Positions 1 through 46,005 of a stretch of 46,005 nt of DNA are shown here, piece by piece. The notes beneath the pieces were generated by a model. That model made no database searches. It saw only the letters and a program-made list of their open reading frames with translations, and was not told the DNA's origin. Numbering within the stretch: position 1 is the stretch's first letter; each line of letters opens with the position of its first letter. The position numbers and the translations under genes were made by a program. This DNA is from a virus, in IMG/VR virus record IMGVR_UViG_3300030104_000954, positions 1 through 46,005 of that record; one strand, written 5' to 3'.

Positions 1-733
1 TCATCTTAGGTGTAAGATTTAATTTAGTTGCTCTTCTTTTAGCTTCTTTGAGCGTACCATCTATACTAGGGACTACTTTAAAAAAAGTACCATCTCCAGC
101 TACCAAGTTCGTTTTAGACTTAGCACCCTGTCCGTTGGCACTAAAATAGTAGGCCATACCATTAGGTGCAATAAATTGAGCACTAGCTCTTTTAGCTCCT
201 GTTCTAATTCTCCTATCTCTCTCACCAAGATACTTCTGAAAAGCAGGTTGAACGATAGTATCATCAACACCGCCATTAGAATAGTATTTTCCTGGGGATT
301 TCAGTAATAAGGTTTCAAACTCTTCACGGACTGTTTCTCCTGTTTTTAAAACCCGTTTAGCTCCCGCCATTTCACCACTAGGTCGTACTAAAGGGTCATT
401 CTTAAATAATCTTTGATAAAGTTTAGCTTTAGTAGGGTGATCTGCATTTAAACCATAATCTCCCCAAGGAAGGTGTGGTCTTATATCATTAAACTTCTTT
501 TTTAACTTATTGATATCAGCTACGGTACCTTTACCTGTACCTTTAGTTTTATCATCTAGTATATCAATAAAGGTGTATGAAGAACTATAATCAGGTATCC
601 ATTTACCTGTAGCATCGTCTAGTCTACCAGCAGACTCATCGAGATCCCTAGTAATCTTTATAATACCTTCAGAGTCTATCCATTCACCTACTGTATTTAA
701 CGCTTTCTCTATCTGTTCTGTTAGTTTGGACAT
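1..733 (-). CDS. Unknown protein, truncated by the window edge
   Basis: An open frame starts at ATG 733 and runs off the low end of the window without a stop, giving at least 244 residues. It starts MSKLTEQIEKALNTVGEW and is hydrophilic, rich in Lys, Asp and Gly. I recognise no catalytic motif, membrane segment or signal peptide. It lies beyond the large terminase, the position of the last genes of T7-like genomes. Its start lies inside the small membrane-peptide gene at 684-815 in another frame. Function unknown; that it is coding rests on the long stop-free frame and codon use like its neighbours. Confidence 0.75.
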   Translation of the reverse strand, partial: MSKLTEQIEKALNTVGEWIDSEGIIKITRDLDESAGRLDDATGKWIPDYSSSYTFIDILDDKTKGTGKGTVADINKLKKKFNDIRPHLPWGDYGLNADHPTKAKLYQRLFKNDPLVRPSGEMAGAKRVLKTGETVREEFETLLLKSPGKYYSNGGVDDTIVQPAFQKYLGERDRRIRTGAKRASAQFIAPNGMAYYFSANGQGAKSKTNLVAGDGTFFKVVPSIDGTLKEAKRRATKLNLTPKM

Positions 734-815
734 CGTGCTGTAAGTAGTAGTACGTTGCTAATCCTACTGGTCCTATTATCCTTAATAGAAGTAGAATTAA
801 TAATAATTTTTTCAT
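684..815 (-). CDS. Small membrane peptide (43 aa)
   Basis: ATG at 815, TGA at 684-686. The peptide begins MKKLLLILLLLRIIGPVGLA, a Lys-Lys start followed by a strongly hydrophobic stretch, then TYYYLQHD and a polar tail ending in YSR. It could be a single-span inner-membrane protein or an uncleaved signal anchor. It overlaps the start of the next gene by 50 nt, typical of this tightly packed genome. Short membrane peptides at this place in phages are often lysis accessories, but nothing specific shows that here. Confidence 0.5.
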   Translation of the reverse strand: MKKLLLILLLLRIIGPVGLATYYYLQHDVQTNRTDRESVKYSR

Positions 816-849
816 GTGGATCGAAGCTTCGCCGATATTCGATTGGGTA

Positions 850-886
850 GAGAAGAGATCCCTATTACTGGAGTTTGTCTCTTCTC
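850..886 (-). terminator. 9-bp perfect hairpin downstream of the large terminase
   Basis: Arms 850-858 (GAGAAGAGA) and 878-886 (TCTCTTCTC) pair perfectly over 9 bp around a 19-nt loop, in the gap between the large terminase and the next gene. There is no T-run after it on the minus strand, so it is not a classical intrinsic terminator. It could be an RNase III-type processing site or a transcription stop for the phage polymerase. A second palindrome, cgaagcttcg, lies at 822-831. Confidence 0.35.
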
Positions 887-922
887 AATTTGACCGCTGT
901 TTCCACACACGAGGAGCACCAC

Positions 923-947
923 TTCCCCGTGTGTTAGTGTACACTTT
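923..947 (-). promoter_or_regulatory. 25-bp direct repeat, copy A: candidate phage RNA polymerase promoter
   Basis: This 25-bp sequence is identical to bases 43011-43035 and in the same orientation. On the minus strand it contains CACTAACACACGGGG, ending in GGGGAA. It starts 2 bp after the large terminase stop codon, comparable to phiOR in T7, which lies after gene 19. A G-rich start after a 17-nt A/C/T-rich element fits the 23-bp layout of T7-family promoters. A 7-bp inverted repeat (905-911 with 928-934) straddles it. The promoter role is inference; the identity of the two copies is seen directly. Confidence 0.5.
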
Positions 948-948
948 G

Positions 949-2682
949 TTAAACCCATGTTGGAAGGGGCTTACCTTTAGCTTTACCTCGTGCCATTCTA
1001 CGCTGATTTAAGTCCATTCCTAAGACTAAATGATTAGCCTCAGCTTCTGGATTCTCTACCCAAGCTTCTAAGTGGTCTAGAAATTCTTGGTCTTTTCTGT
1101 CTCTTATTGCGGCAGTAGCTGAGATGGCGAGGGCATCGGTAAACCACTTGACCCCTTGGGCAAGAGCATCGATTCTGTCGTCATGTTTGACGGCACCTTT
1201 TTCCCTACACATTCTGGAGATTTGATATCCAAGCATATATTGGAATCTAGTTTCAGACGGCCTTTCAGCCCCCGAATCATAATCCCATTTAATAACCTTG
1301 GGGTCCACCACCAGCCTATGCTGATTAAAGACAGGCTCAAGGCTGTCAATAATACGATCTTCTTTCCTGACATTAGCTCTAGTTTCCTCTATGTTAATTG
1401 GTACATTTTTATTAATAGCATGTTTTCTAAATAACTCAGATATCATGCCATCACCAAAGTTACTTTCAATAAGTAAAGTTGATACATTATATTTTTTACA
1501 TCTAGCTAAAATAGATAATAAAGTTTTGTCTGAATAACCGTCTGTAGAGGCGTAGACTTCATGCAAATACATTATCCCATTCAACTGTGATAAGAAGCAC
1601 GCTACAGTCTCATCTGACCCCCTTCCAGAGGGGTCTACGCTGCATATAGTTTCAGAATAAGGTTGCCATTCCCCCTGAACTTGCATTGGACTATAATAAT
1701 AGTCTCCTGGAAGACCAACACAAGGTAACTCTTTTATAATGTTGTCTTTGCTGGAGCACCAGATGATGTTTTCTGGGGCTGTTTCGGGGTTGACTGGATT
1801 AATGATGAGATCGGCAAATTTGAGAGGAAACTTCTCCGCATCAGATAGAGAAGTGTCGAGCATAAACTGCAACATAAAGTTACTCCTACCCATAGCAGAT
1901 TCACGTTCCAGCAAATCGTCCTCACGGAATCTCGTATCCGTTGGTTCCCATGTAAGGTCATCTTGTTTATTTAAGTCCTCTTCTAGCTGTGGTGCGAGTA
2001 AACCATCATACATAGCCACCTTTCGAGGGTATCGAGCTGGCCATACAAAAGGTTTATAAGCACGTTCCCTGAGTTTGTTATAGACGGTAAAAGTAGTCTG
2101 AGGAGTTCCAAGGAACATGATACGAGAATCAGGTTTAGGAGTAAGAATAGACTCACACTCAGTAACCAATTGAAGTAATTTTTCACGTTGTAGTTCGGTC
2201 ATACTGTTGTTTGGTACCTCTACGTCATCTAAAACCATCAAGTCTGCACGACTTCCAGTTAACTGACCTGTGATACCAACGGATTTAACGCTAGGTGCTT
2301 GGTGGGGTGCTGCTGGTCCTACGTCAAAATTGACACGTGACCATCTTTGATCATCATTCTTAGGCTTAAGATGTGATAACCAGGGGACTTCAAGGATTAA
2401 TCTTTGACAAAATATTGAAAATGAGTCTGCTCTATCCTTAGAAGCAGATACAACCATGATTTTTCTGTCGGGATCGTTATATAAAGTCCATAGAACAAAA
2501 GCAGCAGTAATCCACGACTTACCTACACCACGGAAAGCTTGAATCTGTAATCTTTTTGGTCCATGTTGTAGGTATTCTGCTATACAAAGTTGTGCTCTAG
2601 TCGGCTGTGGTAGAGCTAAATGAGTCCACACAGCCGTTAAAAAGAACCTAAAATCACTTTGAAGTTGTTGTTGAATTTGCAT
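949..2682 (-). CDS. terL: Terminase large subunit (T7 gp19-like)
   Basis: This is the DNA-packaging motor: an N-terminal ATPase drives DNA into the prohead and a C-terminal nuclease cuts concatemers. Visible are Walker A FRGVGKS (residues 50-56), Walker B LMVLDD (about 148-153) followed by Glu, and a nuclease region with SVDPSGRGSDE (about 350), LLIESNFGDG and the late HDDRIDALAQG. The length, 577 residues, matches T7 gp19 (586). The start overlaps the end of talC by 29 nt; the small terminase is four genes upstream instead of adjacent as in T7. The N-terminal QIQQQLQSDFRFFL fits the family, supporting ATG 2682. Confidence 0.95.
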   Translation of the reverse strand: MQIQQQLQSDFRFFLTAVWTHLALPQPTRAQLCIAEYLQHGPKRLQIQAFRGVGKSWITAAFVLWTLYNDPDRKIMVVSASKDRADSFSIFCQRLILEVPWLSHLKPKNDDQRWSRVNFDVGPAAPHQAPSVKSVGITGQLTGSRADLMVLDDVEVPNNSMTELQREKLLQLVTECESILTPKPDSRIMFLGTPQTTFTVYNKLRERAYKPFVWPARYPRKVAMYDGLLAPQLEEDLNKQDDLTWEPTDTRFREDDLLERESAMGRSNFMLQFMLDTSLSDAEKFPLKFADLIINPVNPETAPENIIWCSSKDNIIKELPCVGLPGDYYYSPMQVQGEWQPYSETICSVDPSGRGSDETVACFLSQLNGIMYLHEVYASTDGYSDKTLLSILARCKKYNVSTLLIESNFGDGMISELFRKHAINKNVPINIEETRANVRKEDRIIDSLEPVFNQHRLVVDPKVIKWDYDSGAERPSETRFQYMLGYQISRMCREKGAVKHDDRIDALAQGVKWFTDALAISATAAIRDRKDQEFLDHLEAWVENPEAEANHLVLGMDLNQRRMARGKAKGKPLPTWV

Positions 2683-3307
2683 CTTCGTTGAATTGTGCTA
2701 AACCTTTATCTGTAAGTACATGTTGGTACATACTATCAAAAACTTTAGGTGGTATTGTACATATATCAGCACCAAGCTGGAAAGCTGTGCCAACTGACTG
2801 TACATCTCTAATAGAAGCAGCTAGTATCATAGTATTGATAAACTGCTTTTTGTATACTTTAGATATATCACTAATTAATGATAAACCAGATAAAGAGTTA
2901 TCATCCATTCTACCTACAAAAGGTGAAATGTATGTAGCTCCAGCTAAGGCTGCTAGTATCGCCTGAGAGACGCTGAATACTAAAGTGACATTAGTGCGTA
3001 TATTAATCTTATTAAGCTGCTTACAGGCCCATAGACCGTCTTCAGAGCATGGTAATTTAATAGTAGCTGCTTCTCCATACTCTTTTGCATGTCCAACAGC
3101 TCTTGAAAAGAAATCTTTACGGTTATCCGCAGTGATTTCCATACTAATATCTTCAACACCCTTATCAACCAGTTCTTTATAAACTTGTTGTGGATGCCTT
3201 CCACTTTTAAAGATTAAGGTAGGGTTGGTGGTAACACCACTTATCAACCCTGTATCTAATCTATTGTAAATTGCTTGAGTATCAGCGGTATCTAAAAATA
3301 ATTTCAT
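2654..3307 (-). CDS. talC: Transaldolase, short TalC/FSA-like cyanophage type
   Basis: Transaldolase moves a dihydroxyacetone unit in the pentose phosphate pathway. Cyanophages carry this short form, thought to steer host carbon to NADPH and ribose-5-phosphate for nucleotide synthesis. From ATG 3307 the protein has 217 residues, beginning MKLFLDTADT, with GVTTNPTL (24-31), the Schiff-base Lys in ATIKLP (K84) and the late barrel motif ATYISPFVGRMDD. An upstream in-frame ATG (3325) would add six residues; 3307 gives the usual family start. It lies between an HNH gene and the large terminase, overlapping the latter. Confidence 0.93.
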   Translation of the reverse strand: MKLFLDTADTQAIYNRLDTGLISGVTTNPTLIFKSGRHPQQVYKELVDKGVEDISMEITADNRKDFFSRAVGHAKEYGEAATIKLPCSEDGLWACKQLNKINIRTNVTLVFSVSQAILAALAGATYISPFVGRMDDNSLSGLSLISDISKVYKKQFINTMILAASIRDVQSVGTAFQLGADICTIPPKVFDSMYQHVLTDKGLAQFNEDANSTTTSK

Positions 3308-3312
3308 AGGTG

Positions 3313-3642
3313 CTATTGTATCCATTGAAGGATTTGTTGTTCTCTAAAGGGGTCTGGTGGGAAGTTATCCCTAAACCAGTTTAACCAATTTTGACTTCCT
3401 TTGCTTTGATTACACTTGACACAAGCGGGTACACAATTCCTAGTATGGGAACAACCTCCCATACATCGGGGCTGTACATGATCAATGGTAAGATCATTCT
3501 CGTTATGGAGTTCTCCACAATAAATACATTCATAGTTGTTTGCCTCTTTTATAGCTTTTCTCCAGAGTCTGTTTGCCTCGGATGAAGTCATAGCTAGTAG
3601 ATTGTAAGTGTAATGGTTTGCGTTAGGAAGTATAGGTGTCAT
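3313..3642 (-). CDS. HNH endonuclease
   Basis: A 109-residue protein with a compact HNH fold: CIYC (C39, C42), the catalytic TIDHVQPR (D54, H55), a Gly-Gly turn, then NCVPACVKCNQSKGS (C74, C77, N79). The four Cys form the structural zinc site. It overlaps the upstream basic gene by 4 nt (ATGA), which favours ATG 3642 over the internal ATG at 3591. HNH proteins near terminases often assist in DNA cleavage during packaging; a free-standing homing nuclease is the alternative. Either role is inference. Confidence 0.88.
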   Translation of the reverse strand: MTPILPNANHYTYNLLAMTSSEANRLWRKAIKEANNYECIYCGELHNENDLTIDHVQPRCMGGCSHTRNCVPACVKCNQSKGSQNWLNWFRDNFPPDPFREQQILQWIQ

Positions 3643-3908
3643 TTTTTACCACGATTACGTGCTCTGTTTTTAGATGCGTTCTCACGTACTAACGTACCTC
3701 GTTTTGTGTGAGAGAAGTCTTTACCACCTTTACCGTATTCTCCAGCTTTTCTTCTGGCACGGTTAAGTTCGGCTCTATACTTCTTGTTGATCTTGAGCTT
3801 ATTTCGTTTCCTTTGAGACGCATTCTTTTTCTTGCGAGCCAAAGGGTTCTTGCGGTAATTCCTGGCACTCTTCTTCAGTTTAGAATATGGGAGTTTTTTA
3901 GGAGCCAT
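3639..3908 (-). CDS. Small very basic protein (89 aa)
   Basis: A strikingly Lys/Arg-rich protein (starts MAPKKLPYSKLKKSARNYRK, ends RENASKNRARNRGKK) with almost no acidic residues in its first half. It has no membrane segment and probably binds nucleic acid through charge. It sits between the small terminase (1-nt overlap, TAATG at 3908) and the HNH gene (ATGA overlap), so it is probably co-translated with packaging functions. I do not recognise a named family. Confidence 0.8.
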   Translation of the reverse strand: MAPKKLPYSKLKKSARNYRKNPLARKKKNASQRKRNKLKINKKYRAELNRARRKAGEYGKGGKDFSHTKRGTLVRENASKNRARNRGKK

Positions 3909-4153
3909 TATCGGTGTACTGCTTTTTGGACTGCATCAAAATCAACCTTGGGCATAAGATCGGCTAGCTTCCCTAGAGGGGAACTATCGAAGGCAATGCC
4001 CGTGATATCATTCTTAGCTAGCCAATCGCAAGCCGCTTTAAGGTCAGCTGTAGTAGCTTCCCCTGACTTTATCCTAGCTAAAAACTCCGTGGTTACTAAT
4101 TTATGTAGTTCATTGAACTGTGAATCAGTAGCCCGTTTTTTAGCTGTAGTCAT
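3908..4153 (-). CDS. terS: Probable terminase small subunit (T7 gp18-like)
   Basis: An 81-residue, helical, soluble protein: FNELHKLVTTEFLARIKSGE, then TADLKAACDWLAKNDITGIAF and a C-terminal SPLGKLADLMPKVD. The segment ADLKAACDWL before a short linker is typical of small terminases in cyanopodoviruses as I recall them. Length is close to T7 gp18 (89). It would recognise concatemer DNA and hand it to the large subunit. In T7 gp18 and gp19 are separated only by gp18.5/18.7; here three other genes (basic, HNH, talC) intervene. Confidence 0.75.
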   Translation of the reverse strand: MTTAKKRATDSQFNELHKLVTTEFLARIKSGEATTADLKAACDWLAKNDITGIAFDSSPLGKLADLMPKVDFDAVQKAVHR

Positions 4154-4309
4154 TTACTTAATTAGATTTCTTTTGACAAGTGCAACTGCCTGGTCATCCA
4201 GGGTATTATCTGTGGATGCTGCTAGCTTTTCGAGCAGGTCAACTACAAGTTGTTTAACTGCTTTGGACTTGATGAAAGCGAATAGGACAGGCTTGATTAA
4301 TACGATCAT
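4154..4309 (-). CDS. Small hypothetical protein (51 aa)
   Basis: ATG 4309, TAA 4154-4156, immediately followed by the small terminase ATG at 4153. The start MIVLIKPVLFAFIKSKAVKQ is amphipathic with a hydrophobic front, then LVVDLLEKLAASTDNTLDD and ending VKRNLIK. It may associate with the membrane. The exact abutment with terS and regular codon use support coding. I recognise no family with certainty. Confidence 0.65.
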   Translation of the reverse strand: MIVLIKPVLFAFIKSKAVKQLVVDLLEKLAASTDNTLDDQAVALVKRNLIK

Positions 4310-4328
4310 TAGTTTAATTGGTTAAGGT

Positions 4329-4421
4329 TTACTCGGACTTTTCTTTAGCTTTAGCTTTTTCTGCTGCAATAGCAGCTTCACGTGTTTTTTCTCGTGAGGA
4401 GGGTGTTCTATCACCAGTCAT
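4329..4421 (-). CDS. Small charged peptide (30 aa)
   Basis: ATG 4421, 3 nt after the upstream gene's stop, TAA at 4329-4331. The peptide begins MTGDRTPSSREKTREAAIAA and ends in an Ala/Lys/Glu-rich segment likely to be one charged helix. Position in a run of closely spaced genes and reading-frame continuity argue for coding; it is too short for homology calls by eye. Confidence 0.45.
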   Translation of the reverse strand: MTGDRTPSSREKTREAAIAAEKAKAKEKSE

Positions 4422-4423
4422 AA

Positions 4424-5116
4424 TTAAAAAGGGTTATACCAAGGCTTTTCCTTGGGTGGTTGTGTTGATTTGATATATGAAGCAATTGGAATAACATCAG
4501 AACACATACTATAGAAAGGGGATTTAGGATGAATCATAAAACCTTTCTGTTGTAACTCAGCACATTTAAGTGCCCGTACTAACTCATAATCCAATCGCAT
4601 CTTTTCTTCTTGTCTTGCTGCTATACGTCTACATTGTTTCAGACCCTTTTGGTCTAGAGGTATCATGAAGTTAACCTGAAAGCCCCAGTTCTCATTTTGA
4701 ACATAAGCTTCAGGGTCCATTGGTACCGTATGATTACCCATATAAAATGGGCTAAACGTCATAGTAGATCCGTTGCACGAAATGTTGGGACCATAATGCT
4801 GTCTACTGGGAGCACCGTTATTCTGGAACTGTACAGCTTGATTGGTAACATTTCCTGTTGCCGCAGCCACAGGGTTGGAGGTGTTTTGTACTTCTGGTTC
4901 ATTAGCTAAGGCAGGGTTTCCTATTGCGAGAAGACTGACAAGGACGTAGTAGTAGCGTTTGTTGTGATACTTCTGTCTATGTCTATTGTCTCTATGGTAG
5001 CTCCCGCTGCTCTGGTTGTTATCTCCAGAGTAAAGGGATCGCCAGCTGAAGTTACCGAGAATGTAGTTCCGCTTCCAGAAATATCTGCTGAAGGGGTTAT
5101 ATTTTCGCCAGTCCAT
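4424..5116 (-). CDS. Secreted or virion-associated conserved protein with an odd N-terminus
   Basis: The frame contains YVLVSLLAIGNPALA followed by NEPEV, a good signal-peptide core and cleavage site, then a Cys-containing domain: NISCNGSTMTFSPFY, ENWGFQVNFMIPL, QCRRIAARQEEKMRLDYE, ALKCAELQQKGF, SMCSD. This domain resembles a conserved protein I recall from marine cyanophages of several families; its function is unknown. The only start codon is ATG 5116, which puts some 53 basic, aromatic residues before the signal core and overlaps the preceding gene by 196 nt. No ATG, GTG or TTG lies near the signal core, so the true start is uncertain. Confidence 0.7.
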   Translation of the reverse strand: MDWRKYNPFSRYFWKRNYILGNFSWRSLYSGDNNQSSGSYHRDNRHRQKYHNKRYYYVLVSLLAIGNPALANEPEVQNTSNPVAAATGNVTNQAVQFQNNGAPSRQHYGPNISCNGSTMTFSPFYMGNHTVPMDPEAYVQNENWGFQVNFMIPLDQKGLKQCRRIAARQEEKMRLDYELVRALKCAELQQKGFMIHPKSPFYSMCSDVIPIASYIKSTQPPKEKPWYNPF

Positions 5117-5280
5117 TTAGAGTAAGCTCCTCCAAATAGTTCGTGGTCGATAGTCTCGGTAATTGTTTGTGTGGTGGTCGTGGTCGATTGCATAGAACCC
5201 TGTGTGAAATTTGGGGTTACTAATTCTGCTCTCGCTACCGTGGGTGCCATCAGTATGAGAAATAAACATAACTTCTTCAT
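4921..5280 (-). CDS. Secreted Thr/Ser-rich small protein
   Basis: ATG 5280 overlaps the stop of the upstream gene as ATGA, which decides this start over one at 5307. The protein (119 aa) opens with a clear signal peptide, MKKLCLFLILMAPTVARAEL, with cleavage near ARA. The mature part is Thr-rich and looks beta-structured (TTTTTQTITETIDHELFGGAY, then EITTRAAGATIETIDIDR). It probably leaves the cytoplasm late in infection or is a virion decoration. Its 3' half is shared in a second frame with the next secreted protein. Function unknown. Confidence 0.7.
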   Translation of the reverse strand: MKKLCLFLILMAPTVARAELVTPNFTQGSMQSTTTTTQTITETIDHELFGGAYSKWTGENITPSADISGSGTTFSVTSAGDPFTLEITTRAAGATIETIDIDRSITTNATTTSLSVFSQ

Positions 5281-5579
5281 TCGTCTTTTTTCTTTGCCAT
5301 AGGACAATTGACGGCTTTACTGCCGTTTTTATTACCAGTAGTCAAGCCAAAAGTTGCAAGTGCGCCCGTAAACACACTAGCAACGAACGTGATATCTGAG
5401 TTACCAGATTTCTTGACCATAGGTATTTCTACGTAGTTCATCGTAATGATAAATCCAGACCAGACTACAACGCCAAGTCTGACAAATGTACCTAGAATTT
5501 GGATCTGATGTTCTTGATCCTCAGCAGCATCTTTCAGCTTTCCGAGGAGTCCTTTCTTTTTTTCCTGTTCTCCTTCCAT
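5277..5579 (-). CDS. Two-segment membrane protein, holin candidate
   Basis: A 100-residue protein: a charged N-terminus (MEGEQEKKKGLLGKLKDAAE), a hydrophobic span ILGTFVRLGVVVWSGFIIT, a polar turn, a second span ITFVASVFTGALATFGLTTG, and a Lys-rich tail ending PMAKKKDE. Two spans with charged ends match the layout of class II holins, and it sits among secreted and membrane proteins near the late end, where T7 has its holin gp17.5. No sequence signature proves the role. Its start overlaps the preceding gene by 46 nt. Confidence 0.7.
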   Translation of the reverse strand: MEGEQEKKKGLLGKLKDAAEDQEHQIQILGTFVRLGVVVWSGFIITMNYVEIPMVKKSGNSDITFVASVFTGALATFGLTTGNKNGSKAVNCPMAKKKDE

Positions 5580-5935
5580 TTGTTAACTTTAGCTTGTAAT
5601 TGTTTCTGTACCTTCTTTTTGATTGGTTCAAATAAAGACTGAGTAACGGTAGTTGTAGCAACTGCCACTACTGCTGTAGTAACTGCTGTAATAACTACGG
5701 CTGTTTCAGGTATTGGCATTTGTATATCCAATACAGGTATAGTCAGTTTGGGTGGTTGAGGTTGCTCTGTAGATTCAGGTTCAACCCCTCGTGGTCGTTC
5801 TAAATCTGTAGGAGGTATAACTATAGCTGGAAAAGCAGGTATTCTTGCATTAGGAGGTTTCAGTTCTGCCTTTGGTATAAGTAAACTTTTAGGTAAACCA
5901 AAACCTTCGGGCAAATTAACTGAAGGTATTCTCAT
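5534..5935 (-). CDS. Proline-rich single-span membrane protein
   Basis: 133 residues. The first 75 are Pro-rich and extended (IPSVNLPEGFGLPKSLLIP, PPKLTIPVLDIQMPIP). A hydrophobic Val/Ala/Thr-rich span (TAVVITAVTTAVVAVATTTV) follows, and the C-terminus is strongly basic (FEPIKKKVQKQLQAKVNKW). A Pro-rich part that can span the periplasm beside a membrane anchor recalls spanins, but a spanin would have a cytoplasmic N-terminus next to the span, so the topology here does not clearly fit. It overlaps the upstream oxygenase by 4 nt (ATGA). Confidence 0.7.
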   Translation of the reverse strand: MRIPSVNLPEGFGLPKSLLIPKAELKPPNARIPAFPAIVIPPTDLERPRGVEPESTEQPQPPKLTIPVLDIQMPIPETAVVITAVTTAVVAVATTTVTQSLFEPIKKKVQKQLQAKVNKWKENRKKRKDSSES

Positions 5936-6456
5936 GCTAAATTAAAGGATATACTAATCCGTGATACTGTAGATGTATTTGTAGTAATACCATGTTTAAG
6001 ATCACTAGGGAACAACATCAATAAACCCTCCTGACTGGTAGATTCTACTCTACCTTGCCAAGATCTTTTAGATGTGAAAAAAATATTACCTTTACTACCT
6101 TTAGTTTTAAAGTAATAAACGCCTGATATTTTACTACCTGCATGATCATGTACATGTCCATAGTTATGCTCTTTAAATAAAGCAACCCAAGACTCTTGAA
6201 GCGTACAATCTCCTACATGTAACACATTTTTATAATTATTCACATGGTTTTCTATCTCAGATAGTAAGGTGTCACAACGATGTTTGGCAAGCCAATTCTC
6301 TGAAAAACTGGGATCAGATAAGTAATGTGTTCTACCCCACTCAGGGTTGGTAGAAAACTTACTGTCTTTGATCCCTTTAGTGATTTCACTCTGTATAACA
6401 TTAAAGTTATCAACTTTAGCACTGTATAGAGGTATTGAGAATAGCTCATCTATCAT
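5932..6456 (-). CDS. 2OG-Fe(II) oxygenase-like protein (tail region)
   Basis: A 174-residue protein resembling the small phage 2-oxoglutarate/Fe(II) dioxygenase family in which an HxH/D motif precedes SGVYYF: YGHVHDHAGSKISGVYYFK, then GNIFF, LLMLFPSDLKHGITTNTS with the distal His, and VSRISISFNL with the Arg that binds 2-oxoglutarate. These give the expected iron and cosubstrate ligands in order. The family hydroxylates proteins, nucleotides or small molecules; the substrate here cannot be read. It is coupled by ATGA overlaps to both neighbours, next to tail proteins, so modification of a virion protein is possible but unproven. Confidence 0.8.
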   Translation of the reverse strand: MIDELFSIPLYSAKVDNFNVIQSEITKGIKDSKFSTNPEWGRTHYLSDPSFSENWLAKHRCDTLLSEIENHVNNYKNVLHVGDCTLQESWVALFKEHNYGHVHDHAGSKISGVYYFKTKGSKGNIFFTSKRSWQGRVESTSQEGLLMLFPSDLKHGITTNTSTVSRISISFNLA

Positions 6457-6857
6457 ATAGAATCTACGCCAGAAGGGTAAATTGGTAAGCGGTTTTCAAC
6501 AGGTATTTTACCTAGTTTTCTAACTGCTGCACGGTTAGCAATTTTAGCTGCCGTTTCATCACTTTCTTTCTTCTCTGCTTCTGCTACAGCAGCTGCAACT
6601 TTAGCTTTTTGAACTTCCCACGCATCTACATAATGTTTTACTTTCGTGTCATAATCTTGAGCAGTAAGATCTTCGTTACCACCTTCTATTTTTCCATTAA
6701 CAGGAGCAGGTTCGATATCACCTGTTTTTGTTGAACCATCCCATTGGATAGCCCAAATCTTTGAATCGCCAAAAGACCAAGTATCTAGTACATAGGATTC
6801 GCCATCTACTGAGACTACTTTATCTGGAACGATTACGCATACATTTTTAGTTGTCAT
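6453..6857 (-). CDS. Tail-region hypothetical protein with coiled-coil
   Basis: 134 residues. The N-terminal half (VDGESYVLDTWSFGDSKIWAIQWDGS, segments VDGESYVLD and IWAIQWDGSTKTGDIE) looks beta-rich and resembles a domain found next to phage fibres; the second half (AWEVQKAKVAAAVAEAEKK) is an Ala/Lys/Glu helix likely to form a coiled coil, ending RLPIYPSGVDSI. Overlaps neighbours by 11 and 4 nt. Its place between the fibre genes and an oxygenase suggests a tail-assembly or chaperone role; this is inference. Confidence 0.7.
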   Translation of the reverse strand: MTTKNVCVIVPDKVVSVDGESYVLDTWSFGDSKIWAIQWDGSTKTGDIEPAPVNGKIEGGNEDLTAQDYDTKVKHYVDAWEVQKAKVAAAVAEAEKKESDETAAKIANRAAVRKLGKIPVENRLPIYPSGVDSI

Positions 6858-7143
6858 GTTCTATAACTTTTGTTAGTTTTGGCATTTGAGTAATAGCAGC
6901 AAGCATGTTTCTGGTATTAACAGACTCATTTCTAAATGATTCTACTGCTGCTCCTGTCTGCCTTTGCATCTGTGCATTTTCGATAAGTAAGGTGGGCAGC
7001 CATGTAACTGCACATCCCCACTCATCTATATCTTCACCTGTTTGTGGATTCTGCCCACGTATCTGTGTATACCATGAACATTCAAGTCCACGACAATCTT
7101 CACCGATCAGAGGGCATAAGGTGCCAGGTTTAAGTTGGGTCAT
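6847..7143 (-). CDS. Cys-rich conserved phage protein (98 aa)
   Basis: The N-terminal half holds four to five Cys with aromatic residues: GTLCPLIGEDCRGLECSWY, then EDIDEWGCAVTWLP. This pattern could bind a metal or form a small Cys-knit fold. The second half (IENAQMQRQTGAAVESFRNE) is helical. It follows the fibre gene with no gap (fibre stop 7144-7146, ATG 7143). I recall similar proteins beside tail genes in marine podoviruses and pelagiphages, always without known function. Confidence 0.75.
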   Translation of the reverse strand: MTQLKPGTLCPLIGEDCRGLECSWYTQIRGQNPQTGEDIDEWGCAVTWLPTLLIENAQMQRQTGAAVESFRNESVNTRNMLAAITQMPKLTKVIEHDN

Positions 7144-9213
7144 TTAATCTTTAGAACAAATAATTACGTCTAGATATTGTACGGCAAAATCCATAGCTGA
7201 ACCACTAAAGGAACCAGCATTATGGGTGTGGTTTCCAGTGTTACCACTAAAGTTACCACTGAAACTATGAGTATGATTATTTACGTTGTGGCTGTGACCA
7301 GATCCAGAGAATCCGTGTGAGTGAGATCCACCGCCTCCAGAATTATTAGTATTAATATTTGCACTACTGTTGGAAAGTCCACCTGTATATTGATTACCCT
7401 GTCTATTTTGATATTGGTCACTATACCAAGAAGTTATACCATGACTATGACTAGGCATCTGGTTAGAACTCAACGTATGGTTATTTACGTTACCACCTGT
7501 GTTTACGTTACTTGTAGATGCACCAGAGTTACCTGTGTTACCACTTACACTACCACTAAAGGAGGCTGTTGAGTTACCTGAAGAACCTACGTTACCAGAA
7601 GGTGTTCTGCTAGCAAACGCTGATGTAAAGGCTTGGTTACCACCACTACTTACTGAACCAGATACTACTCTAAGAGCTTTGTTATCTACACTAGAAGTTA
7701 CCTTTGTCCATCCTGTAGGAGCAGATGTCTGTTGGAAGAGCATCTTGGTTCCACTGGGGAACGGTTGAACTCCTGTTAGGTTTGAACCATCACCGTAGAG
7801 AGTATCAGCATATATGTTTCTTACTCTTGTGCCGTTTTCACCAATGTCGTAAGTACTGTCAGCACCAGGTATATAATGCCCATTACCGTCAATAAACCAC
7901 CTATTTGTAGCATTTTCTCTAAAAACGAAACCACTAGATCCACCACAAATATATAAATAGTTTCCGTGTCCTTGTATTTTTGGAGAAGTACTGTCTCCTG
8001 CCCAGTTGCCATTAGGAAGTCGAATATCACTGTTAGCAGCAATAGTTACTGCACCAGCACCACCACTAAAGGTAATATCGGCAGTAGCAGTATCAGCAGT
8101 ATCAGCCCTTAAAAAGCCACCTGCTTGTACTCCATCCAGCATATCGGCATCTAATCCACTGGCAGAACCGTCATTGCCAGCGTGCCAAATAGTGTGATAA
8201 GTAGAGCCATCTGTACTGAAATCGAGACTATCTTTAATTCTTATGGATGAACTATCTTCTTGGTTGTATAAGCCAAAGAAGCCAGCTGCGTTCCATCTGA
8301 TATAAGCTTTATCACTTGTACCTTCTTGCCATCTTATATAAGGGTCGTTTGTACCACTAAGAATTAATTTTTCATCGTTAGTACAAGTTGAAGTTAATTG
8401 ACCACTAAAGGAATCATTAGTATCCGATCTTAAGAATGAACCAGAAGTTTCACCGTCCAAAAGGTCGGCATCTAGCCCTGAGCCAGCACCATCTACAGTT
8501 TTAATAGCTGTAAGAATCTCAGCAGCAGTTTGATCGGCTGTAGCGTTAGTTTCAACACCATCTAATTTAGTACCGTCAGCAGCTACGTCTCTACCGTCAA
8601 CTGTTCCTGTAACTGTGATGTTTCCTGTTACGTCAACACCACCATTTGCATCTAAATTGCCAGCAATATCTACTTGTCCACTTGAATCAATAGTTAAATC
8701 ACTCCTAGTGTCATCTTCGTTAAAAATAGTAAATACACCATTTAGGTTATAAACAGAGAAATCATCTTCACTATTAGTATCAGCTAAATGCAATCTTGGG
8801 CTTGTGCTTTCAATATTTATTTGTCCATTTGAAGTTATATTTCCAGTTGTAGTTATAGCCTGAGAACCAAAGTTAGGAGAAACCTTTGTTCCAGCTATCG
8901 CTGCATTAGCAGAAACATCAGCATTAACGATAGTTCCATCAAGAATATTATTTGTATTAACTACTACGTCTGAAGGTAGTGTTCCAGCAGCAATTTTATC
9001 TGTTGCTATAGAATCGTTAGCTAATCTGCCAGCTATACTAGCACTAGAGACATTAGACATGTCTTCTCTAGCAAGAGGGTATCCACCAGCATTTGAGCCG
9101 TTATGTACGACAAGGGATTCCTTATCAGTATCAACAGTAACTTCGCCTTCGGCTCCAGTAAAGCTACCATGTTGCGTGGTTGTTCCACGCCTTAGTTTTA
9201 ATAATTTTGCCAT
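7144..9213 (-). CDS. Tail fibre / collar-type receptor-binding protein
   Basis: 689 residues. The start (KLLKLRRGTTTQHGSFTGAE, then GEVTVDTDKESLVVHNG) is the short attachment domain common in cyanophage fibres. The middle has repeated D-rich motifs such as VDGAGSGLDADLLDG and beta-strand repeats. The end is a collar-like domain (FPSGTKMLFQQTSAPTGWTK) followed by a Gly/Ser/Asn-rich tip with five HxH motifs (HSH three times, HTH twice) and a closing DFAVQYLDVIICSKD. HxH triplets in trimeric fibre tips such as T4 gp37 bind iron along the axis. It lies directly after the gp17-like fibre and probably forms part of the host-range apparatus. Confidence 0.85.
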   Translation of the reverse strand: MAKLLKLRRGTTTQHGSFTGAEGEVTVDTDKESLVVHNGSNAGGYPLAREDMSNVSSASIAGRLANDSIATDKIAAGTLPSDVVVNTNNILDGTIVNADVSANAAIAGTKVSPNFGSQAITTTGNITSNGQINIESTSPRLHLADTNSEDDFSVYNLNGVFTIFNEDDTRSDLTIDSSGQVDIAGNLDANGGVDVTGNITVTGTVDGRDVAADGTKLDGVETNATADQTAAEILTAIKTVDGAGSGLDADLLDGETSGSFLRSDTNDSFSGQLTSTCTNDEKLILSGTNDPYIRWQEGTSDKAYIRWNAAGFFGLYNQEDSSSIRIKDSLDFSTDGSTYHTIWHAGNDGSASGLDADMLDGVQAGGFLRADTADTATADITFSGGAGAVTIAANSDIRLPNGNWAGDSTSPKIQGHGNYLYICGGSSGFVFRENATNRWFIDGNGHYIPGADSTYDIGENGTRVRNIYADTLYGDGSNLTGVQPFPSGTKMLFQQTSAPTGWTKVTSSVDNKALRVVSGSVSSGGNQAFTSAFASRTPSGNVGSSGNSTASFSGSVSGNTGNSGASTSNVNTGGNVNNHTLSSNQMPSHSHGITSWYSDQYQNRQGNQYTGGLSNSSANINTNNSGGGGSHSHGFSGSGHSHNVNNHTHSFSGNFSGNTGNHTHNAGSFSGSAMDFAVQYLDVIICSKD

Positions 9214-12200
9214 TTATAGGGTTCCGAAGTCGAGTTGTAAGTTTGATCCTGTGATTGTTCCAGCTGTCACTGTACCTGTGAATGTAGGGCTTGCAAGAGG
9301 TGCTTTAGCATTTAAAGCTGTTGTAGTTGATGCAGCATAGTTAGAATCATCTCCTAGAGCTGCTGCTAACTCATTTAATGTATTTAATGTTCCTGGAGCA
9401 GAGTCTACTAACGCATCAATAGCTGCTTTCACAAACGCTGTGGTAGCAACCTTAGTTGTGTTGTCTCCTGTAGTCTGTGTTGCAGCAGTTGTAGCTGTGT
9501 TAATAGTTCCGTTTAAGTCACCACTGAATGTAGTAGCTGTAAATGTAGCACCATTTGTTATATTTTTACTATTTGCATTAAGATGTCCACCTAATTGAGG
9601 GGAAGAATCAGATACAATCGCTGCAATTCCTGGTGATATACCAGTCCATGAACTACCATTATAGTAATTTAAGGTGTTTCCTGAACTATTATACCAAAGA
9701 TCACCTTCAGAAGGGCTTCCTGGAGTAGAAGCTGCTATCTTATATTCATTTGCATAACGGTTTACGTCTGCAATTGAGCTGGATACAGTGTTAACATTAG
9801 CTATATTAGTACCTACATTGTTAACATTTCCAATAGCACCTGCTGTAGTGTTCACATTAGCTATTGAACCAGCTACAGTTGTGATATTAGCGTTGTTTGT
9901 TGCAGCTGTAGTGACATTTGATGCTATTCCAGCAACTGTGGTTACGTTTCCGCTAACTCCAGCAACTGTTGAGATGTTAGAATTGTTACCTGCAACTGTA
10001 TTTATATTAGTATTATTACCTGCTACTGTTGTTATGTTTGCATTATTATTAGCTGCTGTCGTTACGTTTGCAGAAATCCCCGCCACCGTTGTTACGTTGC
10101 TAGAAATACCAGCAACAGTATTCATATTGTTGACATTACTGGTAGTAGCCAGCGTATTCATGTCATTAACAACATCTGTTACAGCTAGGGTATTCATATC
10201 AGCTACTACGTCAGCTGTACCCAAGGTATTCAAGTCTGATACTACATCAGCTGTACCTAAGATAGCCATATCAGCTATACAATCTGTAGTAGCTAGTAAA
10301 GACATATCAGTTACTACAGCAGAAGCACCTAATGCTTGGATCTTGGCTATATTATCTGCACAAGTTTCTATACTATTACCTGTACCTGTAGAGGTAGCAG
10401 CAGTAATAAGTCCTAAATCTTCTGTAAATGTGATATTACCAGATACAATAGCTATATCATCTAGAACACCCTGAGAAGGTGTGACTAATTGATAAGATGT
10501 ACCATTATGTACCTTAAGCTCTTTATTAGAAGAACTATCAAACCACATATCACCAGCTGTTAAAGCACTAGAATCGGCTCTTGTAGTTGGTGCAGAAGTC
10601 CCTACTTGGTATAAATCAGCATAGTTATGAACACTACTTATATTACTTGAACAGTTATTAACATGAGTTATATTAGTGGCTGTCGTATTAACATTAGCAA
10701 TAGAACCCGCAACGGTATTCATATTGTTTACGTTTGACGTAGTAGCCAGTGTATTCATGTCTGATACAACATCAGCTGTACCTAACGTGTTCATATCTGC
10801 TACAACATCCGCTGTACCTAGAGTGTTTAAGTCTGCTACAACGTCAGCTGTACCTAGAGTATTCAAATCAGCTACAGCATCGGCTGTACCTAATCTACCT
10901 ATCTCTGTTGCTTTACCCGCTACAGCACCTATATCTGCTGCATCAGCAGCTACTGCATTAATGTTTGTCGCATTAGCAACAACCGCATTGATGTTTGTAG
11001 AGTTAGCATTTACAGCATTTATATTTGTAGCGTTACCAGCAACAGCAGTTACATTAGATGCGATACCAGCTACTGTATTTACATTAGCAATAGAACCTGC
11101 TACTGTATTTACATTGGCTATAGAGCCACCTGTAGTATTAACATTACCTATATTACTTGCAACTGTATTTACTTCAGTCGCTTTCGGGACTAATCTATGG
11201 AATGTATATGTATGATCTGTACCAGTTGTAATAACAAGCATACCAAATCCAGCTGGATAGGTTGTACTACCTGTTAAACCATTAATAATAACTGCATTAT
11301 TATTTATTCTACCGTTTGATATAGTATGTGAAGTTACCCCAGACCCTGTAGTAATAGCAGTTACAAGTTCTTTAATACTAACAACAGTACCAGCATCGTC
11401 TTTGATATCAGGGTTTGAGTTAGGAAAACTAACCTCATTATTAATTGCAACAAAACCACCTACGTCATCTACAACATTAGCAACTCGTGCATCAATTGCA
11501 GCTGTAGTTGCTATATAGTTATCGGAACTAGACCAAGTGGCTCCACTTGCTATAGTCTCAGAAGAATCTTGTCTAAAATATCTTCCGTCTGACGCAGATG
11601 TTGTAAAGAAGCTAACATCATTTGGAGTCGATGAAGCATGTTCACTGTTTGTTACAATTACTGCATCTGCTATTTTAGCTGCTGTTACTGCATCATTTTG
11701 TATAGCATTTGTATCTACTGCATTATCAGCTAGTTCAGAAGCACCTACTGAGTTTGCAGCTAGGTTATCTTCATTAACAACGATATCACTTGGAAGTGTA
11801 CCACTGTTAAGTTTAGCCATTGTCACAGCATTATTCTGAATCTTATCTGTGATTACAGAATCTGTTTGTAAAGCAGTTGCATCTATCGAAGCTGGTGCAT
11901 AGTGCTCAGTATCAAGAGAATCAGCAGCAATATGCTCAGAATCGACTGCATCGTTTTCAATTTTTGTACCATCAATACAATCTCCTGCCAGGTCAACCTT
12001 TTGGATTGTCCCGTTACTTATCATTGTAGATGTTACGGTACCTGTATCGCCAGTCGTTACTACCGTACCAGTGATATTAGGTAAGGTAATAGTCCGATCA
12101 GCTGTAGGGTCAGTAACAGTAAGCGTAGTCTCGTGAGCGTTATCTGTAGCCCCTTCAAATACAATTGTCTTATCTTCTAATAACCTTACATTACCATCAG

Positions 12201-12675
12201 AGAAGTTAAAAATTTGTCGTTCTAAATCGAACGCTTTATTCCTTGCTTCTTGAGCTGTAAATTTGGCTTCATCAAATGCTCTATTTAGTTCCGTGGATCT
12301 AATAGTGCTACCACCTGCAAAGGTAGTGTATTCTCCTGTACCGTCTCTAGTCCGTCTTTCAACACTAACTACCGCATTATTGGGTAGGTTCTGGTTAAAA
12401 GTTATGGTGTTGTTATCTGCGGAAAGGGTATAGTTATAAAGTTGTGCACCAGATGCGACTGGTGGAAAATATAATCCGTCTGTATTGTTAACCTGTGGGT
12501 GGCTACCAGTAGCTGTAGTATCTGAGGTTTGTCTCAGTCCTTTAACTCTAGTACCACCTGTTAAGGTTACATATACGTCCAGATCATCTTGATTATTCAG
12601 TTCGATGCTGACAGGCGAAAAGGTCGCTGTGGACCCATTCGCTGCCGCAAATGTTTTTTTAGTTGTAACCGCCAT
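9214..12675 (-). CDS. Tail fibre, T7 gp17-like N-terminus with long repeat shaft
   Basis: 1153 residues. The first about 150 (ATFSPVSIELNNQDDLDVYV, LYNYTLSADNNTITFNQNL, RSTELNRAFDEAKFTAQEA) match the T7 gp17 tail-attachment domain. The shaft is built of 10-residue units such as NVNTVAGSIA and 12-residue units such as LGTADVVADLNT, probably a trimeric beta-helix or stacked loops. A second domain near the middle (TRADSSALTAGDMWFDSSSN) recurs later as ASTPGSPSEGDLWYNSSGN. The C-terminus ends in ALNAKAPLASPTFTGTVTAG, a common fibre-joining motif. It mediates host recognition. Confidence 0.92.
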   Translation of the reverse strand: MAVTTKKTFAAANGSTATFSPVSIELNNQDDLDVYVTLTGGTRVKGLRQTSDTTATGSHPQVNNTDGLYFPPVASGAQLYNYTLSADNNTITFNQNLPNNAVVSVERRTRDGTGEYTTFAGGSTIRSTELNRAFDEAKFTAQEARNKAFDLERQIFNFSDGNVRLLEDKTIVFEGATDNAHETTLTVTDPTADRTITLPNITGTVVTTGDTGTVTSTMISNGTIQKVDLAGDCIDGTKIENDAVDSEHIAADSLDTEHYAPASIDATALQTDSVITDKIQNNAVTMAKLNSGTLPSDIVVNEDNLAANSVGASELADNAVDTNAIQNDAVTAAKIADAVIVTNSEHASSTPNDVSFFTTSASDGRYFRQDSSETIASGATWSSSDNYIATTAAIDARVANVVDDVGGFVAINNEVSFPNSNPDIKDDAGTVVSIKELVTAITTGSGVTSHTISNGRINNNAVIINGLTGSTTYPAGFGMLVITTGTDHTYTFHRLVPKATEVNTVASNIGNVNTTGGSIANVNTVAGSIANVNTVAGIASNVTAVAGNATNINAVNANSTNINAVVANATNINAVAADAADIGAVAGKATEIGRLGTADAVADLNTLGTADVVADLNTLGTADVVADMNTLGTADVVSDMNTLATTSNVNNMNTVAGSIANVNTTATNITHVNNCSSNISSVHNYADLYQVGTSAPTTRADSSALTAGDMWFDSSSNKELKVHNGTSYQLVTPSQGVLDDIAIVSGNITFTEDLGLITAATSTGTGNSIETCADNIAKIQALGASAVVTDMSLLATTDCIADMAILGTADVVSDLNTLGTADVVADMNTLAVTDVVNDMNTLATTSNVNNMNTVAGISSNVTTVAGISANVTTAANNNANITTVAGNNTNINTVAGNNSNISTVAGVSGNVTTVAGIASNVTTAATNNANITTVAGSIANVNTTAGAIGNVNNVGTNIANVNTVSSSIADVNRYANEYKIAASTPGSPSEGDLWYNSSGNTLNYYNGSSWTGISPGIAAIVSDSSPQLGGHLNANSKNITNGATFTATTFSGDLNGTINTATTAATQTTGDNTTKVATTAFVKAAIDALVDSAPGTLNTLNELAAALGDDSNYAASTTTALNAKAPLASPTFTGTVTAGTITGSNLQLDFGTL
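10154..10333 (-). repeat. 36-bp coding tandem repeats, block 1 (5 units)
   Basis: Five consecutive 36-bp units (start 10154, 10190, 10226, 10262, 10298), degenerate at DNA level, each encoding a 12-residue unit of the type LGTADVVADLNT. They are in frame within the tail fibre. Variation in number would shorten or lengthen the fibre shaft. Confidence 0.8.
10751..10894 (-). repeat. 36-bp coding tandem repeats, block 2 (4 units)
   Basis: Four 36-bp units starting at 10751, 10787, 10823 and 10859, more alike than those of block 1 (each holds gctgtacctaa or a near copy). They encode the LGTADVVADLNT repeat of the tail fibre, so this block looks like a recent duplication series. Confidence 0.85.
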
Positions 12676-12701
12676 TAATAGTCAATGTATATGGACGGTG
12701 C

Positions 12702-15700
12702 TTATTTTGGAAACGAAGATATGAGGTAATCTACAAGCTGCTGATTGTCAAAGTTAGCAGTTCTACCCATATCTTTTTGCATAGCTTTTACACGTAAACG
12801 TGCAGCTAATCCTGGATTATCTTTCATCATCTGACGCATAGCTAATGTTTTATGACGACCAAATACCTGTTTAACAGCTCTATAGAATCTTTGGTCTTTT
12901 AAAAGGTATCCATCAGATTCTTTTAAATTTCTAGACTTATATTCATTAAGAGCATTTTTGAATGTTTTACTTCTAATGACTTTTAGTAAGTCTTTTCTTA
13001 AATCACTTTGAGCTAAGTACCTTTCCATTTCTGATTTCTCAAAAGAATTGAGAGGTTCTCCACGGAATGTACTTAGAGTTTCAGGCATATTATACTGAAT
13101 CATATGAAGAGCTTCCTTCAGTTCATCACCTTCAAAGTGGGTGACAGCTATAGGCGCAGTAGAATTAAGTGCTCTCCATAAAGGTTGCTCAGGACCATAC
13201 CTTAACGGCTTTCCTGAACGGTCTTCAGATAAAACATCATACTTAGGTGGTAGCTTACCTTTCATATAAGCATCTCTTTTGCCTAGTAACTCCCAGAAAT
13301 TATTAGCTTCTTTTTCATTAGCATCTGTAATGTCACCTATTTGCCCCATTAAACCTGCATATGGCAAGTGTGAACGTAAATAACGTGTACCAGATTTTAA
13401 GAGTAAATCTTCAGCACTCTGAGGGTTCATAAGTCTAGCTAAATCTTCTACACCTGCTAACATAGATTGGTCAACAAGCACAGCTGAAGTCATAAAGACT
13501 GTTTTCTTCATCCATTCATCTGTAGCTTTTTCACCTAATATATCTGAGTGTCCTATAACATCAGCTGTTGTTGCAAATAAAGTATTGAATATTTCAAGCT
13601 TATCATATGAAACATAAGTACCATCAGATACTTTAAAGGATCTAGGTTGGATACCATTAAGTTTCCATAAGTCTCTATCCTCTTTATTAGGAGGCATGTT
13701 ACCTGTAACTCTACCTTGCATAGCAAGTAAAGCTACTAGACCAGTAACAGTAGTACCCATAGCCATACGACCTTCCATAAGTGCAAGCTCGTAAGCTGCA
13801 TCTTCTGGTCTTATACCATACTTCTGAAGTAAGATAGGGTTTGGATTAGGATCGCTTGCTAGCTTCCTGAGATCAGTATATTTATCTCTAAATATATTTA
13901 AAGGTGTATGTGCGAATGTTACATCAAGGTAGTTAAAACCAGTCCTAACAAATGGGAAGAAAGCTTTCATCCCTGGAATATTAGAAATAAGTTCAAAACC
14001 TTTAAAGTTTTCCTGTAATGCTCTAGTCATAGCAGCTTCATCACCTGCCATAGAAGCACCTTTATCAGAAACTACCCACATATCGTGCTCATCTAATTTA
14101 AAGATTTCGTTACGAAATGCGTCTTCTCCATTAAGGGTCATCTCTTTAAGCTTATCACTATCTATCCAAGCTCCATTACCTGTAGCTTCATCCCATGCTT
14201 TAGCTGCTGATCTTTGACGCATGAATTGCCTACCAATCATAGTACGTGCACCTGCGTCACCAGCACCCATAGCATTAACACTATATCTAACAAATGGGCT
14301 AGTGTTCATATCAACGACTTTATCTAAAGCACCATATGCGAGTTTCTCTGAATTAGATCCATATCTCTCATAGTGTTTCTTTAAACCTTTCCATCCTTGT
14401 AAATCCTCGTCAAAATCAAACTTACCTTGATAAGTCTGCCCTTTACGTTTTACTCCAAGCTCCCAGTTATGTTTAGCCATTCGTAAACTTTCACCCCAAG
14501 CAGCTCCCATATTATTCATCTGAGCTGCTGCCATATACATTTCTCTGTTTTTACCTCTAAGTCCAGCACCCATAAAAGCTTGTAATGGTCTAAGCATGGC
14601 AAGCATGTTAGTACCACCTATAGCTTTAACAGGAGTTGAGAATGAGCTAAGTACAGAGTTAAAGAAAGATCCTTGTAGCTCTTTACGAACACGACCTTTA
14701 ATATGAATATCATCCATACGACCACCTCTTAAGACAGCACGTAAATACTCATGTATATGATGTAGAGTTCTAACTTTACCACCAGACAAAGCATGTAATT
14801 CAGTTAAATCCTCTAGTTCTTGCCACCTTTTTTGGGTGATTAGCTTCCTTAATTCACCAATATACTCATCATTTTGGTGTGTAATCACCTCCATGCTCTT
14901 CTCTTTCATCCGTTTCATACTCGGAGCTAGTACATATTGCTGTTGAGCTTTACCATCTAGACCCCACATCAGACCCATCTTCTTATTTTCTACTAATAAT
15001 ACTTTCATACTATCGAAGATTTGTTCTGCCTGACGACCAATGGGTACCCCATCAGCTATACTTATAGCTCCTGTAGCTACGCCGTGGATCTGTTTACCCA
15101 ATGCGTTCATAACTAAGACGTTAGCAGCCTTTTGAGTTGGGGATATTGTTGTAACTACAGTACCATTGTCAGAGTATAAGCGTGAACCAAACCCATCCTT
15201 CTGTTCTTTAGTTACAGTGGCCATATGTTTCTCAAAGTTTTTGGCTATATCACCACCTTGTTCTAATACTTCTAATAGATCATTAGCTTGTTTTAGAATA
15301 TGGAGTTTAACATCCTTCCACGGTAATCTTTGATCTAGCTCTTTGAAGGCAGCACGAGTTATATCATCTGCTACTTCTTCAATATATTGTCTGATATTTT
15401 TATCTCCACGTGACATCGACCTTAAATAAGACTCTGATGCTATAGGAGTATAACTAGATCCATCACCACCGTTTTTTGTACTTTCAATGCTTTCTCTTAA
15501 ATTCTGTTCAACTGCATTTTCAGGTGCTCTATAGGTAGATCGTTCGTTTTGTGCAAATTGATTGTCATTAACGAAAGGTGAAAGAGGTCGTTGGTTATCT
15601 TCATCTAATCTTAATTTAGATGTACCTGCTTCATCAAGCCAGTCATCACCAGCTTCCCTACCTCTATTATGGAACTCATCAAAAAGTTGACCAGCTCTAT

Positions 15701-16823
15701 CAATATCTTCTTGGTTTTCACTGAAGCGTTTATTAGCCCATTCATCATACTCATCTATAGAACCATATTGACGTGCATAATCATCTATTGGTTCTGAACG
15801 GGATTTACCCAATCCTTGTTGATACTCATCAATTGCCATGTCAACATGTGCATCTTCATCAAGGCGCATGTTAGTTTCAAAATCACGAGCAGCCGCTTCG
15901 TTACCTATTATATTAGCTTCATCTACAGTTTTACCTGCTATACGTGCTCGACCAGCTTCCCAGAAACCTTTGTAGATAGCACCAAGACCATGACCTACAT
16001 AGTTTAGTCCAGCTCCTGCTGTAATACTTTTAAGTCTAGCTGTCCAAGGATTATCCTCTGGTTTGATAGCTATCATATCCCCAATAATAGGGACTGCCCA
16101 AGGTATATTGTCTTGAGCTAGGTTCATTATATTAGCATGTTCAGAACTACTAGAGATTAAATCTGCTATAGCTCCTTCACTACCAATCTTAATCCCCTTT
16201 GGAATTAGCTTTAACATCCTGGAACCTTTGGCACCAACACCCATAGCTCTAGCAGCTGCTATACCACGGACACCTAGTTTAGCACCTCCAAGAGTTGCTC
16301 CACCTACTCCAGCTGTAGCCCAAGATAATAGACCAAACTCTACAAGTCCACGTCCAAACTTACCTACAGCTGTCTGAGGTGCTGCATCTTCCCAAAGTAC
16401 ATTTCCTTGTCCATCGGTTATTTCATCTGGTACATTTAACCAGTTACCATCGTTATGTACATATTCTTGATCAAAAGGATTTTGACTTTTATCTACCTCT
16501 TGTCCAAAAAGTTTACCTAAACCTGTTTTAAGTGTATCTCCTGTTAGTTCAGCAAAGCCACCGACACTTTCTACAGCATCAATAGCTCCACCACCTACAA
16601 CAGCAGACGCTTCATTTAATAAATTAAGTCCCTCTTCTCCTTCGCCTTCCATCATATCGGAAGGTGGACCAGAAATACCTTCTATATTTTCTTCTTCTGG
16701 TAGGTCAGGTGGGACAGAACTCTGTCCTTGTGCCTCATCCTCAGATAGGCTAAGAGATTGTTCCGCAAGCCCACTACCACCAGTACCATTAATAGCTAAT
16801 GATAAGCTTTGTTCTTCTTCCAT
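12702..16823 (-). CDS. Internal virion core protein (T7 gp16-like)
   Basis: 1373 residues, the largest gene, in the gp16 position between gp15 and the fibre; T7 gp16 has 1318. Gp16 is ejected and forms the trans-envelope channel. The N-terminus (MEEEQSLSLAINGTGGSGLA) is acidic and low-complexity, followed by hydrophobic Gly/Ala stretches (GRGLVEFGLLSWATAGVGGA). I see no transglycosylase motif where T7 gp16 has its lytic domain. The C-terminus is basic and helical. Assignment is by size, order and the general character of the C-terminal half. Confidence 0.85.
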   Translation of the reverse strand: MEEEQSLSLAINGTGGSGLAEQSLSLSEDEAQGQSSVPPDLPEEENIEGISGPPSDMMEGEGEEGLNLLNEASAVVGGGAIDAVESVGGFAELTGDTLKTGLGKLFGQEVDKSQNPFDQEYVHNDGNWLNVPDEITDGQGNVLWEDAAPQTAVGKFGRGLVEFGLLSWATAGVGGATLGGAKLGVRGIAAARAMGVGAKGSRMLKLIPKGIKIGSEGAIADLISSSSEHANIMNLAQDNIPWAVPIIGDMIAIKPEDNPWTARLKSITAGAGLNYVGHGLGAIYKGFWEAGRARIAGKTVDEANIIGNEAAARDFETNMRLDEDAHVDMAIDEYQQGLGKSRSEPIDDYARQYGSIDEYDEWANKRFSENQEDIDRAGQLFDEFHNRGREAGDDWLDEAGTSKLRLDEDNQRPLSPFVNDNQFAQNERSTYRAPENAVEQNLRESIESTKNGGDGSSYTPIASESYLRSMSRGDKNIRQYIEEVADDITRAAFKELDQRLPWKDVKLHILKQANDLLEVLEQGGDIAKNFEKHMATVTKEQKDGFGSRLYSDNGTVVTTISPTQKAANVLVMNALGKQIHGVATGAISIADGVPIGRQAEQIFDSMKVLLVENKKMGLMWGLDGKAQQQYVLAPSMKRMKEKSMEVITHQNDEYIGELRKLITQKRWQELEDLTELHALSGGKVRTLHHIHEYLRAVLRGGRMDDIHIKGRVRKELQGSFFNSVLSSFSTPVKAIGGTNMLAMLRPLQAFMGAGLRGKNREMYMAAAQMNNMGAAWGESLRMAKHNWELGVKRKGQTYQGKFDFDEDLQGWKGLKKHYERYGSNSEKLAYGALDKVVDMNTSPFVRYSVNAMGAGDAGARTMIGRQFMRQRSAAKAWDEATGNGAWIDSDKLKEMTLNGEDAFRNEIFKLDEHDMWVVSDKGASMAGDEAAMTRALQENFKGFELISNIPGMKAFFPFVRTGFNYLDVTFAHTPLNIFRDKYTDLRKLASDPNPNPILLQKYGIRPEDAAYELALMEGRMAMGTTVTGLVALLAMQGRVTGNMPPNKEDRDLWKLNGIQPRSFKVSDGTYVSYDKLEIFNTLFATTADVIGHSDILGEKATDEWMKKTVFMTSAVLVDQSMLAGVEDLARLMNPQSAEDLLLKSGTRYLRSHLPYAGLMGQIGDITDANEKEANNFWELLGKRDAYMKGKLPPKYDVLSEDRSGKPLRYGPEQPLWRALNSTAPIAVTHFEGDELKEALHMIQYNMPETLSTFRGEPLNSFEKSEMERYLAQSDLRKDLLKVIRSKTFKNALNEYKSRNLKESDGYLLKDQRFYRAVKQVFGRHKTLAMRQMMKDNPGLAARLRVKAMQKDMGRTANFDNQQLVDYLISSFPK

Positions 16824-16825
16824 AA

Positions 16826-19825
16826 TTAATAATAGTTAGGGTTCCTGCTGCCAGGTACGAAACCACCTGAAAAGTTATTTGCGTAGGTTTGTAAAAGAGT
16901 AGAATTATTATTAAAAGTTTCTAAATCAATAGTACCAGACTGTAAAGCAGCGAAGAATGAAGAATCAAGTGGTTGTCCTGTAGTAAGAGTATGCAAGATA
17001 TTTCGTACAAGAACAGAGCCATCTCTATAGTTATTGAAGTGATCTTGATCGGATGCTCCAGCTGAAGAGTATATATCTCCTTCATTAAATTCTCGGAAGA
17101 TTCCAAATTGCCGTTCAGTTTCTTTAGATATAAGAGTTGTGACTACCTGTTTTTGATATTGACGGTCACTTAAAAATCTCTGTTTATCAAAGTTTTGTTT
17201 AAAGCCCATAGCTTTTGTAACATTATTGACTAGATAATCTTCAGGTATACCGTAGATACCAAGACGGCCATCTTGATTACTAGACACATCACCACCACTA
17301 TATTCTTCAAGAGTACGTAATACGCTAGTCTGTTTTGGTAGAATATGTTCTACTTTCCTAAATCCCTTTAATGGATTCCACGTAGCTGAATATCTAGTAG
17401 TTATCATCTCATTAACTTTATCGTTAATAAGACGTGCGCCAGTTATAGAAGGTGTGTTACTACCTTTATTACCATTAACTTTATAGATAGTTTGTATATC
17501 ACCTGCATCGAATGTGTTTAAAAACTCATTCATGGTCTCATTCGGAACCAGAGGTTGTAGCCCAAGACTAGGATCTTGTTCATTCAACCTTGCTATGTGA
17601 TTATTAAGAGCAGTGAAAGTATCTTCACCAGAAATAGCTATAGTATTTAATACACTAAAATCTATTGATCCGTTTTTGTTATATTTATTTACTATATCTA
17701 AGGTTTGCTCCTTATCAAAGAAATCTGTATTGGTAGAATCAATGTCCTCACTTTTCAATTTAAAATTAATACGGGCTTCTGCTTCACGTAATTGTTGATT
17801 ACGTTGTTGTCTGGTTTTTGGATTCCACCAAGCATGTTTAAATTTGTTAGGTGTGTTTCCGTTTTCTTTATTTATATACCAACTATTGCTAGGATCAAGT
17901 TGAGCTTGGACAAACGTCTCATTCATAATAGAATTTGTCCATTCATCTATGAGTTCATCTTCATCCATTGTTCCATATCTCTCATCTCCTTGAACACCTT
18001 TAATCACTTGAGCTGATATCTCATCTAAAATAGATTCCTTACCTGCTGTAAATTCATTATTACCTATCGGCTTTAATATTTTCATGATGTTCTGCTCCAT
18101 CCTAGTTATACTACCATTGGAGCCGATGATTTCATCAACAACCTTTACACCTTTACTACGTAAAAATTCGATTGTTGCTTCACTTTCATCTAAACCTGAT
18201 AAAGATGATCTATCTATTTCGTTACCTATAACTAAAGAATCCCAGTTTTTAAGTAAAAACGCTTTTGTACTTTTAGGGTCTTTAGGCATTTGCCAATTAT
18301 TTACTTTAGCTATTATAAAAGGATCAGTAATACCCTTATCATTAAAATCTGCTAGAGTATCATCTATTACTTGTTGTAATACCTTTGGATCACCAGTCCG
18401 TGTAGCTTCTGCTAACTTATACTGCCAAGTACCTTTCCATTTTACATTTAATCTACCTGACTCTACATCAACAAGAGGGTTCTCTTTTTTCCAGTCTTCT
18501 ATACTTTTATCTCCTGTGTCAGGAAACCATGTACCTACTAATTGTTTAGACTGGGTAATCTCTCTCATATCGTTACCCGCACCCAGTGTGTTGTTAGGTA
18601 CACCTAACGAAGCTTTCCAATTACCATTAACACCAAAACGCCCTTTATCCATTTGAGCAAAACTCATGCCATTCTTCATGACAATAGTCATGCCTGGTAT
18701 GGTACCACCAGTTCCTAAAATAGCATCTACAGCTTCCCAGCCTGCTTCTTGATTATCTGGATCAAGTCCTAGAACCCAGTTCTGTAAACCTTTAGCAAGT
18801 TGATCTTTAGCATAACCTGTTGGATTTTCAATACCAGCTTTCTTTGCTTCGTTCTCTATCTTAGATATCATTGTTTCAAACTTATCATGGATAGTTATAG
18901 GTGTACCATCCTTAGCAGTTACACCATCTATATTCCATGTTAAACCTCCTTCAGCATTTGTACCCATATGCATGGATATATCAACTGGTATATTAGAAGT
19001 TATCTTATGTATCTCTTCTTTAGCATTAGCTACTCTAATACGATTACCTTCTCGCCAAGCAAAGTCTGTATTCCAAGCATCAATTTGTTCGTCAGTTACA
19101 CCTAAGATTAATTTAGTATCAATACCACCAACTTGTACTCTTCTATTAAAATCAATTTTATTTTGATCTAAAAAAGCTTTTAATTTAAGTGGGTCATCAC
19201 CTACGTCAGCACCTGTGAAGGTTTCCTCAACCCCATCGGCGTTAATATAGGTATATTTTTTTGAAGTATCAGATAAATTATCTCTTAGTACATTCCTATA
19301 ATCTTTTAGTTCACCGCTGATTAACTCTCTAAATATACGAGTATCACCTCGTTTGTTTAATTTGTTAAGTAAAGCAGCATATTCAGTATAACCTAATTTA
19401 GTAGCTTGGTCTTCAAGATCTTTACGTCTATCATAAACATCATCAGATGCATTAAATAGCGATAAAGCTTGGTTCCGAACTTTAATCTTTTCTTCAGTAG
19501 ATAAGTTGTTATACTCCTCCATAGCTTTATTGTCATCCATCTCAGCCTTAACCTTCATGGCTGTTGGGATGGTTTCACTAAGAAGCTTAGTTGCAGCTGG
19601 AGTTACAGTTTTCCAGAAATCAATTTCTTCTTGATCTTTAGCAGCTAGGTTCTGATTCCACTCGTCTAGTGCAACCTTGTATTCTCTACCTCTTGTTTTC
19701 CATTCACTTTCAAATTTAGCGTCTCTAGCTTTATACGCTTTGTTTTCCGCAGCTAGTCTTTTAGCGGGGTTATCTACAGCACGTCCTTTGTACTGGATTT
19801 CACTGGTTTGTCTTTTATATTCCAT
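16826..19825 (-). CDS. Internal virion core protein (T7 gp15-like)
   Basis: 999 residues from ATG 19825, which sits 2 bp after the gp14 stop; an upstream ATG at 19840 would overlap gp14. The protein is hydrophilic and largely helical, beginning MEYKRQTSEIQYKGRAVDNP, with many Asn/Lys/Glu residues and no membrane span. T7 gp15 (747 aa) is shorter. Gp15 forms part of the internal core stacked on the portal and enters the host periplasm during ejection. Identified by position between gp14- and gp16-like genes and by length. Confidence 0.85.
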   Translation of the reverse strand: MEYKRQTSEIQYKGRAVDNPAKRLAAENKAYKARDAKFESEWKTRGREYKVALDEWNQNLAAKDQEEIDFWKTVTPAATKLLSETIPTAMKVKAEMDDNKAMEEYNNLSTEEKIKVRNQALSLFNASDDVYDRRKDLEDQATKLGYTEYAALLNKLNKRGDTRIFRELISGELKDYRNVLRDNLSDTSKKYTYINADGVEETFTGADVGDDPLKLKAFLDQNKIDFNRRVQVGGIDTKLILGVTDEQIDAWNTDFAWREGNRIRVANAKEEIHKITSNIPVDISMHMGTNAEGGLTWNIDGVTAKDGTPITIHDKFETMISKIENEAKKAGIENPTGYAKDQLAKGLQNWVLGLDPDNQEAGWEAVDAILGTGGTIPGMTIVMKNGMSFAQMDKGRFGVNGNWKASLGVPNNTLGAGNDMREITQSKQLVGTWFPDTGDKSIEDWKKENPLVDVESGRLNVKWKGTWQYKLAEATRTGDPKVLQQVIDDTLADFNDKGITDPFIIAKVNNWQMPKDPKSTKAFLLKNWDSLVIGNEIDRSSLSGLDESEATIEFLRSKGVKVVDEIIGSNGSITRMEQNIMKILKPIGNNEFTAGKESILDEISAQVIKGVQGDERYGTMDEDELIDEWTNSIMNETFVQAQLDPSNSWYINKENGNTPNKFKHAWWNPKTRQQRNQQLREAEARINFKLKSEDIDSTNTDFFDKEQTLDIVNKYNKNGSIDFSVLNTIAISGEDTFTALNNHIARLNEQDPSLGLQPLVPNETMNEFLNTFDAGDIQTIYKVNGNKGSNTPSITGARLINDKVNEMITTRYSATWNPLKGFRKVEHILPKQTSVLRTLEEYSGGDVSSNQDGRLGIYGIPEDYLVNNVTKAMGFKQNFDKQRFLSDRQYQKQVVTTLISKETERQFGIFREFNEGDIYSSAGASDQDHFNNYRDGSVLVRNILHTLTTGQPLDSSFFAALQSGTIDLETFNNNSTLLQTYANNFSGGFVPGSRNPNYY

Positions 19826-19827
19826 GG

Positions 19828-20547
19828 TTAACCTTTCCAACTATCTGGCATATTACCAAAGGTACTAAAACCAGTACCTATACCACCACCTATTGCGCTG
19901 AAAGTAGCTCCCATTAAACCAAGTTTAGATGGACCTTCTACTTTAGGTTTCTTAATTGGTGCAAAGGATGCGATCTGTGCTACAGGTGATCCAGGAAGCA
20001 TACCCATTGCTTTATTATTAGCAGAGTATTGATCTAAACTAAATCCATATTCACTGATTCGATACTGTTTATTAGCATCTCCTAGTGATCTATTTATTTG
20101 AGCTTCTGCTCTACCTAGTTCTCTTTCTGTATCCATTAATGCTAATAACATTGATTGTCCAGATTGTTGACTAGAAGCTAAAACTGTTCCTTGTGCTTGG
20201 ATCTGAGTGATCATCTTTTCTTCTGCTCGGAAAGCTGCTTCTGTTGTTTTCTCGTTTAGTGCTTGCTGTGCTGCTACGGAAACACGTGTTCTTTCTAGCT
20301 GGTTAATCTCTCGTTGCTTATTCACAGCTGATACTGCGGCAGCGTGAGCTTCCAGTTCACGAGTATATTGTTGAGCTTTCATCTGATCAGCTGATTTAGC
20401 TTGATTCATCTGATCTTTAAAAGTAAGCTCATTTATGTAGTTTTGTCTGTCGGCAGCTGCTTTAGCTGCTCTGTGCTGTGCTTTAGCTTGCATTATACCA
20501 CCAACTGCTTGGACGGCACCTGCTGCTATAGCTAGTGGGTGACACAT
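19828..20547 (-). CDS. Internal virion protein (T7 gp14-like)
   Basis: 239 residues (T7 gp14: 196). The Cys-containing, hydrophobic start (MCHPLAIAAGAVQAVGGIMQ), a long Ala/Gln/Arg helical middle (AQHRAAKAAADRQNYINELT) and a Gly-rich C-terminus (LMGATFSAIGGGIGTGFSTF) match gp14 proteins, which insert in the outer membrane during DNA ejection. It overlaps the gp13-like gene by 16 nt and is followed by gp15 after 2 bp. Confidence 0.88.
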   Translation of the reverse strand: MCHPLAIAAGAVQAVGGIMQAKAQHRAAKAAADRQNYINELTFKDQMNQAKSADQMKAQQYTRELEAHAAAVSAVNKQREINQLERTRVSVAAQQALNEKTTEAAFRAEEKMITQIQAQGTVLASSQQSGQSMLLALMDTERELGRAEAQINRSLGDANKQYRISEYGFSLDQYSANNKAMGMLPGSPVAQIASFAPIKKPKVEGPSKLGLMGATFSAIGGGIGTGFSTFGNMPDSWKG

Positions 20548-21002
20548 AATTTAATAAATTCTATAAGTGGGACACCATTGTTGACTTTATAGCCTACAAA
20601 TTTAAACTTTAATAGTTTAAGAAGTTTAATATGACTTTCATTCCGCATATCTGCTACGTTGCATAAATAAGGATTAGGTAGAGAGTCTACCCAGCGTCTT
20701 GCTTCCCTCACAAATGTATGTGGGAACTCTGTGCTGGCCTCAGTACAGAGCATCCATATAATATTATTGGGGGTTACACCCGCCACTCCAGCAGTCTTGC
20801 CGTTGGGAACCTTAAAATATACACTATATGCTGAATTAAAGTAAGACTGTACAAGTACAGCCTCTCCACACAATCCAGTTGTTTCTTCTACTTCACGGCG
20901 GTCTTCCCACCGTAAGTTCAACCCTACCTCTAGAGCAAGCTCAGGAGTGCAGGGTTGTATGTACTTACTTTCGTGCATGTCGTCTTGGGTTATACTTACC
21001 AT
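20532..21002 (-). CDS. gp13-like virion protein, acetyltransferase-type fold
   Basis: 156 residues (T7 gp13: 138) in the gp13 position. The pattern resembles an N-acetyltransferase-like fold without obvious catalytic need: NGKTAGVAGVTPNNIIWMLC, PHTFVREARRWVDSL, and the late RNESHIKLLKLLKFKFVG that matches the gp13 segment NTSHIRFLKTIGAVF. T7 gp13 is needed for proper core incorporation. Start could be ATG 21002 (38-nt overlap with gp12) or ATG 20978. Confidence 0.8.
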   Translation of the reverse strand: MVSITQDDMHESKYIQPCTPELALEVGLNLRWEDRREVEETTGLCGEAVLVQSYFNSAYSVYFKVPNGKTAGVAGVTPNNIIWMLCTEASTEFPHTFVREARRWVDSLPNPYLCNVADMRNESHIKLLKLLKFKFVGYKVNNGVPLIEFIKLCVTH

Positions 21003-23925
21003 CCCAGCTTGCTGAGATTAAAGCGGTGGAAAAAGGATCTGGTATTTGTATTTGTAAAGTATATTTCTCATTCTTTCTTTGTATAGGTACTCTTATAGTC
21101 TTGATTAAACTTGAAGGTGGTTTACCAAAGTCACTGTCATCTAATTTCATACCAGACTCATATTGAATGTGATCATTCATATCTGCATAATTAGATTTTA
21201 AATGGAACTCCATAGGACCAGATACACCCATTTCAAAGTTAAACCCTGATACTCTTAGATCAGCGTCTATATCATACTTTCCTGGTTCAAATGACATATA
21301 GTAATTAGGAAACTCTACTGTGGTTAAATAAGAATAACCTGTAGCTACAGTCCATCCTGTAAGATTTACATTATTAAATGTTGCTGTTGATGCAGACACA
21401 GAGTCTGCCTTGATAACAGTACCTGCAACATCATTACCTGCTGTATCTGTTCCTGATAAAGCTACTAGATAGAAATCATTAGCATTAATAGGTGGATATG
21501 ATAAAGCTACAACCGTCTTTTCAAGGGCTGTAGTAGTTTGTGCTGTATAAGTAAAGTTAGTATTTGTTCTCACTTCCATGTTATCTAAACATGCTTCAAA
21601 CCATCTAGCAATCTTTAATGGAGACCCTACATCAGCAGCTATACCACCTAATACATAGGTTGTAGTACTTGCAGCATCAGTTACATACTCATATTTATTG
21701 AGTATATAGTTAGATCCTTGCAAAGCTACGGTATAGAAGTTACCTCCTGTATAGAAACAATGCCTTAAAGTACCCTTAATAGTCCAACTATACCATGCAG
21801 ATTGATCTCTACGATCACCTGAATCAAAGAATTTATAGTGATATACCTCACTTCCACCAGTTTTAGCAAATGTATTTATGCCTATAGAAGTAGAATTAGT
21901 AGCTATATTTATATCTTTAGGTAAGTATTCAGGTACAACACGTGTCTGTTCAATGATTTTAGGGGGTACATCATCGTCTAAAATGGTCGCTTCATAAGCT
22001 CTAGCATAAGCTGCTACAGCTGAAGTGAACATAACAGAGGTTCCCATGTCAACAGGCTGTAATGCATTGTCACATTCATAACTAGATACCTTTTTAAGTC
22101 TAGCTGTTTTTGGACTAAATATATCAGATTCAGTAAATAACAGAAATTGCCCGTTATCACTGAACATCATGATACCTTTATTAATTGGCAGTACGTGGTT
22201 AATATAGGCAGGTTTAATATCAGATACGGTTATATCTACAGGGTTGTCATCACTAACAGTTAGAGCAGAGACTATAAAGAAATTAAAATAATCCCCAGGA
22301 CGACTCATAACTATCTGTTCATTTGCAACAAAGCCTAATCTATTTCTGTGGAAAAATATTTTCTGAATTTTTAAGCCGTTAAAACTAGGGAATGGGTTAG
22401 TAGTATCATCACCTACTTCTCTATACTTCCAGTAGTTATCATTACCATCAGCAATAGCTGTAGTTTCATCTAGCTTTTTAAAACTAAATGTACCATTACG
22501 ATTATTAATTATAGCATGTGGCATTTTAGCAGGGTCAAGCCCTTTAACCATTGGGTCACTACCTGACGAGAAGTTGTTTGGTCTTACACATTCTTCCCAT
22601 TTACCACTACCTGAAGTACCGTTATCCGCATAAAATTTTACATAGTAATTATCAGCATCTACGTTCTCCGAGTTAGCAATCTGTGCTATATAACCATGCT
22701 TACATTGAGATGGTAGTCTACTTACATCTTGAGCTGTGTTACCAATAACATTCATGTTCTCATTAACTGCACCTCCTAAGAAGTTAACACTAGGAGCTGA
22801 AGTTCCGTGTAAGTATAGACCACTACCAATAACTTCAGAAGTTACATTAGATAGATCACTATTAATTTTATCATTTAAAGATTTCAGAATGGTAGCCATA
22901 CTAAGCTTACCTTTATCTGGATTCTTAGGTGAACGGTAGAAAGCAATACCAGACACACCTTCGTATGTTTCTACTGGTTCTACTGCTACTACTTTAATTC
23001 TATAAGAAATACCTTCAATACTTAAATCTATATAAGAACCTAAAGCTGTATTCTTATTTGTTGTTTTAATTATACCACCGTCTTTTAAAGTTACAGCTGC
23101 TGTATATCTAGTCTTATAGTTTTGTGTATACCCTAGAAAGTTCTCTGCGTTTTGAGCAGCACCGCTGACATAGTTAGCTGTATTACTATCTATATAAGCA
23201 GTACCATTAACAGTAACATGACCTTCTAAATCAATGATAGTTGGGTTGCTTCCAGGAACTGTAATGTTATTACCACCACTAAAAGAGAACTGGCCTAGAC
23301 CAGCATACCTACCATCTTTATTTGTATCATCCCAAGTGTTACCATCAGAAGTTCCTTTTTCAACTTCTAATGCTGTCGCTCGCCAATAGGTATTAGTTGC
23401 TGGTTGGGTTCCTGCATAGAACACATACTCAGTGTTATACGCAATGGTATCTATCCTAGCAAAACTGTAGTCAGCATTGTTGATAGGACCAGCAGTGGTG
23501 CCAGTCGTACCAACCTCTTTGTCGGGGTTGACAATGATCGTGTAGTCTTGAATACTTTGAATCGCATACTTGTTTGTAGCTCCAGCGAGATAAGAATATA
23601 ATGTATCACCTGAACTATTGGTAAAAGATTTCTCTGTACCATCAGCTATATCCCATATTCTAATTGGATGTGACCCTGTATTTGCAGGGGTGATTTGCAT
23701 TAAATATTTTTCGTCACCATCTCTTAGTATCTCATACCAGTAACCAGTGCTATTAGCATTAGTCAACGTCTTCACAAATTCTCCTGGAGGACGTTTCTTT
23801 AAGCCAAAGGTGACATCAGGTACTGCGTTATCACACACCCTGAGCTGCCCTGGAAATTTAATTGTGTCTGGCTGTTGAGATACTCCTCCTAAAAAATTAG
23901 GGATACGTTGATTGATTGCTGCCAT
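20965..23925 (-). CDS. Tail tubular protein B (T7 gp12-like)
   Basis: 986 residues, longer than T7 gp12 (794). The start AAINQRIPNFLGGVSQQPDT and the nearby DNAVPDVTFGLKKRPPGEFV are diagnostic of gp12, the nozzle of the short tail. Further family segments include FHRNRLGFVANEQIVMSRPG and the late FPNYYMSFEPGKYD. It overlaps gp11 by one base (TAATG). The extra 190 residues fall mostly in the first half and may be an inserted beta domain. Confidence 0.95.
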   Translation of the reverse strand: MAAINQRIPNFLGGVSQQPDTIKFPGQLRVCDNAVPDVTFGLKKRPPGEFVKTLTNANSTGYWYEILRDGDEKYLMQITPANTGSHPIRIWDIADGTEKSFTNSSGDTLYSYLAGATNKYAIQSIQDYTIIVNPDKEVGTTGTTAGPINNADYSFARIDTIAYNTEYVFYAGTQPATNTYWRATALEVEKGTSDGNTWDDTNKDGRYAGLGQFSFSGGNNITVPGSNPTIIDLEGHVTVNGTAYIDSNTANYVSGAAQNAENFLGYTQNYKTRYTAAVTLKDGGIIKTTNKNTALGSYIDLSIEGISYRIKVVAVEPVETYEGVSGIAFYRSPKNPDKGKLSMATILKSLNDKINSDLSNVTSEVIGSGLYLHGTSAPSVNFLGGAVNENMNVIGNTAQDVSRLPSQCKHGYIAQIANSENVDADNYYVKFYADNGTSGSGKWEECVRPNNFSSGSDPMVKGLDPAKMPHAIINNRNGTFSFKKLDETTAIADGNDNYWKYREVGDDTTNPFPSFNGLKIQKIFFHRNRLGFVANEQIVMSRPGDYFNFFIVSALTVSDDNPVDITVSDIKPAYINHVLPINKGIMMFSDNGQFLLFTESDIFSPKTARLKKVSSYECDNALQPVDMGTSVMFTSAVAAYARAYEATILDDDVPPKIIEQTRVVPEYLPKDINIATNSTSIGINTFAKTGGSEVYHYKFFDSGDRRDQSAWYSWTIKGTLRHCFYTGGNFYTVALQGSNYILNKYEYVTDAASTTTYVLGGIAADVGSPLKIARWFEACLDNMEVRTNTNFTYTAQTTTALEKTVVALSYPPINANDFYLVALSGTDTAGNDVAGTVIKADSVSASTATFNNVNLTGWTVATGYSYLTTVEFPNYYMSFEPGKYDIDADLRVSGFNFEMGVSGPMEFHLKSNYADMNDHIQYESGMKLDDSDFGKPPSSLIKTIRVPIQRKNEKYTLQIQIPDPFSTALISASWDGKYNPRRHARK

Positions 23926-24575
23926 TACCTTCTTTGTAATACTTTATATGGTCGGTAAATTCCAGCTGGGTTGGTCCTACCTTGCTGATCATTAAATATA
24001 TTGTAGTCAGCTTGGTTAGCATCATACTCCATAGCTAAAGCTCTAGCTAATGATTCATCTGTACCCATAAGCTCGGCAGCTTTAGGGTCATTTACCATGC
24101 GGTTTGAAGCGATCCTTGAGGCTCTGGCTGTTATGTAATCTCTGAATACCTGTGGGATATCCTCGAACTCATACATCCAGATTATATCAACATATATTTT
24201 ACTGTCACTTGTGTTGTCAAAATTAAACCTATGTTCATGTAGGTCATAAAGTTTTAATATTCCATTATCCTTACGCATTACTACATGGAAGTCATCGAGA
24301 TGCTTGAAAGCATTGACATCAATCTGTAATACATTATTAGGAATAATACAATGATTGTTTGAATCGAGTGCTATTGGATATTGTTTCTCTGTATTAAATA
24401 CCCAACCTTCTGATAACACTTCACGGCAGGCTTGCCTGAGAGTGTTCTTTGCAATGACCACTTCTGGACTTTGCACATTAGTTATGGTATTAACAGGGGA
24501 CTCTCCAACAGACATCAATATAGAGTTAACTGCATCCAGTTCGGTGGACGCTCCATAAGATACTTGTGCTGCCAT
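23925..24575 (-). CDS. Tail tubular protein A (T7 gp11-like)
   Basis: 216 residues from ATG 24575 (T7 gp11: 196), forming the adaptor ring under the portal. The start AAQVSYGASTELDAVNSIL and LMSVGESPVN, then CREVLSEGWVFNTE and RDYITARASRIASNRMVND are gp11 hallmarks. An upstream start at 24665 would read through the terminator and the capsid 3' end and is rejected. Its ATG follows the terminator's T-run directly, so translation needs readthrough transcripts. Confidence 0.93.
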   Translation of the reverse strand: MAAQVSYGASTELDAVNSILMSVGESPVNTITNVQSPEVVIAKNTLRQACREVLSEGWVFNTEKQYPIALDSNNHCIIPNNVLQIDVNAFKHLDDFHVVMRKDNGILKLYDLHEHRFNFDNTSDSKIYVDIIWMYEFEDIPQVFRDYITARASRIASNRMVNDPKAAELMGTDESLARALAMEYDANQADYNIFNDQQGRTNPAGIYRPYKVLQRR

Positions 24576-24601
24576 AAAAAAAAGGGGGAACAAAGTCCCC
24601 C
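24576..24601 (-). terminator. Intrinsic terminator between capsid and gp11 (T7 Tphi position)
   Basis: On the minus strand a GGGGGA / TCCCCC stem (24584-24601) with a loop of about 6 nt is followed by eight T (24583-24576). It lies between the capsid stop (24616) and the gp11 ATG (24575). T7 has its single strong late terminator Tphi at exactly this place, after gene 10. It would cap capsid mRNA while letting part of the transcription pass into the tail genes. Confidence 0.88.
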
Positions 24602-24615
24602 GTATAAATGTATAA

Positions 24616-25761
24616 TTAAGCGTTAGCTGGATATGTACCGCCGAATGCTGCTGGAGCAGTAGCACCTACATATAGTTCAACTGAGGCTGCTGGGTTTAGG
24701 AAGTCGGCACCCATTGCTAAGCGTCCGAGAATCACATCACCCTGGTAGACCACCGATATGTCTCCACTTGTTACTTGAACCTGTGGACCGATAGCTTCAA
24801 CAACACCTGCGGCTTCTCTTTGGAAGATAAGTCCACAAGACTTATTGAAGTCTGTAGCGTTACCATAGTTGTTGTTAACACCTGTTACGGATGCTCTAGC
24901 ATCTCCTACTGCATCTCCAACAAAGGAGCCAAGATTTCCTGGAGCAGTTTCACCTGTTGTTCCACCGTAAGCAGTACCATGCTTAGCAAGGAATGGGATG
25001 TTCATTGACTTGTAGATCTTAATGCCTGCAATTTCAACAACACCTTGTCCAGACTGTAATGCAGAACCTTGTGAGTCACGGTTAATTAGACCGTTATCAC
25101 CTGTTTGCTGTATTAAGCTATAGTATTGACGTGGGTTAAGAACAGCTACTCTGCCGTCACCACTTACTCCCTTTTCATCTAGGGCAGCGGCTGCATCGTA
25201 GAATGCTGTGACTAGGTTGCTTGCATTAAAAGCATCAGAATCATTGGTTGTTGCACCAACACGAATCTGAGTTCCACCTGGTTCTACGAAGTTAGTCTTC
25301 GTTACAGGTGATGCAAGACGAGCACCTTTTGCAATCGACCTAAAGATTAGGCGATCATATTTTTGAGCTAGAGCGTAGCCGATCTTCTTAGAGATCTCAC
25401 CACGTAACTCATAATGCGCAAGTGTTTCATCTAATTCATAAACGAAAGCACTTGATATGAGAAGGTCATCAATTGTGATTGTCTTCTCTGCTACTGGAGG
25501 AGCACCGTCTGAGTTACCAAGTATGGACTGGCCTGGAACATGGTATTCAGCTGTTGTGTGTCCTGTGTAGACGAACTGTAAACTCTTACCGTTTTTAAGA
25601 GTTCTCTTTGTAACGAGATCTCTGGCTATCGTATTGTGCTGGAAGCCTTTGAACATCTCGCCCGAAAACAGTTTAAGATATAACGCTCTTGCGTCACTTG
25701 CACTGTTTAACTGACCTGGGCGGGTCAGTGACGCTGTATGCGCCGTACTCTGATGAGCCAT
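24616..25761 (-). CDS. Major capsid protein (T7 gp10-like)
   Basis: 381 residues with the HK97-type fold expected from T7 gp10A (345). Family segments: ARALYLKLFSGEMFKGFQHN, TLKNGKSLQFVYTGHTTAEY, ITIDDLLISSAFVYELDET, GDGRVAVLNPRQYYSLIQQ and near the end GDVILGRLAMGADFLNP. The gene has its own structured leader upstream and an intrinsic terminator directly downstream, consistent with very high expression. No slippery frameshift site like T7 gp10B was recognised at the end. Confidence 0.96.
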   Translation of the reverse strand: MAHQSTAHTASLTRPGQLNSASDARALYLKLFSGEMFKGFQHNTIARDLVTKRTLKNGKSLQFVYTGHTTAEYHVPGQSILGNSDGAPPVAEKTITIDDLLISSAFVYELDETLAHYELRGEISKKIGYALAQKYDRLIFRSIAKGARLASPVTKTNFVEPGGTQIRVGATTNDSDAFNASNLVTAFYDAAAALDEKGVSGDGRVAVLNPRQYYSLIQQTGDNGLINRDSQGSALQSGQGVVEIAGIKIYKSMNIPFLAKHGTAYGGTTGETAPGNLGSFVGDAVGDARASVTGVNNNYGNATDFNKSCGLIFQREAAGVVEAIGPQVQVTSGDISVVYQGDVILGRLAMGADFLNPAASVELYVGATAPAAFGGTYPANA

Positions 25762-25911
25762 TTTTATTAAAAATAAATGTGTGTATTAACTTTCTTCAAG
25801 CTGCTTGAGGTTTGTGGTCTATCCCACCGTCATGACGGCATAGGGTATCCAGCGTACTGGGCCGATGCCAATGAAGAAGAGGTCCGACTCTGAGGTGCCT
25901 CTTCTCCTACC
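25762..25911 (-). promoter_or_regulatory. Structured, non-coding leader of the capsid gene
   Basis: A 150-nt gap with no credible gene. It holds several inverted repeats: a 7-bp stem at 25876-25882 with 25898-25904 (GAAGAGG/CCTCTTC), a 12-bp perfect palindrome CCGTCATGACGG at 25827-25838, and a short CCAG-TACG-CTGG hairpin near 25853. The last 40 nt before the capsid ATG are AT-rich and lack a strong Shine-Dalgarno. T7 has its phi10 promoter and an RNase III site here. A promoter or processing role is inference. Confidence 0.5.
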
Positions 25912-26043
25912 TTACTCACCGAGTAAAGCTTCTTCTAAAGATTGATATTCGTCTTCTTCTTTATGCTCTTCAGGTTTATTATGATGAGCATCTAGATCGA
26001 AACGTGTTAAAAAGGCTGGTGCCTCTTTACTTTGATGTGACAA
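25912..26043 (-). CDS. Small acidic peptide with TTG start (43 aa)
   Basis: TTG at 26041-26043 is preceded by GAGG eight bases upstream on the minus strand, a good Shine-Dalgarno. The product begins (M)SHQSKEAPAFLTRFDLDAHH and ends DEYQSLEEALLGE, strongly acidic. It overlaps the end of the coiled-coil gene by 17 nt, which suggests translational coupling. No upstream ATG exists in the frame because a stop lies 8 codons before. Function unknown; it is the last frame before the capsid leader. Confidence 0.5.
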   Translation of the reverse strand: MSHQSKEAPAFLTRFDLDAHHNKPEEHKEEDEYQSLEEALLGE

Positions 26044-26284
26044 CTTTTTTCCTCGTAGTTTTTACAGGCTCTATCGCCTTAAGTTGGGATTCAAGATGGG
26101 CCAAAGAATCATTGAGGCTTTGTTTTCTGCGAGTAAATGCAGCTTCAAGCTCTTCTTGTTGTCTTTGGTTGATGCTGATTTCATCAGTGATTTGCTTCCT
26201 CTGTAAGTCTTTGAGTTTATCCTCCGTGACAACAACAACTGTTCTCATCGGTGGTGAAAGCATATAGTCAAATAGTGAATACAT
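26027..26284 (-). CDS. Small coiled-coil protein (85 aa)
   Basis: From ATG 26284, two bases after the preceding stop; an ATG at 26305 would overlap. The start MYSLFDYMLSPPMRTVVVVT leads to a long charged helix (EDKLKDLQRKQITDEISINQ, QEELEAAFTRRKQSLNDSLA) with heptad-like spacing, then a basic end (PVKTTRKKVVTSK). It probably makes a dimeric or trimeric coiled coil. Located just before the capsid gene; a scaffold-like or virion role is possible, not shown. Confidence 0.65.
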   Translation of the reverse strand: MYSLFDYMLSPPMRTVVVVTEDKLKDLQRKQITDEISINQRQQEELEAAFTRRKQSLNDSLAHLESQLKAIEPVKTTRKKVVTSK

Positions 26285-26285
26285 A

Positions 26286-26645
26286 TTAGAAACTGTATTT
26301 AGCACCTATCTTTGTACCATAGCTGTTGTCTGCATCTTCATTAGAGATACCAGAGAACTCACCATAGACACCAAGTTTCTGTGTTACATTATATGTACCA
26401 CCAACTTTTCCAGATAGGCTTGATTCTGTACCATCTACATCAGCTACTGCTGTGAAAGCAGGACCGCCTTGGATGTAGTAGTCAAACTTAGAAAGAGATC
26501 CTTCGTAGCCAACATGGAGATCAACAGTTCTACCTGTGTAATCAGATCCAGTGTAGCCATCGTTAGACTCGGCGTTTATATAAACACCAGCCATTGCAGG
26601 TGTAGAAGCAATTGAAGTTGCTAGGACAAGTGCAAGTTTTTTCAT
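26286..26645 (-). CDS. Small outer-membrane beta-barrel-like protein
   Basis: 119 residues with a typical signal peptide (MKKLALVLATSIASTPAMA, cut before GVYINAES) and alternating strands rich in Gly, Tyr and Asp (GRTVDLHVGYEGSLSKFDYY, SSLSGKVGGTYNVTQKLGVY). It ends TKIGAKYSF, and a C-terminal Phe is the usual outer-membrane insertion signal. Mature length (about 100) allows only some 6 to 8 short strands. It would go to the host outer membrane and could block further infection or alter permeability; either is inference. Confidence 0.75.
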   Translation of the reverse strand: MKKLALVLATSIASTPAMAGVYINAESNDGYTGSDYTGRTVDLHVGYEGSLSKFDYYIQGGPAFTAVADVDGTESSLSGKVGGTYNVTQKLGVYGEFSGISNEDADNSYGTKIGAKYSF

Positions 26646-26649
26646 TTAA

Positions 26650-26757
26650 TTAATTGTGTGAGTTTTTAGTGTAAGTTACACCACGATACTTGAGTTTCAT
26701 TTCCTTTTTGAAATCCTCTTGCTCTTTGATACGAGCTTGAAGTTCTACTTGTGACAT
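26650..26757 (-). CDS. DUF4278-like peptide (35 aa)
   Basis: ATG 26757, TAA 26650-26652, 4 bp before the next ATG. It begins MSQVELQARIKEQEDFKKEM and continues KLKYRGVTYTKN. The KLKYRGVxY core is the hallmark of DUF4278, a short family known mainly from cyanobacteria and their phages, with no known function. A Shine-Dalgarno-like GAGGA lies upstream of the ATG, right after a hairpin. Confidence 0.65.
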   Translation of the reverse strand: MSQVELQARIKEQEDFKKEMKLKYRGVTYTKNSHN

Positions 26758-26772
26758 GATAATTCCTCTAGT

Positions 26773-26798
26773 ACCTAAGCCCCGTTCCATGCTTAGGT
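26773..26798 (-). promoter_or_regulatory. Hairpin before the DUF4278 ribosome site
   Basis: 8-bp perfect inverted repeat, ACCTAAGC with GCTTAGGT, around a 10-nt loop. It ends about 16 nt upstream of ATG 26757, just before the GAGGA ribosome site. No T-run follows, so it is more likely an mRNA-stability or translation element than a terminator. Confidence 0.45.
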
Positions 26799-26835
26799 TT
26801 CATGCGTCCATGAAATTGGATGAACGGACGTGATG

Positions 26836-27357
26836 TTATTGAAGTATCCAAGTGTTAATTGTGTATCGAAACCCATCCGTGGGTGCTGATACCTCATGTG
26901 GATGTGTGTAATAAACAGGAAAACATATAATGTCACCCTGTTCTAACCTTAGTCTCAGATTCTGTAATGGAAAATGAAACTCACCACCTGTATAGTTACT
27001 ATTCAATGCCATGATTAAACTGATGTTTCTATAACCTGTGTATTCTTTTCCAGGAAATATATTATCAGTATGCATTTTAGTAGCACCAAAAATTTTTCTT
27101 AAGGTGTAACCAGTATCTGAGCTACAAGAAACAAAAGGGTTCTTGTCAGCTAATTTCTTCAGTACATTCTGAATAATTTGGTATACTTGTTGATCAAGCT
27201 GTTTGTTGTAATTCTCTAAATCAATGGCAAAACAATTAACATTATTATGTTGTTCTTTAGACCAACTATATTTTACAGCTTCAGACTTATTCTGGTTAAA
27301 TGTGTAGATTAATTCTTCACATAAATTAAGGGGGATTACGTTTTTTAAAATGGTAAT
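26836..27357 (-). CDS. 2OG-Fe(II) oxygenase-like frame without a canonical start
   Basis: The frame is open from 27396 to the stop at 26836 and reads as a full small dioxygenase: ILKNVIPLNLCEELIYTFNQ, then FGATKMHTDNIFPGKEYTGY with HxD (HTD), TGGEFHFP, GDIICFPVYYTHPHEVS with the distal His, and GFRYTINTWIL with the 2OG-binding Arg. The first ATG (27075) lies just before the HTD motif and would delete half the fold. No ATG, GTG or TTG occurs earlier; ATT codons at 27357 and 27351 follow an AGGG. The frame is continuous with the 20-aa gene upstream except for its TAA. Start marked here is provisional. Confidence 0.65.
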   Translation of the reverse strand: MTILKNVIPLNLCEELIYTFNQNKSEAVKYSWSKEQHNNVNCFAIDLENYNKQLDQQVYQIIQNVLKKLADKNPFVSCSSDTGYTLRKIFGATKMHTDNIFPGKEYTGYRNISLIMALNSNYTGGEFHFPLQNLRLRLEQGDIICFPVYYTHPHEVSAPTDGFRYTINTWILQ

Positions 27358-27396
27358 CCCTGTAGGATTCGGTTCGATTGTTTTTAACGGTTGGTG

Positions 27397-27459
27397 TTAT
27401 TTACCCTTTTTAGGTGGGCGGCCTTTCTTGGTACCATAGGTACCTTTACCTTTAGGCAT
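27397..27459 (-). CDS. 20-residue basic peptide
   Basis: ATG 27459, TAA 27397-27399, 4 bp after psbA. The product is MPKGKGTYGTKKGRPPKKGK, almost all Lys, Gly and Pro. I recall very similar short peptides (GKGTYGxKxGRPPKK) scattered in cyanophage genomes, function unknown. The oxygenase frame continues in phase directly after its stop, so it may act as a leader or be joined to it by readthrough. Confidence 0.6.
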   Translation of the reverse strand: MPKGKGTYGTKKGRPPKKGK

Positions 27460-27463
27460 TTGA

Positions 27464-28540
27464 TTATCCTATAGTTGGAGCCACAAGAGCTACTTCAGTT
27501 GTATCAACAGAAGCTAGGTCAAGTGGGAAGTTGTGAGCGTTACGCTCGTGCATAACTTCAAAGCCAAGGTTGGCTCTGTTAAGTACGTCAGCCCATGTAG
27601 GTACGACTTGTCCTCCAGCTGCTACGATGGATTGGTTGAAGTTGAATCCATTGAGATTAAAAGCCATAGTGGAGATTCCCATAGAGGTAAGCCATATGCA
27701 AGTGACGGGCCAAGCAGCCAGGAAGAAATGTAGACTCCTGCTATTGTTAAAGCTAGCATACTGGAAGATGAGTCTCCCAAAGTACCCATGAGCCGCAACA
27801 ATATTATACGTCTCTTCTTCTTGGCCAAATTTATATCCATAGTTCTGAGACTCAAGCCCAGTCGTTTCACGAATAAGTGAGGAAGTAACAAGACTTCCGT
27901 GCATAGCAGAGAATAAAGCTCCACCGAATACCCCTGCAACACCGAGCATATGGAACGGATGCATAAGGATATTGTGTTCGGCTTGGAAAACGAACATGAA
28001 ATTGAAAGTCCCGCTAATACCAAGAGGCATACCATCAGAGAAACTCCCCTGTCCAAAAGGATAAACGAGAAAAACTGAGAAGGCTGCTGCCACTGGTGCG
28101 GAATAAGCAACACAAATCCATGGGCGCATTCCTAGTCGATAACTAAGTTCCCATTGTCGTCCCATGTAACATGCAATGCCGATGAGAAAGTGGAACACAA
28201 TAAGTTGATATGGTCCTCCGTTATACAACCACTCATCGAGGGTTGCAGCTTCCCAGATTGGGTAGAAGTGAAGACCGATTGCGTTAGATGACGGGACGAT
28301 TGCCCCTGAGATGATGTTGTTTCCATAGAGTAAGGCTCCTGAGACAGGCTCACGAATACCATCTATGTCAACTGGAGGTGCAGCGACAAACGCAATCAAG
28401 AATGCTGTAGCTGCGGTTAAAAGTGCAGGGATCATAAGTACCCCAAACCACCCCACATAGAGGCGGTTGTTTGTACTCGTAACCCAGTCACATAAACTAT
28501 CCCAGTTGCTATTTGGTTTTGTTAGTGTGGCTGTTGTCAT
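27464..28540 (-). CDS. psbA: Photosystem II D1 protein
   Basis: 358 residues, full length. D1 turns over fast in light, and phage copies keep photosystem II running while the host shuts down. The Mn4CaO5 and C-terminal ligands are present: [18 protein letters not shown] holds the equivalents of H332, E333, H337, D342 and A344. The five-helix core segments are intact ([41 protein letters not shown]-type helix at [14 protein letters not shown]). The C-terminal extension [14 protein letters not shown] would be cleaved after LDLA. It follows hli after 15 bp. Confidence 0.98.
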
Positions 28541-28555
28541 TAAAAAAAATAAGGG

Positions 28556-28732
28556 TTAAAAAATTCCAGGAATGATTTGTCCTGTGGTGACATAAGCACC
28601 GATGGCCGCCCAGAATCCTACCATAGCCCAACGACCATTTTGAATTTCTGCGTTTTCGTTGTCCATAGTTAATACTTGTACTTGTGGTTCGTTAGCGAAA
28701 ATGTTTTGCTTACCGTATTCGGTAGTGATCAT
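28556..28732 (-). CDS. hli: High-light-inducible protein
   Basis: ATG 28732, TAA 28556-28558, 58 residues, too short to be noticed by length alone. The single helix carries the chlorophyll-binding motif ExxNxR: ENAEIQNGRWAMVGFWAAIG, then AYVTTGQIIPGIF. Hli proteins bind pigment and quench excess energy, often protecting photosystem II during D1 replacement. It lies directly before psbA, the usual cyanophage pairing, and the two are probably on one mRNA. Confidence 0.95.
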   Translation of the reverse strand: MITTEYGKQNIFANEPQVQVLTMDNENAEIQNGRWAMVGFWAAIGAYVTTGQIIPGIF

Positions 28733-28743
28733 GATTAGTCATG

Positions 28744-29292
28744 TTAGGTTGATGGCGAGGACGATGAATCGGGTCGCCAGGTATCACTCCGTATAGGTAA
28801 ATAGTTTATATTAGCTACAACCCTTGCCTTTACATCAGTGGTTGTAACAGTGCAATGTTTTTGTTTTGCGTTAAAGATGACAACTCTATTAGCCTTGCTA
28901 TCTACATCTCCTATGTCTGGATTTTCAAACCGTGTCTTACCATTACATGTATTCACATAGTAAATAGCAGTAAGATTATTTTGGTTTGTATCACAATGGA
29001 AGTTAGATTGTAATGGTTCAGATGTTCGAGTAGTCATATTAACTTTAGCTCTTAACAAGAAGTCTATATTCAATCTTGTTAATATTGGTTCGATTCTTTT
29101 TACACGTGTCTCGTCAAAGACAGGTGCTCCCCCAACACCACCAAGCACTATACCGTGTACAAATTGAAAGTGAGAATCACCTCCTGACACCATATGGTCA
29201 AGGTATTTATAAGGACAGTCATGAATTAAAAAGTAATCATGTAACTCTTGCCATTGCTGGTGAGGTAGTAGATCATCAATTATCTTAATCAC
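28744..29292 (-). CDS. 2OG-Fe(II) oxygenase (prolyl hydroxylase-like)
   Basis: 182 residues. Motifs in order: SNFHCDTNQNNLTAIYYVN (HxD at FHCD), NGKTRFENP, RVVIFNAKQKHCTVTT (distal His) and VKARVVANINY (2OG-binding Arg). These define the jelly-roll dioxygenase core. The start overlaps the sulfotransferase-like gene by ATGA (28744-29292 begins at 29292, upstream stop 29289), so the two are probably made together. Substrate unknown. Confidence 0.85.
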   Translation of the reverse strand: MIKIIDDLLPHQQWQELHDYFLIHDCPYKYLDHMVSGGDSHFQFVHGIVLGGVGGAPVFDETRVKRIEPILTRLNIDFLLRAKVNMTTRTSEPLQSNFHCDTNQNNLTAIYYVNTCNGKTRFENPDIGDVDSKANRVVIFNAKQKHCTVTTTDVKARVVANINYLPIRSDTWRPDSSSSPST

Positions 29293-29918
29293 ATGTAATC
29301 CTTAAGATGTGGATGTTTTTTCCGTAATTCATTTACGATGTTTGCTATTGTTGGTATAGTCATAGCCTCGTCTGGGTCTATGATACCATCTTTAGCAGTA
29401 AAATCTCCTATGAAATCAGGGGCTGGAGGTAAAGTCACTGGTGAATAGGGTACGTCTTGTAATCCTAGAGTCTTTACATTATGATTAGCCCAACCTAAAT
29501 CTTTTATTTCGGGTATGTGATAATGCTTACTCACCTTATCCATAGTACCACGTACATCGTTGAAGAAATCGTTTGCTTCTATAAACAAAATGTCTTTAAC
29601 AGTCAGCATCATCTCAAGGTTGTCTATCCATTCTTCAGCAGACTCCATAAGATTATGCTTTAGCATCATCTGCATCCAGCCACCTATCTGACAAGGCAAT
29701 CGTCTATATAAAAACACCTTTGGACCACTAACTTTAGGGGCAAGGCTGTGGTGTCCACACCAAGTCTCAACACAACTACCAGTTACTACGTGATCTAGAG
29801 TACGTGGCTCTACATATGTCTTAATTGTACGACATAATAAAGCAGACATTAAGGTGGAACCACAATTATTCGTTGTGAATAACCACCTGTTCAAGTGTTT
29901 CTTCGTGGTCATGGTCAT
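29289..29918 (-). CDS. Sulfotransferase-like P-loop protein
   Basis: 209 residues. The front (NRWLFTTNNCGSTLMSALLC) resembles the 5'-phosphosulfate loop of PAPS-dependent sulfotransferases, GSTLL after a strand. PKVFLYRRLPCQIGGWMQMM occupies the place of the 3'-phosphate motif and VKDILFIEANDFFNDVRGTM the YEDL-type segment. The canonical Arg-Ser pair of the 3' site is not clear, so a related P-loop enzyme cannot be excluded. ATG 29918 (or 29912) lies inside the His-rich peptide gene. It is flanked by two oxygenases, suggesting a shared modification pathway. Confidence 0.5.
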   Translation of the reverse strand: MTMTTKKHLNRWLFTTNNCGSTLMSALLCRTIKTYVEPRTLDHVVTGSCVETWCGHHSLAPKVSGPKVFLYRRLPCQIGGWMQMMLKHNLMESAEEWIDNLEMMLTVKDILFIEANDFFNDVRGTMDKVSKHYHIPEIKDLGWANHNVKTLGLQDVPYSPVTLPPAPDFIGDFTAKDGIIDPDEAMTIPTIANIVNELRKKHPHLKDYM

Positions 29919-29985
29919 GTATATGTAACTCAGGATGAGCTAAGACTGGTGATGCGATCAATAAAGAGAGTAATAAAAATTTCAT
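29866..29985 (-). CDS. Secreted His-rich peptide (39 aa)
   Basis: ATG 29985 overlaps the oxygenase stop as ATGA; TAA 29866-29868. A signal peptide (MKFLLLLSLLIASPVLA-like: residues 1-16 hydrophobic, cut after VLA) precedes HPELHIHDHDHEETLEQVV. The mature peptide, about 23 residues, has six His in its first 12 residues plus acidic residues, a layout that binds transition metals. Its second half overlaps the sulfotransferase-like start. Role inferred as periplasmic metal binding or delivery. Confidence 0.65.
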   Translation of the reverse strand: MKFLLLSLLIASPVLAHPELHIHDHDHEETLEQVVIHNE

Positions 29986-30752
29986 GTTGGTAAAATACTT
30001 TCATCTAATGTTAATTCGGCAGGTTCAAATTCTAGAAGACTATCTAAATCTTCAGTGTCTTCTATAGTTTCTGGTTCTAACGGTTCCTTTGGTGGTAATG
30101 GGTTATCTGCAAAATAACGGCACACCCAACCAGTACATATATACTTGTTATTTGCACCTAACAACCTAGCACCTCTATGCATATATGTCCAAGTAGAAGG
30201 GAAGATTATCATCCTACCTGCACGGGGAGGTACTGAAAAACCATTGAAAAATTCCGTACAACCTCCGTCATATATATCATTAAGATACCATATGAATGTA
30301 AGACTACGTTCCTTATTTTCATTCCAATGAATCATAGCATCATCATGCCAGTCATAGAATTGAGTAGGTTTTGTTTCCTGTATTTGATAACCCTTGTCAC
30401 TTATGTCTCCGAACAAGGGAGTGAAGTCTGCCCAATCATACAGCTCATTATCGTCATAACATTTTAATGCATAATGAGATTGGATGTGATCAATGTATTC
30501 TGAAAGACTAGCATGTAATACTTTAAAAAACATTTCATTCTCATGAACCCAGTCTCCATTACAACTGATAGCTAAATCTTTTGATTTTTTAATTGATTGG
30601 ACTTGACCTTTATTACCACTGATACCGTCATACCTGTTGTCATCTACTAGAAATTTCTCTATACATTCCTCACAAAATTCACGAGGAAGTGCCTTATCTT
30701 TCACCCATATAAATGGGTCAGGTGATACTACACGGTCTTGATTTAATGCCAT
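29982..30752 (-). CDS. 2OG-Fe(II) oxygenase with acidic tail
   Basis: 256 residues. The catalytic core reads FYDWHDDAMIHW (HxD), RSLTFIWYLNDIYDGGCTEF, PRAGRMIIFPSTWTYMHRGA (distal His) and NKYICTGWVCRYF (Lys in place of the usual 2OG-binding Arg or Lys). It closely follows the P4H-type phage dioxygenases that hydroxylate proteins. The last 40 residues are Glu/Asp/Pro-rich and may hold a partner. It shares a base with the scaffold stop (TAATG) and begins the accessory island. Confidence 0.88.
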   Translation of the reverse strand: MALNQDRVVSPDPFIWVKDKALPREFCEECIEKFLVDDNRYDGISGNKGQVQSIKKSKDLAISCNGDWVHENEMFFKVLHASLSEYIDHIQSHYALKCYDDNELYDWADFTPLFGDISDKGYQIQETKPTQFYDWHDDAMIHWNENKERSLTFIWYLNDIYDGGCTEFFNGFSVPPRAGRMIIFPSTWTYMHRGARLLGANNKYICTGWVCRYFADNPLPPKEPLEPETIEDTEDLDSLLEFEPAELTLDESILPT

Positions 30753-31642
30753 TATACCTTAAGGTTAGACACTTCAAGCTTACGGCGTACATCATCACGG
30801 TATGCTTCATCTGTTTCGTACAATGGATTACCCATGTCTCTAACTACCTCAGCCATACTGCGATAGGTTTCTGTTGGTTGAGATTTCTTACCTTGAATTA
30901 GATTTGAATCACGTCCAACTGCATCTTCATATTGTCCCATAAGTGCTTTAACTGCGAATGTTACTGCGGCTTTGTTAGCTGTTTCAATTACTTCATCAAA
31001 GTTTTTAGCGTCAGTATCTGACATATTCTCACTAGCCCATGTCATAAGCTGTTCGTAACCAGCTTTACCACCTGCTATATTTTGAATGTCTTTTACTTCA
31101 GCATCAGATAAAACTGTTGCCTCGGTTTGGGTGATACCAGTATCATCTCTAACACCTTTTAAGTATGAGTCAACTAACTCTTTAGTGAACCCAGCTTTAC
31201 CAAGAGATTCATACATCTCTTCAGATAATGTACCTTCATTTTCCATGAAGTATTCATTCATCTTGAAGGGATCTATGTCATTCTCTTTAAAAACTTCAGA
31301 AATTTTTTCACCATAAACTTTCTCAGTAGTATCAGTGTTGACACTACCATCTTCATTGTAAAAATCTTCAGCAGTTATACCCTGCTCAACTGTTTCTTCT
31401 GTTTCTGTTTCTGGTTCAGACTCTCTCTCTAAGCCACGTTCTTTATTACCCAGTTTAGATTCAAGTTCTTTATAAGCTTTCTCTAAATCTTGAGTTGTTT
31501 TATATTTACCAGCAAGAAGTTGTTCTTGTTCTTGCTGCATCTTTTCTCCAACAGCTAGATTCTCTGCATCACGGGCTTCATTTGCCTCCATGATTACACT
31601 ATCGTCTGATGGATCATAAGTGATTGTTTGTGTTTCAGCCAT
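30752..31642 (-). CDS. Capsid assembly (scaffold) protein (T7 gp9-like)
   Basis: 296 residues, acidic and mostly helical, like T7 gp9 (307). N-terminus is Glu-rich (MEANEARDAENLAVGEKMQQ), with MNEYFMENEGTLSEEMYESL and KAGFTKELVDSYLKG motifs seen in podovirus scaffolds. The C-terminus (YRDDVRRKLEVSNLKV) is basic, as needed for coat binding. It lies between portal and the accessory island; in T7 the capsid gene follows directly. Confidence 0.9.
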   Translation of the reverse strand: MAETQTITYDPSDDSVIMEANEARDAENLAVGEKMQQEQEQLLAGKYKTTQDLEKAYKELESKLGNKERGLERESEPETETEETVEQGITAEDFYNEDGSVNTDTTEKVYGEKISEVFKENDIDPFKMNEYFMENEGTLSEEMYESLGKAGFTKELVDSYLKGVRDDTGITQTEATVLSDAEVKDIQNIAGGKAGYEQLMTWASENMSDTDAKNFDEVIETANKAAVTFAVKALMGQYEDAVGRDSNLIQGKKSQPTETYRSMAEVVRDMGNPLYETDEAYRDDVRRKLEVSNLKV

Positions 31643-31646
31643 TTAA

Positions 31647-33251
31647 TTAGGGGGTTGGTGCGACTTCCTCTGGTGGTGCTTCTCCTCCTGCCATTTGCAT
31701 CATGCCAGGTAGAGCTTCAATTACTTCAGGGTTTTTACTTGGGTCCATAAGTGGAGCACTTGCAAACTGTCCAGCTTGGCTCATCATCTGTTGTTGCATT
31801 GCCTGTTGCTGTGCTTCCTGTTGATCCTGTTGTAATTCTTCCATAGACTTAACAAGGTTCAGTACATCTATACCTTGAGCAGCTGCCAATCTCTTGATAG
31901 CTTCATCAGGATTAATGTATTGTTGTAAAGCCTCTGGTCCCATTGTTTGAGCAATGGTAGTTACGAATTGTACAAGAGCATCTCTATCACCTGCACGTCC
32001 TAGTGCATTTATTCCTGCAACAATAGTTGGATGGACTAAATTCTTAGGAAGTTTAGGTATCTTCTTAGCAATAGTTAGCTTGTGCATCTTCCTTGCTAAG
32101 TATGGTATGAGGAACTCAGTAGTCAACAGACTGAATAAACCACCCAGCTGTTGTTCTAGCTCCATCTGTGTCATACGAACTTCCTCTGCGGTAGTTCTTT
32201 CTGACTGTCTTACATTGAGAATCAAGAAAGCTTCGCTTAATCTCCTCTCTAATACTTGAATTAATTCAAACGCTGTTCTAAAATCTGCTGTCTTACCTAC
32301 TTGTACAACTCCAATATCATCTGGCCTACCTTGAATGATAGCACCATTACCTGCGTTAGCAAGTGTACCTGGTTTAGTAACCGAGGATGGAGACACAGTA
32401 AAGACAACTTTAGCTGCCGCTGCTGATCCTTCAACAACTGCTTGCATCAATGCTTCTAATGATTTGAGATCACCAAGAAACTCTTCGACTCTTGATCGTC
32501 CATAGTCTTCTCCATCTACAGTGACAAAACGTAGAGGTAAGAAAGGACTTTTATCTTTAGGAGCTTTACCTTCTGACCCAGGAATATGGATATCATGTAC
32601 CTCTTGGTACCAATACCATCCTTTTTTTCCTAGTTTTATACAAGTATAAACATCACAGTCTTTCTCTGTGTTATTTTTATCATCATCTACAGGTGAGTTA
32701 GGGTTAACAGGTAGCTTGATTGGTATTAAATCTCTGCTAACTCTTTCTTTAGTTACTATCTCTACCACTTCCCCGTTACCATCTCTTTCAACTACGTATC
32801 TATTTAAAGGGTACATCTTCATACCATCTTTACCCATGTAGAGTAAGGCATTGCCTGTTACTACAAGGTGTTTGATAGCTGAAAAGATTTGTACTCTATC
32901 AGTGGAAGCTGCAATAGCATCCATTATCATACGCTCGATCTTTGCAAAGCTAAGATCCATCTCACTCTTTGCTTCAGGTGGTATTTCTACACCTAACTTA
33001 GAGTCATCTAGTTGAAGTTTAAAGAAGCTGGTTGATGGAGGGAGTAATCCTAACATTAGTTTTGATGCTAATGTTACTACACCCTTGGCACCAACAGCTT
33101 GCCATGGAGTTTTAAATTCTCCATAAGCAGGAGGCTTCTCGTTACGCATTAACAGAGTTGGTATTGTTAACTCTGCACATTCGTAAGCAACATTAAGGAA
33201 CTGTTCACGGTCTGTAGATAGTCTGTTATACCTTTGCCGTGCTGTCTTCAT
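31647..33251 (-). CDS. Portal (head-tail connector, T7 gp8-like)
   Basis: 534 residues, matching T7 gp8 (536). Family segments include RYNRLSTDREQFLNVAYECA, GEFKTPWQAVGAKGVVTLAS, LGLLPPSTSFFKLQLDD, VVTGNALLYMGKDG, YGRSRVEEFLGDLKSLEALM, and RTTAEEVRMTQMELEQQLGG. The Gln-rich C-terminus (QQEAQQQAMQQQMMSQAGQF) is longer than in T7. Twelve copies form the ring through which DNA is packaged. Shares its ATG region with the preceding gene's stop. Confidence 0.96.
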   Translation of the reverse strand: MKTARQRYNRLSTDREQFLNVAYECAELTIPTLLMRNEKPPAYGEFKTPWQAVGAKGVVTLASKLMLGLLPPSTSFFKLQLDDSKLGVEIPPEAKSEMDLSFAKIERMIMDAIAASTDRVQIFSAIKHLVVTGNALLYMGKDGMKMYPLNRYVVERDGNGEVVEIVTKERVSRDLIPIKLPVNPNSPVDDDKNNTEKDCDVYTCIKLGKKGWYWYQEVHDIHIPGSEGKAPKDKSPFLPLRFVTVDGEDYGRSRVEEFLGDLKSLEALMQAVVEGSAAAAKVVFTVSPSSVTKPGTLANAGNGAIIQGRPDDIGVVQVGKTADFRTAFELIQVLERRLSEAFLILNVRQSERTTAEEVRMTQMELEQQLGGLFSLLTTEFLIPYLARKMHKLTIAKKIPKLPKNLVHPTIVAGINALGRAGDRDALVQFVTTIAQTMGPEALQQYINPDEAIKRLAAAQGIDVLNLVKSMEELQQDQQEAQQQAMQQQMMSQAGQFASAPLMDPSKNPEVIEALPGMMQMAGGEAPPEEVAPTP

Positions 33252-33601
33252 TATTGTGTTCCTTTCTTAGTAGTAGTAGTTCCAGTACCACCAGTAGTAC
33301 CACCAGCGTTCACACCTTGAGGTGTGCTAGGTGTATTAACACCACCTGTAGTTGGCTTCTTAATTTGTAACTGAGATGTACCAGCTGAAGTCTTCTTCTT
33401 CTGTACCTTCTTAGCAGTTACCTTAGCTTTCTTCTTAGTTTCATCCTCACTGTAAGGTGCTGGTGTAGGTGTAGCAGGTGCTTCAACAGGAGCTGTTACA
33501 GTTGCTTGAGGAATTGGGGGTGGGGTTGGAGCATTAGGTACTGGTGGTGGTGCAGGTTGTCTACCGCCACCAAAGATTGAGTTTATTAAGCTTCCGCACA
33601 T
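33251..33601 (-). CDS. Pro/Thr/Gly-rich protein in the gp7.3 position
   Basis: 116 residues: a Cys-Gly start (MCGSLINSIFGGGRQPAPPP), then Pro-rich repeats, a Lys-rich centre (ETKKKAKVTAKKVQKKKTSA) and a Gly/Thr tail (GGTTGGTGTTTTKKGTQ). The MCGS...FGGG start followed by Pro/Lys low-complexity is seen in proteins placed just before the portal in T7-like phages; T7 gp7.3 is a virion and tail-assembly protein there. Assigned by position and composition only. Confidence 0.75.
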   Translation of the reverse strand: MCGSLINSIFGGGRQPAPPPVPNAPTPPPIPQATVTAPVEAPATPTPAPYSEDETKKKAKVTAKKVQKKKTSAGTSQLQIKKPTTGGVNTPSTPQGVNAGGTTGGTGTTTTKKGTQ

Positions 33602-33604
33602 AAT

Positions 33605-33787
33605 TTATTCATCCGATAAGTGTTGTTTTAATAGTCTTATTATAGAGATCTGACCTGCCCTATAGGAAATCTCCTTATCGGAGAGGTTATGGTCAGGAAA
33701 TTTGTCAGGAAACTGTTGGTCAAGGTCATCAAGATAACGCTCTAGGTTTCCCCAGTTAAGCGTACTTGGGTAGGTTGGTGTTGGCAT
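33605..33787 (-). CDS. Small hypothetical protein (60 aa)
   Basis: From ATG 33787 the product starts MPTPTYPSTLNWGNLERYLD and ends IIRLLKQHLSDE; an ATG at 33850 would overlap the RNR gene much further. The segment NWGNLERYLDDLDQQFPDKF is amphipathic. It overlaps the RNR small subunit by 32 nt and ends 3 bp before the next gene. No family recognised. Confidence 0.6.
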   Translation of the reverse strand: MPTPTYPSTLNWGNLERYLDDLDQQFPDKFPDHNLSDKEISYRAGQISIIRLLKQHLSDE

Positions 33788-34472
33788 GTTCAAAAAAGGC
33801 TGGCATTCTAGCTCTCTTGGTGTCAGAAAGTTCTGGTGCTTTGCCTTCATACATTAGACGATCACTAGAATCGGTCCAAAATTTTCTGTCTAAATATTTG
33901 TCGGTAGTATTTCTACCTAGAGGTTGGAGTACCCAGTTAATCGTGGCCTTCCTAAGTTTATCCAAAGATTGACTAGGAGATAAGTCCAGCTCGTGACATA
34001 CAAGGCTATTAGAGGCCACGTGTATTTGTTCGTCTCTGGAAATATCAGCTGATACCGTTCTGAGACCAGCATCGCCATTAAACCTAAAAAAAGGCAGAAG
34101 TACAAAGAAGATAGCACGTTCGGCAACTAAAGCTTTAGTAATAGTATGGTCTGGATGAGCTTCCCATGCTGCTCGTAGACGAAGGGCTTCTTTTTCTGCC
34201 TCCTCGTCTACACCTAGAGCATTAACAACATAGCCTAAAGCTAAGTCATGGTTCTCTTCATCCTTTACGTTGGATCTGAGTAGATCCCTTGCGTGATCAG
34301 GTACTTCTCCAAGCGCATCTTCAATAAATTCACCAACTGGTAGCTCCATATGGCGTATTGCAAGCGCACGGAATATGGTTTCCTCGGCTCCTGGCTTAAG
34401 CTTACCAGCTGTGGTTTGCACTGGGGACCACTTTCTTTTACGTGCGAGTAGTTTATCATAAGGGTTTTTCAT
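33756..34472 (-). CDS. Ribonucleotide reductase small (radical-cofactor) subunit
   Basis: 238 residues of ferritin-like helix bundle. Two ExxH motifs (E72-H75 in DEENHD; E148-H151 in RDEQIH), E118 in VAERA and an early Glu (E30/E31) supply the six metal ligands of class I small subunits. Four residues after H75, where class Ia has its radical Tyr, is Leu79; a Tyr stands at 81. ATG 34472 overlaps the large-subunit stop as ATGA, better than the TTG nine bases upstream. Shorter than typical NrdB (about 320-375). Works with the adjacent large subunit to make dNTPs. Confidence 0.85.
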   Translation of the reverse strand: MKNPYDKLLARKRKWSPVQTTAGKLKPGAEETIFRALAIRHMELPVGEFIEDALGEVPDHARDLLRSNVKDEENHDLALGYVVNALGVDEEAEKEALRLRAAWEAHPDHTITKALVAERAIFFVLLPFFRFNGDAGLRTVSADISRDEQIHVASNSLVCHELDLSPSQSLDKLRKATINWVLQPLGRNTTDKYLDRKFWTDSSDRLMYEGKAPELSDTKRARMPAFFEHANTNLPKYA

Positions 34473-35842
34473 TCTTGACAATCACATTGAGGTTCTTTTA
34501 TAAGCCCCTCTAGGTAATCGTTGACATCTTCTTCCTCTAGTGCCGCATACACATTAGATTTATCTTGAACGTCTGCCATTACCTGAAGGCTGTAGTATAA
34601 GGAGGTTTGAGGTGAAGCTAACCACTCTTCCACGAACGCATTGTCGTAGGTTACTACATCCGACCAAGAGTTGAATGAATATCCGTGAAGAAGTCCTGTG
34701 TTATTTAATAATGTCATGAAGCCATCTGCTACACGCTTGTATGCGTCCCAGCCGACCTCACTGGCAATCTCTACATTGCCATAGTCATATGATTGCACAC
34801 CAAAGGTACCGCTGTCACGGTCCAAAGTTCTTGCAATCGGTGGAGCTATTTCTGGGGTTGCGGTAAACCCATCTAAGTCTTTACTCCTGTATGAACAGGA
34901 TGCAGTAGGAGCAATAGCAAAAGCTCTTACCATATTATTTTGTACAGCAACCTGAGCTGCTTTATGTACTCCAAGTTTGATTTCATAGGCTAGTTTCTCT
35001 GCGTCAGTGACAATAGCACTGCCACTATTTACTACACCTAATGCTCTACCAAACTGTTCATAAGTTATACCTTCTCTTCTTAGAAGGTTAGCTAGTCCAA
35101 GGAATCCAAGTCCGACTTGGCGATCCGTTTCGGCTGGGAGGTATTCGCCAGTTGATCCAACACCTGTGTTCCCATGGAGTTTGCACAACTCGGACATACC
35201 TGTAGCGCAAGCGTCCTGAATGTCCCTGACACGACAGGCTGACAAATTAATATGTTGGAGGAGACATGTTCCTCGTGAGGGCAGGTAAACCTCAAGACAT
35301 ACGTTGCCGTAGATCCGTTGGCCTGACTGGTCGTATCTGATTTTATTGAGCCAGATATCTCCTGATTTGATTCCATAAATTAATGCATCCCGTGTGAGCG
35401 AGTCAGTATTTTGCCACTTTTCGTAGTCAAGATTGACACACCTTTTGATCCACGGGAGTTCGTGTCTAGGTGTTGTAATAAAATCAATGATATCGGCATG
35501 GTCAATGTCACAGTGAGCAACAATAGCCCCGTTCTTATAGACCCCGCCACGTCTGAGTGTTTCATTTAATACTGAGTATATTTTTGCAAAGCTGACTGGG
35601 CCGCTAGCAACCAAGCCTTTGCCATTTTCAGTTCCTTTTGATCGTAACTTGGATAAGTGGATTGCAACTCCTGCTCCATATCTGAGAGCATGTGAAGCAA
35701 AACGCCAAGACGCTTCGATGCCATTTTCTCCCTCCATCGAGTCTTCAACCACGAATACAGTGCAGCTGACAGGGAGACGGCCATCAGGATTATCAATCCA
35801 ATTTTGTACTCGGCCTGTACGAGCGATAACATTTGCAGTCAT
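34469..35842 (-). CDS. Ribonucleotide reductase large subunit, short class I type
   Basis: 457 residues, far shorter than E. coli NrdA (761) and without an ATP-cone. Redox and catalytic residues are visible: C27 in PVSCTVF, N180-C182-E184 in GNVCLE (thiyl Cys), C193 as probable partner, a Tyr pair at 416-417 (SLYYS) like the NrdA radical-transfer Tyr pair, and a C-terminal CDC (453-455). The Tyr pair and the adjacent small subunit argue for class I, although cyanopodovirus enzymes like this were first labelled class II. Reduces host RNA-derived ribonucleotides to deoxyribonucleotides. Confidence 0.92.
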   Translation of the reverse strand: MTANVIARTGRVQNWIDNPDGRLPVSCTVFVVEDSMEGENGIEASWRFASHALRYGAGVAIHLSKLRSKGTENGKGLVASGPVSFAKIYSVLNETLRRGGVYKNGAIVAHCDIDHADIIDFITTPRHELPWIKRCVNLDYEKWQNTDSLTRDALIYGIKSGDIWLNKIRYDQSGQRIYGNVCLEVYLPSRGTCLLQHINLSACRVRDIQDACATGMSELCKLHGNTGVGSTGEYLPAETDRQVGLGFLGLANLLRREGITYEQFGRALGVVNSGSAIVTDAEKLAYEIKLGVHKAAQVAVQNNMVRAFAIAPTASCSYRSKDLDGFTATPEIAPPIARTLDRDSGTFGVQSYDYGNVEIASEVGWDAYKRVADGFMTLLNNTGLLHGYSFNSWSDVVTYDNAFVEEWLASPQTSLYYSLQVMADVQDKSNVYAALEEEDVNDYLEGLIKEPQCDCQE

Positions 35843-36246
35843 TAAACTAAATTTTCTAAATTGGGTGGTGCATAGTCTGGTCCTTTAAGAACCTTGCCAT
35901 CTTCTCGGTAGATAGGCTTACCGTCTTTTCCTAGTTTGGACATATTACTTTCGTGTACTCTGTGTAGTGCCTCATCTAAATCCCATTCCATGTTGGAAGC
36001 ATACTGATAACAGACATAAACTAAATCAGCAAGCTCTTTTAAAGCTTCAGCTCTGATGGTGGCGTTATCTCTGAATAACATACCTTCAGCTTCAAGGAAC
36101 TCTTTAAATTCCTCAATGATTAAATCTTTTTGTTTAGTCCGAGGTGCACGACCCCTCGAATTGCCAATCGAGTAAGTCTGTCGGAACTCCTCCGCTTGTT
36201 GGCTGAGGAATGTCTTGTGTATGTCTGGGGTTATTGTCAGAGACAT
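35842..36246 (-). CDS. MazG-like NTP pyrophosphohydrolase
   Basis: 134 residues of all-alpha NTP-PPase type. The metal-binding pattern EExxE...ExxD is present: E45-E46-E49 in IIEEFKEFLE and E71-D74 in KELADLVY. Family members hydrolyse (d)NTPs or phosphoribosyl-ATP; in cyanophages MazG is thought to act on alarmone or nucleotide pools. The tail DGKPIYREDGKVLKGPDYAP occurs in phage forms. ATG 36246 overlaps the DUF3310 gene by 113 nt; the next ATG would remove the first metal motif. Abuts the RNR by 1 nt. Confidence 0.82.
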   Translation of the reverse strand: MSLTITPDIHKTFLSQQAEEFRQTYSIGNSRGRAPRTKQKDLIIEEFKEFLEAEGMLFRDNATIRAEALKELADLVYVCYQYASNMEWDLDEALHRVHESNMSKLGKDGKPIYREDGKVLKGPDYAPPNLENLV

Positions 36247-36442
36247 GTGATAGTTCTTTTGCTAAATAGTGGATGGCTTTTTGAAGATCCTTTTTAGGAT
36301 CATCTTTGTAACCTGCTCGGCAAATGTATTTAATAGCATTACCGAGAAAGTAATTTAAGTCTTGGTCTTTAATAAAATCCCAGACTTCTATGTTACCTCG
36401 TTTATAATACTGGGGTCCATAGGATTGGTTCTTGGCGGTCAT
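36134..36442 (-). CDS. DUF3310 family protein
   Basis: 102 residues. The core YYKRGNIEVWDFIKDQDLNY, FLGNAIKYICRAGYKDDP and DLQKAIHYLAKEL is the clear DUF3310 signature, a small phage family tied to nucleotide metabolism, sometimes fused to kinases. The last 30 residues are polar and shared in a second frame with the MazG-like gene. It overlaps the exonuclease end by 41 nt. Confidence 0.85.
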   Translation of the reverse strand: MTAKNQSYGPQYYKRGNIEVWDFIKDQDLNYFLGNAIKYICRAGYKDDPKKDLQKAIHYLAKELSHVSDNNPRHTQDIPQPTSGGVPTDLLDWQFEGSCTSD

Positions 36443-37124
36443 AATCGTAGTCAGTGTGTTGTAGAATCTTAGCTAAACGTGCATTTAATAAAGCGTCATC
36501 GTCTGATAACCCTCTTTCCTTATAGGCTTGGCAGATTGCCTCCCATTTATTCTCATGCTTATTCAGCAACTCCGTTGCACGTTTAACTCCAATTCCAGGG
36601 CAGCCAGGGTATCCATCTGTAGGATCTCCAGCTAGCGATTGAATTAGATGCCACATATCACCGTCTTCTTTTGTAATCTCTTCTACATCACCCTTCATAT
36701 CCCATAGGACTCCAGGTATCTGTCTCATATCTTTGTCTGGACTGACGATGATGGTTTCCTTGTCTGGATACTTCGTTGCATCCATACCTAAAGCATCGTC
36801 TGCCTCCAAGCCATCTCGGAGAACAAATCTATAATTAGCTTTACAATGGTTGACTAATCTTTTGTATCCTAGAGGCTTACGCCTATTTCGATGTCCTTTG
36901 TAATCTGGTGAAATTTTCTTTCTAAAATTCTGAGGACTTGAAAAATACAAGATGAACTCGTCTTCCATTAAAGTTGTTGTAACCTTTCTTAGCTCACGCT
37001 CAAATATCTTTAGAACATTACTGAAATTGGATTGAGCGACAATAACATCGTCTCCAAAGTCAATACCTTCTTCACATGCTTGAGCTGCTTTATAAGCTAA
37101 GAAATCTGAATCAATTAGTAGCAT
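36402..37124 (-). CDS. 5'-3' exonuclease (T7 gp6-like)
   Basis: 240 residues of the FEN/RNase H superfamily: MLLIDSDFLAYKAA (first Asp), FRKKISPDYKGHRNRRKP, RDGLEADDALGM and VSPDKDMRQI (metal Asp cluster) and a DNA-binding turn GCPGIGVKRATELL. T7 gp6 degrades host DNA and removes RNA primers. ATG 37124 overlaps the polymerase stop by one base (TAATG), preferred over ATG 37142. Position after the polymerase matches T7 order. Confidence 0.93.
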   Translation of the reverse strand: MLLIDSDFLAYKAAQACEEGIDFGDDVIVAQSNFSNVLKIFERELRKVTTTLMEDEFILYFSSPQNFRKKISPDYKGHRNRRKPLGYKRLVNHCKANYRFVLRDGLEADDALGMDATKYPDKETIIVSPDKDMRQIPGVLWDMKGDVEEITKEDGDMWHLIQSLAGDPTDGYPGCPGIGVKRATELLNKHENKWEAICQAYKERGLSDDDALLNARLAKILQHTDYDYDRQEPILWTPVL

Positions 37125-38395
37125 TAGTGTACTTCTGCCCAATTATCACCAATTTGTGCATCGGCTTCAATAGGCAGTCTAAGTTTATAGTATTCACCAG
37201 CTTCAAGTGCAGAAAGCTTACAAACCTCTGCGATCTGTTTTGCTGATGATGGTGGCGCACCTATAACTTGTTCATCATGTACAAAAGCATACCTTTCATG
37301 TTTGATTTCAAGTTGGTGTAAATTCTGATTGGTAATTAATATCCACCTCTTTGCGATGACCCCCGCCGATCCTTGGAGGAGGAAATTGAGAGACTTGTGC
37401 CCTTTGTCAACGCTGAGATAACGACTGTCGATGGCACGGATGCGATTTCCTTCAGCAACCCTCTTGGTAGCTTCCAGAACAAGATCTTCAAGACCAGGAA
37501 TGGCATCCATATAAGCTTGACGAATATCTTTACCTTTTTTGGCAGCGGCTTCTTTCGATAACATGGGGTCATACGATAAGCCTATTTTTTGGTTTCCAGC
37601 CCCATACAAAAATGCATAAGTTACAGTCTTGACAAGCCTTCTGGAGATACCAATTTTGTCTGCGTTTTCTTGGTGAATGTCACCATTAAGTAATACATCT
37701 GCATATCTACCACCGTCATATTTATGAAGGTAGTGTGCAAACATTCTTAATTCTATTCCTGCAAGGTCACTGTCGATTAGTTTCCATCCAGGTTTTGTAA
37801 TGAATAGCTCCCTGCAATCCTCATCGCTACTTACTTGTGCGAGATTCGGATGCGAGTGGGCCATTCGGTGCGTAGCTGCACCTATAAAGCAAGAGTGGTG
37901 AATCCTGCCATTCTTGACCAGTTTCAACCATGCGTTAGTCCCTTGGGATAGCATTCCGAGTTTTTTCTGTATGACCAGAATCTCTAGAAACATTAACGCC
38001 TCTTTAGTTCCTATCTCTTTAAGTACAGTCTCATCAATGACTGCCTTACCAGTAGGTGTTAGTTTGTTAGGTTCCCAACCTTGAAAGGTTTTGAACCACC
38101 AAGCAATATGCTCACGACTACTAGGATTGAAATCTTTAAGTCGTTGCATTGGGGCATCTTTAATATACCCTTGCTTTTTATTATCCCTTTTAGGAATAAA
38201 TACATTACCAGGAACATATGTACAAATCTTTTCAGTGGATGCTTTAAGCTCCTCTAAACGATTTAACAGTTTATTCTCTAGTTCCTGAGCTTTCGGTATG
38301 TCGAAAGGCCAACCAGTTCTTTTCTGGTCTTGCATCATCTCAGCTATTTGGTGCTCTAAGATGACGGGTTCAGGTATTTTTGGAAATGTTCCCAT
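37124..38395 (-). CDS. DNA polymerase, polymerase domain (T7 gp5, split)
   Basis: 423 residues holding the family A palm and fingers: motif A LIDSDLAGIELRMFAHYL, motif B RRLVKTVTYAFLYGAG and motif C YAFVHDEQV. The 3'-5' exonuclease domain is in the preceding gene, in a different frame with a 40-nt overlap; together they give about 610 residues, close to single-chain cyanophage polymerases. ATG 38395 begins MGTFPKIPEPVILEHQ, which reads as the natural linker. Works with the helicase and host thioredoxin-like factors; a thioredoxin-binding loop was not identified. Confidence 0.93.
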   Translation of the reverse strand: MGTFPKIPEPVILEHQIAEMMQDQKRTGWPFDIPKAQELENKLLNRLEELKASTEKICTYVPGNVFIPKRDNKKQGYIKDAPMQRLKDFNPSSREHIAWWFKTFQGWEPNKLTPTGKAVIDETVLKEIGTKEALMFLEILVIQKKLGMLSQGTNAWLKLVKNGRIHHSCFIGAATHRMAHSHPNLAQVSSDEDCRELFITKPGWKLIDSDLAGIELRMFAHYLHKYDGGRYADVLLNGDIHQENADKIGISRRLVKTVTYAFLYGAGNQKIGLSYDPMLSKEAAAKKGKDIRQAYMDAIPGLEDLVLEATKRVAEGNRIRAIDSRYLSVDKGHKSLNFLLQGSAGVIAKRWILITNQNLHQLEIKHERYAFVHDEQVIGAPPSSAKQIAEVCKLSALEAGEYYKLRLPIEADAQIGDNWAEVH

Positions 38396-38919
38396 AGTTT
38401 GACTAAAACAGCAACGTCCTGTTTGCAGTATTCCTGCATATCAGGGGACCACTCTTTCCAGTCGGTAGTCTTTCCAAACTCTCCTTTAAAACACTTGAGT
38501 CTATATCCATAGGCTTCAAGGCTGTGTGATCCATATAAACGTGCAGGCATGTAACGCCATTTACGTTTAAGATCAATATCTAAGAGGTTTGGGTGGTAGT
38601 AGCGGCTGAGGATGAGGGTATCCCAGTGTTTAGCTTCAAGCTTCCTAAAGAAAGGATAATGTTTCTGTGCTTGAGCTACATCATAGGCAATACCATTATG
38701 TGAAACGATATTATTAGCAGCCATAAGACTGCCTAGCCCATTACATATAGAATAAGAAGATGCCATAGGCAACTCCTTGGGGTGTTCGGTGTATTTCTCA
38801 TCATTGTACTCCTCAACAAGACCAGAATTTAAGTCTTGTGTAACAATACAATGAATACGAGTGGAGTCTAGCCCATCTGTCTCCATGTCAAAGGCTAGAT
38901 TCAGCGATTCTTTTTCCAT
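38356..38919 (-). CDS. DNA polymerase, 3'-5' exonuclease domain (T7 gp5, split)
   Basis: 187 residues with the three DnaQ-type motifs: Exo I LAFDMETDGLD, Exo II NNIVSHNGIAYDV and Exo III EYCKQDVAVLVKL (YxxxD type). It gives proofreading. It ends ...EHFQKYLNPSS in one frame, while the polymerase domain follows in the -1 frame; the codons CAA AAA TAC offer an A5 run where the chains could be joined by slippage. Otherwise the two act as separate subunits. Confidence 0.9.
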   Translation of the reverse strand: MEKESLNLAFDMETDGLDSTRIHCIVTQDLNSGLVEEYNDEKYTEHPKELPMASSYSICNGLGSLMAANNIVSHNGIAYDVAQAQKHYPFFRKLEAKHWDTLILSRYYHPNLLDIDLKRKWRYMPARLYGSHSLEAYGYRLKCFKGEFGKTTDWKEWSPDMQEYCKQDVAVLVKLWEHFQKYLNPSS

Positions 38920-39056
38920 GTGTAGGTTTTGTCTACAAACTTAGCTTTTTCCACAGCCTCTTTAGTTGGTGGTTTGGGTGGCTGTGCATGTTTATACCAT
39001 GGATGTTCATAACCTCCATCAAAAATCCGTGGTCGGGTCGAATGAGGTTTCTCCAT
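38901..39056 (-). CDS. Small hypothetical protein (51 aa)
   Basis: From ATG 39056 the product begins MEKPHSTRPRIFDGGYEHPW and ends VDKTYTWKKNR, rich in Pro, Lys and aromatic residues. ATG 39071 is an alternative; ATG 39107 would deepen the overlap with the primase-helicase. It sits between helicase and polymerase, overlapping both (38 and 19 nt), like small gp4.x proteins in T7. Function unknown. Confidence 0.6.
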   Translation of the reverse strand: MEKPHSTRPRIFDGGYEHPWYKHAQPPKPPTKEAVEKAKFVDKTYTWKKNR

Positions 39057-40626
39057 GTTGCGTAATTTCATTTTCAGTAAATCTGCAAGTTGATAAATCG
39101 TAGGCAATGTTTGAGGCTACTCCAGTTTCGCCTGAATATCTATTTTTAAGGACTCGCACAGTCGTAGTGCCTCGTTGAGAGTCGGCCTGCTGATCTCTTT
39201 CGAGCGCAATGACCGTATCTGATATTTGAGCGATGCTGTGAGATCCTCTAAGTGAGGACAAGTTGACTCGACCTCCCTCTTCGTGCGAAGTCCTATCATT
39301 ATTACTTCTCCGTAAGTGTGATACTAAAAATAGTGCGATACCAGTGCGTTCAACTAATGATCTTAGCTTGGTCATTGTTGTATCTATCATCCTACGCTCA
39401 TCCCCTTCCAATCCTGAAAGGAGAATACTTAGGTGATCTAAGAATACAACACGACACTCCAATCCACTGGCAAGGTATTCGATCCTATTGTAAATGACAT
39501 CAGGATCAAAAGAGCCGAAGCCATCGAAAAGGTAAAGATTCCAACTGCCAATGGTATTATGAAAATCTGTTTTGAGTTCTTTTTCATTATGTTCTCCAAG
39601 GTGTAGAGGTTTACCTACTGCCGTGGACATTAAACCTAATGCGGTGTTTCGATTACTTGCTTCAAGCTCCACGACCCCAACCCGTTCTCCGTTGTTGAGG
39701 AGATGAGCTGCAATCTGACGACAGAATGAGGTTTTTCCTGTGCCAGTGCCAGCAGTAATTGCTGTAAGTGTACCATACCTGATCCCGTGTACTTTCTCGT
39801 TGAGTCCTTCAAACGGATAGTCATAAGCGCAAGGTGGTTCGGGTTTTGTAACTATTTCAAGTAACGATTTGGCATCAACAATTCCATCAGGCCGATAAGT
39901 TTTTGCATCCCAGATCGCTTTTCTGATGGACTCAGTATCTCCAGCTGATAGAGCTTCTGATGCGTCTTTGTACTTCTCCAGACGTGCAAGTTTTGCTTTA
40001 CCTGGCGGTAATAGCTGCGCACACTCTTCAGCCGCTTGGATGCCTGCTGAATCGTTGTCGAAGAAGAAAACAACTTCATCATATCCTTGAGTTAATTCTA
40101 TAATTTTTTGTAAATCTTTCTTAGCTCCAGCTGCACCATTAGGTACAGACATATGAGGCCAAGTTGGCATGGCATGGTAGCCAGATACCGCATCTAATTC
40201 TCCTTCATACAAGGTCAGTCTTGACCCTGTATCGGGGAATAGGTTCTGTCCAAAGAACTGGTTATCGATATTCTTACCGTCCCAGTAGAAGTCTTTGTCC
40301 TTTGTTTTTATCTTAGCCGCAACTACCTGACCACGCTTATTAGTGTAATGGAAACGTAATACGTCCCCATCTTTGTGGATCTTGTACTTGCGGCAGTCCT
40401 CTTCACTGAGTCCCCGTTTCTTTAACCTAACAGGGGTGCCCTTGACAGCGACTTGCGCTGATGATGGTGGTTCTCCCTCTCCAGACGTGCGAGTGTTGCA
40501 GCTGAAGCAATAAGTATGCCCGTCATCATACATGCTGTTAGCATCGGACGACCCACATACAGTACATGGGAGGTGATATTGGAACTCAGATTCTTCATGG
40601 TTTGAGCCAGCTGAGTGGGATTGCAT
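39019..40626 (-). CDS. Primase-helicase (T7 gp4-like)
   Basis: 535 residues from ATG 40626. N-terminal zinc finger C21, C24, C40, C43; TOPRIM primase with LYEGELDAV (about 139-146) and FFFDNDSAG (about 188-194); RecA-like helicase with Walker A GTGTGKT (293-299), Walker B RVVFLDHLSILLSG and the late LRGSHSIAQISDTVIALERD. It unwinds DNA and primes lagging-strand synthesis. ATG 40626 matches T7 gp4A, whose zinc finger begins about 20 residues in; ATG 40671 would overlap endonuclease I more deeply. Confidence 0.95.
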   Translation of the reverse strand: MQSHSAGSNHEESEFQYHLPCTVCGSSDANSMYDDGHTYCFSCNTRTSGEGEPPSSAQVAVKGTPVRLKKRGLSEEDCRKYKIHKDGDVLRFHYTNKRGQVVAAKIKTKDKDFYWDGKNIDNQFFGQNLFPDTGSRLTLYEGELDAVSGYHAMPTWPHMSVPNGAAGAKKDLQKIIELTQGYDEVVFFFDNDSAGIQAAEECAQLLPPGKAKLARLEKYKDASEALSAGDTESIRKAIWDAKTYRPDGIVDAKSLLEIVTKPEPPCAYDYPFEGLNEKVHGIRYGTLTAITAGTGTGKTSFCRQIAAHLLNNGERVGVVELEASNRNTALGLMSTAVGKPLHLGEHNEKELKTDFHNTIGSWNLYLFDGFGSFDPDVIYNRIEYLASGLECRVVFLDHLSILLSGLEGDERRMIDTTMTKLRSLVERTGIALFLVSHLRRSNNDRTSHEEGGRVNLSSLRGSHSIAQISDTVIALERDQQADSQRGTTTVRVLKNRYSGETGVASNIAYDLSTCRFTENEITQHGETSFDPTTDF

Positions 40627-40942
40627 AATAGGCGCACCACGGGAATCCGTTTTTCTCGGCCCACGTGGCATAAGTGGTTTTCGATCTTTTATTAAGTTTA
40701 TTATGAGGTGCTTGAAATACGAAACGTATATCTAGATAAGGGTTATCTTTCTTGACTGCTTTCATCTTACGGCGGTCAGCCGCTGAAAAATAACCTTTAC
40801 ATTCTAGATAAACATCTCCAACTTTAAAGTCTGGGATGTACTTATGTTCAATGACATAAGGGTACCAGTTAGATTCATATTCCCAATCAACTTTAATCTC
40901 AGTTAATAGAGCAGCTACCTTTTCTTCAAGGCCGCTACGCAT
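40595..40942 (-). CDS. Endonuclease I, Holliday-junction resolvase (T7 gp3-like)
   Basis: 115 residues (T7 gp3: 149). Catalytic residues of the PD-(D/E)xK fold: an early Glu in GLEEKVAALL, Asp in YIPDFKVGDVYLECKGYF with E and K of ECKG. It resolves branched DNA and breaks host DNA. Starts on the SSB stop with one shared base (TAATG), overlaps the primase-helicase by 32 nt. T7 order gp2.5-gp3-gp4 is kept, with lysozyme gp3.5 missing. Confidence 0.92.
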   Translation of the reverse strand: MRSGLEEKVAALLTEIKVDWEYESNWYPYVIEHKYIPDFKVGDVYLECKGYFSAADRRKMKAVKKDNPYLDIRFVFQAPHNKLNKRSKTTYATWAEKNGFPWCAYYAIPLSWLKP

Positions 40943-41514
40943 TAAAAGTCCTCGTCTTCTTCAGTGGTACCAGCAGATACATTAGGCTCAGAAACTTTGA
41001 ATCCTTTGGATGTACCAAACAAATCAACAGCTTCATCAGCTGACATATCTCCGTCATCTACTACTCCAGCACCAGACTTAAGGCTGATTAACTGAATAGC
41101 TTTTGCTTTGAGTGATGTACCAATGTCACCTGTTGGTAGCACGTATGGCTTTTGGAAAAAAGCTACCTTAACTGTGCTGCCACTGTATATCGGTGTGTCT
41201 TTATCTGTGATGGCTGTTCCCTCTGTATCAACTACAACAGGAAATACTTTGTCGCCATCCTTCCAGCTGAATCTAACCTGATAGGTACCTGGCTGGTTCT
41301 CTAACTCTTCCCAAGGCTCTGGCTTAACCGAAACCCTCTTGGGGTTTTTCGCCTTGCTTCTAGCCCATTCTAGGGCTGATTCACGTTCAGTTTCTAGCTG
41401 TTCAACTATACTCTTATCCATAAGAACTGATAGCTTATAGCCCCAGTCTCCAGGTTTTAGTACAGCTTGGAACCCCTCTAGTACGACAGGTTCTTTAGTT
41501 ACGTGTGTTGTCAT
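40942..41514 (-). CDS. Single-stranded DNA-binding protein (T7 gp2.5-like)
   Basis: 190 residues. OB-fold-like beta segments (TYQVRFSWKDGDKVFPVVVD, STVKVAFFQKPYVLPTGDIG, TSLKAKAIQLISL) are followed by a flexible linker and an acidic tail ending EEDEDF. T7 gp2.5 likewise ends in acidic residues plus Phe, through which it contacts gp4 and gp5. It shares a base with the RNAP stop (TAATG), matching T7 order closely. Confidence 0.9.
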   Translation of the reverse strand: MTTHVTKEPVVLEGFQAVLKPGDWGYKLSVLMDKSIVEQLETERESALEWARSKAKNPKRVSVKPEPWEELENQPGTYQVRFSWKDGDKVFPVVVDTEGTAITDKDTPIYSGSTVKVAFFQKPYVLPTGDIGTSLKAKAIQLISLKSGAGVVDDGDMSADEAVDLFGTSKGFKVSEPNVSAGTTEEDEDF

Positions 41515-43844
41515 TAACAGAAAAAATAAGTGGATTCTTGTACAACTGTGGGATCTAATGTCCCGACAATTGGCGGTGGTTCTGATGCTCTGATTGTTTC
41601 ACTAAATCTTGTGAGCCAACAGTCTTGCGTGAAAATTTGTGTGTAGGTTTCTCGCACAAGTCTATTGAGTGTTCCCATGTCTCCTGCTCTAGTAAGCACC
41701 GAGTCATGGATGACTGTGAATGGTTCATTGAACTGTTGAAAGGAACAGTGCAAGATGGATGCATCGAGCGAATGAATAAAGTTAGGTGCTGTACTAGATT
41801 TGTGACGTATAGGACAAGGTGTACCTGACCCTTTATCAAGACTAATACTAACATTACCTAACAATTGTAATCTAACTCTTTGTATATTTACTTTATCTCT
41901 ACGCTGGTTGACAGTAAATCCTGATGGAGTTACCCATTCAACCTCAGTAGCACCATCTCTGATGTACTGACCTACGTGCTGCTTAATCCAACGCATAACT
42001 TGCATTGGTCCAGGCACGATAGCATCCATGCTTTCATAGACAGCATTGACAACCTGTGTTAGCTCATCTTTAGTTGGATCAATTCCTTGTTCCTTTAAAG
42101 ATTGCTTGATGTACTTACGTGACGAATCCTTAGTTGCATTGTAGGGGATTGTCATGACTGTACGTTTACAGGTGCCACGTGTCATCCAAGAGTGCATACG
42201 CTCAGGTAAATACTTCTTGGCTTCATTGGCAACAGCCTTGTATGCATCGCTAGGTATATCAGCTGGGCATACATTGACAAGACTAGCAGTTGACTGATCT
42301 TTTGCAAGTCCAGCCAACACCTGTAACCCACTACATGTAGCGTCTACCGCTACCATGAGTCCAGTTGTTGTCTTATCTTTCTTAATAATGCAGTGATAAT
42401 ATTCGTCACAAGCCGCCATGAATTGCCACGGCTCGTCAGCTGCTTCCCACTTAGGGATTGATCCCTCTGGATCTAAGGCAACTTTCGTAATTAACTCATG
42501 ATTATCTAGTGACCAAGCTATACGCTCATCCATAGTAGCCTTATCTAGACCATATGTTGTAGCAACTTGGATAGCTAACCAATCTTCTGCATCTTGGGTG
42601 ACTGGTGATTCATCAGCGAAGCGGATCATAGCTTTACCGAAGTCAGTGTCTTGAGGTGTGAGAAATGCTTGAATGGGATATGCTCTACCTCTGTAGTCAA
42701 AAGACCAACATAAATAAAAGACATCCTCTTTGAATTTATCAGCAGTTTCTAACTGTGCCCTCGTTCTTACTGATCTCTTGAAATTTAAACAGTCAGCATT
42801 ATGTGCGTTACGTGTCTCTTTCTTCCACTTCCTATGTGCCTCCTTATCAGTTTCTATATCAGGAGGTGGAGGTGGTTTATACGCAGGTACTATAGGGATA
42901 AATTTATCTACCTTTATCTCTTTATCTTTACAGTAGTGTGCCACGTTCAGTACGTGGTTGTTGACACGATACCTTACCTTCTGAAGTTTATTCAAAAACT
43001 TAAGAGGAAGTTCCCCGTGTGTTAGTGTACACTTTCCACGGCGTGTTAGTTCATGCCCCTTCATAAGGGCATTATAGTAGTAGCCACCTAGCTTTTCATT
43101 ACTCCAGTCGTTAGGCTCGGTAAGCATAGGCCAAGGGATACCACTGAACATCTCAGCTTGTTTAATAAGATCATTTCTAATCTCATTAAATGATTCAGTA
43201 GGCTCAACAATCTTAGTTGTTTTACGTGGAGTATTCTTATTAACAATAGAGAACCAACCAGTAGTCTCCATTACAGCTAATAAACCCCACTGCCCTAACT
43301 GTACACGATAATCATGTCTCCATTTAGGCCACTCAATATCACAGTGTTTGAATACTGTTTGAGTAGCTCTGATCTTTTGCTGAGTACCACTTGATCCATG
43401 AAAATGTTCCTTCTCAATGAAGTTCATAAGTCCAGGATGATTTTCTTTATACCATCTAAACTTACATTCATTCTCAAGTGCATAGCCAATACCATCGCAT
43501 ACTGAGGTTAGTGTATCAGCGTCACGTTTAGTGCTAAACACTTTATCAAACGTAACCTTTAATGCAATAGCTGCAATAGCTATAGGTTCTAAGCTATCAA
43601 GATAAACATGGAAGGCTTTGTAATACCTACCACCTTTACCAGATGCTATGTTAGCTCTAGTATCATCTATGTACTTGATAACTAAAGGGAGTGCGCTGGT
43701 TATAGAAGCCGTCCCGTACACACTCGCCGAGGAGTAGCTCTTCTCGCTCAGCTTGTTCAAGGAGTCGTGCAATTTCATCCTCCCACATGAGATCGCTTCC
43801 CTCTCCAACTGGCACTGCATCGAAATCTGTAAGGGTGTCGCCAT
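41514..43844 (-). CDS. Single-subunit RNA polymerase (T7 gp1-like)
   Basis: 776 residues (T7: 883). Motif A VAVDATCSGLQ (D501), motif B CKRTVMTIPYNATKD (K560, Y568), motif C VIHDSVL (D714) and the NFIHSLDASIL His (H691) are intact, as is FDYRGRAYP (382-390). The residue after Y568 is Asn, where T7 has Gly640. N-terminal MQCQLEREAISCGRMKLHDS matches the T7 RxxQLExE start, supporting ATG 43844 despite a 182-nt overlap with the upstream frame. Transcribes phage middle and late genes. Contains repeat copy B at codons 271-278. Confidence 0.96.
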   Translation of the reverse strand: MATPLQISMQCQLEREAISCGRMKLHDSLNKLSEKSYSSASVYGTASITSALPLVIKYIDDTRANIASGKGGRYYKAFHVYLDSLEPIAIAAIALKVTFDKVFSTKRDADTLTSVCDGIGYALENECKFRWYKENHPGLMNFIEKEHFHGSSGTQQKIRATQTVFKHCDIEWPKWRHDYRVQLGQWGLLAVMETTGWFSIVNKNTPRKTTKIVEPTESFNEIRNDLIKQAEMFSGIPWPMLTEPNDWSNEKLGGYYYNALMKGHELTRRGKCTLTHGELPLKFLNKLQKVRYRVNNHVLNVAHYCKDKEIKVDKFIPIVPAYKPPPPPDIETDKEAHRKWKKETRNAHNADCLNFKRSVRTRAQLETADKFKEDVFYLCWSFDYRGRAYPIQAFLTPQDTDFGKAMIRFADESPVTQDAEDWLAIQVATTYGLDKATMDERIAWSLDNHELITKVALDPEGSIPKWEAADEPWQFMAACDEYYHCIIKKDKTTTGLMVAVDATCSGLQVLAGLAKDQSTASLVNVCPADIPSDAYKAVANEAKKYLPERMHSWMTRGTCKRTVMTIPYNATKDSSRKYIKQSLKEQGIDPTKDELTQVVNAVYESMDAIVPGPMQVMRWIKQHVGQYIRDGATEVEWVTPSGFTVNQRRDKVNIQRVRLQLLGNVSISLDKGSGTPCPIRHKSSTAPNFIHSLDASILHCSFQQFNEPFTVIHDSVLTRAGDMGTLNRLVRETYTQIFTQDCWLTRFSETIRASEPPPIVGTLDPTVVQESTYFFC
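43011..43035 (-). promoter_or_regulatory. 25-bp direct repeat, copy B: candidate phage RNA polymerase promoter in the RNAP gene
   Basis: Identical to bases 923-947, same orientation, and coding for KCTLTHGE (residues 271-278 of the RNAP). On the minus strand the 23 bases ending GGGGAA fit the -17 to +6 span of T7-type promoters, with a proposed start at the G of 43016. Transcripts from here would cross the rest of the RNAP gene into SSB and the replication genes. The identity is seen; the promoter role is inferred. Confidence 0.45.
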
Positions 43845-43929
43845 AAGCTAGGAACATGGAGTATTCGTGGTCTGCAAGGCTCTCTATCTCGGCCATGTCG
43901 AGGTGATGATGGTGGTTGTTATACTTCAT
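43663..43929 (-). CDS. Acidic small protein overlapping the RNAP start (88 aa)
   Basis: From ATG 43929 the product begins MKYNNHHHHLDMAEIESLAD, then HEYSMFLAYGDTLTDFDAVP, EDEIARLLEQAEREELLLGE and a basic end. Four consecutive His open it. The sequence looks like a genuine acidic, helical protein, yet its last 60 codons lie inside the RNAP gene in another frame (182 nt overlap). The stop of the upstream gene lies 11 nt inside this one. Coding is probable but not certain. Confidence 0.55.
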   Translation of the reverse strand: MKYNNHHHHLDMAEIESLADHEYSMFLAYGDTLTDFDAVPVGEGSDLMWEDEIARLLEQAEREELLLGECVRDGFYNQRTPFSYQVHR

Positions 43930-44203
43930 AGCATTTGCATTGAGGTTCATTAGGGTGAATGTCACAATACCCGTCAAGGTCGTAGCACTTCCAATGGGGT
44001 ATAAAGTAGGACAATTTAAACTCAGCATCATGTGTAACGTAGAGTTTATTGAGTGCGGCAAGAATCAGCAATAAAGCTCGCTTGCCATTAGGTTCAGTGT
44101 AAACCTCACCTGTATCTTCGTCAACAACATAACCTTCACATTCTAATAGATCAGCTAGATCCACTGCGTTGATCGGTTGGGTTGTCACTGTCTCGGAGTG
44201 CAT
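43919..44203 (-). CDS. Early hypothetical protein (94 aa)
   Basis: Starts MHSETVTTQPINAVDLADLL, followed by ECEGYVVDEDTGEVYTEPNG, a helical middle and a Cys/aromatic end (PHWKCYDLDGYCDIHPNE, then PQCKCYEV) with four Cys that might bind a metal. Overlaps the upstream gene by 53 nt and the next by 11. No other start is available. No known family recognised. Confidence 0.65.
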   Translation of the reverse strand: MHSETVTTQPINAVDLADLLECEGYVVDEDTGEVYTEPNGKRALLLILAALNKLYVTHDAEFKLSYFIPHWKCYDLDGYCDIHPNEPQCKCYEV

Positions 44204-44465
44204 CGTCTGTTAATAGGGTAAATTCTGCATTGTTTTCAAGGCACTTAACCATATACTTATGGGCTGCCTTGGCGTTCCTATATGAACGCTCTTTGATACT
44301 ACCATCAGGCCAGCGAGATCGTACAATAGCACAATATGCTGGTGGTAGATCCCAAGATATTGAAGCGGCTAACCCATCTCGAATAGTAAATGGAGTGCGA
44401 TCATTACTCGCATCCCACATCATAACCTCGTCAATGCGGTTATCGTATGAATCTCTTCTAGCCAT
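44151..44465 (-). CDS. Early hypothetical protein (104 aa)
   Basis: Starts MARRDSYDNRIDEVMMWDAS and contains YCAIVRSRWPDGSIKERSYR and KAAHKYMVKCLENNAEFTLL, a beta hairpin then a helix, looking like a small globular domain. The start shares a base with the preceding stop (TAATG). T7-like phages carry host-takeover proteins here; no match to gp0.x could be made. Confidence 0.7.
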   Translation of the reverse strand: MARRDSYDNRIDEVMMWDASNDRTPFTIRDGLAASISWDLPPAYCAIVRSRWPDGSIKERSYRNAKAAHKYMVKCLENNAEFTLLTDDALRDSDNPTDQRSGSS

Positions 44466-44599
44466 TAGTGATTCCTCAGTTTAAATTCTTGTGTTGATGG
44501 TCTGTATTTATGTGCATCAATGCCTATAGAAACTACAGACATTGATATAAATAGCACACCTAACATAGTGATTGGGATTAACCACTCATGCTTATACAT
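44465..44599 (-). CDS. Single-span membrane peptide (44 aa)
   Basis: ATG 44599 and TAA 44465-44467 overlap both neighbours by one base (TAATG each side). One hydrophobic span (WLIPITMLGVLFISMSVVSI) follows MYKHE, and a polar tail (GIDAHKYRPSTQEFKLRNH) follows. Perfect coupling on both sides is good evidence for coding. Early membrane peptides can exclude other phages; no evidence for that here. Confidence 0.65.
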   Translation of the reverse strand: MYKHEWLIPITMLGVLFISMSVVSIGIDAHKYRPSTQEFKLRNH

Positions 44600-44766
44600 T
44601 AATACCTCGTTGGTAGATCAGGGATCTCAAAGCATTCAATGAGTGAGCATGATTCCAGTTCGTCCTCAAGTCCATGCTCCCTGACTGTATCAGCCAGCCA
44701 GTGAGACGGATGAGAATCAGCAGTGACGTGCATCACTACACGATATGTTGGTAGTTCGCTTGTCAT
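44599..44766 (-). CDS. Small acidic protein (55 aa)
   Basis: ATG 44766, TAA 44599-44601, joined to both neighbours by TAATG. Product begins MTSELPTYRVVMHVTADSHP and continues HWLADTVREHGLEDELESCS, ending FEIPDLPTRY. Beta strand, helix, beta strand order (YRVVMHVTA / HWLADTVREHG / SCSLIECFEI) suggests a tiny alpha/beta domain. Function unknown. Confidence 0.65.
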   Translation of the reverse strand: MTSELPTYRVVMHVTADSHPSHWLADTVREHGLEDELESCSLIECFEIPDLPTRY

Positions 44767-45047
44767 TAAGCTGCCTCAACAGAGCTTTTAGTCTTTCTCT
44801 GCTTTGACGTAGTGCTTGTGGCTTTAACGTCCTGCAATCCGATTTCCTTTTTGAGTGATGCTGCCAATTCGGCATTATGTTTGAAGAGTCCACTTACGAA
44901 TTTGATAATGGTTTTTTCCTCGACCCCAGTAAAGCGGACTGTATCCTCATAGTCTTGTGAGATACATAGTCCATTGTGTTCAGCACAGTAATACATTCCA
45001 GGATCTTTCATGTAATACTCGTGGGTGGTTTCAAAAGATAAAGTCAT
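44766..45047 (-). CDS. Early hypothetical protein (93 aa)
   Basis: Overlaps the upstream gene by ATGA. Product: MTLSFETTHEYYMKDPGMYY, CAEHNGLCISQDYEDTVRF, a helix KTIIKFVSGLFKHNAELAAS and a basic Lys/Thr/Ser tail (KQRKTKSSVEAA). No recognised family; the basic tail may bind nucleic acid. Confidence 0.65.
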   Translation of the reverse strand: MTLSFETTHEYYMKDPGMYYCAEHNGLCISQDYEDTVRFTGVEEKTIIKFVSGLFKHNAELAASLKKEIGLQDVKATSTTSKQRKTKSSVEAA

Positions 45048-45325
45048 TTGGTTGTGGAAGTAAGGGTACGGATTCTGAAGAAGCCATCAAGTGATGGTTC
45101 ATTCTGCATTAGTAATCTAGCATAGTAGGGTGCATAGCTATTGTTTAGCTCAAACTTCTTATCACTTTGTAATAAAGCATTGAAGCGTAAGATCTCGAAC
45201 AGTGCTTTCATGCCATACTTGCTGGCACCTACACGCTTGAGCCTAAGTGATAGCTCAAGGAGTTTAGTATAAACGCTAGGGTTGCGTCTATTGAATGAGT
45301 TGAACTCACGATTTAAGTCAGTCAT
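45044..45325 (-). CDS. Conserved small helical protein (93 aa)
   Basis: ATG 45325 gives MTDLNREFNSFNRRNPSVYT, KLLELSLRLKRVGASKYGMK, ALFEILRFNALLQSDKKFEL, NNSYAPYYARLLMQNEP and GFFRIRT. The pattern NPxVY...GxxxYGxKALFE.LR...N..YA..YARL is one I recall from phages and bacteria, with no known function. ATG 45400 would run over the promoter and the upstream gene and is rejected. It is the first gene downstream of the sigma70 promoter. Confidence 0.8.
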   Translation of the reverse strand: MTDLNREFNSFNRRNPSVYTKLLELSLRLKRVGASKYGMKALFEILRFNALLQSDKKFELNNSYAPYYARLLMQNEPSLDGFFRIRTLTSTTK

Positions 45326-45357
45326 AACGGCGATGATGATGGTGGAAATAGTCACAC

Positions 45358-45379
45358 CTATGGGTATTATACCCCATAG
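45358..45379 (-). promoter_or_regulatory. Inverted repeat over the -10 box (possible operator)
   Basis: Arms CTATGGG (45379-45373) and CCCATAG (45364-45358) flank an 8-bp centre that contains the TATAAT -10 box. A symmetric site covering a -10 element is the classic place for a repressor. In RNA it would form a 7-bp hairpin only if transcription comes from upstream, so it could also end upstream transcription. Confidence 0.5.
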
Positions 45380-45394
45380 ATGCGGCGGTGGCAA
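45366..45394 (-). promoter_or_regulatory. Near-consensus sigma70 promoter for the early genes
   Basis: On the minus strand -35 TTGCCA (45394-45389, 5 of 6) and -10 TATAAT (45371-45366, 6 of 6) are 17 bp apart. Start would be near 45359, leaving a leader of about 34 nt before ATG 45325. The -10 box overlaps the stop codon of the upstream gene. It can be read by host RNA polymerase before phage polymerase is made. Confidence 0.75.
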
Positions 45395-45996
45395 ACCCAA
45401 GTGATAGCCTGGATTTGTGATGGTTCGTAGCTAGTGTTTAGCTCCTCGTTAATCCAATCAGTAACGGTAACATAATCTTCCTTGATGCGTTCACGTAAAC
45501 GCTTGCCTATGTTAGGTACCTTTTTCAAGGTGAGTCTTTCACCAAACCATATTGAATAGGCATGGCCATCTATGCATACGTCTCGATGTGGTTGACCGAG
45601 GATGCAATGAAAGAACTCTATAACTTTAGGACCATTGAGGATAGTCTTGAGATCATCATATCCAATACCTTTTGCAAGGCATTTAATAGCTTTGATCTTG
45701 TTAGCTTTATAGGTGCATACTTTTACAAGTAGTGCATCATCCTCATTGCCATGATAATAGGCAGCGATAATGTTCTCGGCATCTTGGCAGTTACGTTCCC
45801 ATTTATTATTGGGTGACAAGGCAGCTATGACAGCTGCTACTACAGCATGATGCAAATTATACATGCTAGCTATACGGCCAGCAATTTTATGAGCATCAGT
45901 GTACCAATCACTACCAGCTACTACCTCTTGAGTTGTAGCCAATGAGAACTTAGCAACGATGTTGCCTTGTTGTGGTGATAATTCAGAGAATCTCAT
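45367..45996 (-). CDS. Conserved phage protein, possibly HhH/GPD-like
   Basis: 209 residues, starting MRFSELSPQQGNIVAKFSLA. Segments HHAVVAAVIAALSPNNKWER, YKANKIKAIKCLAKGIGYDD, ILNGPKVIEFFHCILG and DVCIDGHAYSIWFGERL recur in a phage family of unknown function. The order (helical start with Asn-x-x-x-W, a GPKV turn, then VCIDGHA) resembles helix-hairpin-helix DNA glycosylases, where an Asp after a GPG-like turn is catalytic, but this is a loose likeness. ATG 45996 lies 10 bp from the window end; the upstream gene is outside. Confidence 0.75.
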   Translation of the reverse strand: MRFSELSPQQGNIVAKFSLATTQEVVAGSDWYTDAHKIAGRIASMYNLHHAVVAAVIAALSPNNKWERNCQDAENIIAAYYHGNEDDALLVKVCTYKANKIKAIKCLAKGIGYDDLKTILNGPKVIEFFHCILGQPHRDVCIDGHAYSIWFGERLTLKKVPNIGKRLRERIKEDYVTVTDWINEELNTSYEPSQIQAITWVCHRRIYGV

Positions 45997-46005
45997 AAAG
46001 ATTAG

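Follow-up and report, generated by a model that had tools for sequence, protein, structure and literature searches.

Genomic context of the repeat pair

The window, by which we mean the whole stretch of 46,005 bases analysed here, is the record of a single virus contig whose nearest relatives are the Tangaroavirus cyanopodoviruses P-SSP10, NATL2A-133, P-SCSP-R27W and 9515-10a. Genes for a T7-type RNA polymerase and for the large terminase (terL) lie on its minus strand, and a 25-bp repeat occurs within the former and just past the latter (Table 1), as a preliminary description of the sequence had noted. Both copies read TTCCCCGTGTGTTAGTGTACACTTT on the plus strand and AAAGTGTACACTAACACACGGGGAA on the coding (minus) strand, so that the identity and shared orientation claimed earlier hold without a mismatch. 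The 25-mer has two matches in the window at 0 mismatches; no third copy occurs at 1-3 mismatches in the window or its 46,005-base record, nor does the 19-nt core yield one in the window at up to 4 mismatches. It is the sole exact same-strand repeat of at least 18 bp in the window, the runner-up measuring 17 bp, and it was found in 0 of 100 dinucleotide shuffles of the window. The repeat is far beyond chance, as had been supposed.

Table 1. Coordinates of the repeat copies and associated features in the window.
Feature	Position	Strand	Remarks
Predicted promoter, copy 1	43011..43035	minus	nt 810-834 of RNA polymerase ORF; putative span -15 to +10; Syn5 counterpart at 4929, gene 15
Predicted promoter, copy 2	923..947	minus	2 nt past terL stop; putative span -15 to +10; Syn5 counterpart at 44797, after gene 60 (terL)
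Putative start +1 (A), copy 1	43020	minus	alignment to Syn5 GTAA followed by GCAAG; 748/-10 covariation register
Putative start +1 (A), copy 2	932	minus	Syn5 alignment; 748/-10 register; 5' hairpin stem from +1/+2
Predicted 5'-terminal RNA hairpin of copy-2 transcript	907..932	minus	ACACGGGGA-AGUGGUGC-UCCUCGUGU; covariation
Conserved stretch after hairpin	888..906	minus	GUGGAAACAGCGGUCAA in window, GUGUGGAUUGCGGUGA in Syn5 group
T7-type single-subunit RNA polymerase, 776 aa	41514..43844	minus	Pfam RNA_pol
Codon 658 (Arg) of RNA polymerase	41871..41873	minus	aligned to T7 N748, specificity loop; covaries with promoter -10/-11
Gene for the large terminase (terL); copy 2 follows directly	949..2682	minus	Pfam terminase T7 RNase H-like domain

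Elsewhere in the window, a Glutamine-II (formerly Downstream-peptide) riboswitch is recognized by Rfam at 26774-26829 on the minus strand (51.5 bits), between the ORF at 27464-28540, which by synteny with relatives is probably psbA, and the small ORFs that follow. Coding repeats spaced 30 nt run through 9788-11410 in a large minus-strand ORF that is probably tail-fibre-like.

Conservation of the two sites

A search for the repeat at the same places in close relatives, proposed in the preliminary description, returned three exact pairs, in P-SSP10, NATL2A-133 and P-SCSP-R27W, and two co-varied ones: in 9515-10a and P-SSP6, GTGTACAC is changed to GTCTACAC (coding strand) in both distant copies, with one extra change in copy 2 only. 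When cyanopodovirus genomes or contigs were compared systematically, a genome-specific repeat was present at both sites in 33 of 33, and an enlarged set with more metagenomic contigs comprised 39 distinct pairs. Family-wide, the sites lie at about +810 to +885 within the RNA polymerase gene and directly past the large-terminase stop. The Syn5 pair, ATTGGGCACCCGTAAGCAAG at both counterpart positions (Table 1), contains the Syn5 RNAP promoter that was identified experimentally and occurs only twice in that genome (PMC3950665).

The two copies of a genome resemble each other far more than they resemble those of other genomes. Across the 39 genomes, own copies agree at 14.2 of the 15 positions upstream of the start (in the register adopted below), vs. 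6.8 for foreign copies, and the maximum over 20,000 permuted pairings was 8.5 of 15; in 39/39, no foreign second copy matches a genome's first copy better than its own does. This matching is limited to about -15 to +6, the flanks scoring about 0.2. The own pairing keeps its advantage in a clade of 8 close relatives, where 4 of 40,320 permutations do as well. The copies disagree at -11 or -10 in five of the 39 genomes. Among more distant marine T7-like contigs, which are partial and encode RNAPs about 28% identical, the pair was not found.

Synonymous variation within the genus amounts to 1 over the 9 codons of copy 1; since 346 of 768 windows are equally low, the codons of the RNAP gene show no constraint at this sample size, and the test is not significant. 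Two irregular copies deserve mention. Among isolate genomes a clear third copy is confined to S-CBP2, which has a promoter-like sequence at 16389-16407 in an annotated ribonucleotide reductase gene, with 1 mismatch to its terL-side copy. In P-SSP6, at about 46138, the RNAP-gene copy reads GGGGG where relatives have GGGG and the RNAP frame is broken, probably by a sequencing error.

Covariation between polymerase and repeat

Since every RNAP gene contains a repeat copy of its own, enzyme and putative promoter can be compared for any RNAP contig. We performed a blind mutual-information scan over 121 non-redundant RNAPs (700 columns by 15 promoter positions, leaving out the residues encoded by the site itself), in which we relied solely on redundancy filtering, comparisons of sister pairs and control stretches to allow for relatedness. 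The top pairs, in T7 numbering, were 756/-8, 240/-5, 748/-10, 748/-11, 754/-9, 206/-4, 94/-15, 231/-5, 661/-3 and 99/-14. Seven of the nine distinct columns fall in one of three T7 elements, namely the specificity loop, the intercalating hairpin and the AT-rich-recognition loop (hypergeometric P 2.7e-7), the last two being delimited as is usual for T7 RNAP, and the covarying promoter regions are those expected for each T7 contact element. A control scan over 76 other 15-nt stretches of the gene recovered at most 4 contact columns, and none of the 76 did as well.

In T7 RNAP, whose specificity loop spans residues 739-770, N748 contacts -10 and -11, R756 contacts -9 and Q758 contacts -8 (PMC5937735). 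The loop is two residues shorter here, and therefore columns 754 and 756 may structurally be 756 and 758. The residue equivalent to 748 follows -11/-10: E or D occurs with CC, K with GG or GT, R with NG, Q with CA or TC, and N with GA, the last being the combination of T7 itself. In independent close pairs (>85% identical), the residue class at 748 had changed in 6 of 6 when -11/-10 differed and in 0 of 39 when they were the same (Fisher P 1.2e-7). The nearest relatives repeat the pattern: R658 accompanies G at -10 in the window, P-SSP10, NATL2A-133 and R27W, and Q658 accompanies C at -10 of both copies in 9515-10a and P-SSP6. The compensating polymerase changes for which the preliminary description had called are thus present across the 121 RNAPs and, at the 748-equivalent, in sister pairs.

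A predicted hairpin at the 5' end of the copy-2 transcript

On the terL side, positions 888-932 of the minus strand form a conserved leader composed of a covarying hairpin, a constant loop and a conserved tail. The P-SSP7 group has the loop AAGGGUGGA, whereas sequences of the Syn5 and window groups have AGUGGUGC. Among nine sequences of the Syn5/window group, 97.3% of cells are paired and double changes occur in 6 of 9 pairs; the covariation score is 0.525 vs. 0.310 (0 of 500 shuffles). S-SRP01 lacks the copy-2 hairpin, and some copy-1 transcripts could also fold a short 5' hairpin, less regularly. A search of Rfam did not return the hairpin or leader, the sole match in the window being the unrelated riboswitch described above. 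The hairpin leader of T7 phi10 mRNA has been suggested to protect the 5' end, and by analogy the copy-2 hairpin may protect its own RNA in the same way.

Transcription start and alternative functions

The preliminary description had placed +1 in a T7-style register within GGGG, at about 928 and 43016. T7-family enzymes do favour G starts, and GGGAGA-like runs follow the site in many relatives, but we regard this register as unlikely and have set it aside. The Syn5 start directly follows GTAA, and alignment of both window sites to Syn5 puts +1 four bases upstream of GGGG. Residue 748 faces -10/-11 as in T7 only with +1 at A932/A43020, whereas the GGGG register would set it opposite -14/-15. The conserved hairpin, too, begins at +1/+2 of the Syn5 register: a stem of at least 6 bp begins at +2 in 24 of 26 distinct copy-2 sequences, and already at +1 in 12. 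On these three grounds, transcription probably starts at A932/A43020, about 4 nt upstream of the GGGG.

Could the repeat serve something other than transcription? In Syn5 and P-SSP7, copy 2 is close to the right genome end, a region of terminal repeats and packaging sites, which might suggest a recombination, integration or packaging/concatemer-resolution signal. We consider this very improbable, as copy 1 lies within the RNAP gene, the repeat changes together with the RNAP contact residues, and promoter function has been proven for the Syn5 pair. An exact search of the genome_contigs collection (84,980 species) with the core 20-mer gave 0 matches; it thus revealed no core shared with a bacterial genome, and hence no host attachment site for an integrase, and that candidate was dropped. 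Even less credible is that a regulator of phage or host origin binds here, for instance the MarR-like protein of some relatives: the repeat contains the palindrome GTGTACAC, but the palindrome is not conserved in relatives, the pair is present in phages without an annotated MarR-like regulator (Syn5, NATL2A-133), and the repeat covaries with the RNAP. It is conceivable, if somewhat doubtful, that copy 2 doubles as an origin of replication in the manner of T7 phiOR, with the promoter priming replication. Its place just after terL and the conserved leader would suit an origin; the leader is, however, explained equally well as a 5' mRNA stabilizer, and an origin would be compatible with promoter function rather than an alternative to it.

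The repeat is thus very probably the promoter, in exactly two copies, for the T7-type RNA polymerase that the phage itself encodes, because its position, its conservation in relatives, the proven case of Syn5 and the compensating polymerase changes all point this way; the central proposal of the preliminary description is thereby strengthened. What we find is the arrangement of a Syn5-type promoter: exactly two near-identical copies per genome, lying in gene direction about 0.8 kb into the RNAP gene and just after terL, with promoter changes matched by changes of RNAP contact residues. The small number of promoters expected for such polymerases agrees with the two copies seen here and with the two in Syn5.

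A possible transcription scheme and its implications

How might the two promoters be used? The scheme that follows, covering promoter activity in the window phage, the exact start, the units of transcription and what the hairpin does, is one that we infer. The host polymerase would first transcribe the early region and the phage polymerase gene. The phage enzyme would then bind AAAGTGTACACTAAC (-15 to -1) via its AT-rich-recognition loop, its specificity loop (including R658) and its intercalating hairpin, and start at the A directly after it. From copy 1, within the enzyme's own gene, the replication and structural genes would be read as one very long unit, which fits because processivity over 30,000 nt has been reported for Syn5 RNAP (PMC3950665). 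From copy 2, the enzyme may read the next ORF and then run off the right end or, alternatively, continue across a concatemer junction back to the early genes and the polymerase gene; this RNA would begin with the hairpin, probably shielding its 5' end. The genes after terL are talC in P-SSP7, thyX in Syn5, P60 and S-TIP37, and an ORF of unknown function in the window, and copy 2 probably serves these genes and the right end.

Beyond this one phage, we think it probable that cyanopodovirus RNAP genes generally hold their cognate promoter in codons ~270-295, near-identical to one copy after terL, that enzyme and promoter co-evolve by a readable code (748-equivalent vs. -11/-10), and that the terL-side transcript carries a conserved, covarying 5' hairpin not represented in Rfam. 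If so, the promoter could be learned from the RNAP gene alone, and a short metagenomic contig bearing that gene would be enough. The two-promoter layout is already known for Syn5, and what appears to be new is that this layout is general and that the recognition code can be read: in the literature covered, which excludes Zhu et al. 2013 JBC (Syn5), we found no description of such pairs in other cyanophages. Prediction of the cognate promoter has been called the critical limiting factor for using new phage RNA polymerases (PMC11475235). The promoters of many unstudied polymerases would become readable from their genes, because relatives keep their own version at both sites and the polymerase changes in step. 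Each promoter could be taken from the RNAP gene and checked by means of the copy after terL, which would yield predicted orthogonal pairs of enzyme and promoter by the dozen. Transcription in abundant ocean viruses could be mapped explicitly, and the family would offer a natural series in which to follow joint shifts of specificity in an enzyme and the only two sites it has.

Comparison with known systems

Within the same enzyme class, promoters have been predicted for the RNAPs of P-SSP7 and S-CBP42 (PMC11475235). The paired site that we find in P-SSP7 is CAAACCCCTACGTAT followed by ACAGGG, whereas the published prediction begins AAAATTCTTCAAGTT. The predicted sequence, AAAATTCTTCAAGTTTACAA, overlaps with a repeat found at P-SSP7 positions 35716, 36292 and 37196, within tail-fibre genes, and it is therefore probably not the promoter. 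KP34 has a weak promoter, ACTTTGGACATCCGTCAAGT, inside its RNAP gene, whose likeness to that of Syn5 its authors noted (PMC6834552). The window copy likewise lies inside the RNAP gene, but the main KP34 promoters are unrelated and located elsewhere.

With the phi promoters of T7 (TAATACGACTCACTATA) the window phage shares the contact scheme, with the specificity loop on about -11 to -8, the AT-rich loop on -15 to -13 and the intercalating hairpin on -5, and phiOR, like copy 2, lies near the right end. The sequence is not shared: the T7 consensus TAATACGACTCACTATAGGGAGA bears only weak similarity to the repeat and does not count as a match. T7 has about 15 scattered promoters in place of two, and its start is G, where that of the window phage is probably A.

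The closest counterpart is Syn5, whose promoters (ATTGGGCACCCGTAA; PMC3950665) likewise number two per genome, at the same place in the RNAP gene and just after terL. The promoter letters are almost all different, the RNAPs are only 36% identical, and the 748-equivalent is K in Syn5 and R in the window phage. Yet both systems have 15 bp upstream of the start, and in both the terL-side transcript would carry a 5' hairpin of similar form whose loop is AGUGGUGC.
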